Shown: piece after piece, positions 1 through 64,000 of the stretch | Numbering within the stretch: position 1 is the first letter of the stretch | How the letters are laid out: every line of letters begins with the position of its first letter | Source: Methylobacterium nodulans ORS 2060 | Lineage (GTDB): Bacteria; Pseudomonadota; Alphaproteobacteria; Rhizobiales; Beijerinckiaceae | Reading direction: 5' to 3' | Length of the DNA stretch: 64,000 nt | Assembly (NCBI RefSeq): GCF_000022085.1 | Contig: NC_011894.1 | Coordinates: 3,835,001 to 3,899,000 of the forward strand | Program-made: the position numbers and the translations under genes | The notes under the pieces: generated by a model | What the model was told of the DNA's origin: nothing | Database searches by the model: none | What the model saw: the letters and a program-made list of their open reading frames with translations, nothing else

Positions 1-435
1 CACGAGGATGCGCCGGTCCCCGGCCGGCCCCGGGAAGGCATCGCCATAGTTGCGGCGCGCCTCCTCGGCGAACCATTTGACGAAGCTCGCCCCGTACAGC
101 ACCTCGCCCCGCGCCTCGGCGAGCGGCTTGCCCTGCTCGGCCGTCATGATCGCCGCGAGGTCGTCGGCATTCTCCAGGATCAGTGCATTCCAGCGCTCCA
201 GGATCGCGGCGCGCTCCGCCGAAGGCCTCCGCCGCCAGGCCGGGAAGGCAGCTTCGGCAGCGGCGATCGCCGCCTGCGTCTCGGCCTCGCCGCAATTCGG
301 CACCGTTCCGACGCGCTCGCCCGTCGCCGGGTCGATGACCTCGATCACGCCGCCCTCGGCATCGCGCCACGCGCCCGCGACGAAGGCTTGGTTGCGCAGG
401 AGCGCGGGGTCGCGCAATCGGTCCGTCCTGAACAT
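1..435 (-). CDS. gabD: Succinate-semialdehyde dehydrogenase-type aldehyde dehydrogenase (5' part only)
   Basis: The first 145 codons of an aldehyde dehydrogenase; the gene runs off the left edge. Translating the minus strand from the ATG at 435 gives an N-terminus of the succinate/glutarate-semialdehyde dehydrogenase type: a short lead (MFRTDRLRDPALLRNQAF), the segment VIDPATGERVGTVP, a helical stretch with AFPAWRRRPSAERAAILERW, and the family-typical MTAEQGKPLAEARGEV followed by FVKWFAEEARR. Such enzymes oxidise succinate semialdehyde to succinate with NAD(P)+. The catalytic Cys and Glu lie outside the window, so substrate is inferred from family resemblance only. Confidence 0.85.
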   Translation of the reverse strand, partial: MFRTDRLRDPALLRNQAFVAGAWRDAEGGVIEVIDPATGERVGTVPNCGEAETQAAIAAAEAAFPAWRRRPSAERAAILERWNALILENADDLAAIMTAEQGKPLAEARGEVLYGASFVKWFAEEARRNYGDAFPGPAGDRRILV

Positions 436-445
436 GGTTCGCCTC

Positions 446-640
446 TCAGAAGTCGATCAGCACGCGCTTGGTCGGCACGCTCTTGGGCCGCAGATTGGTC
501 ACAACCGCCTTCCGCCCGCGTCCTTGCCGATCTCGGATCGCCCGTATCCCGATCGGGATCGACCGGGTGCCGCGCAGGGTCCGCCTGGGCTCGCAGGCAC
601 CCGGGATCCCGCCGGGGTGGAAGGCTGGGACATTCGCCAC
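446..640 (-). CDS. Short ORF upstream of the aldehyde dehydrogenase, possibly a gene remnant
   Basis: A 64-codon frame that stops 10 bp before the aldehyde dehydrogenase start on the same strand. Its end (AVVTNLRPKSVPTKRVLIDF) looks like the C-terminus of a larger enzyme, while its first half is Pro/Arg-rich and not convincing. It may be the leftover 3' end of a gene once cotranscribed with the dehydrogenase, or a chance frame. I do not recognise a family. Confidence 0.25.
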   Translation of the reverse strand: MANVPAFHPGGIPGACEPRRTLRGTRSIPIGIRAIRDRQGRGRKAVVTNLRPKSVPTKRVLIDF

Positions 641-962
641 AAAGCATTCATGGCCGCGGCACTCATGGGTCCGTGCAAGCCCGGCGGGTCACGATCCGTC
701 TCCAGGCGGGCGGTTCTCTGCGCAGCATAACCCCGCAGCAACGCAGCGCCCCGCCGTCGCGGGGCGCTCCGCCAGGCGATCCTGCCTTTTGCCTGCGCGG
801 CAGCGGCAGGATCTGCCGACCGCAGCCGGCCCATGACAGCCGACGGATCGGGCACGATCCTCGCCGATCGCCCGAAGTCAGCCCTAAGGCCAAACCGGGA
901 CGAGGAACCACAATGGCGCCGTGCAGCTTCTCTCTTGCCACCAATGGCAGGAGGAAGACGTC

Positions 963-1352
963 ATGAAGGCTCCAACTCTGCTCACCGCTGCTGCCATCCT
1001 GACTCTCGCCGCGGGCTCGGCTCTCGCAGGGCCATGCGACACCGGATCCACAAAGGGCAAGAGCCCGGAGCAGCACGCCACCAACACCAAGAGCTCGGAT
1101 GTCGATCAGGGCAGCAAGAACCTGGCTGGCGGGCAGCAGCCGGCCTCTCCGGGCACGGTCGGAGCCATGAACAACGTCGGCGCCAACCAGATGACCGGTG
1201 ACAAGCCCGGCGCGAGCGACACCAGGCAAGGAACCCAAGACCCTGCCAGCAAGAACCTGGCTGGCGGGGCGCAGCCGGCCTCTCCCAAGACGGTTGGCGC
1301 CATGAACAATGCGGGTGCCGACCAGAAGCTTGGCCGGAAGGACGATTGCTGA
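963..1352 (+). CDS. Small secreted protein with a duplicated 24-residue unit
   Basis: 129 aa. The ATG at 963 is preceded by a good ribosome site (GGAGGAAG). Residues 1-22 form a signal peptide ending ALA, so the mature part should be periplasmic or extracellular. The mature chain is Gly/Asn/Pro/Ala-rich and contains one unit twice (about residues 51-74 and 96-119), with the pattern SKNLAGG-QPASP-TVGAMNN-GA, joined by a Gly/Asp-rich linker. Two Cys are present, one near the mature N-terminus and one at the last residue. No catalytic motif is visible. Function unknown; the composition suggests an unstructured envelope or stress-related protein. Confidence 0.75.
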   Translation: MKAPTLLTAAAILTLAAGSALAGPCDTGSTKGKSPEQHATNTKSSDVDQGSKNLAGGQQPASPGTVGAMNNVGANQMTGDKPGASDTRQGTQDPASKNLAGGAQPASPKTVGAMNNAGADQKLGRKDDC

Positions 1353-1667
1353 CCTGACGACCGTCGCCTCGCGCGCCGACATCCGTCTGATTTGTTTCGG
1401 GCGGATGTTGCACGCGGCATTGTCGCGGCTCGGGCCTGTCGGATCGACCAGATCCGTACGCCGGAACGGAAGAACACCCGGCGGAGGGATGGGACCCGGC
1501 CGGGCGGTCTCAGCGGAAAACCTGGTTGGTCCTGCTCGTTGATGCGGGCCTCATCGCGTCTGGTCCGATCAGAACAACGCTGGCCTGGGTGGAAGGGCCC
1601 GGCCGGCGGTGAAGGAAGACATGGCCGATCCGGCCCGACCGGCGGCTGGTCCAGGCCGGCGCTCCTC
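1353..1667. other. Gene-poor gap
   Basis: Between two convergent small genes. I see no convincing reading frame, RNA gene or strong hairpin here. Confidence 0.5.
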
Positions 1668-1937
1668 TCAATGCGTCGTGAAGGGCGCTATCGGTTCGGC
1701 GAAGAGGTCGATCCCGGCCGCATACGCGAAGCTGCCGGTCAGGTTCGCAAGCTCGTCGACCAGATCCGCCGCAGTCATCGAGCGCGACAGGCGGGACAGA
1801 GCCACAGCAAACAGCGCCCGTCCTATCTCATGGTCCGTACATCCCAGTGCGCGCAGTCGGTCTGCTGCGGTTTCGATCCGCTGTATGGCGAGACGGATGA
1901 TCTCGTCGCGCTCTCCTCGACCGTGTTCGACGTTCAT
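1668..1937 (-). CDS. Small conserved-type hypothetical protein
   Basis: 89 aa from the ATG at 1937, chosen over an in-frame start 45 bp upstream because GGAGGGCGAGCC stands immediately before it. The protein is soluble and mostly helical (ERDEIIRLAIQRIETAADRLRALG, then EIGRALFAVALSRLSRSMTAADLVDELANL). No motif assigns a function. It starts 30 bp from a possible divergent small gene at 1967. Confidence 0.6.
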   Translation of the reverse strand: MNVEHGRGERDEIIRLAIQRIETAADRLRALGCTDHEIGRALFAVALSRLSRSMTAADLVDELANLTGSFAYAAGIDLFAEPIAPFTTH

Positions 1938-1966
1938 GGCTCGCCCTCCAAGCGGCACGCGGCTGT

Positions 1967-2146
1967 ATGGCGACCAACGCACAGGGCGGAGTTATTGTTA
2001 CACCCGAGACCCGTGAGCCCGTCATTATCGCTGGCGATGTCTGGGCTTATTGCCCGAAATCCCGGACCGAGGCGCTGTGCGTGATCCGCTCCTGCTCCGG
2101 GAATGCGGCAGGGCGGGCGACCCCGGCCGGCCGTCTTCGGCCGTGA
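1967..2146 (+). CDS. Possible 59-residue protein
   Basis: A frame beginning MATNAQGGVIVTPETREPV with a well-behaved first half (VIIAGDVWAYCPKSR) and three Cys; the last fifteen residues are Arg/Gly/Pro-rich. It is divergent from the gene starting at 1937, leaving about 30 bp between starts. No strong ribosome site precedes it. The composition of the first 45 codons looks coding, but there is no recognised relative. Confidence 0.35.
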   Translation: MATNAQGGVIVTPETREPVIIAGDVWAYCPKSRTEALCVIRSCSGNAAGRATPAGRLRP

Positions 2147-2243
2147 GGCGGCTCCCGCGCCGGCGCGGTCGACCATGCCTGTCCGGGGTTCGTCCGATGA
2201 GGTCACGGCAGGACCATCATGCCGTGGGCGCTCGCGCGCAGGC

Positions 2244-2275
2244 AAAGAAAACCCGCCGCGGCGATGCCGGGCGGG
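2244..2275 (-). terminator. Candidate Rho-independent terminator downstream of repB
   Basis: Read on the minus strand: CCCGCC, a 12-nt loop that can pair further (CGGC with GCCG), GGCGGG, then TTTTCTTT. It lies about 290 bp past the repB stop and beyond the downstream parS-like palindrome, so it could end the repAB transcript. Confidence 0.4.
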
Positions 2276-2513
2276 CGGAGGAGACCTCAATGTCAGTAGT
2301 ACCAAACCTATCCAGCCCTGGCGGGAAGAGGTAGGCGACTTTCGTACATGATTTGATCGTGGACTATGTATCGGCTCGGCCTGACGGGCCCTGCCACCGC
2401 CGTAGCCGGACCCGAGCGACGCGGACACCGCAGGGTCCGCGATCCCACGCCTCGCTCTGTTCGGGATCGGGCATTGCCGGCGGGCTGCCCTGCGCGGGCC
2501 CCCTCCCCCATGC

Positions 2514-2541
2514 GGCGGACTTGTCAGCTGACAAGTCCGCC
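2514..2541. promoter_or_regulatory. parS: parS-like centromere site, downstream copy
   Basis: A perfect 28-bp palindrome centred between 2527 and 2528 with core TTGTCAGCTGACAA. It fits the inner positions of the published repABC parS pattern GTTNNCNGCNGNNAAC, differing only at the outermost G/C pair. It sits 23 bp past the repB stop. The same 14-bp core is the centre of a second perfect palindrome upstream of repA (4946-4969). Confidence 0.75.
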
Positions 2542-2563
2542 AACCCTCTGATGCCAGCGATGT

Positions 2564-3574
2564 CTACCGCCGACGAGCCGCGTCGGGTGCGGTCTCGTCT
2601 CCGGGGCGGCCCGTCTCGAATTCCCGGATCAGGTCGGGGAGGCGTGCCTCCAGAAAGGCCTGGAAGGCCGGGAGATCGCTCGTCAGGCGCAATATTCGCC
2701 CCGTCCGCTCGATCCGGGCGACCGTCTGCCCGCCCCGCAGCCTGAGCGTCTCGCTTCGCGCCGGCGCAGCCTTGGCCTGCAGGCCAGACAGAACAAGGCT
2801 GAAGCGCTGATCGCTGCCCGCGCGCCGGAACTCCTCCGAGGCGAGCACGCCCTGAACCCTGCGGACGGCCCCGTCCTGGCTCAGGAGCTCCACCAGGGCG
2901 AGCCAGCGCGGCCGGCCGACCTTCGGCGCAGGGCCGATCGCCCGGATCAGGTCCGCCGATACGGCGCCGGCGACCGAGAGCAGCCGGGACAGCTCCGGTG
3001 CGTCGACGCCGAGCGCGGCCTGAATGGTCGGACGATCGAAGCGCCGCTCCTCAAGGCTGGCCGCGAACAGCGCCCGCTCGATGAAGCTCAGGTCGCGCCG
3101 CTCATTGTTCTCCTTGCCCTGCGCGATGACGAGCTCACGATCGGACAGGGCCCGCACGATCGCGCGCACCGGGCGGCCGAGCTCGGCCGCTGCCCGCAGG
3201 CGCCGATGGCCATAGGCCGCCTGATACCGCCCCGGGGCCTCGGGATGCGGCCGCACCAGGATCGGCACCTGTTGACCGTGCTCGGCGACGCTCGCTCGCA
3301 GCTGCGTGAAATCCGGATCGGCCGCGTCCGCGATGCGGTCGGCGACGATCGAGGCATCGATGAGGTCGGCATCGAGCTCCACCACCCGCTCGACCTGATC
3401 GAGCTGAGCGCGCAGCTGCCTAGCCTCCTCGGCATCCTTCGAGAGGCGCTGGAGGCCGAGATTCATCGCCTTGATCGCACCCGAGGTCGCGCGCTTGGGC
3501 GAGGCCTCGGATGCGCCGGGCTCGACGGCGAGCCCGCTCGTCAGGATCTCGCGCAGGGCATCCCGTCCCTTCAT
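2564..3574 (-). CDS. repB: Plasmid partition protein RepB (ParB family)
   Basis: 336 aa from the ATG at 3574, which overlaps the repA stop (ATGA). RepB/ParB proteins bind parS centromere sites and, with the RepA ATPase, segregate low-copy replicons. Visible parts: an N-terminal region typical of RepB (MKGRDALREILTSGL), the ParB/sulfiredoxin-type nuclease-like segment around residues 95-165 (LRASVAEHGQQVPILVRPH, then YGHRRLRAAAELGRPVRAIV and the ENNERRDLSFIERA box), and a helix-turn-helix at about 175-205 (TIQAALGVDAPELSRLLSVA). The C-terminal part is the family's dimerisation region. Two matching palindromes flank the operon. No repC follows it, unlike a complete repABC cassette. Confidence 0.92.
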   Translation of the reverse strand: MKGRDALREILTSGLAVEPGASEASPKRATSGAIKAMNLGLQRLSKDAEEARQLRAQLDQVERVVELDADLIDASIVADRIADAADPDFTQLRASVAEHGQQVPILVRPHPEAPGRYQAAYGHRRLRAAAELGRPVRAIVRALSDRELVIAQGKENNERRDLSFIERALFAASLEERRFDRPTIQAALGVDAPELSRLLSVAGAVSADLIRAIGPAPKVGRPRWLALVELLSQDGAVRRVQGVLASEEFRRAGSDQRFSLVLSGLQAKAAPARSETLRLRGGQTVARIERTGRILRLTSDLPAFQAFLEARLPDLIREFETGRPGDETAPDAARRR

Positions 3575-4797
3575 GCCACCGCCCTCCCCCAAGCCTGTCT
3601 GACCAAGGTCTCGATCTCCCGATTCACGGCGTCGAGGGACTCGATCGCCCGATCGTAGGTGTTGCGGTTCATCGTCTCGCGGCCCGCCTCATAGAGGGTC
3701 TGCTTGGACAGGCCGGCATCCGACACGGCCGTGGACTTCACCATCACGCTGGTGAGAACCCGCTCGGCGAACAGGCCGCGCAGGAAGGCCACGATCTGGG
3801 TCTGCGGCCCGTCATTCGGCTCGTAGCGCGTCACCACATAGCGCAGCCAGCTGTAGGAGAGATTGCCCCCTGCCTCGCGCACGACGGCGAGCAGGTCCGC
3901 CGTCATCGACAGGAACTGGTTCATGCTCGCGAGATCGAGCATCTGCGGGTGGATGGTGATCAGCACCGAGGTGGCCGCGCACAGGGCGCTCAGGGTGAGA
4001 AACCCGAGCTGCGGCGGGCAGTCGATCACCACGAGGTCGTAATCGGCCTCCACGGTGGCGAGCGCCCCGGCCACCCGGGCGAAGAACAGGGCATCGCCCT
4101 CGTCGCGCTTGTCGGCCAGCATGCGCGGCGTGTCGTGCTCGAACTCATGAAGCTCGAGATTACCCGGCACCAGGTCGAGGCCGGCGAAGTAGGTCGGCCG
4201 GATGATCTCGGAGAGCGGGCGCCGGGCGTCGTCGTAGCGGATCGCCCCGTACAGCGTCTCGTTGTCGGCGACGTCGAATTCGGGCTGGTAGCCGAACAGG
4301 GCCGAGAGCGACGCCTGCGGGTCGAGGTCGACGGCCAGCACCCGGTATCCGCGCAGCGCGAAATACTGCGCGAGATGGGCCGCCGTCGTGGTCTTGCCCG
4401 AGCCGCCCTTGAAGTTCGTCACCGCGATCACCTGAAGCGGCTCGCCCGGCTGGCGCACCGGCAGGTAGCCGGGCTTGGCCTTCGCCAGGACGCGGCGGAT
4501 CTCGTGGATCTGCTCGAGGCTGTAGGCGCGCCGCCCCGCCGCATTCTTCTCGGGTTCGGGTCCCTCGCCGCCGAGCGCGAGGTGGCGCAGATAGCTGTCG
4601 GTCACGCCGATCAGCCGCGCGGCTTCTCCGCTCGAGAAGCGGCGCAGCTGCTTGCGCGCCTGAGGCGGGAACAGCTTGGCGCGCAGGGCCTGCAGCTGCA
4701 TGCTGAGCGCCTTCGCGTCGCCCGCGATCACCTCGTCCATGGCGAGGCCGGGCTCCCGATTCACGAAATCAAGGCTTTCGGCGGCGACCGTTGGCAT
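3571..4797 (-). CDS. repA: Plasmid partition ATPase RepA (ParA family)
   Basis: 408 aa. RepA is the ParA-type Walker ATPase that drives segregation and represses its own operon together with RepB. An N-terminal helix-turn-helix region at roughly residues 50-90 (FSSGEAARLIGVTDSYLRHLA, GRRAYSLEQIHEIR) precedes the deviant Walker A motif FKGGSGKTTTAAHLA near residue 130, with Walker A' as VDLDPQASLSALFG and Walker B as LVVIDCPPQLGFLT. The start at 4797 has GGGAGAG six bases upstream. Its stop overlaps the repB start by 4 nt, implying translational coupling. A parS-like palindrome lies 149 bp upstream of the start. Confidence 0.93.
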   Translation of the reverse strand: MPTVAAESLDFVNREPGLAMDEVIAGDAKALSMQLQALRAKLFPPQARKQLRRFSSGEAARLIGVTDSYLRHLALGGEGPEPEKNAAGRRAYSLEQIHEIRRVLAKAKPGYLPVRQPGEPLQVIAVTNFKGGSGKTTTAAHLAQYFALRGYRVLAVDLDPQASLSALFGYQPEFDVADNETLYGAIRYDDARRPLSEIIRPTYFAGLDLVPGNLELHEFEHDTPRMLADKRDEGDALFFARVAGALATVEADYDLVVIDCPPQLGFLTLSALCAATSVLITIHPQMLDLASMNQFLSMTADLLAVVREAGGNLSYSWLRYVVTRYEPNDGPQTQIVAFLRGLFAERVLTSVMVKSTAVSDAGLSKQTLYEAGRETMNRNTYDRAIESLDAVNREIETLVRQAWGRAVA

Positions 4798-4945
4798 TCA
4801 CGCTCTCCCAGGCAAATCATGCCTTCTGCCGTGAGATGTCATTGAGCTTGGCAGCAGCACTGCGAGTCAAGCGATTCGGTGACCATGGGCCGCCATGGTG
4901 ACCCACTGGGTCCCGGAAGCCACAGGCCGGGCGTGGCCGAAAACC

Positions 4946-4969
4946 GGCGATTGTCAGCTGACAATCGCC
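4946..4969. promoter_or_regulatory. parS: parS-like centromere site, upstream copy
   Basis: A perfect 24-bp palindrome centred between 4957 and 4958 in the gap between bcsN and repA, with the same TTGTCAGCTGACAA core as the copy at 2514-2541. The flanks differ between copies while staying self-complementary, as expected when only the core is conserved for RepB binding. The rest of the 4798-5160 gap holds no gene that I can see. Confidence 0.75.
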
Positions 4970-5160
4970 TGTTTCGCTTGAATCCGCTGCGTTTCTCGCC
5001 TCCGCCGGGCCTTCTGGCCCTGCACCCGCCAGGACGCCCGTGCGACCGTCGGATCGGGTGCCGGCAGTCGCGCGCACCGGGAGAGGCCGGTCGCGTTACC
5101 CGAAGCATGCGACGCGCCGGAGGACCCCGGATGGAGAGAGGCGGACGCAGATGATCCGCC

Positions 5161-6207
5161 TTACCGGTCAGGGGGCGAACGGAGCGGCGGCGGCCGGTAG
5201 GCCTCCGGCGGGAGGTCGCGCGACAGGCTTTCTCCCGGCGTGCGCCCCGGTGCCGGCTGCGGAGCCAGGTGGGAGCCGCCGGGGGGCGCGGGCGCCGTCA
5301 TCCCGTCCGTGATGTAGCGCTGCGGACCGCTCGGGGCGGAGGCGTCCGGAGGAGCGGCAGGGGGTGCCGGGGCCGCGGGCGCCGGCGGGACGATGTAGCG
5401 GCGCCCGGGTTCAGAGCTGTCGCTCGGCGGCGGAGGGGATGGCGGCGCAGGCGCGGCCGGCGGAGGTTGAGACGGCCGCGCGACGGGTGCCTCGGGAGCC
5501 GTCCTGGCTCGCGCCGGCACCGGCGCGGCGGGCTTGGGCTGGGCTGGACGCGAGCGCGGCTTGGCGGGCCGGGCCACGGGCGGCGACGGGATTGCTTCGC
5601 GAGAGGCGAGTGCCGGGCGGTGCGGAAGGGCGATCGTCATACGCGCGACTGCGCGCAGGAGATCGCCGAGGCTCGCCTGCGCCGTGCGGCAGAGACGAAT
5701 CCGCAGGGACAGGGCCTGCCGGCCGGCGGGCGGCGGCGACAGGGGCCCCAGCAGGCCCGGGCGCTCGTCGCCGCGCGCCGCCCGGGAGGCGCGCTCGAAC
5801 CACTGCCACGCATAAAGACAGTCGGCACTCACCGCGAGGCCGATCGGCCCGTAGGCGTTGCGCTGCGGGGTGGTGACGACGCGCATCATCTGGCCGGGGA
5901 AGCGGGCGGCCAGCTCCCCGGCGATCCCGAGCTCGTTCGGCTTGGCGAGCCGCGGCGGAAAGGCGAGCAGCAGATCCCCGGTCTCGGTGCGCAGGCCCAC
6001 CTCGGCGCGGTTGCGCCCGTCTCCGCCCTCGAACCGGATGTGCTGATCGAAGCCGTCGCGCACCCGAATTTCCTCGATGCCGGCGACCCGGCCGGCCCCG
6101 GGGAGATGGAGCACCGGCGCCGGCTGGGCCAACCCGCGACCGGGCGCGGCCACAACCATGCTCCCGAGCAGGAGCGCCCCGAAGCGAGGGCGTGATGCGC
6201 CCCTCAC
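5161..6207 (-). CDS. bcsN: Cellulose biosynthesis protein BcsN
   Basis: 348 aa from a GTG at 6207 that overlaps the preceding gene's stop (GTGA), the same arrangement as bcsA-bcsB. The first ~28 residues form a signal peptide (RPRFGALLLGSMVVAAPGRG, cleavage near LAQP). The folded part, to about residue 190, carries IEEIRVRDGFDQHIRFEGG, a Cys-containing loop (LAVSADCLYAWQWFERASR) and LSLRIRLCRTAQASLGDLL. The C-terminal half is a long Pro/Ala-rich tail. This layout matches the BcsN family of rhizobial cellulose operons, whose exact role is not established. It is the last gene of the bcs operon; repA follows on the same strand. Confidence 0.75.
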   Translation of the reverse strand: MRGASRPRFGALLLGSMVVAAPGRGLAQPAPVLHLPGAGRVAGIEEIRVRDGFDQHIRFEGGDGRNRAEVGLRTETGDLLLAFPPRLAKPNELGIAGELAARFPGQMMRVVTTPQRNAYGPIGLAVSADCLYAWQWFERASRAARGDERPGLLGPLSPPPAGRQALSLRIRLCRTAQASLGDLLRAVARMTIALPHRPALASREAIPSPPVARPAKPRSRPAQPKPAAPVPARARTAPEAPVARPSQPPPAAPAPPSPPPPSDSSEPGRRYIVPPAPAAPAPPAAPPDASAPSGPQRYITDGMTAPAPPGGSHLAPQPAPGRTPGESLSRDLPPEAYRPPPLRSPPDR

Positions 6208-8198
6208 GGGTGGCTCCGCGGCGGCAAGGCCGTGCGCTCGCCGCCATCCCCGCTCGCGGAGGACTGCCGGGGGACGGAGAAACGGTCGAGCCGGTTCGGT
6301 CCGGCGGCGGCCCGGCTCTGCTCGGCCTGCTGCTCCTGCCACAGCGTGCCGGTTGCCGGCGGGCTTAAAGCCGCCGGCTTGTCGAGGCCGTTATAGCCCG
6401 GCAGCAAGGCGTAGCCGTACCGCTCGTAGGGCATCGCACCGGCGCCGGGCACCCTCCGGGCGACGAGGGGCATGGCGCTCGCCGGATCCTTGGCGTAGCT
6501 GCCGGCCGGCACCGGCTCGGCGAGCGCGCGCTGCAGCGACACGGGAGGGTAGCGCAGCGTGTTCTCCGCCGAGACCGCCAGCGGAAACTCGTTGCGCTGC
6601 ACCGCCGGCGGCCGTTCCTCGCCTTTGCGGCCCAGCGCCGCGTCTGGACGCGGCACGCGCCCATAGGGCGCCGACGACTCCGGCTTGGCGGCAGCCGGCC
6701 CGGCCGGCCGGGCCGGGGAGGGCGGCTGGGCCTGGTTGAGGCAAGGGAGCGGCGGACCGTCCGGATCCTCGCGGAAGACCAGGTCGACGACTTTCGGGAA
6801 CAAGCCGTCGTAGCGGTTCACCACCTCCAAGAAGGCGCGCTGCCGCTTCAGCCGCTGCAGGGTGAGGGCATAGCCGAAGACGGTGGTCTCGCTCGGCAGC
6901 CAGGCGGTGGCGCGCCGGAACCATTCGAGCGCCGTGTCGAACTGGCAGGAATTGTAGGCGTACCACGCCAGCCCTTGCGCGCCCTCGCCGGAGCCGGATT
7001 CGACGACGACCTTGGCGTAGCGCTCGATGCGGGCCGGCTCGATATGGGGGGGGCTCGCCAGCGTCAGCTTCCGCTCGAGAATGTCGATGAACAGGATCTC
7101 GTTGCCGACGAAGCGGTCGCGCCACGCATAGGCGACCTCTTCCGCCTCGCGCGGCATGTTTAGCTCGCGCAGCGTATGGGCGAGCCCATGGGCCACCATG
7201 GCGTCGCCGCCGCGGGCGATCGCCACCTTGAACCATTCGAGGGCCTCCCTGAACTGCTTGCGCTTGTAGGCGTACCAGCCGAGGAGCCCGGTCTGGCTCG
7301 GATCGGCCGACTTGCGGGCATAGGCCTGGAAGGCCGAGAGATCGGCGAGTGTCGGGGGTTGGGCCGGCTCGTCGTGCAGGAAGGCCGCGATCCGCGCCCG
7401 CGTGATGTCGAGGCGGATCGCGTCGAATTCCGAGGTTCCCCCGGCATCCAGGCGGCCCATGGCGATCAGGCGCTCGGCCTGCTCCATCTTGAGATAGGCC
7501 ATCGCCTTCTGGATGGTGGCAAGGCGCGCGCCCGTGTCGTTGCTGGTGTCGAGCACCGACTTGTAGAGCAGGAACGCATCCTCGCCCGCCCCGGTCGCCG
7601 CCAGGGCATCGGCGACGATCCAGATGCTCTCGACATCGGCCGGATCGAGCGCGCCCGGGTCGGCCCGGAACAGAGCGACGACCTCCTCGGGACGCTTGCC
7701 GGCATTTGACTTCGCGCGGTTGCGGAACTCTGCTTGGCGCAACTTGCGAGAGAGTTCCTCGGAGGGCTGCCAAGCCGGCTCGATCGACCGGCGCGCCGTG
7801 ATCGCCGCTCGCAGATCCTCGAAGCGACCCGCCGTGAACAGGTCCCAGAGCGGCGCTTCCTCCGGCGGGCTCGGCTGCAGGCTGTCGAGATCCGGCGGCT
7901 CGGTCCAGCCGGGATAGAGCCGCTTCAGCCGCGCGATCTCCGCCTTCATGCGGTCCGTCTGCTTCTGCGAGGCGTAGTAGCGCAGCGCGCTCTCGTCGAC
8001 CATGCCGGAACCGCCCGACGTATCGGGGTCGACGACGATCGCCGGCGCGCGCGCGCCATCGCCGTAGACGACCCGCGAGGCCGTTTCGGAGCCGCCGACC
8101 GGGGCCGGCTCAGCCGCGAGCGGTACGACGAGAGAGAGACCGAGCAGGATGGCCCAGGGGAGGGCTCGGCACTGCGTGAGGCTCAGCGCTTGAGGCAT
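6204..8198 (-). CDS. TPR-repeat periplasmic protein of the cellulose operon
   Basis: 664 aa from the ATG at 8198, which overlaps the end of bcsZ by 16 nt. A signal peptide (ALPWAILLGLSLVVPLAAEP) leads into a helical-repeat protein. Units such as LGWYAYKRKQFREALEWFKV and LAWYAYNSCQFDTALEWFRR are clear tetratricopeptide repeats. The tail is Pro-rich and low in complexity. In enterobacteria the outer-membrane BcsC couples TPRs to a C-terminal barrel; here TPRs are present but no barrel is visible, so the protein may be the periplasmic scaffold alone, with another protein as the pore. The order bcsA-bcsB-bcsZ-TPR-bcsN supports a role in cellulose export. Confidence 0.7.
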   Translation of the reverse strand: MPQALSLTQCRALPWAILLGLSLVVPLAAEPAPVGGSETASRVVYGDGARAPAIVVDPDTSGGSGMVDESALRYYASQKQTDRMKAEIARLKRLYPGWTEPPDLDSLQPSPPEEAPLWDLFTAGRFEDLRAAITARRSIEPAWQPSEELSRKLRQAEFRNRAKSNAGKRPEEVVALFRADPGALDPADVESIWIVADALAATGAGEDAFLLYKSVLDTSNDTGARLATIQKAMAYLKMEQAERLIAMGRLDAGGTSEFDAIRLDITRARIAAFLHDEPAQPPTLADLSAFQAYARKSADPSQTGLLGWYAYKRKQFREALEWFKVAIARGGDAMVAHGLAHTLRELNMPREAEEVAYAWRDRFVGNEILFIDILERKLTLASPPHIEPARIERYAKVVVESGSGEGAQGLAWYAYNSCQFDTALEWFRRATAWLPSETTVFGYALTLQRLKRQRAFLEVVNRYDGLFPKVVDLVFREDPDGPPLPCLNQAQPPSPARPAGPAAAKPESSAPYGRVPRPDAALGRKGEERPPAVQRNEFPLAVSAENTLRYPPVSLQRALAEPVPAGSYAKDPASAMPLVARRVPGAGAMPYERYGYALLPGYNGLDKPAALSPPATGTLWQEQQAEQSRAAAGPNRLDRFSVPRQSSASGDGGERTALPPRSHP

Positions 8199-9403
8199 GA
8201 CGGATAGCGCATTCGCACCGTGATCAGGCTGAGCAGGTGCAAAGTGGTCGGGTAGTAGTTCTGATTGGGCTGCACGGTCTCCAGGCTCTCCGGCCATGGC
8301 GTGTTGTCGACCGCGCAGGCCACCAGGGCCGGCAGGGCGCCGTAGCCCGGTTCGGTCAGCCATTCCGCCGGCCTACCGTCGCTCGTGTCGACGATCGGCA
8401 GGCGCTCCCCCTCGATCCCGCCCCAGAGCCTGCGGAAGGGCGCGACATCCTCGGGCTGCCCGACGGCGGCCCAGGCCAGGTAGAGAGGAACCCGGATGGC
8501 ATTGTAGGAAAAGAGGGTCGGGAAGCCGTCGGCGGGGCGCACCACATCCGCCTTCGCGGAGATCCACTCGGTCGGGAGGCTGCTCGGCCCGAAGCGGGCT
8601 TGGCGCACCAGTCCGAGGCCGCTGCGGATCACCGCGGCCCAGTCGTATTCGGGCGCGACGATCGGCAGGCGCTGGAAGGCGGGAAACACCCAGTAGGAGA
8701 GGTTGACGAGCGGACCGTCGGACCGGTCCTGCGCGGAGAAGCCCGAGACGGCGGGCAGGATCAGCGGCCCGTGCGGATCCTTGAACAGGATCGCCTTCCG
8801 GCCGAACTCGACGGCGATGCGGCGCGCCGCCGTGCGGTAGGAGGGCTCACCCCAGGCCTCGGCGGCCTCGGTGAGCGCCCAGGCCACCAGGATGTCGCCG
8901 TCGCTCGCGTTATTGAGGTCCGCTACCGCCGGGCGCTTGTCGGGCGCCCAGCGCCACGCCATCAGCGCATCCGGCCGCACCATCAGGTTGGCGCGCGTCC
9001 AGCCCCAGATGCGCTCGAAGCTCGCCCGATCATTGGCCGCGACCGCGAGCAGCATCCCGTAGCCCTGGCCCTCGCTGTGGCTGATCCGATCGTTGGCGGA
9101 ATCGATGATGCGGCCCTGCTCGGTCACGAACTGGCTGCGGTAGAGGCGCCAGGCCGCCGGATCGGCGAGGCTCCCGGCGAGGGTGGGGCCGGCCGCTGCC
9201 GTCGCGCGGCCATCCTGGCGGGGGGAACTCGGAAGCGCGGTCGCGGGCGGCACGGTCGTGGCCTCCGGCTGTTGGGCACGGGGGGCCTGCATCGTGATCC
9301 CAACGGCCACGAGCGCAATCCCGACGAGGCGGCCGCACCGGCTCCGTCCAGAGCGCTCCCCGCCGAAGTGGATGCCGGTTCGGCGTAAGGGAGCGCGAAA
9401 CAT
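8183..9403 (-). CDS. bcsZ: Endo-1,4-beta-glucanase of the cellulose operon (GH8)
   Basis: 406 aa from the ATG at 9403. BcsZ/CelC enzymes cut beta-1,4-glucan in the periplasm and are needed for normal cellulose output. Glycoside hydrolase family 8 features are clear: the general-acid motif SEGQGYGMLLA and the NNASDGDILVAWAL segment with the catalytic Asp region, followed by LSYWVFPAFQRL and NQNYYPTTLHLLSLI. The N-terminus has a membrane segment (LVGIALVAVGITMQ) and a signal-like cleavage region. The ATG and the first ~15 codons lie inside a dispersed intergenic repeat (from 9351), so the true start may have been replaced; no other ATG or GTG fits upstream of the hydrophobic stretch. Confidence 0.88.
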   Translation of the reverse strand: MFRAPLRRTGIHFGGERSGRSRCGRLVGIALVAVGITMQAPRAQQPEATTVPPATALPSSPRQDGRATAAAGPTLAGSLADPAAWRLYRSQFVTEQGRIIDSANDRISHSEGQGYGMLLAVAANDRASFERIWGWTRANLMVRPDALMAWRWAPDKRPAVADLNNASDGDILVAWALTEAAEAWGEPSYRTAARRIAVEFGRKAILFKDPHGPLILPAVSGFSAQDRSDGPLVNLSYWVFPAFQRLPIVAPEYDWAAVIRSGLGLVRQARFGPSSLPTEWISAKADVVRPADGFPTLFSYNAIRVPLYLAWAAVGQPEDVAPFRRLWGGIEGERLPIVDTSDGRPAEWLTEPGYGALPALVACAVDNTPWPESLETVQPNQNYYPTTLHLLSLITVRMRYPSCLKR

Positions 9404-9555
9404 TAGAGACTTGGGAGCCGTGCCCGTTTCAGCCGAAACGGGCACGGCTCTAAGCAGGTTTCGGAAAAGTGCCTTGCGGTTTTCCAGCAAAAACCTGCGG
9501 CATACCAAGAGCCTCAGCAGGCTTGCGGTGGCGTGCCACCGCTTCGCCTGCTGAG
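9351..9555. repeat. Composite dispersed repeat between bcsB and bcsZ
   Basis: Three parts. 9351-9397: the family motif with CCGCCGAAGTGGATGCCGG, also seen at 33341, 40985 (reverse), 53951 and 56403. 9415-9450: a perfect 16-bp stem (GAGCCGTGCCCGTTTC and its complement) with a 4-nt loop. 9451-9555: a block shared in reverse orientation with 63181-63285, ending in a second hairpin (9513-9555, arms CTCAGCAGGC and GCCTGCTGAG). It overlaps the 5' end of bcsZ. Confidence 0.8.
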
Positions 9556-9585
9556 CCGCCGGCCGGATCGGATGCAGCGGCGACC

Positions 9586-12114
9586 TCATCGGCTCCGCCT
9601 GCCGAGATGCCGCACCAGGCTCGTCGTGGTGAGTCCGAGACAGAGGGCCATCAGAAGCGCCATGCCGACATAGATGACGGGATTGAGCGACAGCCACGCG
9701 GCCGCGACGAGCCGGATATTCGTGGGCGACCAGGGCTGCGTCTCGATCAGCCGGATGCGCTCGGGCGCCACCGCGGTGAGCGTGCCGTCGGAGGCGTCGA
9801 GGAAGGCCGCGCGTCCGACGAGATTCTCCCAGACCATGGGGTCGACGAGGCACGACACCGAGGCCTTCAGCATCGACGGATTGGGCGCCGTGACGAGCAG
9901 CAGGGTGTCGCCGAGGCGCTTGGCACCGGGAGCCTCGGCGATGATCAGCGAGGCGCGCGGGTCGACCTCGACCGGGGCCGCAGCCGCGGGCGCGCGGAGG
10001 CGGTCGAGTGCCGCGATCCACAGCGCGGAGGCCGTCCGGGTCGCCGTCGTCCAGCCATTCGCCAGCGAGGCCAGGACGGGGTTGGGCGGGTGCAGGGACG
10101 CGTTCCAGCGGGCGATGAGATCGTGGTCGGAGGGCGGCGGGGCGCTGCGCGGGGGAGGGGAGGGGGCCTGCGCGGCGGGGGCAGCGGCGCGCAGCGGCAC
10201 CGTGGCCGGCGGCAGGGCGCAGCGCATCGGGATGTTGCGGCGCAGCCGGTCGAGGGTGAGGATGCCGGCGGCGCCGAACTGACCGGGTGTCACCACGGTC
10301 TCGGCGCGCGCCTCCCAGATCCGCCGGATCTGGCCGGGGTCGAGTCCGGCGGCCTCGATGGTCAGCGGATTGAGGGCGCGGGCCGGAGCCACGACGAGGC
10401 TCGCCCCGCCGCCCGCTTCCCGCTCATCGGCGCCGACCTCAAAATCGATCACCCGTCCCGCCGCCATGGCCAGGCGGGCGGCCAGAATCGCGGCCGCCTC
10501 CACCGAGTCGCGGTCGGGCGTCGGCAGGACGAGACGCGGGCGCGGTCCCACGGCCACGAACGGAACCGCGCCGGCCTTGACCGCCGCGAGGTCCGGGGAG
10601 CGGACGGCGCGCGCGAGCGGCGGCACCACGAGATGCGTCCGGTCGAGGAACAGGAAGCGGGACCGCTTCGCGCCGGGCGCGAGCGTGTCGCAGGCCCTGT
10701 CGGCCGCGACCGGCAGCTGGGCGGTGATCTCCACGCGGTTCAGGCCCGGCCGCCACAGGCTCAGCGGCAGCGGAATGGCGTTGTCCGCGAAGACCTCCCC
10801 GCGCGCATAGGGAAGCGGCAGGCTGGCGGCGTTCTTGCCGTTGATGTCGACAATGATCTGGGCGGTCGGCTCCAGACCGGACGCGTAGCCGCCCACCAGA
10901 TGGAGCATCACCTTGCCGTAATCGGCCGGCACGAAATCGGCCGGAAAGCGCATCTCGAAGGCGACGCGCATCAACCGGCCATTGAACTCGTGGGACACGA
11001 TGCCGAGCGTGTCGAGGCCGAGGGTCTCGCCGCCGCGGATCGGATAGCCGCGCGCCAGGCTCGCGAGGCGGATGCCCGCGGGCGTGCCGCCCGCATCGCC
11101 GGTGCGGGCCAGCTGGTCGATGGCCTGCCGCACCTCCGCGCCGCTCGGCCCCGTCACGACGAGCGTCGGGGCCCGTCCATCGCGGGCGGACAGAAGGGCG
11201 AGCTTCGGCCCCGTAACCGGTCCGATCTCCTCAAGCCCCTCCGTGCCGCGGATCTCGGACGGGGTCCCGACCACGAGGTTGAGGCCCGCGCGGCCGGCGA
11301 GCGGCGGCCCGAAGCTGACCGCCGGACGGGCGAGCTGGCCGATCAACGCCACTGCCTGCACGGCGCCGATCATCCGCTCCAGACGGTCGAGGCTCGGCTT
11401 CTCGGAGACGGGAAGCCCGATCGGCAAGGCTCCGCTCTCGTCCGGCTCGAGGGCTGCGAGGGAGCGCAGATCGAGATCGCCCGCCGCCGGGACGACCAGG
11501 CCGGAGCGGGAGGGGTCGATCTGGGTCCACAGCTCGTAGGTCGCCGCGAGGGAGCAATCCACGCGATGGCGCTGGCTCGCCGTGACGGTCACGGCGTTGT
11601 AGCCCGGCTTCAGGAGACCGTCCGGCAGCGCGAACTCGACCACCTTGACGGCACCGGGCGCCTGGATCCGGGTCCAGCCGACCTTGGTCCCGTTCACGCT
11701 CGCCGTCAGGCTGGAGGCTTCCGGGGCGACCGAGATGGCGGACAGGTAGGATACCCGCAGCCGGGCCGGTCCGCGCAGCTGCCCCTCCGTCAGGAAGAGC
11801 GGAAACTGCAGGACGTCCTCCTCGCCGGCGAGGCGGAAGCCCTCGGTACCGGCCGGAAAGCGGCGCGCCGCCGCGATCGTCCCCACGATGGGCGCGCGCC
11901 GCCCCGCATCGGTGACCGTCTCCGGGCGGCCGACCTTCGCCGGTGGGCGCTCCGGGGCAGGCGGCGAGCCACGCAGCGCGTCCCCGGACGGCGGCACGGT
12001 CAGGCGCTCGGCCGGGCCCGTGCCGAGAAAGCTCTGTGCCCGCACGGGGGCGCCGGCGAGCGCGCCGGTGAGCAGGGCCAGAGCCTGGAGAATGCGGCGC
12101 GCCCTCACGCTCAC
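9586..12114 (-). CDS. bcsB: Cellulose synthase regulatory/periplasmic subunit BcsB
   Basis: 842 aa from a GTG at 12114 that overlaps the bcsA stop (GTGA). BcsB forms the periplasmic half of the synthase, guiding the nascent glucan and anchoring to BcsA through one C-terminal helix. Visible: a signal peptide (RRILQALALLTGALAGAPVRAQS), a beta-rich carbohydrate-binding and flavodoxin-like tandem (LQFPLFLTEGQLRGPARLRVSYL; VVEFALPDGLLKPGYNAVTV; a second copy around FPADFVPADYGKVMLHLVGG), and the C-terminal transmembrane helix (LNPVIYVGMALLMALCLGLT). A roughly 180-bp repeat separates it from bcsZ. Confidence 0.92.
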   Translation of the reverse strand: MSVRARRILQALALLTGALAGAPVRAQSFLGTGPAERLTVPPSGDALRGSPPAPERPPAKVGRPETVTDAGRRAPIVGTIAAARRFPAGTEGFRLAGEEDVLQFPLFLTEGQLRGPARLRVSYLSAISVAPEASSLTASVNGTKVGWTRIQAPGAVKVVEFALPDGLLKPGYNAVTVTASQRHRVDCSLAATYELWTQIDPSRSGLVVPAAGDLDLRSLAALEPDESGALPIGLPVSEKPSLDRLERMIGAVQAVALIGQLARPAVSFGPPLAGRAGLNLVVGTPSEIRGTEGLEEIGPVTGPKLALLSARDGRAPTLVVTGPSGAEVRQAIDQLARTGDAGGTPAGIRLASLARGYPIRGGETLGLDTLGIVSHEFNGRLMRVAFEMRFPADFVPADYGKVMLHLVGGYASGLEPTAQIIVDINGKNAASLPLPYARGEVFADNAIPLPLSLWRPGLNRVEITAQLPVAADRACDTLAPGAKRSRFLFLDRTHLVVPPLARAVRSPDLAAVKAGAVPFVAVGPRPRLVLPTPDRDSVEAAAILAARLAMAAGRVIDFEVGADEREAGGGASLVVAPARALNPLTIEAAGLDPGQIRRIWEARAETVVTPGQFGAAGILTLDRLRRNIPMRCALPPATVPLRAAAPAAQAPSPPPRSAPPPSDHDLIARWNASLHPPNPVLASLANGWTTATRTASALWIAALDRLRAPAAAAPVEVDPRASLIIAEAPGAKRLGDTLLLVTAPNPSMLKASVSCLVDPMVWENLVGRAAFLDASDGTLTAVAPERIRLIETQPWSPTNIRLVAAAWLSLNPVIYVGMALLMALCLGLTTTSLVRHLGRRSR

Positions 12115-14543
12115 ACCGGTCTCGGCTGACTGCGCTCGGCGGAGAGGAGGCGCTCGTTCTCGAACTCCACCATCAGGCGCACCCAGTCGCTTGCCGGCTC
12201 CGCCTCGGCGGGCGGGCTCCCGGCGGGCTCTGCCCTCGGCCGCTGCGGATCCGGCGCGCCGGACGGGGCCGCCTGAAACCGCGCGATAGCGGGTTCCGCC
12301 GCAGGCGGCGTGATCGGAAGCGCGTCGCCGGCCCAGGCGAGTTCCGCCGGCGGCAGGCTCGGCTCCGCGGCGGAGGGGGGCGGCTCCGGCAGGAACAGGT
12401 AGCGGATCGCCCGCAGCGGCTCGACCAATCCCCACCACGCGAACTGGAGGATGCCGGACAGGATGCTCTTGTGCCGCCGGCGGCGGAGCTGGAAGCGATG
12501 CATCGCCTCGCTGTCGCCGTACATCAGGCCGGCGAGCGCCGGATAATCCTTAGGCCGCAGGCTGCGGAAGCTGAGGCGGCAGACCGCATCCTCGCGGTTG
12601 CGCGCGACGTGATCGAGGATGACCGGCAGGGTCCCGCCTGCCGGCGCGCCTGCGGGCGGAAGCACCGTAAGCAGGCCCGCCATCGGGCGGTGCCCGGCCC
12701 CCGGCGCAAGGAGCTTCGCCCCGAAGCGGATCGTGCAGCCCCGAGCCGATACGCGCTCGATGATGACATCGACCGAGCGGCCTTCGAGCGCGAGGAGGCC
12801 GCGCCGGGCGATCGGCAGCGCGGGCGCCGTCTCGGTCTGCCGACGCTCCGCGCAGACGCCGAGGGCGACGCCCGCCGTCATGAGATTGAAGAAGTTCCAC
12901 AGGCCGACCACCAGCATCAGGTTGGTGACGCCCGGCTCGAACAGGTAGCGCCAGGCCGAGACCGCGCAGCCGACGAGCAGGAGGGCATAGACCGCGAAGA
13001 ACGGCAACGACAGCGCCGAGAGATGATCGTAGTCGAGGCTCAACCCCTTGCGCGTCACGTTGAAGGTGGGCTTGCGGGGCGAGACGATCACTGACGCGAT
13101 CGCCTTGCAAAGAAAAAGACCCTGGATGTATTCGTAGAGCTCTGAGATCAGCGGCCACCGGAACTTGCCATAGACGTAATTCTGCATCATCAGATTGATA
13201 ACGATATAGGTCGCCGTGTAGGCGATCGATTCGTCGACGCTGGCAACGAAAATCTTCAGATCGAAGAAAATATGCAGAAGCGGCGCGAACATGAAGGTGA
13301 GCCGCGGCACCGGAAAGAACCAGAAGCTGATGCTCGACAGGTAGCCGAGCCGCTGGATCGGCTTGAGCCCCTTCTGCAGGAGGGGATTCTTGAGAAGCAG
13401 GATCTGAAACATGCCCTGGCACCAGCGCGATCGCTGGCCGATGAGGTCCGCCAGCGTCTCGGGCTGCAGGCCGGCGATCAGCGGCTTGTCCACGTAGGCG
13501 CTGGTCCAGCCTCGCGCGTGGAGTTCGAGCGCGGTCTCACAATCCTCCGTGATGGTGATGCCGGAGAAGCCTCCGGCCTCGTCGAGGGCGGTCCGGCGCA
13601 GGAGCGCGGCCGAGCCGCAGAAGAAGGAACTGTTCCATTTGTCGAGGCCGCGCTGCGTCACCGCGTAGAACATCTCGTTCTCGGAGGGCATGCGGTCGAA
13701 GGTGCGCAGGTTCCGCTCGATCGGATCCGGATCGAGGAAGGCGTGGGGCGTCTGGACCAGGAAGAGGCGCGGATCGCGCAGGAAATGGCCGACGGTCTCG
13801 CGCAGGAACGACCGGAACGGCGCGTGATCGGCGTCGAACACCGCCACGAGATCGCCGGTCGCGTGGGCGAGCCCGTTGTTCAGGTTGCCGGCCTTGGCAT
13901 GCAGGTTGTCGGCCCGCGTGAGATAGCGAATGCCGAGATCGGCGCAGAGGCGCTGGAGCGTCGCGCGCCGCGCCTGGGCCGCGGCACGCGTCTCGGCATC
14001 GGGATCGGCGCATTTCTGGTCGGTGCCGCCGTCATCCAGAAGCCAGACGGTCAGCTTGTCGGCCGGATAATCCATCTGCCTGGCGGCCGCCAGCGTGAGG
14101 GACAGGATCGCCGCGTCCTCGTTGTAGGACGGGACGAAGACATCGACCCGGGGCAGGTCCTCGGCCGGGCCGAGCGGTGGCGCAGCGCGCCGGAGCGGCT
14201 CCGCATTGATGATCAGGCTCAGAAACAGGATGAACACGCAGTAGAGTTCACCCGCGAGCAGCAGAAGCCCGAAGCCGAAGCTGACCGGATCGCCGGGTGA
14301 CGGCAGCGTGCTCGTGATGCGCCATAGCATGTAGCGCAGCACGACGAGGCTTCCCATGGCGAGAAAGACGAAGCGGGTCCGCGGTCCATCCAGGAACAGC
14401 CACAGGCCGATCATCGCCGCCATGGCCGCGAGGCTCATGGCAAGCTGGTTCTGCGTGCCGACCGGCTGACCGAGGAGAAGCAGGCCCGCCGTCGTCGTGA
14501 TCATCCAGGCGAGCCATCGAATCGCGACCCCCACGCGCACCAT
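12111..14543 (-). CDS. bcsA: Cellulose synthase catalytic subunit BcsA (GT2)
   Basis: 810 aa from the ATG at 14543, which has a purine-rich GGGGGG site; an in-frame start 132 bp upstream adds an implausible N-terminus. BcsA polymerises UDP-glucose into beta-1,4-glucan at the inner membrane. The GT-A motifs are intact: VPSYNED, WLLDDGG, FDADHAP, ITEDCET and QRSRWCQG (QxxRW). About eight membrane helices flank the catalytic domain. A C-terminal PilZ-type domain follows CAERRQ, but the c-di-GMP residues are altered: the RxxxR box reads RRQTE, and the [D/N]xSxxG box reads RVSARG. The tail beyond it is Pro/Ala-rich. Start of the overlapping bcsABZ-TPR-bcsN operon. Confidence 0.95.
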   Translation of the reverse strand: MVRVGVAIRWLAWMITTTAGLLLLGQPVGTQNQLAMSLAAMAAMIGLWLFLDGPRTRFVFLAMGSLVVLRYMLWRITSTLPSPGDPVSFGFGLLLLAGELYCVFILFLSLIINAEPLRRAAPPLGPAEDLPRVDVFVPSYNEDAAILSLTLAAARQMDYPADKLTVWLLDDGGTDQKCADPDAETRAAAQARRATLQRLCADLGIRYLTRADNLHAKAGNLNNGLAHATGDLVAVFDADHAPFRSFLRETVGHFLRDPRLFLVQTPHAFLDPDPIERNLRTFDRMPSENEMFYAVTQRGLDKWNSSFFCGSAALLRRTALDEAGGFSGITITEDCETALELHARGWTSAYVDKPLIAGLQPETLADLIGQRSRWCQGMFQILLLKNPLLQKGLKPIQRLGYLSSISFWFFPVPRLTFMFAPLLHIFFDLKIFVASVDESIAYTATYIVINLMMQNYVYGKFRWPLISELYEYIQGLFLCKAIASVIVSPRKPTFNVTRKGLSLDYDHLSALSLPFFAVYALLLVGCAVSAWRYLFEPGVTNLMLVVGLWNFFNLMTAGVALGVCAERRQTETAPALPIARRGLLALEGRSVDVIIERVSARGCTIRFGAKLLAPGAGHRPMAGLLTVLPPAGAPAGGTLPVILDHVARNREDAVCRLSFRSLRPKDYPALAGLMYGDSEAMHRFQLRRRRHKSILSGILQFAWWGLVEPLRAIRYLFLPEPPPSAAEPSLPPAELAWAGDALPITPPAAEPAIARFQAAPSGAPDPQRPRAEPAGSPPAEAEPASDWVRLMVEFENERLLSAERSQPRPV

Positions 14544-14996
14544 CCCCCCATCGCCGCTGGGACGCACGACGGCATCGCCTAGGGCCGAAACCGACTCGAA
14601 GCCTCCGCATAAGCGCTCAACTGTGGCAATTTTCGAGAATTTCTCAGCGGCGCCGCAGGGACGGCGATCGCACATCCGGATGCGATTGCGCAGGGTTACT
14701 GCACAATGCGCTTTGAATTATGACACCATACAGTCAGCAGCATGCATGTATTGCGGTCTTGCTTGATGCGAGGCCGATCACACAGTTGAGGATGAACCGC
14801 GCGCGAGACTATCCCAGGCTACCTATATCGATCCTTTCGGGCAAGCCGGAAACAGTCGAGCAGTACCGACTCATGGCGTGCAATTCATTCGCGGTCCTCA
14901 AATCGCGCGGACAAGCGCCTTGCGCCTCTTCGGCATGGCGCATCGCGAGCCCCTGCCAGACATCGTGAGCGCCGATCCGCCCGCGCGGATGTGTGA
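14544..14996. other. Leader region of the bcsA operon
   Basis: A 450-bp gap between the frameshifted bcsS and bcsA. It is locally AT-richer (around 14600-14760). On the minus strand it contains CATAAT-like -10 candidates, but I cannot assign a promoter with confidence. No reading frame is convincing. Confidence 0.4.
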
Positions 14997-15832
14997 TCAA
15001 AATGTCGCGCGGGCCTCGACGCTCGTGTAGTATCCCGATTTCTGCACGCGGTCGTGGACGTAGCCGGCTCCCAGCGAGACGCTCACAGGCCCGAAAGAAA
15101 TGCCCGTCAGATGGGCGCCGATGCGATACTGGCGGAAGAAGTCGTCGCCGAGGAACAGGGCCTCGGGTCCGATATACGCGCCATCCGCCACCATGTAGCC
15201 GACGCGGAAGTGTGAATAATAGGCGTTGAACTTGGTCGAATACGAGCCGTAAGCCGAGACCATGGTGCGGTCGGTCGGGGTCGCGTAGAAATTCGCCGCG
15301 ACCTTCAGGCCGACGCCGGTCCCGACCACGGGATTGCCCGGATCCGGAACGGAGAGCTGGTTGCTGCGGACATTGAAGCCGATGAAGCCTGCAAGGGCCG
15401 CATCGCGCCACACCCACTCGTAGCCGCCGAGCACCGATCCTTCCTGCTGGTAGCCGGTCACGCGGGTGGCCACCGCCTGGCCCGGATAGGAATAGGTGCC
15501 GGCCACCCCCTCGACGCGGATGCGCGGGCCGCTCTGCGTCGCCGGCCGACCGGCGCCGCCGTGATCGTCACGGAGCCGAAGGCGGAGCTGTTCGAGGTCA
15601 GGCTGGTCGAGCCGTCGACGGCGACGGCCCAGCTGTCGTCGACCTGCTGCTGCTGGGCGCCGGTGTACCAGTCGGGCGCGGTGCCGGCGGCGGACAGATC
15701 CGCGGCCGCAACGGCCGAGGTGGCGAGCAGCGGCACGGTTGCGGCGAGGAGAACCCGAGGGGCCGCCGGGCGCCGCGTGGCCCGATTTTCGCTGACCCGA
15801 TGTTTGCTGAACGTCCGCAAAGCGGCCTCCAC
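14997..15832 (-). pseudogene. bcsS: Cellulose biosynthesis protein BcsS, frameshifted
   Basis: Two frames together make one BcsS-like outer-membrane protein. The first, from the ATG at 15832, has a signal peptide (VLLAATVPLLATSAVAAADL) and runs through SWAVAVDGSTSLTSNSSAFG. It leaves homology near 15535-15555 and turns into Arg-rich nonsense. The second frame continues at once with SGPRIRVEGVAGTYSYPG and a beta-barrel-like remainder (GYEWVWRDAALAGFIGFNVR; VSVSLGAGYVHDRVQKSGYY) to the stop at 14997. One missing base, or two extra, would restore a single frame of about 278 codons. Either a real mutation or a sequencing error. The gene lies upstream of bcsA on the same strand. Confidence 0.7.
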
Positions 15833-15948
15833 AAACCCGGTTGCCGATGCACCGATTTATCGAGCCTGAGGGTTAACAAGCCCTCAGCGGGACGCGGGAA
15901 CGCCACGAGAGCCGCCGCTTGCCGCCGTTCCCCGAAACCGGCGGGCTG

Positions 15949-18384
15949 TCAGGCCGCGGCGCGGGCCTCGGCACGTTGCAGCACGGCGGCCAGATCCTCG
16001 GGGCGGAACGGCTTCTCGAGGTGCAGGAACGGGCGCGCGGCACCGGGTAGCTGGCCGCGCGGGCTGGCCAGGACGATCCGGATCCGCGGGTGCTGCCGGA
16101 CCACGGCGGCGGCCAGCTGCAGGCCGCTCATCACCGGCATCGACTGATCGACGATCATCACGTCGAAATCCGCCTGCTCCCCGAGGAGCCGCAGGGCATG
16201 ATCGGCGGATGCCGCCTGGACCACGCCATGCCCGAGATCGGCCAGCGCGTCGGCGACGCTCATCCGCACCAGGCTGTCGCTCTCGACAAGAAGGACACGC
16301 AGCGGCGCGCGCCCGCTCGACGGGGCGGCTGCGATGGCGGCTTGCCGCGCGAGGGCGGGCAGCCAGATCTCCGCGAGGAACGCCGCCTCGCCGCTACCGT
16401 CGTCGCGGAGGCGCCAGCCGCCGCGGAGCCGGCGCACGAGCGGCGCGACCATCGCGAGGGTGGTGGGCCCGCGAGTGCGGGGCGGAGATCCGGGCGCCGG
16501 CCGGCCGCTCGCGACCAGGAGACGCAGGTAGGGCCCCGGCGCGAGGCCGAGGCCCTCGTCGCCATCGGCCTCTTCCTCGGTCGCGGCGATCGCGAGACCC
16601 TGAAGGCCGAGATCCCGAAGATGCAGGGCGATGTTGAGCAGAATGACCTCGACGGTCCGCTCGCTGCAGAGCAGTTTCGGCAGGTGCGGCGGCAGACGGT
16701 CGACCACCGGCGTGTTGTGCAGCACGTTCGCCTGCAGGAAGGGGACGAAGGACGCGATCACCACCGAGAGGTCGCACTCGGCCGTCGTTTCGTCCTCGCT
16801 TCGCACGAAGGTCAGCATGCTCCGGGTCAGCGCCCGGCCCCGCAGGGCGCCGGCCAGCGCCGTGTCGACGAAGCGCGCCAGCTCCCCTTCGAGCTGATTG
16901 CGGCGCTTCAGCGTGCCGAGGCTGGCCAGAATCACTGTCAGGATGTCGTTGATGTCATGAACGATGCCGTCCGTGACGCGGCGCAGGACAGGGTTGCGCC
17001 GCCGGTCGGCCTTCAGCGGGACCGCCCCTTCCTCGTCCTGCCCGCGCAGCGCGCGGCTGAGGACGTGCAGACGCCATCCCCCCTCGCAGGAGGCGGGGCG
17101 GCGCAGGACACGCACGAGAACCCGGCTCCCGGTCCCCGGCGGGGTGGCGCGGAGGCGCAGCACGACGTCGTGAAGCCCGTCCGTCCTGGCGGCCGATTCG
17201 AGCGCGCGGTCGAGGAGCGCGCGGTCCGCAGCCTCGATCCGCTCCTTCAGGGCCGCCATGTCCGCCGTCAGGTCGACCGGTCCCGCGGCGGGCAGGCCCA
17301 CCCGGTCCGCCCACACCACCCGTTGCGTGCCCGGATCGATCTCCCAGCAGGTCCAGCCGGACATCGCCTCGAACGAGGTCAGCCGGCCCTGGATGCGGTC
17401 GAGGCCCATCTCCGCCCCGGCGAGCATGCAGGCCGTGCTGCGCGCCCGGTCGAGGAGCGCGCGGGCGAGGTCGTCACATTCCCGAATGCGCGAGCCGGCC
17501 TCGGCCGGCCCGCCGGACGGCGCCGCGAGCTGCGCCAGCAGCCGTGCGGTGCGGTGGGCCAGGACGTAGCCGAGCCCGGCAGCGCCGAGCACGAGCGCGA
17601 AGCCCAGCGCCAGGGCAGGGGGGGCACGGCGCGGGGGCGGGATGGCATCGGGGGCGAGCCGGGCCGTGACCGCCCAGCCCGGGCTCGCCAGGCTTGGGCC
17701 GGCGCGCGTCGGGCTCGACATCCCCTCGCCATGGGGCGTCGCGGGCCCGCCGAGGAGCCGGCCGTCGGCGCCCCTGACCGAAAAGGTGGCGCTCCCGCCG
17801 TCGCCGTCGAAGGACCGGCGAACGCGATCCGCGATGTCGCTGAAAAAGGCCGGGCCGACACCCAGCACGAGGCAGTCCGACTGTCCCGGCACGCCGAGCG
17901 AGACCAGGAGGTCGAACGGTCTGTCCGTGTCCCCCTCGCCGGGACCCGTCACCACGGCGATCTGGGCGCGCCGTATCCGCAGCAGCGCGATCTGCTGGCC
18001 GAGGCCGGTCGTGCGCCGCCGCGGATTGCTCGCGATCGTCACGGTGCCGTCGGCCGCGACGAGGGCGGCCTCCCGGTAGGCGGGTTTCAGGCGGAGAAAG
18101 TCCCGCATGATGCCAAGCCCGTCGGACGCGGCCGGGCCGGAGCCCGCGGATCTCAGCAGGAGCGCCAGCATGCGGGCATCGGCCTCGATCTGGTTCAGAT
18201 CGTGGTCGATCGCATCCGCGTAGGCGCGCGACAGCACGAGCTCCGCGCGACGGATCGCGGCGTCCCGGTCGGGGGCGGACGCGAGCGTGAAGGCGAGCCA
18301 AGCGAGTGCGACCACGACGGCCGCGACGCCGGCCAGCTGTGCGGCATTCAGAACCTTCAGGGGAATCCGCACGGAGTCCAGCAT
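15949..18384 (-). CDS. Membrane hybrid histidine kinase with degenerate kinase core and C-terminal receiver
   Basis: 811 aa. Two membrane segments (about residues 13-36 and 262-285) bracket a ~225-residue periplasmic sensor. A PAS-like part (SGWTCWEIDPGTQRVVWADR) precedes a phosphoacceptor-like helix with His near residue 475 (VTDGIVHDINDILTVILASL). The ATP-binding region that follows is poor: I cannot find the usual N box or DxGxG. The C-terminal receiver has an intact phosphorylation site (FDVMIVDQSMPVMSG, Asp near 745) and the conserved Lys (HLEKPFRPED). The protein may be a phosphatase or a receiver-only relay rather than an active kinase. It is upstream of bcsS-bcsA on the same strand, so control of cellulose synthesis is possible but unproven. 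Confidence 0.8.
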   Translation of the reverse strand: MLDSVRIPLKVLNAAQLAGVAAVVVALAWLAFTLASAPDRDAAIRRAELVLSRAYADAIDHDLNQIEADARMLALLLRSAGSGPAASDGLGIMRDFLRLKPAYREAALVAADGTVTIASNPRRRTTGLGQQIALLRIRRAQIAVVTGPGEGDTDRPFDLLVSLGVPGQSDCLVLGVGPAFFSDIADRVRRSFDGDGGSATFSVRGADGRLLGGPATPHGEGMSSPTRAGPSLASPGWAVTARLAPDAIPPPRRAPPALALGFALVLGAAGLGYVLAHRTARLLAQLAAPSGGPAEAGSRIRECDDLARALLDRARSTACMLAGAEMGLDRIQGRLTSFEAMSGWTCWEIDPGTQRVVWADRVGLPAAGPVDLTADMAALKERIEAADRALLDRALESAARTDGLHDVVLRLRATPPGTGSRVLVRVLRRPASCEGGWRLHVLSRALRGQDEEGAVPLKADRRRNPVLRRVTDGIVHDINDILTVILASLGTLKRRNQLEGELARFVDTALAGALRGRALTRSMLTFVRSEDETTAECDLSVVIASFVPFLQANVLHNTPVVDRLPPHLPKLLCSERTVEVILLNIALHLRDLGLQGLAIAATEEEADGDEGLGLAPGPYLRLLVASGRPAPGSPPRTRGPTTLAMVAPLVRRLRGGWRLRDDGSGEAAFLAEIWLPALARQAAIAAAPSSGRAPLRVLLVESDSLVRMSVADALADLGHGVVQAASADHALRLLGEQADFDVMIVDQSMPVMSGLQLAAAVVRQHPRIRIVLASPRGQLPGAARPFLHLEKPFRPEDLAAVLQRAEARAAA

Positions 18385-18824
18385 CCATCGCTCCGCCAGA
18401 TCGGCAGCCTGGCCGTGGCCGTCCGGAAGCGGCCGCGCTCCAGCCGAACGAGCGCGGGAAGGCTTTAAGGCTCGGTTAACGATACGGGGTTGAGAGGATC
18501 GAAGGGTGGGGCGTTGGTGGTCATGCTCGCACCACTCCTATCGCACAGGCGCGCGATCGCACGTTGCAGCGAGGCCCGGATCTGCGGGGCTTGGCGCTCC
18601 TGACCGGGGAGGCCTGGCCTTTTCGCGCTTCAGGGCTCCTCATCCGGCCAAGGCCGGGCTAACTGGTCAGGAGACATCATGCGGCCGGGTAGGGCAGGAT
18701 CCCGCCTCGTCACGACGCCTCCCCGGGTTGGAAAAAGTCCGAAAAGCATAATGATTCCGTGAGGCGGACGCCTGTGTTTGGTAACCGCAAGCGACTGTCG
18801 CTTCCTGCATCTGGAAATACCTGC
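18385..18824. other. Divergent promoter region
   Basis: A gap between the divergently read hybrid kinase and amidase genes. It must hold both promoters, but I cannot place them. No gene or strong repeat seen. Confidence 0.4.
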
Positions 18825-20108
18825 ATGACTTCCATCCGTGACGACCTCGAGCGCCGCCTCTCGGCGACCGAGGAACCTGCCAGCCGCCACGTCTTCACGA
18901 CGCTCTATCCGGAGGCCGCTCGCGCAGCGGCCGACGCCGCCGATGCCCGCCGCCGGGTCGGAATCTCCCTCGGGCCGCTCGACGGCGTCATCGTGTCGAT
19001 CAAGGACCTGTTCGACGTTGCGGGCGAGCCCACCACGGCGGGCTCGGCGATCCGGCGCAAGGCGGTCCCGGCCGCGCAGGATGCCCCCGTGGTGGCGCGC
19101 CTGCGGCGGGCCGGCGCGGTCATCATCGGCAAGACCAACATGTCGGAATTCGCCTTCTCGGGCCTCGGGCTCAATCCCCATTGGGGCACGCCCGGCAATG
19201 CCGCGGATCCGACCCGCATACCGGGCGGCTCCTCCTCGGGGGCCGGCGTCTCGGTGGCGCTCGGCACCAGCGACATCGCCATCGGCACCGATACGGGAGG
19301 ATCGATCCGAATCCCTGCGGCACTGAACGGGGTCGTCGGCTTCAAGCCGACGGCGCGGCGCGTGCCGCTCGCGGGTGCCTTTCCGCTCTCGCCCTCCCTC
19401 GACTCGATCGGCCCGCTCGCGCGGTCCGTTCAGGCCTGCGCGGACGCCGACACGGTTCTGTCCGGCGAGGAGTTCGGTCCGCTGCGTCCGGTGGCCTTGC
19501 GCGATCTGCGCGTCGGCGTGCCGCGCGGGCTCCTCTTCACCGAAACCGATCCGATGGTGGCGCAGGCCTTCGAGGCCGCGCTCGGCCGGCTCGGCACGGA
19601 GAGCGTGCGCATTTCCGACATCGCCCTCGACGATCTGCTCGCCCGCATGGCGGAGGCGACGGCAGCCGCTCCGGTGGCTTCCGTCGAGGCCGCCGAGATC
19701 CACGCCGATTGGATCGATGCCGAGGAGGCCGCGTTCGATCCGCGCGTTCATGCGCGCATCTCACGCGGCCGCACCGTGACGGCCGGAACCTACATCCGCA
19801 TGATGCGGGCGCGCGCCGAGCTGATCCGTGCCTGCGACGACCGCCTGGCCGGGATCGACCTGCTGGCGCTTCCGGCCACCGCGATCCCCGCCGTGCCGAT
19901 CGCCGCCATGGCCGAGGACGAGGCCTTCACGCGCACCAACCTGCTGATGCTGCGCAACACCATGGTCGGCAATCTGTTCGACCTGACCGGCGTCTCCCTC
20001 CCGCTCCCGGGGCAGGCGCTCCCGGTCGGCCTCATGCTGCTCGCCCGTCACGGCCAGGACCGGAGGCTCCTGGAGATCGCGGCGGCCGTGGAGGCACGGC
20101 TGTGCTGA
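18825..20108 (+). CDS. Amidase signature family hydrolase
   Basis: 427 aa from the ATG at 18825. Amidase-signature enzymes hydrolyse amides with a Ser-cisSer-Lys triad. All three are visible: Lys in SIKDLFDVAGEPT, the cis-Ser in PGGSSSGAGVSVALG, and the nucleophile Ser in TDTGGSIRIPAALNGVVGFKP. Length is typical of AtzE/GatA-like members. The C-terminal part (LLALPATAIPAVPI) is where specificity residues lie, so the substrate cannot be read from sequence. It precedes the GntR-controlled catabolic genes but is separated from them by a 316-bp gap with a palindromic repeat, and its link to them is inferred. Confidence 0.88.
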   Translation: MTSIRDDLERRLSATEEPASRHVFTTLYPEAARAAADAADARRRVGISLGPLDGVIVSIKDLFDVAGEPTTAGSAIRRKAVPAAQDAPVVARLRRAGAVIIGKTNMSEFAFSGLGLNPHWGTPGNAADPTRIPGGSSSGAGVSVALGTSDIAIGTDTGGSIRIPAALNGVVGFKPTARRVPLAGAFPLSPSLDSIGPLARSVQACADADTVLSGEEFGPLRPVALRDLRVGVPRGLLFTETDPMVAQAFEAALGRLGTESVRISDIALDDLLARMAEATAAAPVASVEAAEIHADWIDAEEAAFDPRVHARISRGRTVTAGTYIRMMRARAELIRACDDRLAGIDLLALPATAIPAVPIAAMAEDEAFTRTNLLMLRNTMVGNLFDLTGVSLPLPGQALPVGLMLLARHGQDRRLLEIAAAVEARLC

Positions 20109-20245
20109 CCTGACCTGCAGCGCTCGGGCTGGCGGGCGGAAACCCGCCGGAAGCCGGCGGCCGGATCGCGACGGACGGCGTTCTCCCGATCGCTTCGCCA
20201 TGCCGCCGCCGGACCAGCCGACCGTGTGACAAACCCTCCCCCCTG

Positions 20246-20290
20246 TCCCGGGCGCATGCAGCGTCAGCGGAATGCGACCCGGGACCCAGC
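20246..20290. repeat. 45-bp palindromic element, left copy
   Basis: A hairpin with arms TCCCGGG-CGCAT and ATGCG-A-CCCGGGA plus a short tail CCCAGC. A reverse-orientation copy at 32588-32632 differs at one base of 45. The two copies enclose the GntR-to-GMC oxidoreductase genes. The rest of the 20109-20424 gap holds no gene that I can see. Confidence 0.8.
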
Positions 20291-20424
20291 AAAGGAAGTC
20301 GCGCAGCGACCGCTTGTCAGCGCCGGTCCGTCGTATTGAGCCGCTTTGCGGCACATCCTTGTGCTGGTTCCCGGATCTCCTTCCACTTCGTTTCAGTCGT
20401 CCGGGACAGGGAGACTGCGCCCGC

Positions 20425-21141
20425 TCAGGAGGTCTCCGCCGCGGCCTGGACGTGGACCAGCAGACCCTGGCCGCCCCGTTCGATATCCTCGCGGACGGCG
20501 TCCCGTGCCTCCTCGGGATCCCTGCGCCGCAAGGCGTCGATCACGCGGCGATGCGGGTGTGGCTCCCAATCCGGCAAGCCACCATCGTAGAGATGGGACA
20601 GGATCGGCCCGCAGCGGACCCAGAGCATCTCGACGATCTCGTAGAGGACGGGCAGGCGTCCCAGGCGGCAGAGGGCGAGATGGAACTCGGTGTTCAGGTT
20701 CACCGCCCTGGCGAAGGCCTGCGTCTGGTGACAGGCGGTGATGGCCTCGTGAATGGCCGCGAGCCCGTCGATCTCGTCTGCTGACGCGATCCTTGCCGCG
20801 GTCGCGGCCGCCCGGCCCTCGAGGTCGATCCGGATCGCCCGGATCTCGAGAAGCTCGGAGAGCGTCAGCATCGGGACGATGACGGTCCCGCGCGCATCGA
20901 GCGCGAGCGCCTTCTCGGAGACGAGCCGGAGCAGCGCCTCCCGCATGGGCGTCGCGCTGATGCCGAAGCGGGCCGACATCGGCCGCAGCCGCAGGCGTTC
21001 GGCCGGGCGCAGCTGACCCCGCATCAGGGCCGAGCGCAGCTCCGCATAGGCGCGCTCGCCGAGATTCTCGCGAACGAGCGGGCGCACCCAGTCGGTCGGT
21101 TCGGTTTCGGGCTGATTCTGCGGCGCGGAACGGCTTGACAT
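20425..21141 (-). CDS. GntR-family transcriptional regulator (FCD/FadR type)
   Basis: 238 aa. The N-terminal winged helix-turn-helix (residues ~25-90: LGERAYAELRSALMRGQL, MSARFGISATPMREALLRL) is followed by an all-helical FCD ligand domain with the metal-binding pattern (LNTEFHLALCRLG, then HPHRRVIDALRRRDPEEAR). FCD regulators usually bind an organic acid and repress a neighbouring catabolic operon. The gene is divergent from the dehydrogenase at 21241. A perfect palindrome with the GntR-type half-site TTGTTA lies between them, so it most likely controls both directions. Confidence 0.92.
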   Translation of the reverse strand: MSSRSAPQNQPETEPTDWVRPLVRENLGERAYAELRSALMRGQLRPAERLRLRPMSARFGISATPMREALLRLVSEKALALDARGTVIVPMLTLSELLEIRAIRIDLEGRAAATAARIASADEIDGLAAIHEAITACHQTQAFARAVNLNTEFHLALCRLGRLPVLYEIVEMLWVRCGPILSHLYDGGLPDWEPHPHRRVIDALRRRDPEEARDAVREDIERGGQGLLVHVQAAAETS

Positions 21142-21160
21142 GCGGCCCTGTCTCGGTCGA

Positions 21161-21178
21161 AATTTGTTATAACAAATT
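21161..21178. promoter_or_regulatory. Candidate GntR operator
   Basis: A perfect 18-bp palindrome, AATTTGTTATAACAAATT, 20 bp upstream of the regulator start and 63 bp upstream of the divergent dehydrogenase start. FCD-type GntR regulators commonly bind short AT-rich palindromes of this form; in this GC-rich sequence it stands out. Confidence 0.8.
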
Positions 21179-21240
21179 ACGAGCCTGCCTCATAGCAGGG
21201 CAGGCGGCGACGGTCAGCACCATCGCAATCCGGGAGGATC

Positions 21241-22290
21241 ATGTTCGCGCTGCGCAAATCGGCGACTGCGTTCGGGGCCGATCTCATGGAGATCGATCGG
21301 CCGGGCCGTCCCGCGCCCGGCTTCGTGACGATCGACGTCGCGGCGGCAGGGATCTGCGGCAGCGATCTCCACGCCTACGAATGGACGCCCGGCTACGAGT
21401 TCATGGCGATGGCCATGCCGGTGACGCTGGGCCATGAATTCTCCGGGGTCGTGCGCGAGGTCGGGGAGGGCGTCACGGGCCTCGCGGCCGGCGATTCCGT
21501 CACCTGTTGGCCGACGGTCGCGTGCGGCGCCTGCGAGGCCTGCCGGTCCGGCGAGCCGCAGCATTGCCAGAACCGCGCCATCATCGGGCTGCACTGCGAC
21601 GGCGGCTTCGCCGAGACGGTGACGGTCCCGGCCCGCAACTGCCGCCCCCTGCCGGCGGGACTTCCCCTCGACGTTGCAGCCCTGGCCGAGCCGCTCGCGG
21701 TTGCCGTGAACGCGGTCGACGTGGCCGAGGTGCAGCCGGGCGAGCGCGTCGTGGTGCTCGGCCCGGGCCCGATCGGCCTCGGCATCGCCTGGATCGCGCA
21801 GGGCCGCGGCGCCAGAGTCCTTCTCGCGGGCCTCGATGATGGTGTGCGCCTCGCGACGGCGCGCCGGATGGGCATCGCGCAATGCGTCGACCTGCGCGAG
21901 GAGAGCCTGGAGCAGGCGACCCGCCGGGTTTTCGGCGGCCCGGCCGACCGGGTCATCGAGGCGACGGGCGTGGCGCGCTCCGTCTCGGATGGCCTCGCGG
22001 TCCTGCGCTCCGGCGGCGTCATGGTGGTCGCCGGCATCCATTCCGCCCCCCTCGCCCTCGACCTCACGCATTTCGTGCGCAGCAAGAAGCAGCTGCGCGC
22101 CGCCCACGACACGACGGCCCGGGCCCTCGACGAGGCGATCCGGCTGCTTGCGCAGCACGCGGATACCCTGGCGGTCCTCATCACCCATCGGCAGCCGCTC
22201 GCCCGGGCGGTGGAGGCGTTCGAACTCGCGCGCAGCCGCACGGCCGTCAAGGTGATGCTCATCCCGGCCACGGCGGGAGGGGCGGCATGA
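21241..22290 (+). CDS. Zinc-dependent medium-chain alcohol/polyol dehydrogenase
   Basis: 349 aa; GGGAGG precedes the ATG. The medium-chain dehydrogenase pattern is complete: catalytic zinc ligands (GICGSDLH and TLGHEFSG), the four-Cys structural zinc loop (CGACEACRSGEPQHC), and a Rossmann motif (VVVLGPGPIGLGIAWIAQG). Resemblance is to the threonine/sorbitol dehydrogenase branch. First gene of the GntR-controlled operon. It presumably oxidises a secondary alcohol taken up by the transporter encoded downstream; the actual substrate is unknown. Confidence 0.9.
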   Translation: MFALRKSATAFGADLMEIDRPGRPAPGFVTIDVAAAGICGSDLHAYEWTPGYEFMAMAMPVTLGHEFSGVVREVGEGVTGLAAGDSVTCWPTVACGACEACRSGEPQHCQNRAIIGLHCDGGFAETVTVPARNCRPLPAGLPLDVAALAEPLAVAVNAVDVAEVQPGERVVVLGPGPIGLGIAWIAQGRGARVLLAGLDDGVRLATARRMGIAQCVDLREESLEQATRRVFGGPADRVIEATGVARSVSDGLAVLRSGGVMVVAGIHSAPLALDLTHFVRSKKQLRAAHDTTARALDEAIRLLAQHADTLAVLITHRQPLARAVEAFELARSRTAVKVMLIPATAGGAA

Positions 22291-22358
22291 CGGCGATGCG
22301 GACGATCGTCCTTAGGTGAAAGCGACCACGGCGCAGCGTCTCGGGAAAGGACACGAGC

Positions 22359-24104
22359 ATGACTATCGCGGCGAGATCCGCCTCTCCGGACGCGGGAGGC
22401 AACATGACCGGTGCCGACGCGCTCGCCGCTGCCCTGCAGCGTCACGGCGTGCGGGAGGTCTTCGGCCAGAGCATCCCCTCGGCCCTGTTCCTGGCCGCCC
22501 CGCATTACGGCATCCGGCAGATCGGCTATCGCACGGAGAATGCCGGCGCGGCGATGGCGGATGCCTTCGCCCGCATCTCCGGCCGGGTCGGCGTGGTGGC
22601 GGCGCAGAACGGCCCGGCCGCGACGCTGCTCGTCCCCGGCCTGGCTGAGGCGCTCAAGGCGTCGATCCCGGTGGTCGCCATCGTGCAGGACGTCAACCGC
22701 CGCTTCACCGACAAGAACGCCTTCCAGGAACTCGATCATGTCGCGCTCTTCTCGGGCGTGGCGAAGTGGGTGCGCCGCATCGGCGACCCGAGCCGGATCG
22801 ACGATTACGTGGACATGGCCTTCACGGCGGCGAGCACCGGCCGGCCCGGGCCCGCGGTGCTGCTCGTGCCCCTCGACATCCTGGACGAGCGGGCGGAGAT
22901 CGATGCGGTCGCGCCGCGGCGCGCGGCGAGCCTCGGCGCCTACCCGCTCGACCGCACGGTCGCGGATCCCGCCCGCATCGCGGAGGCGGCCTCCCTGATC
23001 GCGGCCGCGCAGCGGCCGGTCGTGATCGCGGGCGGCGGCGTCCATTCCTCGGGCGCCAGCGCGGAACTCGCGGCGCTCCAGGCCCTCGGCCTGCCCGTCG
23101 GCACCACCGTGATGGGCAAGGGCGCGGTCGACGAGACGAACCCGCTCTCGCTCGGCGTCGTCGGGTACTTCATGGCGCCCCGCAGCCGCTCCTCCCACCT
23201 GCGGGAGGTCGTCACGGGGGCCGATGTGGTGCTCCTCGTCGGCAACCGGGCGAACCAGAACGGCACCGACAGCTGGTCCCTCTACCCGCGCGAGGCCCGC
23301 TACGTGCACATCGACGTGGACGGGGGCGAGATCGGGCGGAACTACGAGGCTCTGCGGCTCGCCGGTGACGCCAAGCTCACGCTCGCGGCGCTGACCGAGG
23401 CGCTGCGCGCAACCGGCCTACCCGGCTCGCAGGATCGCCGGGCGGCCCTGGAGGCGCAGATCGCCGATGCCCGGGCGCGTCACGCCGAGGACATGCGCCG
23501 CCTCGTCGACATGGAGGCGGTGCCGGTCCGGCCCGAGCGGATCATGGCGGAGATCGACGCCGTCGTCACGCCCGAGACGATCATGGTCGCGGATGCGAGC
23601 TACGCCTCGATCTGGATCGCGAACTTCCTCACCGCCCGCAAGCCCGGGCAGCGCTTCCTGACGCCGCGCGGCATCGCGGGGCTCGGCTGGGGCCTGCCCT
23701 TCGCGCTTGGCGCCAAGACGGCCCGCCCGGACGCGCCGGTGATCTGCGTCACCGGCGATGGCGGCTTCGGGCATGTCTGGTCCGAGCTCGAGACGGCGCG
23801 GCGCATGCGGCTCCCGGTCGTGCTCATCGTGCTGAACAACCAGATTCTCGGCTATCAGAAGCACGCCGAGCTCTCGCTGTTCGGCAACTTCACGGATGTC
23901 TGCCACTTCGAGGCCGTCGACCACGCGGCGATCGCGCGGGCCTGCGGCTGCACGGGCGTCAGGATTGAGCGGCCGGGCGAGCTCTCGGGGGCGCTGCGCG
24001 ACGCGCTGGCGGCGGACAGCGTGACGGTGATCGACGTCGTGACCGACCAGCGGGCCTATCCGCCGATCACCAGCTTCGAGGGGAAGGACGCGCTCGCGTA
24101 CTGA
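22359..24104 (+). CDS. Thiamine-diphosphate-dependent enzyme, acetolactate synthase-like
   Basis: 581 aa. Three-domain ThDP enzyme. The activating Glu is in RTENAGAAMADAFARISG, the central domain has PVVIAGGGVHSSGASAELAA, and the cofactor motif is GDGGFGHVWSELETARRMRL ending in NNQ. The fold suits acetolactate synthase, benzaldehyde lyase, oxalyl-CoA decarboxylase and 2-hydroxyacyl lyases alike. Its place between an alcohol dehydrogenase and an uptake system argues for cleavage or decarboxylation of a 2-keto acid in catabolism rather than branched-chain amino acid synthesis. An alternative start at 22404 has a closer ribosome site (GGGAGGC). Confidence 0.88.
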   Translation: MTIAARSASPDAGGNMTGADALAAALQRHGVREVFGQSIPSALFLAAPHYGIRQIGYRTENAGAAMADAFARISGRVGVVAAQNGPAATLLVPGLAEALKASIPVVAIVQDVNRRFTDKNAFQELDHVALFSGVAKWVRRIGDPSRIDDYVDMAFTAASTGRPGPAVLLVPLDILDERAEIDAVAPRRAASLGAYPLDRTVADPARIAEAASLIAAAQRPVVIAGGGVHSSGASAELAALQALGLPVGTTVMGKGAVDETNPLSLGVVGYFMAPRSRSSHLREVVTGADVVLLVGNRANQNGTDSWSLYPREARYVHIDVDGGEIGRNYEALRLAGDAKLTLAALTEALRATGLPGSQDRRAALEAQIADARARHAEDMRRLVDMEAVPVRPERIMAEIDAVVTPETIMVADASYASIWIANFLTARKPGQRFLTPRGIAGLGWGLPFALGAKTARPDAPVICVTGDGGFGHVWSELETARRMRLPVVLIVLNNQILGYQKHAELSLFGNFTDVCHFEAVDHAAIARACGCTGVRIERPGELSGALRDALAADSVTVIDVVTDQRAYPPITSFEGKDALAY

Positions 24105-24269
24105 ACGCGGCGTGCGGTGGCCGGGAGACGAGACAAGTGCGGGGAACCCCTCTCCCGCCCGGGAGAGGGGAGGGCCCGCGCCGCTCGGACACTCCGGCGT
24201 GATGCGCGAACGGAACGGCCGATTTTCGGGACGGGCGGTCACAGCCCGCGAGCGATGAGGGGAGGAATC

Positions 24270-25475
24270 ATGGGACAGTCTGTCGTCACGCGCGCCGTCC
24301 TGGCCGCATTGTTCGGACTCGCGGCCAATGCGGCGCAGGCCGAGGTGAAGTTCGGTGCGCTCTACCCGTTCAGCGGCCAGCTCGCGCTGCTCGGCGAGGA
24401 GAGCGCGCGCGGGCTCGAGATCGCGGTCGACGAGATCAACGCGGCCGGCGGCGTCCAGGGCGAGAAGGTGGTGCTCGTCCGCGGCGATGCGGTGGACAAC
24501 AACCAGGCCATTGGCGAGGCGCGCCGCCTGATCGCGCTCGAGCGGGTGGCGGCGATCTTCGGCACCTATTCGTCGGCCCGCTCCATCGCGGCGAGCCAGG
24601 TGGCGGAGCTCTCCGGCGTGCCGTATTTCGAACTCGGCGCCGTCGCCGACGAGGTCACGGGCCGCGGCCTCAAGTTCCTCTACCGCACCAATCCGACCGC
24701 CGAGGACATGGGCAAGCTCGCGGTCGAGATGATCGTCACCAAGGTCGCGGGCGGCCTCGGCAAGAAGCCGGAAGACCTGAAGATCGGCATCATCCACGAG
24801 GATTCGAGCTACGGCACCTCGGTCGCCGGGCATCAGAAGAAGTTCGCGGCGGCGGCCAAGCTGAACGTGGTCACCGTGCAGCCCTATCCGGCCGCGACGG
24901 TCGACATGTCCTCGCTCGTCCTCGACCTCAAGCGGCGCGGCGTCGATATCGTGCTGCAGACCTCCTACCAGAACGACTCCGTCCTGTTCCTGCAGCAGGC
25001 GAACGAGGCCGGCTTCAAGCCGGGCGCGATCATCGGCGGGGGCGGCGGCTACTCCATGCAGCCGACCGCCGACGCGGTCGGTCACTCTGTCATTGAGGGC
25101 GTGCTCGACACCGACTTCACCCAGTTCCTCGTGAACACCAAGTACACGCCGGGCATCGAGGGCTTCGTCGAGACCTACAAGAAGAAGTACAACGCCAGCC
25201 CGCGCTCCGGCCATTCTCTCAACAACTATGTCGGGGCGAAGGTCATCCTGGAGGCGCTCAACAAGACGAAGGGCTTCACGCCGGACACGATCACCAAGGC
25301 GATGAAGGAGATCGACGTCAAGCCGGGCGTGACGGCAGTCGGCTACGGCATCAAGTTCGGCGCCAATAACCAGAACGAACGGGCCGCCATGATGGGCATG
25401 CAGTGGCAGAACGGCAAGCTCGTCACCGTCTATCCGGACGAGGCCGCCGTGTCGCCCATGCAGCTGCGCAAGTAG
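24270..25475 (+). CDS. ABC transporter periplasmic binding protein, branched-chain amino acid type
   Basis: 401 aa from the ATG at 24270, with GGGGAGGAAT as ribosome site; longer in-frame starts upstream read through non-coding sequence. A signal peptide (VLAALFGLAANAAQA) is followed by the type I periplasmic-binding fold typical of HAAT/LivJ proteins: VKFGALYPFSGQLALLGEES, GLEIAVDEINAAGGVQGEKV, IAASQVAELSGVPYFELGA and GIIHEDSSYGTSV. The ligand is probably a small carboxylate, amide or aromatic acid. A 15-bp hairpin follows the stop, which may keep this mRNA in excess over the permease part. Confidence 0.92.
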   Translation: MGQSVVTRAVLAALFGLAANAAQAEVKFGALYPFSGQLALLGEESARGLEIAVDEINAAGGVQGEKVVLVRGDAVDNNQAIGEARRLIALERVAAIFGTYSSARSIAASQVAELSGVPYFELGAVADEVTGRGLKFLYRTNPTAEDMGKLAVEMIVTKVAGGLGKKPEDLKIGIIHEDSSYGTSVAGHQKKFAAAAKLNVVTVQPYPAATVDMSSLVLDLKRRGVDIVLQTSYQNDSVLFLQQANEAGFKPGAIIGGGGGYSMQPTADAVGHSVIEGVLDTDFTQFLVNTKYTPGIEGFVETYKKKYNASPRSGHSLNNYVGAKVILEALNKTKGFTPDTITKAMKEIDVKPGVTAVGYGIKFGANNQNERAAMMGMQWQNGKLVTVYPDEAAVSPMQLRK

Positions 25476-25509
25476 CCACGCTTCCCGGCGAGGGAGCGGC
25501 CGCTCCCTC

Positions 25510-25607
25510 GAGCAGGATCCGTTCACGGTGGAACGGATCCTGCTCCAGGTTTTTGATTGTGCCGCATTTTCTGTGACGAACTGGGATCCACTTCGTCGGA
25601 AAATGCT
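25510..25607. repeat. Dispersed repeat with a terminator-like hairpin
   Basis: A perfect 15-bp stem (25510-25524 with 25531-25545, loop ACGGTG) followed by CAGGTTTTT. The element continues through GATCCACTTCGTCGGA. A diverged copy lies in reverse at 53951-54046. Its place between the binding-protein and permease genes would allow partial transcription termination. Confidence 0.7.
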
Positions 25608-25634
25608 CTCGCCCCTTCCTCTCGCGAGGTGCGA

Positions 25635-26522
25635 ATGGACATCCTCCTGCAGGTGCTCGCCAACGGGCTGATGCTCGGCGGCCTCTTCGCCATCGTGAGC
25701 GTCGGGCTGACGCTCATCTTCGGCATCGTCAAGGTCGTGAACTTCGCCCATGGCGAGTTCCTGATGGTCGGAATGTACGGGACCTATCTGGTCACGACCG
25801 GCCTCGGCCTGCATCCGTTCGTGGCGGTGATCGCAGTGGTGCCGGTCCTGTTCGTCCTCGGCGCCCTGACCCAGCGGCTCCTGATCCAGCCGCTCATGGC
25901 CGCCGGCGACGACCACATCCAGATCTTCGCGACGGTCGGCCTGTCGACGGCGCTCATCAACCTCGCCCTCCTGGCCTTCGGGGCGGACATCGCCAACACG
26001 CCCCCGCATGGCCTGCGCCTGCCCATCGAGATCGGTCCGGTCCGGGTGCTGCTCGGCCAGGTCGTGATCCTGGCCGCCTCCATCGCCCTGGTGCTCGGGC
26101 TCCAGCTCCTTCTGTCCCGCACCCAGACCGGCCGCGCGATCCGCGCCGTGGCCCAGAACCGGGCGGCGGCCGAGCTCATGGGCATCGACGTCAAGCGCAT
26201 CTATGCCCTCACCTTCGGCATCGGCGCGGCCTGCGTGGGGGTTGCCGCCGTCCTGGTCGCCCCGCTCTACCCGACCTCGCCCAACAGCGGCACCTACTTC
26301 GTCCTCACCGCCTTCGTGGTGGTGGTGCTCGGGGGCCTCGGCTCCATCGGCGGCGCCTTCGCGGGCGCGCTGCTGATCGGGCTGATCGACAGCATCGCGG
26401 GGTTCTATGTGGGCTCGGACATGCGAGAGATCGCGGTGTTCGGCGTCTTCCTGCTGATCCTGATCCTGAGACCGTCCGGCCTGTTCGGGTCGCAGCTCAA
26501 GCTCGCGCACGTGTCGCCATGA
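25635..26522 (+). CDS. ABC transporter permease, LivH type
   Basis: 295 aa from the ATG at 25635. An eight-helix HAAT permease with the hallmarks MLGGLFAIVSVGLTLIFGIV, VNFAHGEFLMVGMY, the EAA-like cytoplasmic loop GRAIRAVAQNRAAAELMGID and VVVLGGLGSIGGAFAGALLI. It pairs with the fused permease-ATPase encoded next, whose start overlaps its stop (ATGA). Confidence 0.92.
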   Translation: MDILLQVLANGLMLGGLFAIVSVGLTLIFGIVKVVNFAHGEFLMVGMYGTYLVTTGLGLHPFVAVIAVVPVLFVLGALTQRLLIQPLMAAGDDHIQIFATVGLSTALINLALLAFGADIANTPPHGLRLPIEIGPVRVLLGQVVILAASIALVLGLQLLLSRTQTGRAIRAVAQNRAAAELMGIDVKRIYALTFGIGAACVGVAAVLVAPLYPTSPNSGTYFVLTAFVVVVLGGLGSIGGAFAGALLIGLIDSIAGFYVGSDMREIAVFGVFLLILILRPSGLFGSQLKLAHVSP

Positions 26523-28330
26523 AGACGCTCTCCTCGATGACGCAAGCCCCCCTCGCCCCCGCGGCGCTCAAAGTCCCGCGGATGCCGGCCCTCGCCCTCG
26601 GCCTCGTCCTGGCGGCGCTCGTCGGGGTGCCGGTCGCGCTCGACAACGCCTTCGTCTACCACGTCTTCATCACGATCTGCGTCTTCGCGGCGCTCTCGAC
26701 CGCGTGGAACATCGTCGGCGGCTTCACCGGCCAGCTCTCGCTCGGCCACGGCATCTTCTACGGCATCGGGGCCTATTGCGGCGTCATCCTGATGGGGATG
26801 GGCATCAGCCCGTGGCTCGGGATGTTCGCCGGGGCGGCCCTGTCGGTGCTGGTGGCGGTGGCGATCAGTTATCCGTGCTTCCGCCTGCGCGGTCCGTTCT
26901 TCTCGCTCGCCACCATCGCCTTCCTGGAGGTGTTCCGCGTCCTGGCGCTGCACTTCCGCGAGATCACGGGCGGCGCGACCGGGCTGATGATCCCGCTCAA
27001 GCTCGGCTGGGAGTGGATGGTGTTTCGCGAGCGCCTGCCGCAACTCGCGATCGCGTTCGGCATGCTCCTCGTCACCTTAGGGGTCGCCTGGTTCGTGCGC
27101 TGGCGCCGGCTCGGCTACTATCTCGTGGCGACGCGCGAGCGCGCCTCCGCCGCGCAGGCGGCCGGCGTCGACACCGTGCGGGTGCGCCTGATCGCGGTCT
27201 CGGTGTCGGGTGCGCTCACCGCGATGGTCGGCACCTTCCACGCGATGTACCTGACCTTCATCGAGCCGGCCGCGATGTTCTCGCTGACGCTCTCGATCCA
27301 GATCGCCATGTTCGCGCTGATCGGCGGGATCGGCACGGTGTTCGGCCCGCTCATGGGCGCCGTGCTGCTGGTGCCGATCACCGAGCTCGCCCGCGGTTGG
27401 CTCGGCGCCAAGGCGCTCGGGCTGCACGGCTTCGTCTACGGCATCGTGCTGATGCTCGTCGTCCTGTTCATGCCGAACGGGCTGATGGGGCTCGTCGCCC
27501 GCTTCACCCGCGGCCGGCCGAGCGACCGCGGCGCACAGGCCGCCGCCGTCCCGGCCGCGCCCGCCTCCGGGCCGCGCCCGCCGATCGGCCCCGAGATCCT
27601 GCGGGTCGAGGGCCTGCAGAAGCATTTCGGCGGCCTGCACGTGACGAACGACGTCGGCTTCAGCTTACGGGAAGGCGAGATCCTCGGCCTGATCGGCCCG
27701 AACGGCGCCGGCAAGACCACCGTGTTCAACATGCTCTCGGGCTTCCTCAGGCCCGATGCGGGCCGGGTCGCCGTGCGGGCCCCGGACGGCAGCTGGCACA
27801 GCCCGGTCACGCCGGCGGATTTCGCGGCGATCGGCGTCGGCCGGACCTTCCAGATCGTCCAGCCCTTCGCGGCGATGACGGTCGAGGAGAACATCATGGT
27901 GGGGGCCTTCCACCGGCATGCGGACCTGCGCGAGGCCCGGGAGGTGGCGCGCGAGACCGCCCACCGGATGGGCCTCGGCCCCTGGCTCGACGTCGAGGCC
28001 CGCGGCCTGACCATCGGCGGGTTCAAGCGGCTGGAGGTGGCGCGGGTGATGGCGATGCAGCCGCGCGTGCTGCTGCTCGACGAGGTAATGGCCGGGATCA
28101 ACCAGACGGATGTCCGTCGCGCGATCGACCTCATGCTGTCGATCCGCGACACCGGCGTCAGCATCATCGCCATCGAGCATGTCATGCAGGCGGTGATGGC
28201 GCTCTCCGACCGGGTGATCGTGCTCAATTCCGGGCGGATCATCGCCGAGGGCCGGCCGCAGGAGGTGGTGCGCGACCCGACCGTGATCGAGGCCTATCTG
28301 GGCAAGGAGTTCGCCCATGCTCACGCTTGA
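26519..28330 (+). CDS. Fused ABC permease-ATPase (LivM-LivG)
   Basis: 603 aa. Residues 1 to ~330 are a LivM-type permease (AFVYHVFITICVFAALSTAW, GQLSLGHGIFYGIGAYCG, GIGTVFGPLMGAVLLVPITE). After a Pro/Ala linker, residues ~360-603 form a LivG-type ATPase with Walker A GPNGAGKTT near 394, Q-loop QIVQPFAAM, Walker B RVLLLDEVMAGIN and the switch His in AIEHVMQAVM. The signature segment reads LTIGGFKRLEVARVMA where LSGGQ-like residues are usual. The two parts are separate proteins in the classical Liv system. Starts and ends in 4- and 14-nt overlaps with its neighbours. Confidence 0.92.
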   Translation: MKTLSSMTQAPLAPAALKVPRMPALALGLVLAALVGVPVALDNAFVYHVFITICVFAALSTAWNIVGGFTGQLSLGHGIFYGIGAYCGVILMGMGISPWLGMFAGAALSVLVAVAISYPCFRLRGPFFSLATIAFLEVFRVLALHFREITGGATGLMIPLKLGWEWMVFRERLPQLAIAFGMLLVTLGVAWFVRWRRLGYYLVATRERASAAQAAGVDTVRVRLIAVSVSGALTAMVGTFHAMYLTFIEPAAMFSLTLSIQIAMFALIGGIGTVFGPLMGAVLLVPITELARGWLGAKALGLHGFVYGIVLMLVVLFMPNGLMGLVARFTRGRPSDRGAQAAAVPAAPASGPRPPIGPEILRVEGLQKHFGGLHVTNDVGFSLREGEILGLIGPNGAGKTTVFNMLSGFLRPDAGRVAVRAPDGSWHSPVTPADFAAIGVGRTFQIVQPFAAMTVEENIMVGAFHRHADLREAREVARETAHRMGLGPWLDVEARGLTIGGFKRLEVARVMAMQPRVLLLDEVMAGINQTDVRRAIDLMLSIRDTGVSIIAIEHVMQAVMALSDRVIVLNSGRIIAEGRPQEVVRDPTVIEAYLGKEFAHAHA

Positions 28331-29021
28331 GGGCGTCCATGCGGGTTACGGCGCCACCACCATCCTGCACGACGTCTCGATGGAGGTCGGGGCCGGGGAG
28401 GTCGTCACCATCATCGGCGCCAACGGCGCCGGCAAGACCACGACGCTCCGGACGATCGCGGGCCTGCTGACGCCGACCGCCGGCCGCATTACCTTCGAGG
28501 GGGAGGACGTCACGCGGCTCTCCGGCCACGAGATGGTGGAGCGGGGCGTGACCCTCATCCCGGAGGGCCGCCAGCTCTTCCCCGAGATGACGGTGCGCGA
28601 GAACCTGCTGATGGGCGCCTATCGGCGCGCGGCGCGGGCGCGGCAGGCGCAGACGCTCGAGGAGGTGCTGGACCTCTTCCCCCGCGTGCGCGAGCGCCTC
28701 GACCAGAATGCCGGCTCCCTCTCGGGCGGCGAGCAGCAGATGGTCGCCATCGCGCGCGGCATGATGGCCCGGCCGAAGCTCCTGATGTTCGACGAGCCGT
28801 CGCTGGGCCTCGCGCCGATCGTCGTGTCGCAGGTCTTCGCGGTGGTCGACCGGATCGTCCGCACCGGCGTCACCGTGCTGATCGTGGAGCAGAACGTCTT
28901 CCACACGCTCCAGGTCGCCGATCGCGGCTATGTCCTGGAGAACGGCGAGATCGTGCTGCGGGACGCCGCCAAGGCGCTGCTCGCCAACGACCATGTCCGG
29001 CGGGCCTATCTGGGGATCTGA
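28317..29021 (+). CDS. ABC transporter ATPase, LivF type
   Basis: 234 aa. Complete nucleotide-binding subunit: Walker A GANGAGKTTT, signature LSGGEQQMVAIARGMMARP, Walker B LLMFDEPSLGLAP and switch His following LIVEQNVFHTLQVADRGYVL. The start overlaps the end of the fused LivM-LivG gene by 14 nt. Forms the ATPase pair with the LivG half of that fusion. Confidence 0.93.
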   Translation: MLTLEGVHAGYGATTILHDVSMEVGAGEVVTIIGANGAGKTTTLRTIAGLLTPTAGRITFEGEDVTRLSGHEMVERGVTLIPEGRQLFPEMTVRENLLMGAYRRAARARQAQTLEEVLDLFPRVRERLDQNAGSLSGGEQQMVAIARGMMARPKLLMFDEPSLGLAPIVVSQVFAVVDRIVRTGVTVLIVEQNVFHTLQVADRGYVLENGEIVLRDAAKALLANDHVRRAYLGI

Positions 29022-29022
29022 G

Positions 29023-29829
29023 ATGGCGACACGTGAGACCAATCCACCCGACCTCTCCCGCCGGCCGAGCCATGCGGGACGGCGCGTGCTGGTGACCGGG
29101 GCGGGCCGCGGCATCGGCCGGGCGATCGCCATGGGCTTCGCGGCGCGCGGCGCCACCGTCGGGGTCGCGGATGTCAACCGCGACGACGTCGAGGGCACGG
29201 TCGCGGCGATCGAGGGCGCGGGCGGCCGCGCCCTCGCGCTCCTCCTCGACGTCGCCGATTACGCGGAAGTCGAGACGCGGCTCGCGGAGGCGGCGCTCGC
29301 CATGGGCGGCCCCTTCGACACGGTGATCAACAATGCCGGCATCTCGCCCAAGCACGACGGCGTCGCCCACAAGGTCTGGGAGATGGATCCCGCCGAGTGG
29401 AATCGCGTGATCGCCGTCAACCTGTCGGGGGCCTTCAACACCGTGCGGGCGCTGAGCCCCGCCATGCGCGAAGCAGGAAGCGGCTGGATCGTCAACCTGT
29501 CCTCGGTCGCCGGCAAGACCTACTCGCCGATCGTGGCCTGCCACTACGCGGCCTCGAAGGCCGGCCTGATCGGCCTGACCAAGCATCTCGCGGCGGAACT
29601 CGGGCCCTTCGGCATCCGGGTCAACGCCATCGCGCCGGGCCGCATCGAGACGCCGATGGTCCGGGCGGTCGGCGCGGCGGTCAACGAGGAGCAGGCCCGC
29701 CTCACCCCGCTCGGCCGGCTCGGCGCGCCGGAGGAGGTCGCGGATCTTGCGCTCTACCTGACCTCGGCCGAGGCGAGCTTCGTGACGGGCCAGACCGTGG
29801 ACGTCGCCGGCGGCCTCTACATGACCTGA
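29023..29829 (+). CDS. Short-chain dehydrogenase/reductase
   Basis: 268 aa; the ATG at 29023 is one base after the LivF stop. Classical SDR: cofactor loop VTGAGRGIGRAIA, NNAG at VINNAGISPKH, catalytic Ser in IVNLSSVAG and YAASK (Tyr and Lys). The C-terminal signature VTGQTVDVAGGLYM is typical of 3-ketoacyl/alcohol SDRs. Cotranscription with the transporter points to oxidation or reduction of an imported compound or its product. Confidence 0.92.
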   Translation: MATRETNPPDLSRRPSHAGRRVLVTGAGRGIGRAIAMGFAARGATVGVADVNRDDVEGTVAAIEGAGGRALALLLDVADYAEVETRLAEAALAMGGPFDTVINNAGISPKHDGVAHKVWEMDPAEWNRVIAVNLSGAFNTVRALSPAMREAGSGWIVNLSSVAGKTYSPIVACHYAASKAGLIGLTKHLAAELGPFGIRVNAIAPGRIETPMVRAVGAAVNEEQARLTPLGRLGAPEEVADLALYLTSAEASFVTGQTVDVAGGLYMT

Positions 29830-29945
29830 CGGCTCCGCAGGGGAGGGGGCCGGCGCCGCGCACTGGTCCGGGACCAGTTCGCCACCGGCTGCGCCGACCC
29901 TGAGGGATGAATCCCGGCCGCAAGGCCCCGATGGCAGCCAACCCT

Positions 29946-30103
29946 GCTCCTCATGCTGAGGTGCTGGCGATCGAAGATCGCACCGGAGCGGGCCTCGCAG
30001 CACCCCAGACCACTGGTCCCAAGCTCCGGGTGGCCGGGATCACCGGTCAGGCGTGCTTCGAGGCTGAGCGATCTTTGATCGCCTGCACCTCAGCATGAGG
30101 AGC
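29946..30103. repeat. 158-bp inverted-repeat element inside the catabolic operon
   Basis: Arms of 36 bp (29946-29981 and 30068-30103) match at 34 positions; the arm begins GCTCCTCATGCTGAGGTGC. The 86-bp centre has no gene. It occupies the gap between the SDR and AroE-like genes (29830-30153) and resembles the miniature palindromic elements common in alphaproteobacteria. The RNA would form a long hairpin. Confidence 0.8.
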
Positions 30104-30153
30104 GGGGCGGCTTCCACGCAGGTCAGGTTCTATTTGGACGAGACGAGCAAGCG

Positions 30154-30948
30154 ATGCGAGAGATCACGGGCACCACCCGCATCTACGGGATCCTGGCCGA
30201 CCCGATCTATCACGTGAAGACGCCGCAGGTGATGAACGCCCTGCTCGCGCGCGCCGGCATCGACGGCGTGCTGGTGCCCTTCCACGTGGCGCCGGAGGGG
30301 CTCGCGGCGGCGGTGGAGGGCCTGCGCCGGATGCAAAATTTCGGCGGCTTCATCGCGACCGTGCCGCACAAGATCCCGATGCTCGCCCTCTGCGACGAGG
30401 TCACGCCCGAGGCCCGCGGGGTCGGCGCCGTCAATTGCGTGCGCCGCGACCCGGACGGGCGGATGATCGGCACCATGCTGGACGGGATCGGCCTCGTCGA
30501 GGCGCTCAAGGCTTCCGGCGAGGATCCGCGCGGCCGGCGGGTCTGCCTCGCCGGCGCCGGCGGGGCGGCGAGCGCCATCGCCTTCGCGCTCGCCGGGGCG
30601 GGCGTCGCGCATCTCACGATCCTCAACCGGACCGCCGCCCGGACGCAGGCGCTCCTCGGGCGGCTGCGCGCCGCCCATCCGGGGCTCTCGCTCGGAACGG
30701 AGGCGGATCCGGCCGCCCGCCACGACATCCTGATCAACGGGACCTCGCTCGGCATGCGGGCGAAGGATCCCTTGCCCTTCGATCCGGCGCTCCTCACATC
30801 CCGCCCCTTCGTGGCCGAGGCCATCATGGAGCCCGAGATGACGCCGCTCCTCGTCGCGGCCGAGGCCGCGGGCTGCCGGATCCAGCGCGGGCGGCCGATG
30901 CTGGAATGCCAGATCGCGCTCATGGCGAGGCATATGGGAGCGCTCTGA
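30154..30948 (+). CDS. Shikimate dehydrogenase-like (AroE family) oxidoreductase
   Basis: 264 aa. The fold and catalytic pair are those of AroE: Lys in IATVPHKIPM and Asp in TMLDGIGLVEAL, with an NADP loop GAGGAASAIAFALAG and NRTAARTQALL. The N-terminal substrate motif is altered: AroE has HSxSP, here HVKTP, so the two Ser that bind the shikimate carboxylate are replaced. With its catabolic neighbours this argues for a different cyclic or hydroxy-acid substrate rather than aromatic amino acid synthesis. Follows the 158-bp inverted repeat; 4 bp separate it from the GMC gene. Confidence 0.88.
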   Translation: MREITGTTRIYGILADPIYHVKTPQVMNALLARAGIDGVLVPFHVAPEGLAAAVEGLRRMQNFGGFIATVPHKIPMLALCDEVTPEARGVGAVNCVRRDPDGRMIGTMLDGIGLVEALKASGEDPRGRRVCLAGAGGAASAIAFALAGAGVAHLTILNRTAARTQALLGRLRAAHPGLSLGTEADPAARHDILINGTSLGMRAKDPLPFDPALLTSRPFVAEAIMEPEMTPLLVAAEAAGCRIQRGRPMLECQIALMARHMGAL

Positions 30949-30952
30949 GGCA

Positions 30953-32566
30953 ATGGGGCAGGATCAGGCGGAGACCTTCGACTACATCATCGTGGGGGGC
31001 GGGACGGCAGGCTGCGTGCTGGCGAACCGGCTCAGCGCCTCCGGCAGCCGCACTGTCCTGCTGCTGGAGGCAGGACGGCAGGCCCGCCATCCCTGGATCA
31101 CGATCCCGGCGGGGTTCAGCAAGCTCCTCACCAACCCGGCCTATAACTGGCGCTTCCAGACGGAGCCCGAGGAGGCGACCGGGGGCCGCGTGATCGCCGT
31201 GCCGCGCGGCAAGGGGCTCGGCGGCTCGACGCTCATCAACGGCATGATCTATGTCCGCGGCCAGCCGCAGGACTTCGACCATTGGGCTCAAGCCGGCTGC
31301 ACAGGGTGGGGATTCGAGGACGTCCTGCCATACTTCCGCAGGATCGAGGATTACGACGGCGCAGCCGATCCGCTTCGCGCGCGGGGCGGCCCCCTGCCGA
31401 TCACTACGGTGGCGGAGAGACCGGTCATCGCCGAGGCCTTCATCGCGGCCGCGCAGGCGGCGGGCTTCGCGCGCAATCCCGACTACAATGCCGCCAGCCA
31501 GGACGGCTTCGGCTATTACCAGGTCAACCAGCGCGGCGGGCGCCGCGTCAGCGCTGCCGACGCCTATCTCACGCCGGCGCGGCGCCGGCCGAACCTCTCG
31601 GTCCGCACCGACGCGCATGTCCTGCGCCTCACTCTGGCGGAGGGGCGCGCCACCGGCGTCGAGGTGCGGATCGGCGGCGAGGAGCGGCGCTTCGCCGCCC
31701 GGGGCGAGGTCATCCTGGCGGCCGGCGCCGCCCAGACGCCGCAGATTCTCGAACTCTCCGGCATCGGCGATCCGGCGATCCTGAGCGCCATCGGCGTTCC
31801 GGTCCGGCACGCGGCTCCGGGCGTCGGCGCCAACTACATCGACCATTACTGCACCCGCATGAACTGGCGGGTGAAGCTGCCGGTCACGCTGAACGAGGCC
31901 ACCCGCGGATGGCGGCTCGCCCTCTCCGTGGCGCAGTACGCGGTTCTGCGCCGGGGGATCCTGACGCTCGGGACCGGCCTCGCGCACGGCTTCGTGCGGA
32001 CCCGCCCGGGCCTGGAGGGGCCCGACATCCAGTACTTCTTCATGCATGCGAGCTACGCCAACGCGGCCGAGCGCAAGCTCGACCTGGAGCCGGGCATGAC
32101 GGTCGGCGTCACGCAATTGCGGCCGCAATCGCGCGGGACGATCCACGCCGCCTCGGCCGATCCCTTCGCGGCGCCGGTCATCCGCCCGAACTTCCTGGCG
32201 ACCGAGGAGGATCGCCGCGCCATGGTCGAGGGGATGAAGATCGCCAGGCACATCGTCGAGCAGGCCCCGATGGACCCCTACCGTGCCCGCGAACTCAATC
32301 CGGGGCCGGATTGCCGGACCGACGCCGACTGGCTCGACTTCGCCCGCCGCGACGGCCAGACGATCTACCACATCTGCGGCACCTGCCGCATGGGACGGGA
32401 TGCCCTCGCGGTCACCGATCCGGCGCTGCGGGTGAGAGGTCTGCGCGGCCTCAGGGTGGCGGATGCCTCCGTGATGCCCGACATCGTCTCGGGCAACACG
32501 CAGGCGGCCGTCTTCATGATCGCCGAGAAGGCGGCGGATCTCATCAGGGCGGATGCGGCCGGGTGA
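30953..32566 (+). CDS. GMC-family FAD oxidoreductase (choline dehydrogenase-like)
   Basis: 537 aa. Full GMC layout: FAD motif IIVGGGTAGCVLANRLS at residues ~12-28, PRGKGLGGSTLINGMIYVRG, GEVILAAGAAQTPQILELSG, and the active-site region HICGTCRMG with the late NTQAAVFMIAEKAADLI segment. Such enzymes oxidise primary or secondary alcohols to carbonyls and pass electrons to the respiratory chain or oxygen. Last gene of the catabolic run. Confidence 0.92.
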   Translation: MGQDQAETFDYIIVGGGTAGCVLANRLSASGSRTVLLLEAGRQARHPWITIPAGFSKLLTNPAYNWRFQTEPEEATGGRVIAVPRGKGLGGSTLINGMIYVRGQPQDFDHWAQAGCTGWGFEDVLPYFRRIEDYDGAADPLRARGGPLPITTVAERPVIAEAFIAAAQAAGFARNPDYNAASQDGFGYYQVNQRGGRRVSAADAYLTPARRRPNLSVRTDAHVLRLTLAEGRATGVEVRIGGEERRFAARGEVILAAGAAQTPQILELSGIGDPAILSAIGVPVRHAAPGVGANYIDHYCTRMNWRVKLPVTLNEATRGWRLALSVAQYAVLRRGILTLGTGLAHGFVRTRPGLEGPDIQYFFMHASYANAAERKLDLEPGMTVGVTQLRPQSRGTIHAASADPFAAPVIRPNFLATEEDRRAMVEGMKIARHIVEQAPMDPYRARELNPGPDCRTDADWLDFARRDGQTIYHICGTCRMGRDALAVTDPALRVRGLRGLRVADASVMPDIVSGNTQAAVFMIAEKAADLIRADAAG

Positions 32567-32587
32567 GTCCGGCGGGCATCTTCTCGT

Positions 32588-32632
32588 GCTGGGTCCCGGG
32601 TCGCATTCCGCTGTCGCTGCATGCGCCCGGGA
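32588..32632. repeat. 45-bp palindromic element, right copy (reverse orientation)
   Basis: Matches 20246-20290 in reverse at 44 of 45 positions. It lies 22 bp after the GMC stop, where the hairpin could also serve as a transcript end. Confidence 0.8.
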
Positions 32633-32699
32633 AAGACGGAGCGGGTGAGAGAGGGCCGGTCGAGACGACGGTCTCCGAACGGACTGTCCGGAAAAACAG

Positions 32700-32825
32700 A
32701 TCTCAAATTTTCGCCAAGCCTCTTCACAAAGCCCCTGGCTTGGCATCGACAATTCGAGATGGCTCGACGGCCCGATGTGTGAGCATGCGCGTCAGCACTT
32801 GGCTTACGTCAGCAGCCTGGGCCGT
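32700..32825. repeat. 126-bp structured repeat, copy 1
   Basis: Matches 41606-41731 without gaps; 106 of 115 positions agree over 32711-32825. The 5' third folds into a hairpin (32700-32720 with 32737-32760; inner arms CCAAGCC and GGCTTGG). The outer stem sequence differs from copy 2 but stays paired. The rest of the 32567-33021 gap shows no gene. Confidence 0.75.
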
Positions 32826-33030
32826 TGGCATCATGGGCCGGCAGCGACCGCCAGCGTGCCCCACGGCCGGCTCGCGCCCGCAATCTCCGCCAAGCGGCTT
32901 CCAGCGGGCCGCCCGTCCCGGATCCGCAACAGGTCACGCCATCGCGCCCGCTCCTGAACCGGGCCGCAGGGCACCCGGTCCTGTCAGCCGCAGGACAGGC
33001 GGTTAACCCTCGCAAGGCTAGGGTGCCGGC

Positions 33031-33393
33031 ATACGTGTCATCCTCGTCTCTCTCACCCTGGCCCTCTGCGCGGATTCCGCCGCGGCGCAGATCCTGGAAC
33101 TCGATCAGCGGCTGCGCGCGTGTCTGCGCGAGCAGGCGCATCACGAGGCGAACGATCAGCCCGCCTCCTCGCAGAAGAAACTCAAGCAAGCCGTCGGAGA
33201 GCTTCTTGAGCGATGCGACAGCGAGGTGAGCGCGTGGCTTCACGCCTGCCGCGCGGAGAGTCCCGAGCCCGACTGCCTCCGCTCCACGGATGCGCGCGCG
33301 GTCGCCATCCTCCAGGACGGCAAGGGGGAGGGCACTAAAGCGCTCCCCGCCGAAGTGGATACCGGTTCGGCGATAAAAATGATGCGGAATTAA
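33031..33393 (+). pseudogene. Small secreted protein whose start codon appears lost (ATA)
   Basis: An open frame of 120 codons with a clear signal peptide (RVILVSLTLALCADSAAAQ) and a Cys-bearing mature part (LDQRLRACLREQAHHEAND, LERCDSEVSAWLHACR, PEPDCLRSTDARAVAIL). A stop lies at 33019 and no ATG, GTG or TTG occurs before the signal peptide; the codon where Met would be expected is ATA. The last ~15 codons fall in a dispersed repeat, so the natural C-terminus may also have been replaced. Either a decayed gene or one using a very rare start. Family not recognised. Confidence 0.45.
33341..33388. repeat. Dispersed repeat (CCGCCGAAGTGGAT family)
   Basis: Shares its core with 9351-9397, 56403-56450 and, in reverse, 40985-41030; with the last it also shares the tail toward AATGATGC. 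It overlaps the 3' end of the damaged secreted-protein gene. Confidence 0.75.
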
Positions 33394-33478
33394 AGATATC
33401 CAAGCAGTGCGGCACGGCTCCGCCCCGCCACACCGCGGGACCAAACATCTCAAGAGAGGCGTCGCGCAACGCCGCGTC

Positions 33479-36400
33479 TCAAGCCCGCTCGCGGGAGACC
33501 AGGACCCGGTCGTTCGCCGGCACGGCGATCCGGCAGTGCAGGCCCTCCGGCCTGAAGGTCAGGGCCGCGTTGCCGCCGAGTTCGTAGGCGAGCATGCGCT
33601 CGATCAGCTCCGTGCCGAAGCCCCGATGTGCCGGCGGCTCGCCGGAGAGCGCGACTCCCGTCTCGCTCCAGTCGAGGACGAGCATCGGCTCGGGCGTCGC
33701 GCCCTCATTGATGCGCCAGGCCACCGCGATGCGCCCGTTCGGGGCCGAGAGGGCGCCGTGCTTGACGGCGTTGGTGGCCAGTTCGTGGATGGCGAGCGCC
33801 AGGGTCTCGGCCGCCTTCGGCCGCAGGCGCAGCGAGGGGCCGGCGATGCTGCGCACCTGGTCGCCCTCATGCGCCACATGGGCCAGGAGTTCGTGGCTGA
33901 CGAGCTGTTCGAGGTCGATGCCGGCCGCCGGGTCGCGGGTGACGGCGGCCTGCACGCGCGCGAAGGCGTCGATGCGCCCTTCCAGATGCGCGGCGAAGAC
34001 CTCGACCGTGTCGCTCGTCGCCGCGGTGCGCCGCACGATCGAGCGCAGCACCGCGAGCGTGTTGCGCACCCGGTGCTGCAGCTCGGCCAGCAGGAGCTTG
34101 GCCTGCCCCTCGCTCTCGCGCAGGGCTTCCTCCGCCCGCTGGCGCGCCGTGATGTCCACGAAGGTGACTACCACGCCCGCGATGAAGTTGTCGACGCTGC
34201 GATAGGGCAGCACGCGGACCATGTAGCGGGCGCCCGTCGCCGGGTTGGCGATCTCACGCTCGACCGTGCTCAGCGTGCGCAGCACCCGGCGGACGTCGTC
34301 CTGCAGCTCGTCATAGGCGATGCGCGGCTTGATATGGGTGATCGGCCGGCCGATGTCGGAATCGACGAGGTGGAACACCTCCGCCACTGCGGGCGTCGCG
34401 TTGGTCACCCGCAGCTCGTTGTCGAGGAAGACCGTTGCGATCTGGGTGCTCTCGAGGAAGTTCTTGAGGTCGCTGGTCGCCCGCGTGAGCTCGTTGACCC
34501 GGTGCGCCAGCTCGCCGTTGACCGTGGTGAGTTCCTCGTTGACCGATTGCAGCTCCTCCTTCGAGGTCTCCAGCTCCTCGTTGGCGCTCTGCAGCTCCTC
34601 GTTGAGGGACTGATACTCTTCGTTGGAGGATTTGAGTTCTTCGTTGGTGCTTTCCAGCTCCTCGATCGTGGCCTGGAGCCGGTCCTTGGTGGCGCGCAGC
34701 TCCGATTCGAGGCGCTGGGTGTGCTCGGTCTGGGCCGAGGCGACCGAGGCGCCGGCCTCCTCCTCCTCGGCGTGCACCGCGCCGTCCTTGAACAGCACGA
34801 AGAAACTCTGCGCTGCGCCCGGCCCGTCCTGGATCGGCTCGACCACGAGGTCGACCGTGAGGCGGTGCCCGTTGAGGCCCATGCGGAGCCCTTCCGCCTG
34901 AACCGTGCGGCCGTGATCGGCGGCCCGGGCGAGGGCGGCGCGCAGGTCGAGCCGCAGGTCCGGATGGACGAGCTGCAGCAGGTTGAGGGTTGCGACACCC
35001 CCGGCCGGGTCGATGTAGCGGCCGGTGCGGCCGGAGAAATGCAGGACCGTATAGGCCTCGTCCACGATCACGTAGGCCGGCGCGTAGCGCTCCGCGAAGC
35101 GCTCGGCCCGGCGCGTCAGGCTCGCCTCGGCGGCGCGCGGGCGCTCGATCGGCGGGATCGCGGCGACGAGCCGACGGTCGACCGCCGTGAAGGGAAAGTC
35201 CGGGAGCGTCCGGGTGCCGGTCTCCAGCCGCCGGAAGATGCGCGAGCGGTTCTCGATCGGAGCGAACAGGCCGGTGTGCCGCGAGACGTTCTCGGAATTG
35301 CCCAGGAACAGGAACCCGCCCGGACGCAGGGCGAAGTGGAAGAGCGGGATGACCTGGCTCTGCAGCTCGGCTTCGAGGTAGATCAGGAGGTTGCGGCAGG
35401 AGACGAGGTCGAGGCGCGAGAAGGGCGCATCCTTGATGATGCTGTGCTGCGAGAAGATGCACATCTCCCGCAGTTCCTTGACGACGCAGTAGGTGTCGCC
35501 TTCCTTGACGAACCAGCGCGCGAGCCGCTCGGGCGGCATGGTGGCTGCGATGTCGTCGGTGTAGCGCCCGGCCCGCGCGGCGGCGAGCGCCCGCCCGTCG
35601 AGGTCGGTGGCGAAGATCTGGATCTGCGGCACCTCGTCGCGGTCGGCCATCTGCTCGCGCAGCAGGATCGCGATCGAGTAGGCCTCCTCGCCGGTCGAGC
35701 AGCCGATCACCCAGACCCGGAGCTGGTCGGTCCGGGTCTTGCCCTCGAACAGGGCCGGGATCACCTCCCGTTCGAGGATGCCGAACTCCGCGGCATCGCG
35801 AAAGAACTGCGTGACCCCGATCAGGAGGTCGTTGAACAGGCTCTGCGCCTCGTCGGGCCGAGTGCGCAGGATCTCGAGATAGGCGTCTATCCGGTCGGTC
35901 TGGACCACCTGCATCCGGCGCTGGATCCGGCGCAGGAAGGTTCCCGGCTTGTAGCCGTGGAAGTCGTGCCCGGTCTTGTTGCGCAGCACGCTGGCGATGC
36001 TGTTGAGCGCGGCGGCCACCTCCGACGCGTCGGGCGGGGCGACCGCGACGCCGTCCGGGCTGCGCAGCGCCTGGTCGATGGTGAAGGCGAGGCGGTCGAC
36101 GAGGTCGCCGATGGGCAGGATGGCGTCGGCAATGGCGGCCGGGCTCTTGCTGAGGGCGAGCTCCTCGGTGCGGACCTCCTCGGTCTCCTCCGCCAGGGCG
36201 AGCCCGCCCGCTTCCTTGATCGTCTTGACCCCGAGCGTCCCGTCGCCGTCGGTCCCCGCGAGAGCGACCGCAACGATGCGCCGCTCCTCGTCGCGGGCGA
36301 GCGAGACGAGCAGGCTGTCGATCGTTCCCCGCTCGCCGGGCGCCCTGTCCGCCGGCCGGGTGCGGAAGCGGTCGCCGTCGACCGTGACGATGAGGTTCGG

Positions 36401-36670
36401 GTCCGGCAGGTAGACCCGGCCGGGCACGACCGGAGCGCCGTCCGCGACCGGCGTGAGGGTGCGGCCGCCCTGCGCCGTGGCGAGCCTCAGGCGCTCCTCG
36501 TCGAGCCCGTCGCGGTGCTGCAGGACGACGACGAGTGCCGCGCGGTCCTGCGGCGGCAGATGCGCGAGGAGGAATTCCAGCGAGCGCGGACTCGCCCCCG
36601 ACGCGCTGACCGCGACGATGACGCAGGGGGTCGGGTCGGCAGAAATCGTGTCACCGCGCCTGTCGCTCAC
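33479..36670 (-). CDS. CheB-CheR-PAS-HWE histidine kinase fusion
   Basis: 1063 aa from a GTG at 36670 behind a strong GGGGAGGAGC site. Domains in order: CheB methylesterase (1-~200; VSASGAS, VLQHRDG and LAGTDGDGTLG give the Ser-His-Asp set), CheR methyltransferase (~215-480; VIGCSTGEEAYSIAILLREQ and FSRLDLVSCRNLLIYLE), PAS-like segment (~510-620), a heptad coiled coil (~660-725, repeated NEEL units), a second PAS (~740-850), and an HWE/HisKA_2 kinase (His in LLAELQHRVRNTLAVLRSI near 867, HELATNAVKHGAL, LDWSETG). HWE kinases often feed the general stress response. No receptor or CheA gene is nearby, so it is not a standard chemotaxis set. Confidence 0.93.
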   Translation of the reverse strand: MSDRRGDTISADPTPCVIVAVSASGASPRSLEFLLAHLPPQDRAALVVVLQHRDGLDEERLRLATAQGGRTLTPVADGAPVVPGRVYLPDPNLIVTVDGDRFRTRPADRAPGERGTIDSLLVSLARDEERRIVAVALAGTDGDGTLGVKTIKEAGGLALAEETEEVRTEELALSKSPAAIADAILPIGDLVDRLAFTIDQALRSPDGVAVAPPDASEVAAALNSIASVLRNKTGHDFHGYKPGTFLRRIQRRMQVVQTDRIDAYLEILRTRPDEAQSLFNDLLIGVTQFFRDAAEFGILEREVIPALFEGKTRTDQLRVWVIGCSTGEEAYSIAILLREQMADRDEVPQIQIFATDLDGRALAAARAGRYTDDIAATMPPERLARWFVKEGDTYCVVKELREMCIFSQHSIIKDAPFSRLDLVSCRNLLIYLEAELQSQVIPLFHFALRPGGFLFLGNSENVSRHTGLFAPIENRSRIFRRLETGTRTLPDFPFTAVDRRLVAAIPPIERPRAAEASLTRRAERFAERYAPAYVIVDEAYTVLHFSGRTGRYIDPAGGVATLNLLQLVHPDLRLDLRAALARAADHGRTVQAEGLRMGLNGHRLTVDLVVEPIQDGPGAAQSFFVLFKDGAVHAEEEEAGASVASAQTEHTQRLESELRATKDRLQATIEELESTNEELKSSNEEYQSLNEELQSANEELETSKEELQSVNEELTTVNGELAHRVNELTRATSDLKNFLESTQIATVFLDNELRVTNATPAVAEVFHLVDSDIGRPITHIKPRIAYDELQDDVRRVLRTLSTVEREIANPATGARYMVRVLPYRSVDNFIAGVVVTFVDITARQRAEEALRESEGQAKLLLAELQHRVRNTLAVLRSIVRRTAATSDTVEVFAAHLEGRIDAFARVQAAVTRDPAAGIDLEQLVSHELLAHVAHEGDQVRSIAGPSLRLRPKAAETLALAIHELATNAVKHGALSAPNGRIAVAWRINEGATPEPMLVLDWSETGVALSGEPPAHRGFGTELIERMLAYELGGNAALTFRPEGLHCRIAVPANDRVLVSRERA

Positions 36671-36752
36671 GCTCCTCCCCTCGCCGTCCAGCCCGCGCGC
36701 ATCGCCGGAGCATCATCCGCTCTCGTCGCTCCGATTCAACCCGGAAACCGTT

Positions 36753-37775
36753 CTATCCCGGCCCCTCCGCCTCGTCCGGGGAGACTGGTCGTTCCGGCAG
36801 GGAGAGGAGAACGGCGCGCCGGATCGTGTCCGCGTACCGGCGATACTCGATCGCCCGCTCCTCGTACATCTCGGCGATGGCTAGGCGGCCCGCCGCGCGG
36901 CCGTCCTCGGCCATGCGCTGGACGAGTTCGGCCCGCTCCTCGATGATCCGCAGGGCCACCCGCAGCGCCTCGTCGATCGCGGCCTCCTGCTCCTTGGCCG
37001 CCACCTCGGCCGTCACGGCGTGCCCGACCTGGCAGCGGAAGCGCAGGGGCTTGGCGCCCCGCACCTGCGAGAGGACGCCGCTGCAATGAGGGCAGGTGAG
37101 GGCGACCGGATCGGCGAAGCGGCGCAGCACCTCGCTGTCCACCCGCTCGCCCGCCGCGATGTCGACCTCCAGCCGGATTTCGGGCGGGACCGGCAGCCGG
37201 GGGCCGGCCTTCTCGCGGACGAGGTCGGAGAGCACGTCGCCGAGCCGGGCGCTCGGGGCGGTCAGGTCGACGCTGACGGCCGAGAGCGCGCTGCGGGGCA
37301 TCTCGTCGGCGATCGCGTCGAGGGGGTCCTGCACCAGGGCGAGGCCGCCGCAGCGCTTGATTGCTTCGAGGCCCGAGGTCCCGTCGTTCAGGAAGCCGCT
37401 GAGGAGGAGGCCGATGACGCGGGGCCCGTAGGCGGCGGCGGCGGAGCGGAACAGCGGGTCGATGGCCGGCCGCACCATGTTCTCGCGCGGTCCCCGCCCG
37501 AGACGGATCATCCCCTCGGTCAGGATCAGGTGGTGGTCGGGCACGCCCAGATAGATCGTGCCGGGCTGGATCGCCATGCCGTCCGCCGCTGGCCGGACCG
37601 GGAGCCGGCCGGCGGCGGAGACCACCGTTGCCAGGATGCCGAGGCTGCGCGCGGGCATGTGCAGCACGATGAACACTGCCGCCGGCAGGTTCTCGGGCAG
37701 CGCCCCGAGGACCATCTTCAGCGGGGCGGTCGCGCCCGAGGATCCGCCGATGACGATGATGTCGCGGTTGCTCAT
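36753..37775 (-). CDS. cheB: CheB-type methylesterase with C-terminal zinc-ribbon and helical tail
   Basis: 340 aa from the ATG at 37775. The methylesterase triad is visible (IGGSSGATAPL, FIVLHMPARS, LLSGFLNDGTSGLEAIK). There is no N-terminal receiver. The C-terminal extension has a four-ligand pattern (CPHCSGVLSQ, then FRCQVGHA) and a long helix rich in Glu/Ala/Arg. It is upstream of the CheB-CheR-HWE kinase gene on the same strand (82 bp apart), so the two probably act in one signalling unit rather than in adaptation of chemoreceptors. Confidence 0.88.
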   Translation of the reverse strand: MSNRDIIVIGGSSGATAPLKMVLGALPENLPAAVFIVLHMPARSLGILATVVSAAGRLPVRPAADGMAIQPGTIYLGVPDHHLILTEGMIRLGRGPRENMVRPAIDPLFRSAAAAYGPRVIGLLLSGFLNDGTSGLEAIKRCGGLALVQDPLDAIADEMPRSALSAVSVDLTAPSARLGDVLSDLVREKAGPRLPVPPEIRLEVDIAAGERVDSEVLRRFADPVALTCPHCSGVLSQVRGAKPLRFRCQVGHAVTAEVAAKEQEAAIDEALRVALRIIEERAELVQRMAEDGRAAGRLAIAEMYEERAIEYRRYADTIRRAVLLSLPERPVSPDEAEGPG

Positions 37776-37917
37776 GGCAGACCTTTCGGCAGCCTTCATG
37801 CGCCCTGCCCCCGACAGGGCAACCCGGACGGACGGCATCCGTTGCGGAGGCCGCCCGATACGCGCCTTCGGATCTGGAGTATGCTCGGGTCCGCCATCCA
37901 ACACGCAGGATCCCGGC

Positions 37918-38169
37918 ATGCTCGACCTCGCGACCGAGAGGCGGCATCTCGCCAAGGCGGAGATCGACATCGCCGCGGGCGAGCGCCGGATCGCCCAGCA
38001 GGCCGAACTGGTGGCCCGGCTGCACCTCGGCGGGCACAACACGGTACAGGCCGAGGCGCTGCTGGAGACCCTGCGCGAGACCCTTCTCAGCTGGCAGGAT
38101 CATCGGGACCTGATCCGGTACACCATCGCCCGGCTGGAGAGCGAAACCGCGCCCGGCCGGCCGCGCTGA
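37918..38169 (+). CDS. Small helical protein, unknown function
   Basis: 83 aa, almost entirely predicted helix (LATERRHLAKAEIDIAAGER, QAEALLETLRETLLSWQDHR). Divergent from cheB. Small proteins of this composition often accompany sensory genes in Methylobacterium, but I recognise no family. Confidence 0.6.
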   Translation: MLDLATERRHLAKAEIDIAAGERRIAQQAELVARLHLGGHNTVQAEALLETLRETLLSWQDHRDLIRYTIARLESETAPGRPR

Positions 38170-38274
38170 GGCGGCCATGTCGGCGGTCATGCCCGCTACC
38201 GGGCGGTGCCGTCGCACGATCGGTATCGGGCATGGACCGGCGGCCCGGGCCGTCAGCGTGGCGGGCCGTCCGCA

Positions 38275-39018
38275 TCACGGGTCGTTGGCGTCGAGTTCAT
38301 GACCGGCATGATCGAGGTGGAGGTAGTTGGCGTTGAACAGGGCGATGTCCTGCAGTGCCGCCAAGTCCGGGATCGTCAGGGTCTTGCCCTTGAGTACGAC
38401 GAGGCCCCGGGCGCGCAGGTCCTGCAGGGTGCGGTTGACGTGGACCGTGGAGAGGCCGGTGGCATCGCCGAGTTCGGCCTGGGTGGCGGGCAGTTCGCAA
38501 CTGTCCCCGTCGGTGAGCCCGACGCAGCGCAGGCGGATGAACACCTCGCAGAGCAGGTGCGCCACGCGCTCCAGCGCGTCCCGCCGGCCGAGATTCATCG
38601 TCCATTCGCGCTGGGTCGCTTCCTCCACGAGGGCGTTCCACCACAGGGCGCGGCTCAGCCGCGGCGAGGCGTCGATGATGTCGAGGATGACCTCCTTGGG
38701 GATCTCCGCCACCGTCGCGGGCGAGAGGGAGCTGATCGAGTGGTCCATCTGACTGAGGATGAACATCGGCACGTCGCAGAGGTCGCCCGGGAGCAGGAAG
38801 GCCGCGATCTGGCGCCGCCCATCCTCCAACGTCTTGTAGCGGCAGCCCCAGCCGTCGAGCATCAGGTTGATGCGCTTGGGCGTCTCGCCTTCGCGGATGA
38901 TGTCCTCGCGAGAGCCCAGGCGGCGCATCCTCAGGGAGGCCGCCCGCTCGAGCGCCTGCTTGTCGTCGCCGGAGAGCCGGGTGAAATGCTCCAGCTTGCG
39001 GATCAGGTAGGTCGCCAT
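38275..39018 (-). CDS. Crp/Fnr-family transcriptional regulator
   Basis: 247 aa from the ATG at 39018. A cyclic-nucleotide-type beta-barrel (residues ~25-125: IIREGETPKRINLMLDGWGC, LLPGDLCDVPMFILSQMDHS) and a C-terminal helix-turn-helix (LPATQAELGDATGLSTVHVN, RTLQDLRARGLVVLKG). It lacks the N-terminal Cys cluster of Fnr, so it should not carry an iron-sulfur cluster. Members of this group in Methylobacterium act in stress or photosynthetic control, but the target is unknown. Repeats upstream of its start may be the operator. Confidence 0.9.
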   Translation of the reverse strand: MATYLIRKLEHFTRLSGDDKQALERAASLRMRRLGSREDIIREGETPKRINLMLDGWGCRYKTLEDGRRQIAAFLLPGDLCDVPMFILSQMDHSISSLSPATVAEIPKEVILDIIDASPRLSRALWWNALVEEATQREWTMNLGRRDALERVAHLLCEVFIRLRCVGLTDGDSCELPATQAELGDATGLSTVHVNRTLQDLRARGLVVLKGKTLTIPDLAALQDIALFNANYLHLDHAGHELDANDP

Positions 39019-39048
39019 GGGATCGGGCCTCTCTTCCGCTCCACTGGT

Positions 39049-39092
39049 ACATCGGTTGAACCTACATCGGTTGAACCTCCCCGTGTTCAACC
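39049..39092. promoter_or_regulatory. Candidate operator between crp-type and response-regulator genes
   Basis: A 15-bp unit (ACATCGGTTGAACCT) occurs twice head to tail (39049-39063, 39064-39078), and the second overlaps an inverted repeat GGTTGAAC-8 nt-GTTCAACC (39069-39092). It sits in the intergenic region between divergent regulators. Confidence 0.55.
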
Positions 39093-39152
39093 CATGTTAT
39101 TCAGTGGGGCGGTAACGCGACCGCGGCATCGCGGAATCGGACGAGGCGGACC

Positions 39153-39536
39153 ATGTCAGGCTCTACGGTGCTTGCGCGATGCCGGGTGCTGGTGGTGGAG
39201 GACGAGTACTTCATCGCCGACGACATGGCGCGGGCGCTCGAACAGCTCGGGGCCGAGGTGGTCGGCCCGGCGCCGAGCCGGGAGCATGCGCTCGCGCTGA
39301 TCGCCTCGGGCGAGCGGATCGACGCGGCGATCCTCGACATCAACCTGCAGGGCCAATCCGCCCTCCCGGTCGCCGAGGCGCTGGCGGCGAAGGGCGTCCC
39401 CTTCGTCTTTGCCACGGGCTACGATCGGAATTCGGTGCCGCCCGCCTATCAGGACGTGCCGCGCTGGGAGAAGCCGTTCAATCCGAACCATCTCGCCAGA
39501 GCGCTCTCGGGGCTGATGCGATCCGGGACGGCGTGA
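39153..39536 (+). CDS. Single-domain response regulator
   Basis: 127 aa, receiver only. Acidic pocket VVEDEYF, phosphoacceptor Asp in IDAAILDINLQGQSA, Thr/Ser in FVFATGYD and Lys in WEKPFNPNHLA. The sequence type (ILDINLxG) is typical of receivers paired with HWE kinases, and one is encoded 2.5 kb away, so phosphotransfer from it is a reasonable inference. Divergent from the Crp-type regulator. Confidence 0.9.
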   Translation: MSGSTVLARCRVLVVEDEYFIADDMARALEQLGAEVVGPAPSREHALALIASGERIDAAILDINLQGQSALPVAEALAAKGVPFVFATGYDRNSVPPAYQDVPRWEKPFNPNHLARALSGLMRSGTA

Positions 39537-39798
39537 GCGGGAGCGGGCCCGTATCGGCGCAGGCAGGCAAGGACTCTGCAGACCGCTCAGGCGAAGCGGG
39601 CCGCATTCACCCGAAGCGATCGGTCGAGCTTGCCAAGCGCCGAGAGTTCGGCAGGGGCGGGTCGTTCACTCTGTCGGCCTGGTTCCCTCGGGCGAGGGCG
39701 TCGCCGATTTGCAACAGTCAGGCGGCGCAATCTCTGGTTTATGCATATGTTATTTGCGCCTCTTGCTCGCCGGCGTCTGTCGGACGAGACAACCGCGC

Positions 39799-39822
39799 CT
39801 GGAAGCTTGACTGGAAGCTTGA
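39799..39822. repeat. Perfect 12-bp tandem repeat at a start codon
   Basis: CTGGAAGCTTGA twice in direct succession, ending one base before the ATG at 39824. Each unit contains GGAAG, so the repeat supplies two possible ribosome sites. Confidence 0.7.
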
Positions 39823-39823
39823 T

Positions 39824-40864
39824 ATGTCAAACGCTCTCGTTCGTGCTGTTCTAGCGCCCATCCATGCCGCGCAGATCCTGACGGGTGCCAAGTCGTTCAG
39901 GGACAATCCCATCATCGGCAGCGCTCGCCTGAACAGGGGCGGGCTGCACGTCTGGCGGGTGCGCAAGGCGGCCGCGATGACGGAGCGCCGGCGGCGGCGG
40001 CTTGCTCATCTGGTGAGCGCCGAAGACCGCCGCCAGCTCGACGAGCAGGGCTACATCGAGACGCGGGACTTCCTCTCGCCCGAGCACTTCGCGGAGTTGG
40101 TGCGCGAGGTCACCTCGGTCGCGCTGCCTGCCAAGCAGTTCCGGGAGGGCAACGCGATCACCCGGCGCGTGCCCCTGACGCCGGCCAATCTGCGCCACCT
40201 GCCGGCCTGCCGCCGCCTTCTCGCCCTGCCGGAGTTTCAGGGCCGGCTGCGCTACGTGGCGAGCTTCGACGTGGAGCCGGAGGTCTACATCCAGACCATC
40301 TTCTCCCAGCTCGACGGCCCCGCGGCCGATCCGCAGCTCGACCTGCACATGGACACCTTCCATCCCACCATGAAGGCGTGGCTCTTCCTGCACGACGTGC
40401 CGGCCGACGAGGGGCCGTTCACCTACGTGCGCGGCTCGGCGAACCGGACCAAGCGGCGGCTGGCCTGGGAACGGCGCAAGAGCGTGGAAGCCTGTGATCC
40501 GAGCAAGGCGAGCGGGGGCGCCTTCCGGATCCGGCCCGACGAGCTGGCGCGTCTGGGCCTGTCCGAGCCGGTCAGGTTCGCCGTCCCCGGCAACACCCTG
40601 GTGGTCGGCGACACCTGTGGCTTCCATGCGCGCGGGGCGACGGCGCGGCCCGGCATTCGCATCGAGATCTACGCCGCCAACCGTCGCAATCCGTTCCTGC
40701 CCTTCGTCGGCCTGGACCTGTGGTCGGCTCCGCTGCTCAAGCGCCGCAAGATCGCCCTGTTCTGGGCGGCGCTCGCGCTCTGGGAGCGTCTGGGTCTTGG
40801 TCGCAGCCAGTGGCGGCATGGCGGACGGGTCCGCGCAGGGGATCCCGTTCTGTCCGAGACCTGA
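39824..40864 (+). CDS. Phytanoyl-CoA dioxygenase (PhyH)-family Fe(II)/2-oxoglutarate oxygenase
   Basis: 346 aa from the ATG at 39824. The 2-His-1-carboxylate motif is visible as LHMDTFHP, with the distal His in DTCGFHARGAT and the 2-oxoglutarate Arg in ARPGIRIEIYA. Length and spacing suit PhyH-like oxygenases, which hydroxylate lipids or small molecules. The extra N-terminal ~75 residues (HVWRVRKAAAMTERRRRRLA) and the C-terminal Arg-rich helix are not part of the core. A 12-bp tandem repeat precedes the start. No biosynthetic partner gene is adjacent. Confidence 0.82.
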   Translation: MSNALVRAVLAPIHAAQILTGAKSFRDNPIIGSARLNRGGLHVWRVRKAAAMTERRRRRLAHLVSAEDRRQLDEQGYIETRDFLSPEHFAELVREVTSVALPAKQFREGNAITRRVPLTPANLRHLPACRRLLALPEFQGRLRYVASFDVEPEVYIQTIFSQLDGPAADPQLDLHMDTFHPTMKAWLFLHDVPADEGPFTYVRGSANRTKRRLAWERRKSVEACDPSKASGGAFRIRPDELARLGLSEPVRFAVPGNTLVVGDTCGFHARGATARPGIRIEIYAANRRNPFLPFVGLDLWSAPLLKRRKIALFWAALALWERLGLGRSQWRHGGRVRAGDPVLSET

Positions 40865-40914
40865 ATAGAAACCGAGGTGCGTGGAAGCCGCCCCGCTCCT
40901 CAGTTTCTATTCAG
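40861..40914. repeat. Long hairpin at the end of the PhyH-type gene
   Basis: Arms of 17 bp (40861-40877 and 40898-40914) match at 16 positions; the stop codon of the gene is inside the first arm. No T-tract follows, so its role as a terminator is uncertain. Confidence 0.6.
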
Positions 40915-40984
40915 TCCCGCGGCGAGGCATCTCTCTGCCGTCGCCCGCAGGATCGCGGTCCGCGCCGCGCCGGCCCCCACCCGA

Positions 40985-41030
40985 GCATCATTCTTATCGC
41001 CGAACCGGCGTCCACTTCGGCGGGGAGCGC
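40985..41030. repeat. Dispersed repeat (CCGCCGAAGTGGAT family, reverse orientation)
   Basis: The reverse complement closely matches 33341-33388. Located in the gap 40865-41228, which otherwise has no gene that I can identify. Confidence 0.75.
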
Positions 41031-41228
41031 TCCAGCGGGGTTTCGCGCCTGAAGGACGGCTGCGCGCCCGTCGCCTCACCTCGTAGGCGTGCAGGATCCA
41101 GGGGCCGCTCCGGAAGCAGAAACGAAAAGGCCCGGAAGCAGGCGGATTGCGGATGGCGCCGTCCGTGTGGACGGGCTGGTCGGGAGCAGGTCATTGACGA
41201 CCGCCGAACGGGTCCCCGGGAGAGCCGC

Positions 41229-41453
41229 ATGAGCGACAACGATGCCGAAGCCCAGCGCGAGCGGGCGCGGGCACTCCGCAATCAGATCGCGGAATTAACC
41301 GGGAAGGCCAAGCCTGGCGTGCCTGCGGATGCCGGCCAGGATGCGGGCGGGCGGCGCGATGCACCGCGCGTCCATCCTTCCTCCCCTCGCGATTTCGTCG
41401 AGCGGCGCATGCGAGAGCTTGACCGCGAGCGCGGCGGCGGCAAGGACAAGTAG
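41229..41453 (+). CDS. Small charged hypothetical protein
   Basis: 74 aa. Highly charged and probably partly disordered (AEAQRERARALRNQIAELTG, then a Gly/Asp/Arg middle and FVERRMRELDRERGGGKDK). No secretion signal or motif. Codon use looks normal for the region. Function unknown. Confidence 0.55.
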   Translation: MSDNDAEAQRERARALRNQIAELTGKAKPGVPADAGQDAGGRRDAPRVHPSSPRDFVERRMRELDRERGGGKDK

Positions 41454-41605
41454 AGCCTTCCTGCCGCTGGTTCTCCCGGCCGGTGTTGCGGGAGCGCGAA
41501 AGACCACGCTCACAGTCCCGGCGAACGAGGCCCCGCGCACCCGCGCGGCAGCGGCCGAGGCGGGGCCCTCGCATCAACGGGCATCGATCATGCCCGTTGG
41601 TGCGG

Positions 41606-41731
41606 CTCTCGCATGCTCGCCAAGCCCCTTCACAAAGCCTCCGGCTTGGCATCGACAATGCGAGACAGGTCGACGGCCCGATGCGTGAGCATGCGCGGCA
41701 GCACTTGGCTTACGTCAGCAGCCTGGGCCGT
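41606..41731. repeat. 126-bp structured repeat, copy 2
   Basis: Gap-free partner of 32700-32825. Here the outer stem is TCTCGCAT with ATGCGAGA, the inner stem CCAAGCC with GGCTTGG. It lies in the 41454-41940 gap, about 210 bp upstream of the metalloprotease gene. I see no other feature in that gap. Confidence 0.75.
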
Positions 41732-41940
41732 CACTCTCATTCGGAGACGGTCGGGTCATTCGAGGGACACGATCAGCTTTGCATCGGCGCCGCCGCATTC
41801 ATCCTGGTCGTCCAGCGCTTGTGAAAAATGGGATCAAAGCAATCCTGGTGTACCGGCCTCCCCAATTTTGACACATGCCACGAGGAGAAACTTGAGAACC
41901 GCGCCGCTGTATGCGGCGGTTCTGCAAGGCTGGATTGTCG

Positions 41941-43104
41941 ATGAGCATCGATTACGCCCTCGAACCCGCCAAATGGGGTAGCAATCCCTCTCTCGGTACA
42001 GCAGGAGGGCAGGTTACCTGGAACCTGTCCGGCTCGTTCGCGCCAGCCTACAAGGCCGAGATCGCAGCCGCCTTCACCCGCTGGTCGCAGGTCGCCAACA
42101 TCTCCTTCGTGCACGTCCAGGATAACGGCCCAGCCGACATCACGCTGAGCTGGTCGGCGATCGACGGGCCGGGCAAGGTCCTTGGGCAGTCAACGTACCG
42201 TTATGGCGGCGGCCTCTTGCAGCACGCCGACATCACCCTCGACAGCACGGAAACCTGGACGTCGAGCGCGAACGGACTGGTCGATTCCGGCAACGACTAT
42301 TTCCGGGTGGTCGCGATGCACGAGATCGGTCATGCGATCGGTCTCGATCACTACAATGCCAGCACCGCGGTGATGAATTCCTACGTTACGCCCAACTTGC
42401 GCGATCTCACCCAATCGGACATCGACGGGGCGACGGCGCTGTACGGTCCCGCCGATGGTCTGACGTTGCGCGTGTCGGAGGATGCTTGGCAGGGCGATGC
42501 GCAATTCGTCGTGCTCGTCGACGGGCATCAGGTCGGTGATGTGCAGACGGCGCACGCTTCCCACGCCAGCGGGCAGTGGGACACCGTGACCCTTCCGGGG
42601 AGCTTCGGCCCGGGGCCGCACAGCGTCGCCGTGGACTTCCTGAACGATGCCTGGGGCGGCAGCGCGAGCACGGACCGGAACCTCTACGTCGAGAGCGCCA
42701 GTCTGAACGGGGTCGATCTCCCGGGATCCGCTCAGACACTGCTCGGCACTCACAACATGGCGCTGTTCGGCTCGCCCGATATCCTGTCGTTGCGCGTGTC
42801 GGAGGATGCATGGCTGGGCGATGCTCAGTTCATCGTGTCCGTCGATGGGCATCAGGTCGGCGGCACTCAGACGGCTCACGCCTCGCATGCGAGCGGGCAG
42901 TGGGATACGGTCACGCTCGGGGGCAGCTTCGGCGCGGGCCCTCACAGCGTCGCGGTCGATTTTCTCAACGATGCCTGGGGCGGGACGGCCAACACGGACC
43001 GCAATCTGTATGTTCAGAGCGCCACCCTGAACGGGACGCTCATGTCGGGGGTGCCGCAGACGCTTGTTGGCCCGCATGACATCGCCCATTTCGGCAGCGC
43101 GTAG
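41941..43104 (+). CDS. Matrixin-type zinc metalloprotease with two CBM60-like domains
   Basis: 387 aa. Residues 1-~170 form an M10-like protease: zinc site HEIGHAIGLDH at 127-137 (HExxHxxGxxH), Met-turn at STAVMNS (145), and the propeptide-free start SIDYALEPAKWGSNP. Two near-identical ~100-residue repeats follow (about 174-277 and 283-386), each with LRVSEDAW-GDAQF, VDGHQVG, TAHASHASGQWDTVTL and VDFLNDAWGG...DRNLYV. The NDA-DRNLYV pattern is that of calcium-dependent xylan-binding modules (CBM60 type). There is no N-terminal signal peptide, so type I or another leaderless export is likely if it acts outside. The combination suggests a protease held on beta-glycan. Confidence 0.88.
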   Translation: MSIDYALEPAKWGSNPSLGTAGGQVTWNLSGSFAPAYKAEIAAAFTRWSQVANISFVHVQDNGPADITLSWSAIDGPGKVLGQSTYRYGGGLLQHADITLDSTETWTSSANGLVDSGNDYFRVVAMHEIGHAIGLDHYNASTAVMNSYVTPNLRDLTQSDIDGATALYGPADGLTLRVSEDAWQGDAQFVVLVDGHQVGDVQTAHASHASGQWDTVTLPGSFGPGPHSVAVDFLNDAWGGSASTDRNLYVESASLNGVDLPGSAQTLLGTHNMALFGSPDILSLRVSEDAWLGDAQFIVSVDGHQVGGTQTAHASHASGQWDTVTLGGSFGAGPHSVAVDFLNDAWGGTANTDRNLYVQSATLNGTLMSGVPQTLVGPHDIAHFGSA

Positions 43105-43244
43105 TCGGACCGAGTGGCGATCCCCAAGGGAGCGGAAGAGGAGCTGCCGAAGCCCAAGCCGCATGCTGAAGCCGGCGACCATGTGATCCCAACGGTGGAC
43201 CGGCTTCTGCTCCAGGCAAGCGGCCGAGGCATAGCTTAGATAGC

Positions 43245-43589
43245 TTAGTAAGCCGCAACAGGTTCATCTGCCGGCCAGTCGAGGTGGACAGGCGTATTGC
43301 CGTCGTCGCGCTGGTACTTGTCTGCGTAAGCTATCCGCCCTTCCAGGGCATGGCGATCGGGTCCAAGAGGGCAGCCCGTATGCGCACCGGAAATGCCACT
43401 TTGTACGAGATAGCGTTGAAAATCAGCCTCGATTGTTTGCGCCGATTGCGCGGCGGGAAATGGATGTGAGGTGTAGAACTTATGGCTCGTACCAACCAGG
43501 CCATAACAATAACGCCACTCTTTTGCAGGCGCGCTCGTTGCCGATCCGACTAATCCGGCCAACGCAACGAGCGGAGTAAGGGCGCGCAT
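43245..43589 (-). CDS. Small secreted hypothetical protein
   Basis: 114 aa with a signal peptide (RALTPLVALAGLVGSATSAPA) and a mature part carrying two Cys that could pair (EWRYCYGLVGTSHKFYTSH; HTGCPLGPDRHALEGRIAYA). The GC content is lower than in neighbouring genes. No known function. Confidence 0.65.
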   Translation of the reverse strand: MRALTPLVALAGLVGSATSAPAKEWRYCYGLVGTSHKFYTSHPFPAAQSAQTIEADFQRYLVQSGISGAHTGCPLGPDRHALEGRIAYADKYQRDDGNTPVHLDWPADEPVAAY

Positions 43590-43705
43590 GGCTCAGCCTC
43601 TATGGCGTGGTTGCTTGAAAGAGCTTTAGACGCGCCAGATCTTTGTTGATTTTGTGAAGTTGCCGGGCAAGGCGGTTGGATACTACCAGGCGGACAATGC
43701 AACTC

Positions 43706-43891
43706 TCACGCGTGAGGCCGATATGCGGTAGCGATCCAGGCCGCCGCGGCCGGGCGCCGGTCGAAGGTCTTCGTTTCCCGGTGCACGCGGCCGTGCCTTT
43801 TGGCGACGATTTGCGCGTGGTATCCGGTGCTCCCATCTCTCCGCGGACGCTCGACGATGGCCCCACGTTGCCCCCGCGTGCGGTACAGCAT
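43706..43891 (-). pseudogene. Remnant of a tyrosine recombinase (N-terminus only), next to dusA
   Basis: 61 codons. The segment GAIVERPRRDGSTGYHAQIV followed by KRHGRVHRETKTFDRRPAAAAWI is the N-terminal arm-binding region of phage/island integrases. It then breaks off; the SAM-like and catalytic domains (R-H-R-Y) are absent from all frames nearby. It reads away from dusA, whose first codon is ~100 bp to the right. Integrases of this kind are known to target the 5' end of dusA in Proteobacteria, so this is best read as the relic of such an element. Confidence 0.75.
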
Positions 43892-43989
43892 GGGGGGGTA
43901 CGGACTGCAGCATTGCTGTACTGGCGGCAACGAATGAGACGGAATGGGCGCCTGCAGCATCAAATCGTACAGCACGGAATGCGAGCCAA

Positions 43990-45003
43990 GTGACTGCACA
44001 GGCTGAAAAATTCAACAATCTCAGCGGGTGGCGGTTTTCCGTGGCACCCATGATGGATTGGACGGACCGGCACTGCCGGGCCTTCCATCGCGTGCTGTCG
44101 GCCAGGGCCCGCCTCTACACCGAGATGGTCACGACCGGCGCCGTGCTGCACGGGCCCCGAGAGCGCCTGATCGGATTCGATCCGGCCGAGCATCCGGTCG
44201 CGATCCAGCTCGGCGGATCGGACCCGGGCGAGCTCGCAGCCTCCGCGCGGATCGCCGAGGGTTACGGCTACGCGGAGGTGAACCTCAATGTCGGCTGCCC
44301 CTCGGACCGGGTGCAGGACGGGCGCTTCGGCGCCTGCCTGATGCGCGAGCCGGCGCTGGTGGGCGAGTGCGTCGCCGCCATGAAGGCCGCGGTGGCGATC
44401 CCCGTGACGGTGAAGTGCCGCATCGGCGTCGACGACCAGGATCCGGAAGCGGCGCTCGACGCGCTCACCGCTTCCGTGCGGGCGGCGGGGGTGGATGGGC
44501 TCGTCGTGCATGCCCGCAAGGCGTGGCTCCAGGGCCTGTCGCCCAAGGAGAACCGGGACATTCCGCCCCTCGACTATCCCCGCGTCCATCGGCTGAAGGC
44601 GGCGCATCCGGACCTGCCGATCGCGATCAACGGCGGGCTGAACAGCCTCGCCCAGGCGCAGGCGCAGCTCGCCCATGTCGACGGCGTCATGCTCGGACGG
44701 GCCGCCTATGCGGAGCCGGCGCTGCTCCTCGGCGTCGATCCGGAGTTCTTCGGGACGCCGGCGCCGGTCGCCGGTCCCTTCGCGGCGGTCGAGGCCTATC
44801 TGCCCTACATCGCCGCCCGGCTCGGCGAGGGCATCCGGCTGCACGCCATGACCCGCCACATGCTGGGGCTGTTCAACGGCCGCCCGGGCGCGCGCGCCTT
44901 CCGGCGCCATCTCTCGACCGAGGGCCTGCGGGCGAATGCCGGTCTCGGCGTGCTGCGGGAGGCCGTCTCCTTCGTCTCGCGCGAGATGGCGGATGCGGCC
45001 TGA
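43990..45003 (+). CDS. dusA: tRNA-dihydrouridine(20/20a) synthase DusA
   Basis: 337 aa from a GTG at 43990. DusA reduces uridine 20/20a in the tRNA D-loop with FMN and NADPH. Markers: SVAPMMDWTDRHCRAFHRVL, LYTEMVTTGAVLHG, EVNLNVGCPSDRVQDGRFGA with the catalytic Cys, VKCRIGVDDQD, VVHARKAWLQGLSPKENRDI, INGGLNS and VMLGRAAYAEP. The sequence just upstream belongs to the integrase relic, so its first codons and promoter may have been supplied by a past insertion. A core gene, indicating a chromosomal backbone here. Confidence 0.95.
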   Translation: MTAQAEKFNNLSGWRFSVAPMMDWTDRHCRAFHRVLSARARLYTEMVTTGAVLHGPRERLIGFDPAEHPVAIQLGGSDPGELAASARIAEGYGYAEVNLNVGCPSDRVQDGRFGACLMREPALVGECVAAMKAAVAIPVTVKCRIGVDDQDPEAALDALTASVRAAGVDGLVVHARKAWLQGLSPKENRDIPPLDYPRVHRLKAAHPDLPIAINGGLNSLAQAQAQLAHVDGVMLGRAAYAEPALLLGVDPEFFGTPAPVAGPFAAVEAYLPYIAARLGEGIRLHAMTRHMLGLFNGRPGARAFRRHLSTEGLRANAGLGVLREAVSFVSREMADAA

Positions 45004-45124
45004 CGGAGCGCCGGCCGCCTTGCCGATCCGCTGCGGCGAGAGCGATTCCCGGCGATCGGCGCCCGGGAGACCCCGTTCATGCGGCTCCGGTCGAGGCGGG
45101 TGATTTCCAATCCGGAGTTCCGGC

Positions 45125-46036
45125 ATGCGGCATCGTCTCGCCATCGTCCTCGCGGCACTCGGGCCCGTGATCGGACCCTCTTCGGCACAGATCTCGGTCG
45201 AGCGGGACGCCGCCAGGCAGGTGATCATCGGCGATCCTTCGGTCGTCACCTGCCCTGCCGCGAATTGCCCGGCGCCGCCCCATCCGCCCGTCCTGTCGAC
45301 CCAGGTGGTCTACGGCACGACCACCAAGGGGCCCGAGCAGGCCGAATGGCTCTCCAGCCTCGGCCTCTTCGTCAAGACCGGCTCGCCCGACGGCCAGAAG
45401 GTCACGCAGTATCTCGGCGCCGTGCAGGCGCCCGGCGCGGGCACGGTGTGGTCCCTCAACACCGACACGGTCCGCAATGGCCTGATGGGAGGCGAGAACA
45501 GCTTCGGCGGCTTCGTCGGCAGCGGCAAGCCGGGTGCCCCCGGCACGATCGGCGAGAAGAACGGCACGATCGGCTACGAGCTCGATTTCACCAACTGGGA
45601 TGCCCATAGCTCACCCGGAAAGGGTCCCTTCACGGTCGGGCAATACGTGCATGCGCAGGGGTCGTTCACGTCGCTCAGCGCGATCTATTTCGACGCGCAC
45701 ATGGCTCAGAACGTGCCCGCCTGGCACAACGGCATCTTCTTCAACGGCGACGCGGTCGTCGAGATGAACACCTTCATGGACGCGACCCGGTCGCGTCATT
45801 CCTTGACCGTGGCCGGCCATCATGATGTCGGCTTGAATACCACGATGGCGAATGCGGACATGACGGCCGTGGCCCTGCGACCGGGTCAGACCGCGTGTTT
45901 CGACGGCCGCAACCGGTGCATCACCTGGAAGGACGGCCGGCTCATCTACATGAATGGGCAGGGCGTGCCGGTCTTCAGCGTCGACGAGGACGGCAATGCG
46001 AGCTTCCGCGGTCGCGTCCGGCAGAACGTCCGATAG
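45125..46036 (+). CDS. Secreted hypothetical protein
   Basis: 303 aa with a signal peptide (AIVLAALGPVIGPSSAQ). The mature part is rich in Gly/Asn/Thr and beta-strand-like (TQVVYGTTTKGPEQAEWLSS; AGTVWSLNTDTVRNGLMGGE; ELDFTNWDAHSSPGKGPFTV) and ends with GQGVPVFSVDEDGNASFRGR, a motif often seen at the trimeric ends of phage tail fibres and similar surface proteins. This could be a tail-fibre-like or surface glycan-binding protein; no closer assignment. Confidence 0.6.
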   Translation: MRHRLAIVLAALGPVIGPSSAQISVERDAARQVIIGDPSVVTCPAANCPAPPHPPVLSTQVVYGTTTKGPEQAEWLSSLGLFVKTGSPDGQKVTQYLGAVQAPGAGTVWSLNTDTVRNGLMGGENSFGGFVGSGKPGAPGTIGEKNGTIGYELDFTNWDAHSSPGKGPFTVGQYVHAQGSFTSLSAIYFDAHMAQNVPAWHNGIFFNGDAVVEMNTFMDATRSRHSLTVAGHHDVGLNTTMANADMTAVALRPGQTACFDGRNRCITWKDGRLIYMNGQGVPVFSVDEDGNASFRGRVRQNVR

Positions 46037-46091
46037 GGCGGCCCGGCGCGATGTGGCATCGCCTCTCGCGGACGGAGCCTACGGCTGCGCT

Positions 46092-46139
46092 GCGGCGGCC
46101 CGCAGGATCAGCCGGCTGCCGCGCACCTCGCAGGAGGCG
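46092..46139. repeat. 48-bp direct repeat, left copy (putative attachment site)
   Basis: Matches 49470-49517 at 47 of 48 positions in the same orientation. The right copy is inside the 3' end of the aspartic protease gene; this left copy is the same coding end (EVRGSRLILRAA) detached from the gene. It bounds the 3.4-kb segment with the molybdate genes. Confidence 0.8.
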
Positions 46140-46289
46140 GGAGGTCCGGCCCGTTTCCTCTCTTCAACTCTCTCTGTTTCAAGAGCCACTGAGACCGTCC
46201 GTTCGCGTTTGGCTCCGGGGTTTCAGGGAGATTTCAGGGAGGAAGCGGGGAGGGGTGCCCCCTGCTGCGCTACACTGCTGCGCCGTTCC

Positions 46290-46412
46290 ATGAGCATCGC
46301 TGATTCGCCCTTGAGTCCCTCTCCAGCCGTCCTCGCATGGAGCCGCGGGCTCGCCAGCCTGTCGCCGGGCCAGCAGCGCTGCCCTGGCTTCCGGCGATGC
46401 AGCCGGCCTTGA
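46290..46412 (+). pseudogene. 5' remnant of a small accessory gene (copy 1)
   Basis: 40 codons: MSIADSPLSPSPAVLAWSRG followed by LASLSPGQQRCPGF, then out of homology. The same start, including the preceding GCCGTTCCATGAGC, recurs at 54489. Both are truncated versions of one family. Function unknown. Confidence 0.5.
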
Positions 46413-47188
46413 AGAGGAAGTCATTGAAATCGGCGCTGAGGTCGATGGTCTCGGTGTCGGCTGCCCCTGCAAATCCTCAGCGCCCGACGCTACATTGCCA
46501 CGATGGCCAACCAGCCGACCGCCGGGGAACTCTTCCGCGCCGGTCGTCTCACCGACGACGACGTGAACTTTCCGTCTTGGCCTACCTCACGGCCCCGAAG
46601 CCCGGTCCGCGTCTGATTGCGAAAGGCGTCACCCTCGACATCGGAGCCGCAGTGGCGGTGCGTGAGTGGACTACTCGCATCGTGGATGAGGGCGTGAGCG
46701 ACGCCGCGCTGCGGTCAGGACGGCCATCCTGCTGGCGAGGCCATCGTAAAATCAGCAGCCGGGCCATCCACTCCTATGACCCGACCGCCGATCGCACCGA
46801 ATTGGGTAAGGAGTGGCCCATCAGACGCGACCACCCAGTAAACTGTCCACGGTCGTACACTGTTCCCTCGTCGGCAACGCCCCTGCGTCTCATCGCCCAG
46901 CTTCGCGCAAATGGTCTCAAGAAGGCTGATTCTCCGCCGCAACCCTCGCTGCGCCTACGACGAGAACGGCTGATCCCGTCGCCGGCGCGCTCGAGTGCGC
47001 CGTTTTCGCAACGCTCAATCTGAGTGAGGGACGGTCGGCATGGTCTGCGCGACAGGGAGAGCGTGGCGCTGCTTCCCGATCCGGGAGCCTCTGCACCGTC
47101 ACCGGCGGACCAGGCGCAGGACACGGGTACCCGACCCGCTGCCATCTCCAGGCACAGGCGGGCCCTCCATTGCCGGCGAGTCCCTTCA
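46413..47188. other. Gene-poor segment with probable gene debris
   Basis: Several frames with short coding-like stretches (for example VLAYLTAPKPGPRLIAKGVT around 46580-46640) but none with a sound start, length and end together. Where modB and modC would be expected next to modA, nothing of the kind is present. Most likely decayed accessory DNA. Confidence 0.5.
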
Positions 47189-47527
47189 TCATCCTGCCGT
47201 GCTGCTCTGCAGCTCGGAAAGGTGCTCCTCAGCAGCTTTGGCGGCCTCGCGCTCAATCGCGCGGTAGCAGGAAATGAGGCGCTTCCCGAATGGCGTGACC
47301 GTCGCACCGCCGCCATGGCGCCCGCCGATCTGACCTTCAACCACCGGCTGGGCAAAGGATCGGTTGAGTTCATCCACCAGCATCCAAGCCCGCCGATACG
47401 ACATGCCAAGCGCCCGCCCTGCCGCTGAAATCGAACCGTGCTCGGCAATAAGCTCCAGCAGGCGGACCTTGCCGGGACCGACCCGCACGGCGGGATCAAG
47501 ATCAAGGCGGATGCTGAGCGACGCCAT
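47189..47527 (-). CDS. modE: ModE-type winged-helix regulator without molybdate-binding domain
   Basis: 112 aa from the ATG at 47527. It consists of the ModE N-terminal winged helix only (VRLLELIAEHGSISAAGRAL, GMSYRRAWMLVDELNRSF, GGGATVTPFGKRLISCYRAI). Full ModE proteins add two Mop domains that sense molybdate; here a separate Mop protein is encoded 82 bp upstream. The protein probably controls molybdate uptake or molybdoenzymes, directly or with the Mop protein. Confidence 0.85.
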   Translation of the reverse strand: MASLSIRLDLDPAVRVGPGKVRLLELIAEHGSISAAGRALGMSYRRAWMLVDELNRSFAQPVVEGQIGGRHGGGATVTPFGKRLISCYRAIEREAAKAAEEHLSELQSSTAG

Positions 47528-47609
47528 GGCAGGTGAACGCACCACACGATTGTGTGCCCCTCCGGCGGTCGCTCGTCCAGGGGCGTCCGCCGGGGCAGAG
47601 TCGTCAGGA

Positions 47610-47819
47610 TCAATCGACAGCGACGAGCACGTCCGATGCCTTCACCACGGCGTAGGCGTTGCCACCGACCGTTAGCTTCAACGAGTCTACCGCCTCGTTG
47701 GTGATGGATGAGGTCACCACCTGACCCGGTCCAATCTCGATCTTCACGTGCGCGGTCGTTGCACCCTTCTCAACCGACACCACCTTGCCCTTGAGGACGT
47801 TGCGCGCACTGATCTTCAT
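47610..47819 (-). CDS. mop: Single-domain molybdopterin/molybdate-binding protein (molbindin)
   Basis: 69 aa, one Mop/TOBE domain: MKISARNVLKGKVVSVEKGA, HVKIEIGPGQVVTSSITNEA, VDSLKLTVGGNAYAVVKASD. Such proteins store or buffer molybdate as hexamers. Ten bases separate it from the modA stop, so the two are cotranscribed. Confidence 0.93.
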   Translation of the reverse strand: MKISARNVLKGKVVSVEKGATTAHVKIEIGPGQVVTSSITNEAVDSLKLTVGGNAYAVVKASDVLVAVD

Positions 47820-47829
47820 TGCCGCCTCA

Positions 47830-48633
47830 TTACTGTGTTACACCGGGCTTGCCGGCCTCGATCACGCTGAACCCTTGGGCTTCAAAGAACGGCTTACCCT
47901 CCGCACTCCTGAGGAACTCCAGAAAGCGCGCTGCCCCCTGGCCCTTGGCATCCATCGTGACGGCAAACGGGTACACGACCGGCGGGTGGCTGTCCGCCGG
48001 AAAGACGCCGATCACCTTCACAGCGGGATCGGATTTCGCGTCACTTTCGTAGACCACACCGAGCGGCGCCTCACCCCGGGAGACCAGCGCCAGAGCCGCG
48101 CGTACATTGTCGGCCTGGGCCAGTCGCGGCCCGAGCGCTGACCAGAGCCCGAGCTTCTCGAAAGCGGCCTTGGCATACTTGCCGATCGGGACGGAGCTCA
48201 CCTCGCCTGTGGCCAGACGACCGTCCGGACCGAGCACCTTGGCGAAGCCATCTGCCGTGAACGCGATCTCTCGCGTCGCAGCGTCCTTCGGTGCAATCAC
48301 CACGAGCCGGTTGCCGAGCAGGTTCACGCGGCTCTCGGAACGGATCAGTCTGCGCGCGGCGAGGTAATCCATCCACTCCAAGTCAGCCGAGCCGAACAGA
48401 TCGGCCGGTGCACCCTGCTCGATCTGACGGGCGAGCACGGAGGACGCGGCGTAGCTGGCCCGCACCGTGATGCCGGTCTTTGCCGTGAACGCCTTGCCGG
48501 CATCGTCGAGGGCGTTCTTCAGGCTCGCTGCCGCGAACACCGTTGTGGTCTCGGCGGCTCGCGCCTGCTGAAGGCCCAGGAGCAGGCCGATGGTGCAGAG
48601 GGCGGGAACGAGTTTCTGCATGGGGGAGCGCAT
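47830..48633 (-). CDS. modA: Molybdate-binding periplasmic protein ModA
   Basis: 267 aa. A signal peptide (LVPALCTIGLLLGLQQARA) is followed by the oxyanion-binding fold: TTVFAAASLKNALDDAGKAF, VRASYAASSVLARQIEQGAP, ADLFGSADLEWMDYL and LVSRGEAPLGVVYESDA. ModA delivers molybdate or tungstate to the ModBC ABC transporter. No modB or modC gene lies in this window, so the transporter must be encoded elsewhere or the operon has lost them. Confidence 0.92.
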   Translation of the reverse strand: MRSPMQKLVPALCTIGLLLGLQQARAAETTTVFAAASLKNALDDAGKAFTAKTGITVRASYAASSVLARQIEQGAPADLFGSADLEWMDYLAARRLIRSESRVNLLGNRLVVIAPKDAATREIAFTADGFAKVLGPDGRLATGEVSSVPIGKYAKAAFEKLGLWSALGPRLAQADNVRAALALVSRGEAPLGVVYESDAKSDPAVKVIGVFPADSHPPVVYPFAVTMDAKGQGAARFLEFLRSAEGKPFFEAQGFSVIEAGKPGVTQ

Positions 48634-48645
48634 TCCGGTCTCTGA

Positions 48646-49056
48646 TTAGACATCCACCGACAGGCCGAGCCGACGAACGCCAGTGACTGGGTTCCAGGTG
48701 AAGGCGAGATCGACGCCTGAGCCGTCCGGCACCCGGCAGGTGAGTTGAGCCTGTCCATCGCGGACCGTAGGGACCAGCCGCCAGGCAGCAACCGGCAGTA
48801 CCAACTGCCGACCTCCCGCATCGGTGGTCACACTGAGCGCCAGTTCACTGCGGGCTGCTATGCGATCAAAGACCTGTGCGAGCACTGCGAAGGGGAGAGT
48901 CACTTCATGAGCTGTCCCTTCGACATCCTGCACCAGCAGGTCCAACACCCCCTCGTCCTTCAGCCGAACATCCTGGACATGCTCGATCGCGAGCCGCGGC
49001 GGTGGCGGGTCTAAGGGCACAGGGGTCGACACCTTGGCGGACGAACGACCAGGCAT
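48646..49056 (-). CDS. Hypothetical protein upstream of modA
   Basis: 136 aa, soluble, mostly beta (RLAIEHVQDVRLKDEGVLDL, AHEVTLPFAVLAQVFDRIAA, LVLPVAAWRLVPTVRDG). It ends 12 bp before modA on the same strand and is likely the first gene of the modA-mop-modE transcript. I recognise no family. Confidence 0.6.
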   Translation of the reverse strand: MPGRSSAKVSTPVPLDPPPPRLAIEHVQDVRLKDEGVLDLLVQDVEGTAHEVTLPFAVLAQVFDRIAARSELALSVTTDAGGRQLVLPVAAWRLVPTVRDGQAQLTCRVPDGSGVDLAFTWNPVTGVRRLGLSVDV

Positions 49057-49168
49057 AAGGGCCTCCCGTTGGTCGGAGCGCTATGCACAAGCGGCTATAA
49101 CGCTACTCCGACCGCTGCCGGATCCGCAATCCGTGACCCACGGCTGGGATCGCCAACTACGCTGATGA

Positions 49169-49282
49169 TCACCTGCCAGCGAGATCGGCCGCTCTCTCGC
49201 GCCGCGAGCGCCCGCTGGCCTGGGCAAGCCGCACGGCCTCGTCCCGGACCTCCGGAGTGAAACGCTTCTTGGGTTCTGGCAT
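49169..49282 (-). pseudogene. Remnant of an IS3-type transposase OrfA
   Basis: 37 codons: MPEPKKRFTPEVRDEAVRLA then QASGRSRRERAADLAG, ended by a stop. This is the first helix-turn-helix part of OrfA proteins of IS3-like elements; the rest is gone. It lies inside the segment bounded by the 48-bp repeats. Confidence 0.7.
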
Positions 49283-49453
49283 TGGAGACCTCGTCCCTCA
49301 TGGGAAGAGCTCTCCGCTTGTCCGGCGCAAGTCCAAGGCGATCGTCGAGGCCGTCTCCGAGCGCCGCCGGCCGCAACCCAAGCGTGGCCGTCTTGCGGCG
49401 CGGCAATCCGGGGTTTCGGGGAGGCGGGCGGTTCGCCGCTTCCCGAAGATCGT

Positions 49454-50161
49454 CTAAGTCTTTGGAGCAGCGGCGGCCCGCAGGATCAGCCGGCTGCCGC
49501 GCACCTCGTAGGAGGCGAGGCGTTCAAGGAAGGTCATGCCGAGAAGGTTCACGCTCAGGCCGCCCGGCCTGGTGACGAGGGCCGGCACGCGCTGCTCGCG
49601 GATCGGCCCGACCGCGACGGTGTCGAGGATCACGGGCGCGGCCATGGCCGGTCCATTGGCGGTCTGGACCGTGACGGCGAAGGCCCCGGCGCGTGGGTGA
49701 AGGCCGAGGGCCGCGGCGCTCTCGGCGGTCAGCACCACGGCGCTGGCGCCGGTGTCGAAGGCGAAGACCTGCTCGCGGCCGTTGATCCGGGCCTTGACGG
49801 AGAAGCCGCCATCGGCGCGGCGCGCGATGACGACCTCGCCGCTTGGCGTGACGACCGGCTCGCCGGCCGCCAGTTCCCCAAAGACCCGGAAGGCGGCTTC
49901 GCGCGCCTGATCGCGCCACGCGTAAAGGACGCTCCCGCCGAGACCGAGCGCGAGCCAGAGAGCGAGCGCGCCCATGCCCTGGCCGAGCCCGATCCGGAAC
50001 TGGCGGACGATCGCGTTCAGGACGACGAGGGCCGCTGCGGCTGCCCCGGCCGCCGCGGCCGCCTCCTGCGGTGCCCAGCCGGCGATATCGCCCTCCGCCA
50101 GCATCCCGGCCGCCAAGCCGGCGGCGGCGAGGAGCAGGGCGAGGCCGAGGGCGCCGGGCAT
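49454..50161 (-). CDS. Membrane-anchored retropepsin-like aspartic protease
   Basis: 235 aa. Three hydrophobic helices occupy residues ~1-80; a single retropepsin-fold domain follows with the active-site motif VFAFDTGASAVVLTAESAAA and the flap-side strand GLSVNLLGMTFLERLASYEV. It fits the TIGR02281-type clan AA proteases of alphaproteobacteria, which probably act as homodimers facing the periplasm. The gene's 3' end contains the right copy of the 48-bp repeat. DUF1289 is encoded immediately upstream, one base apart. Confidence 0.88.
   Translation of the reverse strand: MPGALGLALLLAAAGLAAGMLAEGDIAGWAPQEAAAAAGAAAAALVVLNAIVRQFRIGLGQGMGALALWLALGLGGSVLYAWRDQAREAAFRVFGELAAGEPVVTPSGEVVIARRADGGFSVKARINGREQVFAFDTGASAVVLTAESAAALGLHPRAGAFAVTVQTANGPAMAAPVILDTVAVGPIREQRVPALVTRPGGLSVNLLGMTFLERLASYEVRGSRLILRAAAAPKT
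49470..49517. repeat. 48-bp direct repeat, right copy (within the protease 3' end)
   Basis: Codes for the end of the aspartic protease (VRGSRLILRAA). Same orientation as the copy at 46092-46139, one mismatch. If the pair is attL/attR, the inserted segment supplied or regenerated this gene end. Confidence 0.8.
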
Positions 50162-50162
50162 C

Positions 50163-50378
50163 TCAGGTCGTGGAGGCGGCTCGGCGCCGCACCGGCCCGG
50201 ATTCCGGAAAGGCGGCGGCGCGCCGGGCGGGCAGCAGCGCCATGATGCGCTGGCGCTCAGGCTCCGAGAGCCCGCCCCAGGCGGCGATCTCGTCGCGGCT
50301 GCGCCCGCAGCCCTCGCACAGGCCGGTCGCCGGATCGAGAACGCAGATGCGGGTGCAGGGCGTGGACGGGCGGCTCAT
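50163..50378 (-). CDS. DUF1289 family protein
   Basis: 71 aa. A CTRICVLD...CEGCGRSRDEIAAW pattern gives the four conserved Cys of DUF1289, and the segment LSEPERQRIMALLPAR is equally typical. The four Cys suggest a metal or iron-sulfur site. Function is not established. Directly upstream of the aspartic protease, probably in one transcript. Confidence 0.9.
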   Translation of the reverse strand: MSRPSTPCTRICVLDPATGLCEGCGRSRDEIAAWGGLSEPERQRIMALLPARRAAAFPESGPVRRRAASTT

Positions 50379-50489
50379 GCGGGGCGTCGGCGAGAGGATG
50401 TCCAGGAGAAGTGGGCAGCTTTTCTCGGTCCGGACATACGACGAATCAAGGGCTGAGAATCCGTCCGGCGCTTCGAGAAGCGCCAGACT

Positions 50490-51362
50490 CTAGCGGGGGA
50501 TGGCGATCAGCATCGCCAGCAGCACCGCGATCTCCGCGATCTGCTGGCAGGCACCGATCACATCCCCGGTCTGGCCGCCGATCATCCGCTCGGCCATGCG
50601 GCTCATCGTCCAGGCCGACAGGACCGCCAGAAGGCCCGCGAGGACGACACCGATCCAGGGCAGGCCGAGGAGCCACGCGACGAGCGCGACGGCGAGGCAG
50701 AGCGACCAGGCGATCGCATGCGTGCGGGGTGTCGGGCAGCCGACCGCCCGTGCGGCGCCGTCCGGCCGCGCCGGGGCGAGGGCGAGCATCGGCCAGAGCG
50801 CCGCCGTGCGCGACAGGGCCGCGGCCAGCGGCAGGACGAGGGCCGCGCGCCAGCCGATCCGGTCGGCCAGGGTGGCGACGGCGCCGATGCGCAGCGCGTA
50901 GGCGAGGATCAGCGCCGAGGCGCCATAGGCCCCGATGCGGCTGTCACGCATGATGGCGAGGCGGCGCGCCGCGTCGGCGCCGCCGCCGAAACCATCGGCC
51001 ACGTCGGCAAGCCCGTCCTCGTGCAGGGCGCCGGTGACGAGCGTCGCGGTGAGCGCCGCGAGGGTCGCGGCGAGATACGGCCCGAGCCCGAGGCCGAGCC
51101 CGCCGAGGAGCGCGACGACTCCGGGCAGCGCGATCACCAGCCCGGCGACGGGGAGCATCCGCGGCACGGTGCGGAAGTCGGGCGGCGCAGGGTCGCCCGC
51201 TTCGCCGGGAAGCGCGGGCACGGGCAGCCGGCTGTAGAAGCGCAGGCAGGCGGCGAGATCGAGGAGCGGCGGCCAGAGCCCCGGATCCGGCGGCGGCGGC
51301 TCGAACTCGTCGTCGGCCTCGATCGCGGCCTGCCTCGACTCCAAGCCCGCACTCTCGGCCAT
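50490..51362 (-). CDS. cobS: Adenosylcobinamide-GDP ribazoletransferase CobS
   Basis: 290 aa from the ATG at 51362; an in-frame ATG at 51416 would add 18 residues. CobS joins GDP-cobinamide to alpha-ribazole, the last lower-ligand step of B12 synthesis. It is a polytopic membrane enzyme with the hallmark HEDGLADVADGFGGG, the lead FYSRLPVP and the late GGQTGDVIGACQQIAEI. Divergent from cobT, with about 150 bp between them. Confidence 0.94.
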   Translation of the reverse strand: MAESAGLESRQAAIEADDEFEPPPPDPGLWPPLLDLAACLRFYSRLPVPALPGEAGDPAPPDFRTVPRMLPVAGLVIALPGVVALLGGLGLGLGPYLAATLAALTATLVTGALHEDGLADVADGFGGGADAARRLAIMRDSRIGAYGASALILAYALRIGAVATLADRIGWRAALVLPLAAALSRTAALWPMLALAPARPDGAARAVGCPTPRTHAIAWSLCLAVALVAWLLGLPWIGVVLAGLLAVLSAWTMSRMAERMIGGQTGDVIGACQQIAEIAVLLAMLIAIPR

Positions 51363-51515
51363 CGCCGTCCGCCTTCCCGCATGTCCCTCCGGATCATATC
51401 CGAAACGGCCTGCCATCGTCGCTAACGAAGGTGGGGGCGCGGTGCGCTGCCGCGTCCGCTCGCCTTCCGGGCCGCCGGTGGTATGAGGCGCGATCCTCGA
51501 CCTCCGGAGTCCCTC

Positions 51516-52547
51516 ATGACCGCCCCGCCCCCGGATGCCAGCCCCTTCGCGGACATCCGCCAGCTCGTCGCCGGCATGCCGGGTCCGGATCCGACCGCCG
51601 CGCAGGCGGTGGCGGAGCGGCAGGCGACGCTGACCAAGCCCGCCGGCAGCCTGGGGCGGCTCGAGGCGCTCGTCGCATGGCTCGCCGCGTGGCAGGGCAA
51701 GCCGATGCCGAGCCTCGACCGGCCGCTCGTCTGCGTCTTCGCGGGCAGCCACGGCGTCGCCGCCAAGGGCGTCTCCGCCTATCCGGCCGCGGTCAACCGC
51801 CAGATGCTCGACAACTTCGCGGCCGGCGGCGCGGCGATCAACCAGATCTGCGCCGCCTACGGCCTCGGCTTCAAGGTGTTCGACCTCGCTCTCGACCTGC
51901 CCACCGGGGACATCACGGAGGGCGAGGCGATGACCGAGAAGGCCTGCGTCGCCACGATGGCGTTCGGCATGGAGGCGGTGGCGGCCGGCACGGACGGGCT
52001 CGCTCTCGGCGAGATGGGCATCGGCAACACGACCGTGGCGGCGGCCATCTACGCCGCCCTCTATGGCGGCGAGCCGGCCTCCTGGGTCGGGCGCGGCACG
52101 GGCGTGGACGCGGCGGGCCTCGCCCGCAAGGTGGCCGCCGTGGAGGCGGCGCTCGCCCGCCATGCCGGCCATCTCGACGATCCGCTCGCGGTGCTGGCGC
52201 GCCTCGGCGGGCGCGAGGTCGCGGCGATCGCCGGGGCCATTCTGGCCGCACGCCTCCAGCGGGTGCCGGTGGTGCTGGACGGCTACGTGGCCTGCGCGGC
52301 CGCGGCGGTGCTGCATGCGCTCGATCCCACGGCGCTCGATCACTGCATCGCGGGCCATCTGTCGGCGGAAGGGGCCCACGGGGCCGTGCTGGAGCGGCTC
52401 GGCCTCGATCCGGTCCTCTCCCTGGGCCTGCATCTCGGCGAGGGGTCGGGCGCCGCGCTGACGCTCGGCCTCCTCAAGGCGGCGCTCGCCTGCCACCGGG
52501 ACATGGCGACCTTCGCGCAGGCGGGTGTCTCCGGGCGAAGCGCCTGA
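51516..52547 (+). CDS. cobT: Nicotinate-nucleotide-dimethylbenzimidazole phosphoribosyltransferase CobT
   Basis: 343 aa from the ATG at 51516, behind CCGGAG. Makes alpha-ribazole phosphate for the B12 lower ligand. Features: TKPAGSLGRLEALVAWLA, VFAGSHGVAAKGVSAYP, LGEMGIGNTTVAAAIYAALY, and the active-site Glu region HLSAEGAHGAVLERLGLDPV with LGLHLGEGSGAAL. Length and motifs are those of a full enzyme. Confidence 0.95.
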   Translation: MTAPPPDASPFADIRQLVAGMPGPDPTAAQAVAERQATLTKPAGSLGRLEALVAWLAAWQGKPMPSLDRPLVCVFAGSHGVAAKGVSAYPAAVNRQMLDNFAAGGAAINQICAAYGLGFKVFDLALDLPTGDITEGEAMTEKACVATMAFGMEAVAAGTDGLALGEMGIGNTTVAAAIYAALYGGEPASWVGRGTGVDAAGLARKVAAVEAALARHAGHLDDPLAVLARLGGREVAAIAGAILAARLQRVPVVLDGYVACAAAAVLHALDPTALDHCIAGHLSAEGAHGAVLERLGLDPVLSLGLHLGEGSGAALTLGLLKAALACHRDMATFAQAGVSGRSA

Positions 52548-52585
52548 GGGCGCGGTCCGGCCCGTGGCGGAGGGGCCGTTCCCGG

Positions 52586-53824
52586 TCAGGCGATGAGCCG
52601 GTCGCGCCGGCGCAGGGCGGGGAAGAGGCGGCTCCACAGGGCGGCGACCAGCATGGTCGCGGCCCCGCCCACCACCACGGCGGGAGCGGCGCCGATCAGC
52701 GCGGCGAGCGTGCCGGATTCGAACTCGCCCAATTCGTTCGAAGCGCCGATGAAGACCGTGTTCACCGCCGCGACGCGGCCCCGCATCGCGTCGGGCGTCT
52801 CGCCCTGCACGAGGCTTTGGCGGACATAGACGCTCACCATGTCGGCCGCCCCGGTGACGAACAGGCAGGCTATGGAAAGAGGCAGCGAGGTGGACAGACC
52901 GAAGCCGATGGTCGCGAGCCCGAACACCGCGACGGCGATGAGGAGGCGCGGCCCCGCCTGCTGCACCAGCGGCCGGTAGGCGAGGACCACCGCCATGGCG
53001 ACGCCGCCCGCTGCCGGCATGCTGCGCAGGAGCCCGAGCCCGAGGGGCCCGACCTGGAGCACCTCCTGGGCGAAGATCGGCAGGAGCGCGGTGGCGCCGC
53101 CGAGAAGCACGGCGACGAGGTCGAGGGTGATGGCCCCGAGCACCACGGGCTGCGAGCGGATGTAGGTGAGCCCGGCGAGCAGCGTCGCCCACGATACTGG
53201 GCCGCGCCCCGGCGCTGCGGCGAGCCGCGGCCGGATCCGGCCGATCGCGACCGCCGCAAGGCCGAAACAGGCGGCGGCGATCCCGAACACCACGGCGGGG
53301 CCGAGCGCGTAGAGCAGGCCTCCGAGGGCCGGCCCCGAGACGGCGGCGCTTTGCCAGATCGAGGAATTCCACGCGATGGCGGTGCCGAATTGCTCGCGCG
53401 GCATCAGGGTCGGCATCAGCGCCTGGGTCGCCGGATTCGCGAAGGCGCGGGCCGTGCCGGTGAGGATCATGAGCGCATAGACCGGCCAGACCGGCGCATG
53501 GGCCGCGAGCGCCAGGGCCGTGAGCGCGAGGGAGGACAGGGTGAGCAGCGCGTAGGCGACCGCGGCGATGCGGCGGCGGTCATAGGTGTCGGCCACGTGC
53601 CCGGTCACGAGGGCGCCCAGGATCGCGGGCGCGAAGCTGGCAAGGCCGATCAGACCGAGCGCCAGCGCGCTGCGGGTGAGGTCATAGACGAACCAGCCGA
53701 CGGCCACCGCCTGCATCTGGTAGGCGATTCCGGTCAGGAACCGGGCGAGGCCGAAGCGGCGGAAGTCGGGGTTGTGGAGCAGCGTCCCAGCGGACGAGGC
53801 AGAAGAGAGGAGAGCATCGGACAT
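52586..53824 (-). CDS. MFS transporter (enterobactin-exporter-like branch)
   Basis: 412 aa from the ATG at 53824. About twelve membrane helices with MFS loop motifs (GHVADTYDRRRIAAVAYALL; RGRVAAVNTVFIGASNELGE). The sequence type is that of the MFS_3/EntS-like exporters, which expel siderophores or small molecules; no siderophore genes are near, so the substrate is open. Convergent with cobT. Confidence 0.88.
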   Translation of the reverse strand: MSDALLSSASSAGTLLHNPDFRRFGLARFLTGIAYQMQAVAVGWFVYDLTRSALALGLIGLASFAPAILGALVTGHVADTYDRRRIAAVAYALLTLSSLALTALALAAHAPVWPVYALMILTGTARAFANPATQALMPTLMPREQFGTAIAWNSSIWQSAAVSGPALGGLLYALGPAVVFGIAAACFGLAAVAIGRIRPRLAAAPGRGPVSWATLLAGLTYIRSQPVVLGAITLDLVAVLLGGATALLPIFAQEVLQVGPLGLGLLRSMPAAGGVAMAVVLAYRPLVQQAGPRLLIAVAVFGLATIGFGLSTSLPLSIACLFVTGAADMVSVYVRQSLVQGETPDAMRGRVAAVNTVFIGASNELGEFESGTLAALIGAAPAVVVGGAATMLVAALWSRLFPALRRRDRLIA

Positions 53825-53950
53825 CGGAGCCCGTCGTGATGGGACCGAGAGGGGCAGGAATGCAAGCATCGCCTGCCCGGCGACGCCGGGTGCGGCCTCG
53901 ATTATGGCGTAGGTTTATTCCCGGCCTTTCCACCACCGATGGTCCCTGCT

Positions 53951-54046
53951 TGGAGCCTTGTCCGACGAAGTGGATGCCGGTTCGTCGCAGACGATGCGGC
54001 AAAGGCCTGGAGCAGAAGCCGGTCCACCGTGAACGGATTCTGCTCC
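53951..54046. repeat. Dispersed repeat, reverse relative of 25510-25607
   Basis: The reverse complement aligns along most of its length with 25510-25607, including the hairpin (GGAGCAGAA... with ...TTCTGCTCC) and the ATCCACTTCGTCGGA end. It also contains the GAAGTGGATGCCGGTTCG core of the other dispersed repeat family, so the two families are related. Confidence 0.7.
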
Positions 54047-54296
54047 AGAGAATTCGGTCTGTTGCGCGGAGCACCAGGGGAAGCAGGCAAGAGGCGCCCA
54101 GGTGCTGCGATCTTCGCCGGCCCGGCAACAGACGATGGAGAGCCGCTGAACGGCCTTTCGGTGCGAGCGGATCTGGCCTGCCGAATTGCGAATCGATCCC
54201 CGATCCCACGCTGTCGGCCGGCGGGCACGAAACCCACCCGCTCCATGGATTGCCACGACACCCGGTCGGGGATCGCCGGGTGCGGATCTCGGGCCG

Positions 54297-54353
54297 TGGT
54301 GGGCGGTGACGGCTCGAACCGCCGGCCCTCTCGGTGTAAACGAGAGGTGCGAC
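54297..54353 (-). pseudogene. 3' fragment of a tRNA-Val (UAC) gene
   Basis: 57 nt on the minus strand: an anticodon arm CTCTCGTTTACACCGAGAG with anticodon TAC, a variable segment, a T arm (GGCGGTTCGAGCC, loop one base short), and ACCGCCCACCA at the end. The 5' acceptor strand, D arm and start are missing. Fragments of this kind mark where an element integrated into a tRNA 3' end. An intact tRNA-Val gene is not in the window. Confidence 0.8.
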
Positions 54354-54488
54354 ATAAGGGCCTGAGACGATCCTCTGTGGCTTCGGCGCGACGGGCGCGT
54401 TCCGTTCTCGTTGGTCCGTCGGTTTCTGGGGGGCTGGAGGAAGGGGAGGGGGCGTTGCCCGTGCAGCGCACGCTGGCGACGCCGTTCC

Positions 54489-54701
54489 ATGAGCGCCACT
54501 GATTCGCAGTCTCCCGCTGTCTTTGAATGGAGCCGCAGGCTCGCCAGCCTGTCGCCGGGCCAGCCGCCCTGTTCTGGTCTCCGCTTTGAGGATCGGGTCA
54601 GAACGCTCGCCAACGCGCGCTCGTTCGTGGGCGACGCCTCGCGGCTATGCCGATCGATTTGGAAGCCATGCTCCGTGGCCCATTGCCTGCCGGACGCGTG
54701 A
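54489..54701 (+). pseudogene. 5' remnant of a small accessory gene (copy 2)
   Basis: 70 codons starting MSATDSQSPAVFEWSRRLAS then LSPGQPPCSGLRFEDR before reading into unrelated sequence. Its 5' end pairs with the remnant at 46290, including upstream bases. It lies between the tRNA-Val fragment and the glycosyltransferase gene. Confidence 0.5.
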
Positions 54702-54726
54702 CTCGCATCTATCAGTCACGCATACT

Positions 54727-55902
54727 ATGGCACCTCTTGCCAGCTTGGGAAGCAAAGTGAGTAGATTTTCCATCCTGAAAAGATACAGGCGCGCGATATT
54801 GAGGAGCCTTTTGCAGTCGCCTAGAGCAGAGGGTTCAGCTCACGGCAGTGCAGATCGCTCTGTTCCATCATTTGAGGTTCCGGGAGTATTTGAGAGATGC
54901 AGTACCATTTGGGGCGAAGCGACTATCCATCAGTCAGACCCGGCAGTTCGTTCGCTACGAGATGTCCTTTATCTGCCGTATTCGGATGGGCAAATTTGGG
55001 GACTTTACGATGAGGCGGGCGCTCCAGTAAAAGAGGCGATCGATTTCCGAGAAGGTGTCCACCTTCCTCCGGATCAAAAGCTGCCCGATGGCCCGTTGCA
55101 TATCAACCTCGGTCATGCCATCACTGCTCCCTGTATCTATGTTGGAAGAATTAATCTGCATTATGGCCACTTTTTAATTAATACATTGCCGCGCTTCTGG
55201 GCTCTCGAGCAGTTCCGCCGCCCTGGGATGCCGATCTTGTGCCATTCAGCAATCCCAGTGGACGGTCTTTTCTCGGTTCCATTCTTGAGAAGTGCGTTCT
55301 CTTTGCTAAATCTGAGTCCGAGCGATTTTGTTTTATCAGATCGTCCAACAGGTATTTCTGAAATTATTGTTCCGTCCCCCAGCATCGAAGAGCAACATGC
55401 TGGCTATCGAGCTTACTCAAGGATGTGCAGGATCATGGGAGAAAAGGCAATCTCCTCCTGTCATTCTGAACCAAGCGAAAAGCCGGTATATTTTTCAAAA
55501 TCAAAACTCACCTCGGCTGTCGGTGTTATAATAAACGAGGATGAAATTGAGAACGAAATGAAGAAGAACGGTATAGACATCGTCTATCCTGAAGCTCTAA
55601 GTTTTGTGGAGCAAGTTGGTTTGATGGCATGCCGAAAAAATATCATGGGAACGGCGGGGTCGTTTCTGCACACGAGCATATTTGCTCCACACCGGCGTGT
55701 TACATGTTTGAACGTAACCAGGGAAATCAATTCAAACTTTACAATAATTGACTCTCTAGCGTGTAACTCTGCTGCATATTTCTACCCTCCGACACTTGAG
55801 ATTAGGGAAAATCAAGATGGCTTCCTGACAGCGAGATACCTTCCTGACGCTGCGGATGTCGCGCGCAACATGATTGACGCCATGAATCTCGGCAGTCACT
55901 GA
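54727..55902 (+). CDS. Glycosyltransferase family 61 (DUF563) protein
   Basis: 391 aa from the ATG at 54727. Family 61 proteins transfer sugars in polysaccharide or glycan synthesis. Seen here: ACIYVGRINLHYGHFLINTL-type core (GRINLHYGHFLINTLPRFWA), a central VYFSKSKLTSAVGVIINEDE and the acceptor-side MGTAGSFLHTSIFAPHRRVT. The gene is strikingly AT-rich with A/T-ending codons compared with everything to its left, and sits beside a tRNA-Val fragment, so recent transfer is likely. It may modify surface polysaccharide. Confidence 0.8.
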   Translation: MAPLASLGSKVSRFSILKRYRRAILRSLLQSPRAEGSAHGSADRSVPSFEVPGVFERCSTIWGEATIHQSDPAVRSLRDVLYLPYSDGQIWGLYDEAGAPVKEAIDFREGVHLPPDQKLPDGPLHINLGHAITAPCIYVGRINLHYGHFLINTLPRFWALEQFRRPGMPILCHSAIPVDGLFSVPFLRSAFSLLNLSPSDFVLSDRPTGISEIIVPSPSIEEQHAGYRAYSRMCRIMGEKAISSCHSEPSEKPVYFSKSKLTSAVGVIINEDEIENEMKKNGIDIVYPEALSFVEQVGLMACRKNIMGTAGSFLHTSIFAPHRRVTCLNVTREINSNFTIIDSLACNSAAYFYPPTLEIRENQDGFLTARYLPDAADVARNMIDAMNLGSH

Positions 55903-56402
55903 GGTAATTCCAGCAGCGATCTCGAGAGCGCTCTGCTCTGCCTGCCTGAGATCATGGACCGGATCAGCCTCGACGCCGCCGCAGCTGTCGTTGCAGACCC
56001 ATGGACCAGCCATCGCCCAATTAACGACTGCGATCCTTGCTGGCGGCGGCAGAGGCTTGGACTGTGACCGGGCCTCAACCGGTTGACCAAGCCGGGCCGT
56101 GAGGATTGGAGGTGGTCAGGCTTGGCGGCTCTCGCGCGCAGGCTCGGCCAAGGTCAGCTCACCATGCCCGACTCGCCCAGGCTCAACGCCCCACCGACCG
56201 CGATCCTGCTGGCTAGGCCGGCGTGAGCCGTCACAGGTGGCGCCCGCCTTGGCAGTCCAGTAGCTGATGGCTTCGAGCCGCCCTCGTTTCGTCGGTTGTG
56301 AGGCTGCAGACGGCCTGGCAGCCGCCCATTACTGCCGTCGTCCCAGCCTGCGCGGCCGGCATCAGAGCCACCCCACTACGGCGCAGCTCGACGACAGACC
56401 CT
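55903..56402. other. Gap with no clear gene
   Basis: GC returns to the regional level here. Several short frames occur on both strands but none shows a recognisable start, motif or ending. Possibly debris of an inserted element. Confidence 0.45.
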
Positions 56403-56506
56403 CGATCGCTCCCCGCCGAAGGGGATGCCGGTTCGGCGCAAGGGAGCGCGTCACAGCAAGACTTGGGAGCCGTGGCCGTCTCAACCGAAACGGGCACGGC
56501 TCTAGT
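56403..56506. repeat. Dispersed repeat, long copy
   Basis: Aligns with 9351-9453 over about 100 bp, including the GGGAGCGCG segment and a partly decayed version of the GAGCCGTGCCCGTTTC hairpin. It abuts the stop of the next gene on the minus strand. Confidence 0.8.
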
Positions 56507-57125
56507 CCTCCGGGATCTCCGCGGGCGGGAGCAGGTCGAGCCCCGGAGAGGCTTCCCGGCGGCGCGGAGGAGCAGCAGGGGCGGGCGTTGCAGCAACCGG
56601 GGCAGCGATCTGCCGGTCGACAATCTCGTCCGGCGACTTGAGGTTGACCATGCGCGAGGCGGTCGCCGTTACTCGATAGCCGAGCGAGGATGCTGTACTG
56701 CGCAGGTCCTGGACGGCCCGGCGGGCGATGTCCGGACCATGGCAGATCGCGAAGTACATGGCCACGAAATTCGCGTTCTTCCGGATCGTCTCACGGTTGT
56801 CCTCGGTGGCGAACGGGGCCAGCATGAACGCCACTGTGCGGCCCTTGCCCTGCGCCATGATCGCGGGCTTCGTCAGGGAACAGTAGACGAAGCCATTCTC
56901 CGGCTCGCGCTCCATGCGCCCGCTGTAGCTCGCGTGAAACGTCTTCACCTGCGTGCGCTTGAGGGCGCCGGTGGTGCCGGTGAGCATCGGCTCGACCGTC
57001 AGCACCTGGAATTCATCGCACCCGTCCGGCTGACACAATCCCCGGACCAGATCCTGGCGATTGTAATCCTGGGCCGTGGCGGCAGTCGAAAGCAGAAGGA
57101 GAGCGAATAGAGCGCGTGCAATCAT
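56502..57125 (-). CDS. Secreted hypothetical protein with Pro/Ala-rich tail
   Basis: 207 aa. A signal peptide (RALFALLLLSTAATA) is followed by a globular part with Cys in two pairs (LCQPDGCDEFQVLTVEP; VYCSLTKPAIMAQ; FAICHGPDIARR) and a Pro-rich end that finishes in the dispersed repeat. The segment ENGFVYCSLTKPA reads like an invasion-associated or periplasmic stress protein, but I cannot assign a family. Confidence 0.7.
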   Translation of the reverse strand: MIARALFALLLLSTAATAQDYNRQDLVRGLCQPDGCDEFQVLTVEPMLTGTTGALKRTQVKTFHASYSGRMEREPENGFVYCSLTKPAIMAQGKGRTVAFMLAPFATEDNRETIRKNANFVAMYFAICHGPDIARRAVQDLRSTASSLGYRVTATASRMVNLKSPDEIVDRQIAAPVAATPAPAAPPRRREASPGLDLLPPAEIPED

Positions 57126-57558
57126 ACGGCAACTCGGTCGACGGGATGGCCCTTATAAGCCCGAAACCGTGGCAACCAAGAGGCCATACTCGGCCGGTTC
57201 GATGATCCTCGCCAGGGCGTTGGCTTCTCCGGTGCTGGACCGACTGTGCGGCCCCTCGCACGCGCGGGGGGGCGTTCGCATAAGGCCCAGCATGGGACGC
57301 GTTTTGCGGCCCAGGAATGCGACCACCCGCAGCGTTTGAGGACTTGAAAACTCGGGAGCGGACGCGCCGGGAAGGCATCTCAGCTTCCGCGGCAAACTCG
57401 CTATGTTGAAATCGAGACCAATTGTGGCCCACATAATTTGACGTAATTCAGACTAACCGCATTAGAAGCGTTTAACAAATTATATTGCTGATAGATCACC
57501 TTATCCGCAAACGCGAGGAGCAGATGGACATTGAGCACAAGGGAGGAATTGGCTAGCC
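57126..57558. other. Divergent intergenic region, AT-rich on the right
   Basis: Between the secreted-protein gene and the gene at 57559. The stretch 57430-57510 is AT-rich and likely carries the promoter of the rightward gene. No RNA or repeat seen. Confidence 0.4.
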
Positions 57559-58128
57559 ATGAGGCCCCATCTGAACCCCCACACCATACGGCATATGACG
57601 CCGCGCGGTGGCCTGCAGGCCGCAGAATATGAAGATCGCGGCTATGGATATCTAAATATTGAAGGAAATTCTGTCCGCTATATTGATAAGGAGACTGGGG
57701 ATTGTCTTACAAGTTTCTCGTATCCCAGCCATCGGGATGCGGAGCTACAGCTGAGCTTTTTCAGGCAGGCATGTCAGGACGCAAAGCGCCGCCGGTCCTC
57801 ATACGATCTTGTGCAGCCTCGGGCAGAGTTTTCAGAACAGAGGCAGGCGATGAGCGAGCCGAATAACGAAAAGCCGGCTCCAGAGATGAATGAGTCCGAG
57901 AAAGTCCTCTTCCCGTTCGCCAATGTCCTCGACGGAACGGTGTCGGCAGACAGCCTCCAGGGTCAAGCCCATCTTTCCCCCAAGCCCTGGCAGATCCTGG
58001 ACCTGAGCTTCCCCCGCCCGATCGTCCGGATGACCTTCTTCTCGGAGCGGCAAGCCCGCGCCACCTGCGAGTCCATGAACGCCAAGGCTCGGCGGGAGCG
58101 GTTCAAGGTCGTGTGGATGGGCGCCTGA
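57559..58128 (+). CDS. Hypothetical protein, two-part
   Basis: 189 aa. Residues ~20-75 (AEYEDRGYGYLNIEGNSVRY, SYPSHRDAELQLSFFRQACQ) come from AT-richer DNA; residues ~115-189 (VLFPFANVLDGTVSADSLQG; PRPIVRMTFFSERQARATCE) have normal GC, and the two halves may once have been separate. No signal peptide or known motif. Confidence 0.55.
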   Translation: MRPHLNPHTIRHMTPRGGLQAAEYEDRGYGYLNIEGNSVRYIDKETGDCLTSFSYPSHRDAELQLSFFRQACQDAKRRRSSYDLVQPRAEFSEQRQAMSEPNNEKPAPEMNESEKVLFPFANVLDGTVSADSLQGQAHLSPKPWQILDLSFPRPIVRMTFFSERQARATCESMNAKARRERFKVVWMGA

Positions 58129-58664
58129 GGGCCCGGAACCGTCCGGAGGGGCGCCGGGCGCGTAGGACAGCTTTATGGAACGCGAATCCCGAAGGTCTCG
58201 CGCGGGCCTCGAAACCGGAGGACAGTCAAGTTCCTGTAGACCGGCCTCCAGTTGGGCCTCGTGGGCCAATGGATCTGCTACGGCGATCTGAGCGGCACGT
58301 TCCATGCGAGGGATGTCACCGTTCCGCTCTGGTCTCTCCCTGCAGGCGCGGAACGGCGAGCCGGGTGCAGAGGCCTCGGAAAGCACGCGCTCGGTCCGCA
58401 CCTCCTCCGTCCCAGAAGCCCGCCACGGCCGCGCCAGCCGGCGTCTTCCCCGCTGCGCTCTCGCGGAAGAGAGCATCCACCCTCCTTCGGGGATCAGGAT
58501 GCCCAGAAAGCCTGCGCGCAGCCCGAGTGAGTTCGACAGATCGGGACCACAGGATACAGTGGCGGTTCCTGATTCTATCAGGCATGCCAATATAACAAAT
58601 GGCGGAACGTACTGGCGTGTACAGTGTTGATCCCGTGCAGGGATGAACATAGCATGGGCCGCAA
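58129..58664. other. Gap with no clear gene
   Basis: Frames on both strands are short or Arg/Pro-rich shadows. From about 58550 the base composition drops in GC toward the next small gene. Nothing else recognised. Confidence 0.4.
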
Positions 58665-58949
58665 ATGTCAAGCTTTAGATTTTTTGTTCACGCAGACGAT
58701 GACTTGCGAGTTGCAGTTTCTGTCGAGCGAACAGCTATTGAGGATCCCGTCGCTGAGGCGCATCAACTGCTTGACAGCGTCATGTGCGATGACGCTATCA
58801 AGCAAATAAGCTGCAATGTCTATCGTGCACAGGTAATAGATTCGGACGGAAGGTTATTTTATGTAAACTACTTCGTAAGCGACAACGCGGAATGTCAGAA
58901 ATATTCGCTATCAGACCTGCATTTTGATGCCTCTTTGTTGCCCGCATAA
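58665..58949 (+). CDS. Small hypothetical protein from AT-rich DNA
   Basis: 94 aa (MSSFRFFVHADDDLRVAVSV, IEDPVAEAHQLLDSVMCDDA). No signal peptide. The opening beta strand resembles small DUF6894-like proteins but not enough to name it. Its 3' part overlaps the end of the opposite-strand frame at 58798-59328; at most one of the two is likely intact there. Confidence 0.45.
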   Translation: MSSFRFFVHADDDLRVAVSVERTAIEDPVAEAHQLLDSVMCDDAIKQISCNVYRAQVIDSDGRLFYVNYFVSDNAECQKYSLSDLHFDASLLPA

Positions 58950-59328
58950 TCCGTGTGTGTACCCGCACGCCCGGTCGGCCCAACTGCTGCAAGGTCCTGT
59001 CTATTATAGCTACAAGCTTCATGTCGTCACGTTCTGCAGCTCTCTTTCTTGTCATCATCAGAGCATCTTTAATAAATCCATGGTATTTAATCGGGGTGGC
59101 CGCCAAGGCTGCTCCGGGCGATGAACGTTGTTCGGCCGGAATAGCGGCCTGGACTGCGATCCGGCCAATCAGGTCGTCAAGGGCGACGAGGTGCACATTC
59201 GTCGCGCAGCCGGCAATGGGCTCATGGGAGCAATGCTCCCGGCTTGCATGGTTGGCGTTCTGCGGCCGCAAACAGCACCCGGTCGGCAGCGCCATTTCTG
59301 CATCCCGCTGAATCGCACGAGCCATCAT
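58798..59328 (-). CDS. Hypothetical protein coupled to the pilus-secretin-domain gene
   Basis: 176 codons. The start at 59328 overlaps the preceding stop as ATGA, which favours a real gene. The middle reads like protein (IKYHGFIKDALMMTRKRAAE, LVAIIDRTLQQLGRPGVRVH); the last ~35 codons are antisense to the gene at 58665 and look non-coding, so the frame may have lost its normal end. No family recognised. Confidence 0.4.
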   Translation of the reverse strand: MMARAIQRDAEMALPTGCCLRPQNANHASREHCSHEPIAGCATNVHLVALDDLIGRIAVQAAIPAEQRSSPGAALAATPIKYHGFIKDALMMTRKRAAERDDMKLVAIIDRTLQQLGRPGVRVHTRIMRATKRHQNAGLIANISDIPRCRLRSSLHKITFRPNLLPVHDRHCSLFA

Positions 59329-59840
59329 TCGGAGCTGGACTTGTTTTCCGTCTGGGTGCTGACAGTTGTGGCAGCTGCTCCGGCTGGTGGCCTTCCCAAA
59401 GGCGGCTCGACGACAACCGTTGCGCTCGCCCCCTTGGCAACGTCTTTCGTCGGCGCACAATGAAGTTCTGGTCCGCAGGAATACTCGATGCGTTGCCCGC
59501 CTTTGATCACATCGACGCTGTATTTCGGCCGGCGATCGATCGGGACGACGCGCAGCGTAGAGGCGAGCACCTCCGATCCTGTTTCGTCCAGTGCGATGAT
59601 GTTCGTGGTGCCAATCTTCTTTCCTGTGACCAGAATCGTGCCCCCGGCCGCGGTCGTGGCATCGGCAATATCCGGATCGCCGATTGCAATGGTTCCGACG
59701 GCCTTGCCGGGCCGCAGGATCTGCGAATGGCCAACGGTCAGATCAAGAGTGTCGGCCGCTTGGGACATGGCGGGCAACAAGGATGCGAGCGCGACGGCCG
59801 CTACTCCATGCAGGGTTGGCCGGAACCGCTTCATGCGCAT
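59325..59840 (-). CDS. Stand-alone pilus-secretin N-terminal domain protein (CpaC-like)
   Basis: 171 aa from the ATG at 59840 (another Met two codons later). A signal peptide (RPTLHGVAAVALASLLPAMSQA) precedes a domain of the kind found at the N-terminus of CpaC/RcpA secretins: LDLTVGHSQILRPGKAVGTI, IGDPDIADATTAAGG, LVTGKKIGTTNIIALDETGS. The secretin barrel is absent; a short Cys-containing tail follows. It is probably a periplasmic accessory of a Flp/Tad pilus, or a relic. A true cpaC begins at 63558. Confidence 0.82.
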   Translation of the reverse strand: MRMKRFRPTLHGVAAVALASLLPAMSQAADTLDLTVGHSQILRPGKAVGTIAIGDPDIADATTAAGGTILVTGKKIGTTNIIALDETGSEVLASTLRVVPIDRRPKYSVDVIKGGQRIEYSCGPELHCAPTKDVAKGASATVVVEPPLGRPPAGAAATTVSTQTENKSSSE

Positions 59841-60092
59841 CTCCCTGAGCTGAACCGTCGCTGATCCGCGCGCAACGGCCGCGGCGCCAACGACAGGCGC
59901 TGTGCGGAACAACCCGAAGCGCCCCAGGCGGATCCTTTGGTCCTGGTTGTACGGCAACAGCGTCGGTGGCCGACCGAGCGGTCGGTGCCGCTGCCCGGCC
60001 CGGGGCCTCTGCTCGAACTGCCAAGCGCCTGGTCCCGTGAACTTTTCGCGCAAATCCTAGTTGCGTATTAGGACGTACAGAGGGTGAACACA

Positions 60093-60764
60093 ATGACCTA
60101 TGAGGCAGGCACAGCCCTCGTTGCCGACGACGACGAGCTCTTCCGGGTGGCGTTGAAGTCGATCCTCAGAGAACGTCTCGGCTATGGCGACGTGATCGAA
60201 GCCGGATCGCTCGACGAGGCGCTCGATCGGCTCGGGACCGAGGAGGACATCTCCGTCGCGCTGTTCGACCTGTCCATGCCCGGTGTGGAAAGCCCGGCGA
60301 ACCTCAGGGCGGTGCGCGAATGCTTCCCGAATACGCGCGTGGCCGTCGTCTCAGGGTCGAAGCGGCGTCGGGACATCCTGATGGCGTTCGATGCCGGCGT
60401 CCACGGATACGTGCCGAAGAGCTTAGGGCTCGCGGAGCTCACGAAAGCTCTGCGCGCCATTGCTGAGGGGACAATCTATGCTCCTCAGCTTCTTGCCGAG
60501 ATTTCGGCAGATCCTGACAATCGCTCGGATCTTCCCGATTCAGGACCAAATCCAAAACCGAAGGGGACGGCCGAACTGACTCGTCGCCAGCGGGACGTGC
60601 TCGCTCTTCTGGTTCAGGGCAAATCAAACAAGGAGATCGCCCGTGCGCTCAACCTTGGCGAGGGAACGGTCAAGGTCCATATGGCGGCGCTCTTCCGCAC
60701 TCTCGGCGTGAGCACCCGGGCGGCCGCCGCCGCAGCGGGCTCGAAGCTCCTGTCAGATACATGA
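60093..60764 (+). CDS. NarL/LuxR-type response regulator
   Basis: 223 aa from the ATG at 60093, spaced 8 bases from AGAGGG; a GTG nine bases upstream is an alternative. Receiver with VADDDELFRVALKS, phosphoacceptor Asp in VALFDLSMPG and Lys in YVPKSLGLAE; C-terminal LuxR helix-turn-helix LTRRQRDVLALLVQGKSNKE, IARALNLGEGTVKVHMAALF. The stop overlaps the start of the hybrid kinase gene by 4 nt (ATGA), so the two form one two-component unit. Confidence 0.93.
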   Translation: MTYEAGTALVADDDELFRVALKSILRERLGYGDVIEAGSLDEALDRLGTEEDISVALFDLSMPGVESPANLRAVRECFPNTRVAVVSGSKRRRDILMAFDAGVHGYVPKSLGLAELTKALRAIAEGTIYAPQLLAEISADPDNRSDLPDSGPNPKPKGTAELTRRQRDVLALLVQGKSNKEIARALNLGEGTVKVHMAALFRTLGVSTRAAAAAAGSKLLSDT

Positions 60765-62974
60765 GAGGCGAGGCACCTGACGGCAAGAAGCCTGCCCAGC
60801 CGCACCGGATTCGGACGCGCGCCATCGTGGTTGTCGGCGTCGTCCTCGGTGCCACTTTCGGGCTGCTGACCGTCCTGTTCATGCAGCTCGCATCGGAAAC
60901 CACCAGCATGCGGGCGTTCAGAGACCGGCTGGAGCAGTCGGTCAGGAGACGGGGTGTTGTGCATTCGGTCTTTTCTCTCTTGCAGGATGCCGAGACGGGG
61001 GGGCGGGGATTCGCGCTGACGGACGATCCAGAGTTTCTTGAGCCGTACGAGAAGGCCGTCCAGGGGCTTCCGGCTCAGCTCGACGAGCTGGCGCGGCTCA
61101 GTGGCGGGGCCACCGAGCAGGCCACCATCCGGCGCCTGCAGGAGATCAGCCTCGCCCAGCTCTCGATTCTCGCTCAGACGATCGAGATGCGGCGCGAGGG
61201 GAATCCGTCCGGCGCGACCCAGCTGGTCCTCACCCGGCAGAGCAAGGAGCACATGGACCAGATCCGCGGGATCGTCGGTGCGCTCTTGCAGGCAGAAAAT
61301 CGCGACGTTGAGACATACACGGCAGCCGTGCGCGACCGGACTGCCTGGTTTGAGAAAATTACACTCGGATTGGCCGTCGGGCTTGCCATCGTGCTGATTG
61401 GCGCTGCGGCTGCTGCGATCCCGTACGCGTTGCACCGGAGCAAGTCCGAGGCTGAGCTCCGGCGGGCGAGGCAACGCGCCGAAGCGGCGAGCCGGGCCAA
61501 AACCGACTTCCTCGCCTCCATGAGCCACGAGATCCGAACGCCGTTGAATGGGATCATCGGGTACACGGACGTATTGCTTGATCAGGATCTCAAACCGGAA
61601 CAACGCCGGCTTCTGGAGCGCATTCAGTTTGCCGGTGCCGCACTCCTGACCGTCGTCAATGACATCCTCGACTTTTCGAAGATCGAGGCTGGTCAGGTTG
61701 CGTTGGAGCCGCGCCCGTTCTCGCTTGTTGCACTTGTCAGCAACACCGTCTCGATCATTGCCGAGGCTGCCCAGCGAAAAGGGCTGGCCCTGACCGTTGA
61801 CGTCGACCCACATATGCCCGCGGCGGTGATCGGGGACGAGGACCGGCTCCGGCAGGTCCTGCTCAACCTGCTCAACAATGCGCTCAAATTCACGCACGAG
61901 GGCAGCATCACGCTCCAGGTTCGGTGCGAGGATTCGCTCAGTGACTGCCAGTGGATCTGCTTCTCGGTGACCGATACGGGCATCGGGATTCCGAAGGATC
62001 AGCACGAGCACCTGTTCCACCGGTTCTACCAGGTGCAGCACTCCAGCACCCGAGAGATCGGAGGAACGGGGCTGGGGCTGGCGATATCCAAGCGGCTCAT
62101 CAGCCTGATGGGCGGCGAGATTGGTCTGGAGAGCGAGGAGGGCAAGGGATCCAGGTTCTGGTTCAAGGTCTTGCTGCCCAGAACCGACGAGGATGTGGCT
62201 GCCTCGGTCCTCGCCGAGACCAGCGAGAAGGCGAGCCGGTCGGGCCGGATCCTCCTCGTGGAGGATCTCGAGCACAATCGGGATCTCGCACGCATGCTCC
62301 TGGTGAACGCCGGCCATCAGGTCGATACCGCCGAGACCGGAGCGGAGGCCGTCGCGGCCGTCCAGGCGAAGGCCTACGACCTCGTGCTGATGGATGTTCA
62401 GATGCCGGTCATGGACGGAGTGACGGCAACGAAGAGGATTCGGGAGCTCGATCATCCTGCAAGAGACGTCCCGATCATTGCGATGACGGCCAATGTGCTC
62501 CCCCAGCAGGTGAAGTCGTTTGGCGACGCCGGCATGAACGACCACGTGGGCAAGCCGTTCAAGAAACCGGAGCTGCTGAAGAAGGTGAACACATGGCTGC
62601 AACGGCCCAATTCGCCTGCATCGGCACCGGAAGCAGCCGACGCTCAGGCTCTCGGCGAATTACAAGAGCTGATGGGGCCTGATTGGGTGACGAGTGGCCT
62701 CAAGAAGCTCCGAGTGCAAATCGAGGAAGCGTTCGGGGATGAAGAGGCTGCTCTCGGCGACCGTGCGGAGCTCGCCCGGCGTGTTCACGCGCTGGTGTCC
62801 CATGCGTCGCTTTTCGGCTTCGCGGAGCTCTCTGAATTCTGCAGTCTTCTTGAGGAGGCATGCACAACGGGAGATGATGTGGTGGGGCCGTTCCATCGGG
62901 CCAAAGCGTCAGCGCAAGTCGTGGACAGGCAGGTGCGGGATATGCTCGCGCCGCGGGAGACCGGCAGCGTTTAG
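60761..62974 (+). CDS. CHASE3 hybrid histidine kinase with receiver and HPt domain
   Basis: 737 aa. Membrane helix (~21-44), periplasmic CHASE3-like helical sensor (VFSLLQDAETGGRGFALTDD), second helix (~203-226), HisKA with His in MSHEIRTPLNGIIGY near residue 255, HATPase (LLNLLNNALKFT, DTGIGIPKD, GGTGLGLAISKRL), receiver (RILLVEDLEHN; DLVLMDVQMPVMDG, Asp near 543; Lys in VGKPFKK) and a C-terminal HPt-like helix pair (RRVHALVSHASLFGFAELS). All phosphorelay parts are in one chain. Its partner regulator overlaps it upstream. Location between pilus genes hints at a role in surface attachment, which is inference. Confidence 0.94.
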   Translation: MRGEAPDGKKPAQPHRIRTRAIVVVGVVLGATFGLLTVLFMQLASETTSMRAFRDRLEQSVRRRGVVHSVFSLLQDAETGGRGFALTDDPEFLEPYEKAVQGLPAQLDELARLSGGATEQATIRRLQEISLAQLSILAQTIEMRREGNPSGATQLVLTRQSKEHMDQIRGIVGALLQAENRDVETYTAAVRDRTAWFEKITLGLAVGLAIVLIGAAAAAIPYALHRSKSEAELRRARQRAEAASRAKTDFLASMSHEIRTPLNGIIGYTDVLLDQDLKPEQRRLLERIQFAGAALLTVVNDILDFSKIEAGQVALEPRPFSLVALVSNTVSIIAEAAQRKGLALTVDVDPHMPAAVIGDEDRLRQVLLNLLNNALKFTHEGSITLQVRCEDSLSDCQWICFSVTDTGIGIPKDQHEHLFHRFYQVQHSSTREIGGTGLGLAISKRLISLMGGEIGLESEEGKGSRFWFKVLLPRTDEDVAASVLAETSEKASRSGRILLVEDLEHNRDLARMLLVNAGHQVDTAETGAEAVAAVQAKAYDLVLMDVQMPVMDGVTATKRIRELDHPARDVPIIAMTANVLPQQVKSFGDAGMNDHVGKPFKKPELLKKVNTWLQRPNSPASAPEAADAQALGELQELMGPDWVTSGLKKLRVQIEEAFGDEEAALGDRAELARRVHALVSHASLFGFAELSEFCSLLEEACTTGDDVVGPFHRAKASAQVVDRQVRDMLAPRETGSV

Positions 62975-63557
62975 GCATTCGCCGGTGGCGCCGGATCTTC
63001 GTCCGTCATCCGACGCCGCCGTGCGGCGGCTTCGAGCCGGCCCGGGAGACCGTTGAGCCCGGCGATATGGCACCCTTCTCGGCACGCGAGGTCCATCCCT
63101 CGGCCTCTTCGGTCTGCACCTTCGGCCGCGACACCGGGCCTTCAGGACGTGGCCGCCGCCACGAAGGCGCCTGCTGCCGTAAGCAGACTTGGCGGGGCGT
63201 GCCACCGCTTCGTCCGCTTAAGTGTTTGATGTGTCGCAGGTTTTTGACGGAAAACCGCAACGCACTGTTCCGAAGCCTGCTTGAGACCGCAAGTGGCTCG
63301 CGCGGGGGAATGATGGCTTGGCGGAGCGCTCCTTCCGCCAAGCTGTCGAGGCCGAGCCGGCTGATCCAGCCTCCAGGCGTTAACTTTTGATTAACCCTCA
63401 ACCACTGATAGTCCGGCTCCTATGACGATCACCTGCGCGGCAGCTGGCTTCCGCGGGCATCAGCCCTTACCGAAGACTGGCTCCTATACGGCCTCGCGGC
63501 TGAACGGCGGAGGGCAGTGAGAGGCGGAAATGGTTACGCCGCTGAATGGAGGTCTTG
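62975..63557. other. Gap containing a dispersed repeat and the cpaC promoter region
   Basis: Holds the block 63181-63285 (reverse copy of 9451-9555). The stretch 63375-63420 is AT-richer (TTAACTTTTGATTAACCC) and may include the cpaC promoter. No gene identified. Confidence 0.5.
63181..63285. repeat. Dispersed repeat block, reverse copy of 9451-9555
   Basis: Shared words include CGCAGGTTTTTG, GGAAAACCGCAA, CTTGAGA/CTTAGA ends and GCCACCGC, in the same order once reversed. Both copies contain a hairpin built on the GCCACCGC half. Confidence 0.7.
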
Positions 63558-64000
63558 ATGCGGTGTGGGCGGAGGCAGAGCCCTTTTTCGCGCCTGCTCA
63601 GGTTCTTAGTCCTGCCAACCTGCGTCGGACTTGCCGCGTGTTTCGTTGCTGGGGCGGGCGCTGCGGACGAGTGGCCTGCGAATACCCCTTACGTCCAGTC
63701 CAAGCGATTCGCCCAGGGGAACGGTGCGACCCTCACGCGGACCAAACTGGCCGTGAACAAGTCGGAGACCGTAACGGTCGGGCAGTCATTCAATGACGTT
63801 CTCATCGGATCTCGGGAAATTCTCGATGTGATCCCGCTGAACGAACGCACGCTCTATGTGCTCGGAAAGAAAATAGGCACCACCAACATCTCGCTTCTTG
63901 ATGCGGAGAAGCGTCTGATCAGCGTGATCGACGTCGAAGTCGGCCTCGACACCGCAAGCTTCCAAGAGAAGGTGCAGGCCGGGGCAGGGTCTGGTGCGAT
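63558..64000 (+). CDS. cpaC: Flp/Tad pilus secretin CpaC (5' part only)
   Basis: The first 147 codons of a type II/IV-type secretin from an ATG at 63558 with GGAGG nearby; the gene runs off the right edge. An N-terminal hydrophobic segment (LLRFLVLPTCVGLAACFVAG) acts as signal. The N-domain of CpaC follows: KLAVNKSETVTVGQSFNDVL, IGSREILDVIPLNERTLYVL, GKKIGTTNISLLDAEKRLIS. The secretin forms the outer-membrane channel for Flp pilus export. Further cpa/tad genes would be expected to the right. Confidence 0.9.
   Translation, partial: MRCGRRQSPFSRLLRFLVLPTCVGLAACFVAGAGAADEWPANTPYVQSKRFAQGNGATLTRTKLAVNKSETVTVGQSFNDVLIGSREILDVIPLNERTLYVLGKKIGTTNISLLDAEKRLISVIDVEVGLDTASFQEKVQAGAGSGA

Follow-up and report, generated by a model that had tools for sequence, protein, structure and literature searches.

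Near the left end of the window, the 64,000-nucleotide stretch analyzed here (C7:3,835,001-3,899,000), two adjacent genes of plasmid partition families, repA and repB, lie between two perfect palindromes (Table 1). Contig C7 is the 7,772,460-bp chromosome of Methylobacterium nodulans ORS 2060, whose genome comprises 8 contigs and 8,839,022 bp. Both genes score far over the family cut-offs (348.45 for TIGR03453 and 201.5 for TIGR03454). The repB gene likely starts at the ATG at 3574 rather than at the TTG at 3592, since the ATG gives a 4-base ATGA overlap with repA, an overlap likewise annotated in two relatives. RepA and RepB are 80% and 58% identical to their counterparts on Methylocystis bryophila plasmid pDSM21852-1, and the nearest relative of RepB, at 63% identity, is encoded by a Methylobacterium metagenome-assembled genome (MAG), G307.

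Table 1. Features of the repAB locus (window coordinates; the parS assignments are predictions).
Feature	Position	Strand	Description
Stretch where relatives carry repC, ctRNA and S-element	1..2513	.	None found
parS site 2 (predicted)	2514-2541	.	28-bp perfect palindrome, core CTTGTCAGCTGACAAG, 22 bp beyond repB stop
repB (ParB-type centromere-binding protein)	2564..3592	-	Full length; TIGR03454, 348 bits
repA (ParA-type partition ATPase)	3571..4797	-	408 aa, full length; TIGR03453, 645.7 bits
parS site 1 (predicted)	4946-4969	.	24-bp perfect palindrome, core ATTGTCAGCTGACAAT, 148 bp 5' of repA

Upstream of repAB and in the same direction runs a cellulose synthesis cluster (5161-15506) with bcsN, a GH8 gene, bcsB, a cellulose-synthase-like gene and bcsS; the gene calls of this cluster leave out the open frame at 6204-8363. 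The palindromes are not bcs promoters, given that the bcs genes point towards repA. A link of repAB to the bcs operon was also rejected, as the bcs cluster lies megabases from repAB in two other Methylobacterium genomes, G288 and G289. Matches to BcsA in plasmids are all below 60% identity (80 records), reaching at most 50.9% among the 12 listed. On the other side, two small open frames without Pfam matches, 921-1352 and 1668-1982, adjoin the repAB cassette; at the DNA level, a 77% relative of the first is present at another location in G288 and G289.

The first-pass annotation had described the palindromes, their lengths and a shared 14-bp core exactly, and had placed them correctly just past repB and upstream of repA. 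They have the 14-mer TTGTCAGCTGACAA in common and are the two longest of the 7 perfect palindromes of at least 16 bp in the window; 400 kb sampled from the same chromosome yielded 2 perfect palindromes of at least 24 bp. The upstream one grows to 34 bp (4941-4974) if one mismatched pair is allowed, 16 of the 17 arm positions being paired. A search of the window for the 14-mer that tolerated 2 mismatches found it twice, against 0.01 expected from shuffles, and its only 2 exact copies in the whole genome (about 0.005 expected from base composition) are those flanking repAB. A DNA search with positions 2200-5200 revealed no further copy of the palindromes in this genome, only other repAB copies at 67 to 74% identity.

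The 14-mer occurs in 12 of 248 family genomes at 20 places, of which 19 fall within 2 kb of a RepB match (E value threshold, 1e-20). Two places are out of the ordinary: the one in G155 has no RepB match nearby, and that in G113 falls within the coding sequence of a repB. Within the genus, 2 of 111 genomes hold the 14-mer, and in the second one (G263) it likewise stands beside a RepB gene. The full arrangement, in which copies of the 14-mer lie on both sides of repAB (here called bracket-type), one ahead of repA and one beyond repB, is seen in 11 of 159 RepB loci (139 distinct), with the two sites about 2.3 to 2.4 kb apart. Besides the window, these loci belong to G017, Methylocystis bryophila, Methylocystis sp. 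H62, Agrobacterium tumefaciens Tul002 (pAt), Mesorhizobium denitrificans, Ochrobactrum sp. CGA5, Ensifer adhaerens ST2, Neorhizobium galegae DS1499, Rhizobium sp. PDO1-076 and one Rhizobiales genome. The Methylobacterium MAG G307 carries GTTGACAGCTGTCAAC at the same two positions. Nine further plasmid records, some of them rhizobial, extend the pattern: the core is present at one or both places in seven, namely two with both exact sites, three with one exact and one single-mismatch site, and two with one exact site whose records begin at repA; the remaining two (Afipia and Pseudoroseomonas) are without this core. Palindromic sites beside repAB, as expected of a ParABS system, are shared with RepB relatives.

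A close plasmid counterpart, M. bryophila pDSM21852-1, has ATTGTCAGCTGACAAT at both of the same positions; it differs in being a 175-kb plasmid with ctRNA, S-element and repC. The site past repB occupies the place of the one that plasmid relatives have between repB and repC; there, ctRNA and/or S-element follow the second site in 7 of 8 cases. A repC gene follows it in 9 of 10 bracket-type relatives; no repC was found for the tenth, L120, whose contig is 3.4 kb long and stops about 0.7 kb beyond repB. Two RepC proteins gave no tblastn match in the window or in a 19-kb stretch beginning left of it, 5 kb of which are masked; the RepC family PF03428 matches in this genome on contig C5 only and not on the chromosome, and Rfam detected neither ctRNA nor S-element in the window. 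The chromosome has its own ordinary ParB-type parS, TGTTTCACGTGAAACA, which with up to 1 mismatch occurs only near 1.097 Mb (C7:1,096,439 and 1,098,440) and is absent from the window. Being chromosomal, with an ordinary parS elsewhere and no repC, ctRNA or S-element found, the locus is not a replicon but a partition cassette without repC, corresponding to the partition half of a repABC unit.

The idea that a whole plasmid has integrated here is considered unlikely: besides the missing replication functions, neither the window nor L015 contains a tRNA, and there is no mobility gene among the neighbors scanned with Pfam, which cover part of the predicted genes and exclude the masked 5 kb immediately left of the window. 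The pattern of GC skew over 20 stretches, each of 20 kb, was not clean enough to place the locus relative to origin or terminus. Genes for repAB standing apart from repC have been noted earlier, in the accessible text of PMC2783167, and a plasmid-type rep locus with parS is also known from a Methylobacterium chromosome, the dcm region of M. extorquens DM4; as described in the portion available of PMC2680597, that region differs in having a complete repABC with ctRNA and the parS GTTCTCAGCTGAGAAC. We found no openly available paper, as distinct from subscription literature, that combines M. nodulans with repB, plasmid and genome.

The unique occurrence of the sites, their position and their conservation in relatives support the original proposal of a parS pair. 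On this sequence evidence, the two palindromes are very probably the parS centromeres of the repAB genes they enclose, in a cassette that would derive from a repABC plasmid and has its replication half absent. A RepB dimer probably binds the 14-bp core and would hardly read, or not read, the base pair just outside it, such that A..T, C..G or G..C could serve. RepB would load onto DNA from both sites, RepA would then act on the RepB-DNA complex, and repression of the operon may be aided by the site that precedes repA. The source may have been a repABC plasmid of the group seen here in Methylocystis, Rhizobiaceae and their neighbors, and the copy now on the main chromosome, without repC, ctRNA and S-element, may constitute a stand-alone partition and incompatibility module.

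Another question is whether such a module still works. An idle relic of an integrated repABC plasmid, a reading that disputes present function and not the identity of the sites, is possible although somewhat unlikely. It accords with the lack of a RepC match on the chromosome and of ctRNA and S-element, with the absence of plasmid-type genes among the Pfam-scanned neighbors, and with repAB not adjoining the cellulose cluster in the two other genomes of the genus. It fits poorly with repA and repB both being full length, and with palindromes perfect at 24 and 28 bp when, of the 20 sites that the ten bracket-type relatives have, 19 fall short of 24 bp. A further argument against it comes from other repAB loci that stand without repC on chromosomes of the genus. 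They form two groups with canonical parS, carrying GTTGCCAGCTGGCAAC in one case and GTTTGCAGCTGCAAAC twice, 36 bp apart, in the other. The groups (L091, L095, L098, L101 and L104; L093, L094, L100, L102 and L105) are syntenic in five Methylobacterium genomes each, on contigs of 6.2 to 7.0 Mb, and have low median dN/dS ratios of 0.05 and 0.098 for RepA and 0.169 and 0.21 for RepB (10 pairs each). None of the examined genomes has an orthologue of the window copy in the corresponding location. Since these other repC-less loci are long-term residents of Methylobacterium chromosomes, a retained function of the window copy is plausible by analogy.

A domesticated, replication-free parS-repAB-parS unit that anchors or segregates a region far from the ordinary parS, or expels incoming plasmids sharing its centromere, is a speculative and rather unlikely proposal. 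In the case of expulsion, incompatibility would act as a form of defense. The unit would be one of several RepAB units found on Methylobacterium chromosomes. The repC-less chromosomal setting itself raises the question of why these chromosomes keep plasmid partition genes. The same genome has a second chromosomal repAB without repC (L012 8468-10674, C7 at about 5.978-5.981 Mb), whose nearest RepB relative is in G288; no GTT-type palindrome lies beside its genes, and near-palindromes (7 of 8 pairs) are found only inside repB. On the 458-kb contig C1, repAB genes (L013 7554-9724) likewise occur with no RepC match, and presumably serve beside another initiator.

Could the palindromes mainly be operators for repAB autorepression rather than centromeres? 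One site does lie upstream of repA, and RepA together with RepB represses repABC operons, according to the accessible text of PMC4492784. The second site, past repB, is where no repAB promoter would be expected, and strong repression in Rhizobium leguminosarum TA1 did not need parS, while its parS sites exerted incompatibility (PMC4492784). In the same source, removal of the RepB site in pTiR10 raised transcription about fourfold, so that some regulatory part for the sites is possible; as their main role, we consider autorepression quite improbable. The TA1 plasmid pRleTA1c, which has a parS on either side of the gene pair, upstream of repA and downstream of repB, also offers an experimental precedent for the arrangement in the window, although it is a plasmid with repC and the comparison is by site position and not by parS letters (PMC4492784). 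That the palindromes are RNA hairpins (terminators) with an incidental shared core is highly improbable, for although the 24-bp palindrome scored terminator-like on the strand opposite repAB, terminator-like sites numbered 1 against 1.1 expected from shuffles, and the core letters, beyond mere pairing, are common to relatives.

Taking the palindromes as parS sites, we compared them with the repABC parS consensus, GTTNNNNGCNNNNAAC or GTTNNCNGCNGNNAAC as quoted from Cevallos et al. in PMC9040568; the survey in PMC9040568 used a fixed GTT...AAC pattern with an outer G..C pair. The window sites resemble it as 16-bp palindromes beside repAB with the TT....GC....AA frame and TIGR03453 and TIGR03454 partners, but their outer pairs are C..G and A..T, and neither matches the search consensus. 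The change of the outer G/C pair, pointed out in the first-pass annotation, is therefore real, and it recurs in relatives. In a manually compiled tally of bracket-type loci from the RepB scan and the further plasmid records, excluding G307 and sites with a core mismatch, the upstream outer pair is A..T in 8 of 14 sites, A..C in 3, and C..T, G..C and G..T in 1 each; downstream, it is A..T in 14 of 17, and C..G, A..A and A..C in 1 each. As A..T dominates while all these other pairs occur, the outer pair looks unread or relaxed rather than re-specified. The annotation had further suggested a variant recognition group. A RepB clade, described below, speaks for such a group, whereas a switch to a new specificity does not fit an outer pair that looks relaxed, nor is the 14-mer confined to the group, since canonical G..C surrounds it at 12 of the 20 family places, in loci outside the bracket architecture.

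The outer-variant group spans plasmids and contigs of Rhizobiaceae, Phyllobacteriaceae, Brucellaceae and Methylocystaceae, with the related core GACA in Acetobacteraceae and Roseomonadaceae. A search with the fixed GTT...AAC pattern, as in the PMC9040568 survey, would miss many of its sites. Neither the 14-mer nor three 16-mers turned up in any openly available paper found, subscription literature being outside the scope of this search.

A RepB tree was built from 125 rows by a quick method with SH-aLRT support only, after removal of exact duplicates and of 13 rows with an internal stop in the aligned stretch, including that of the bracket-type locus L114. The window RepB falls in a 12-row set (SH-aLRT, 96) made up of 10 outer-variant rows, 1 without a site (L150) and 1 canonical row (G307). 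A neighboring set with the core GACA (RepBs of Acetobacteraceae, Acidocellaceae and Roseomonadaceae) is mostly non-canonical too. The outer-variant label requires 10 changes on the tree against a shuffled mean of 18.9, indicating that this state arose or was lost several times.

Which residues might accompany the loss of reading? After removal of RepBs contained within a longer one, 153 RepBs were divided by their sites into 33 non-canonical only, 76 canonical only, 4 mixed and 40 with none; these sequences are related by descent, so the residue counts are not independent. Leu205 is found in 29 of the 33 non-canonical-only RepBs and in 7 of the 76 canonical ones, and Met191 in 1 of 33 versus 54 of 76. 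Residue 198 is Lys or Arg in 75 of 76 canonical RepBs, with Lys in 17 of 33 non-canonical ones. The window RepB has Gln191, Ala198 and Leu205; the canonical G307 RepB of the same 12-row set has Met191, Lys198 and Ile205.

Position 198 aligns with Arg173 of Caulobacter ParB, one residue past the computed match, and Arg173 bonds to guanine 1 of parS, as the accessible text of PMC7383237 describes. The same source offers a parallel in that ParB parS and the Noc site NBS are likewise set apart by G changing to A close to the outer end; the base concerned is 7th from the dyad and the one in repABC sites 8th, making the positions analogous rather than established equivalents. Lys198 is kept in 8 of 9 listed bracket-type relatives and in all 7 further plasmid records with the motif, whose outer pairs are mostly A..T, so the outer-pair variation is not accounted for by residue 198 on its own. 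Position 191 may track inner rather than outer bases, given that Gln191, as in the window, is present in all 5 canonical RepBs that share its inner core GTCA; their residue 205 is Ile in 3, Val in 1 and Leu in 1. With these facts against simple readings of 198 and 191, position 205 is the best single marker found, albeit with exceptions. The clade offers a compact test case for how reading of a single base is lost in a ParB protein, centered on positions 191, 198 and 205. Three other Methylobacterium repABC loci, L085, L089 and L090, carry paired ATTGTCAGCTGACAAT or CTTGGCAGCTGCCAAG between repA and repB, which are further outer-variant sites outside the RepB clade of the window.
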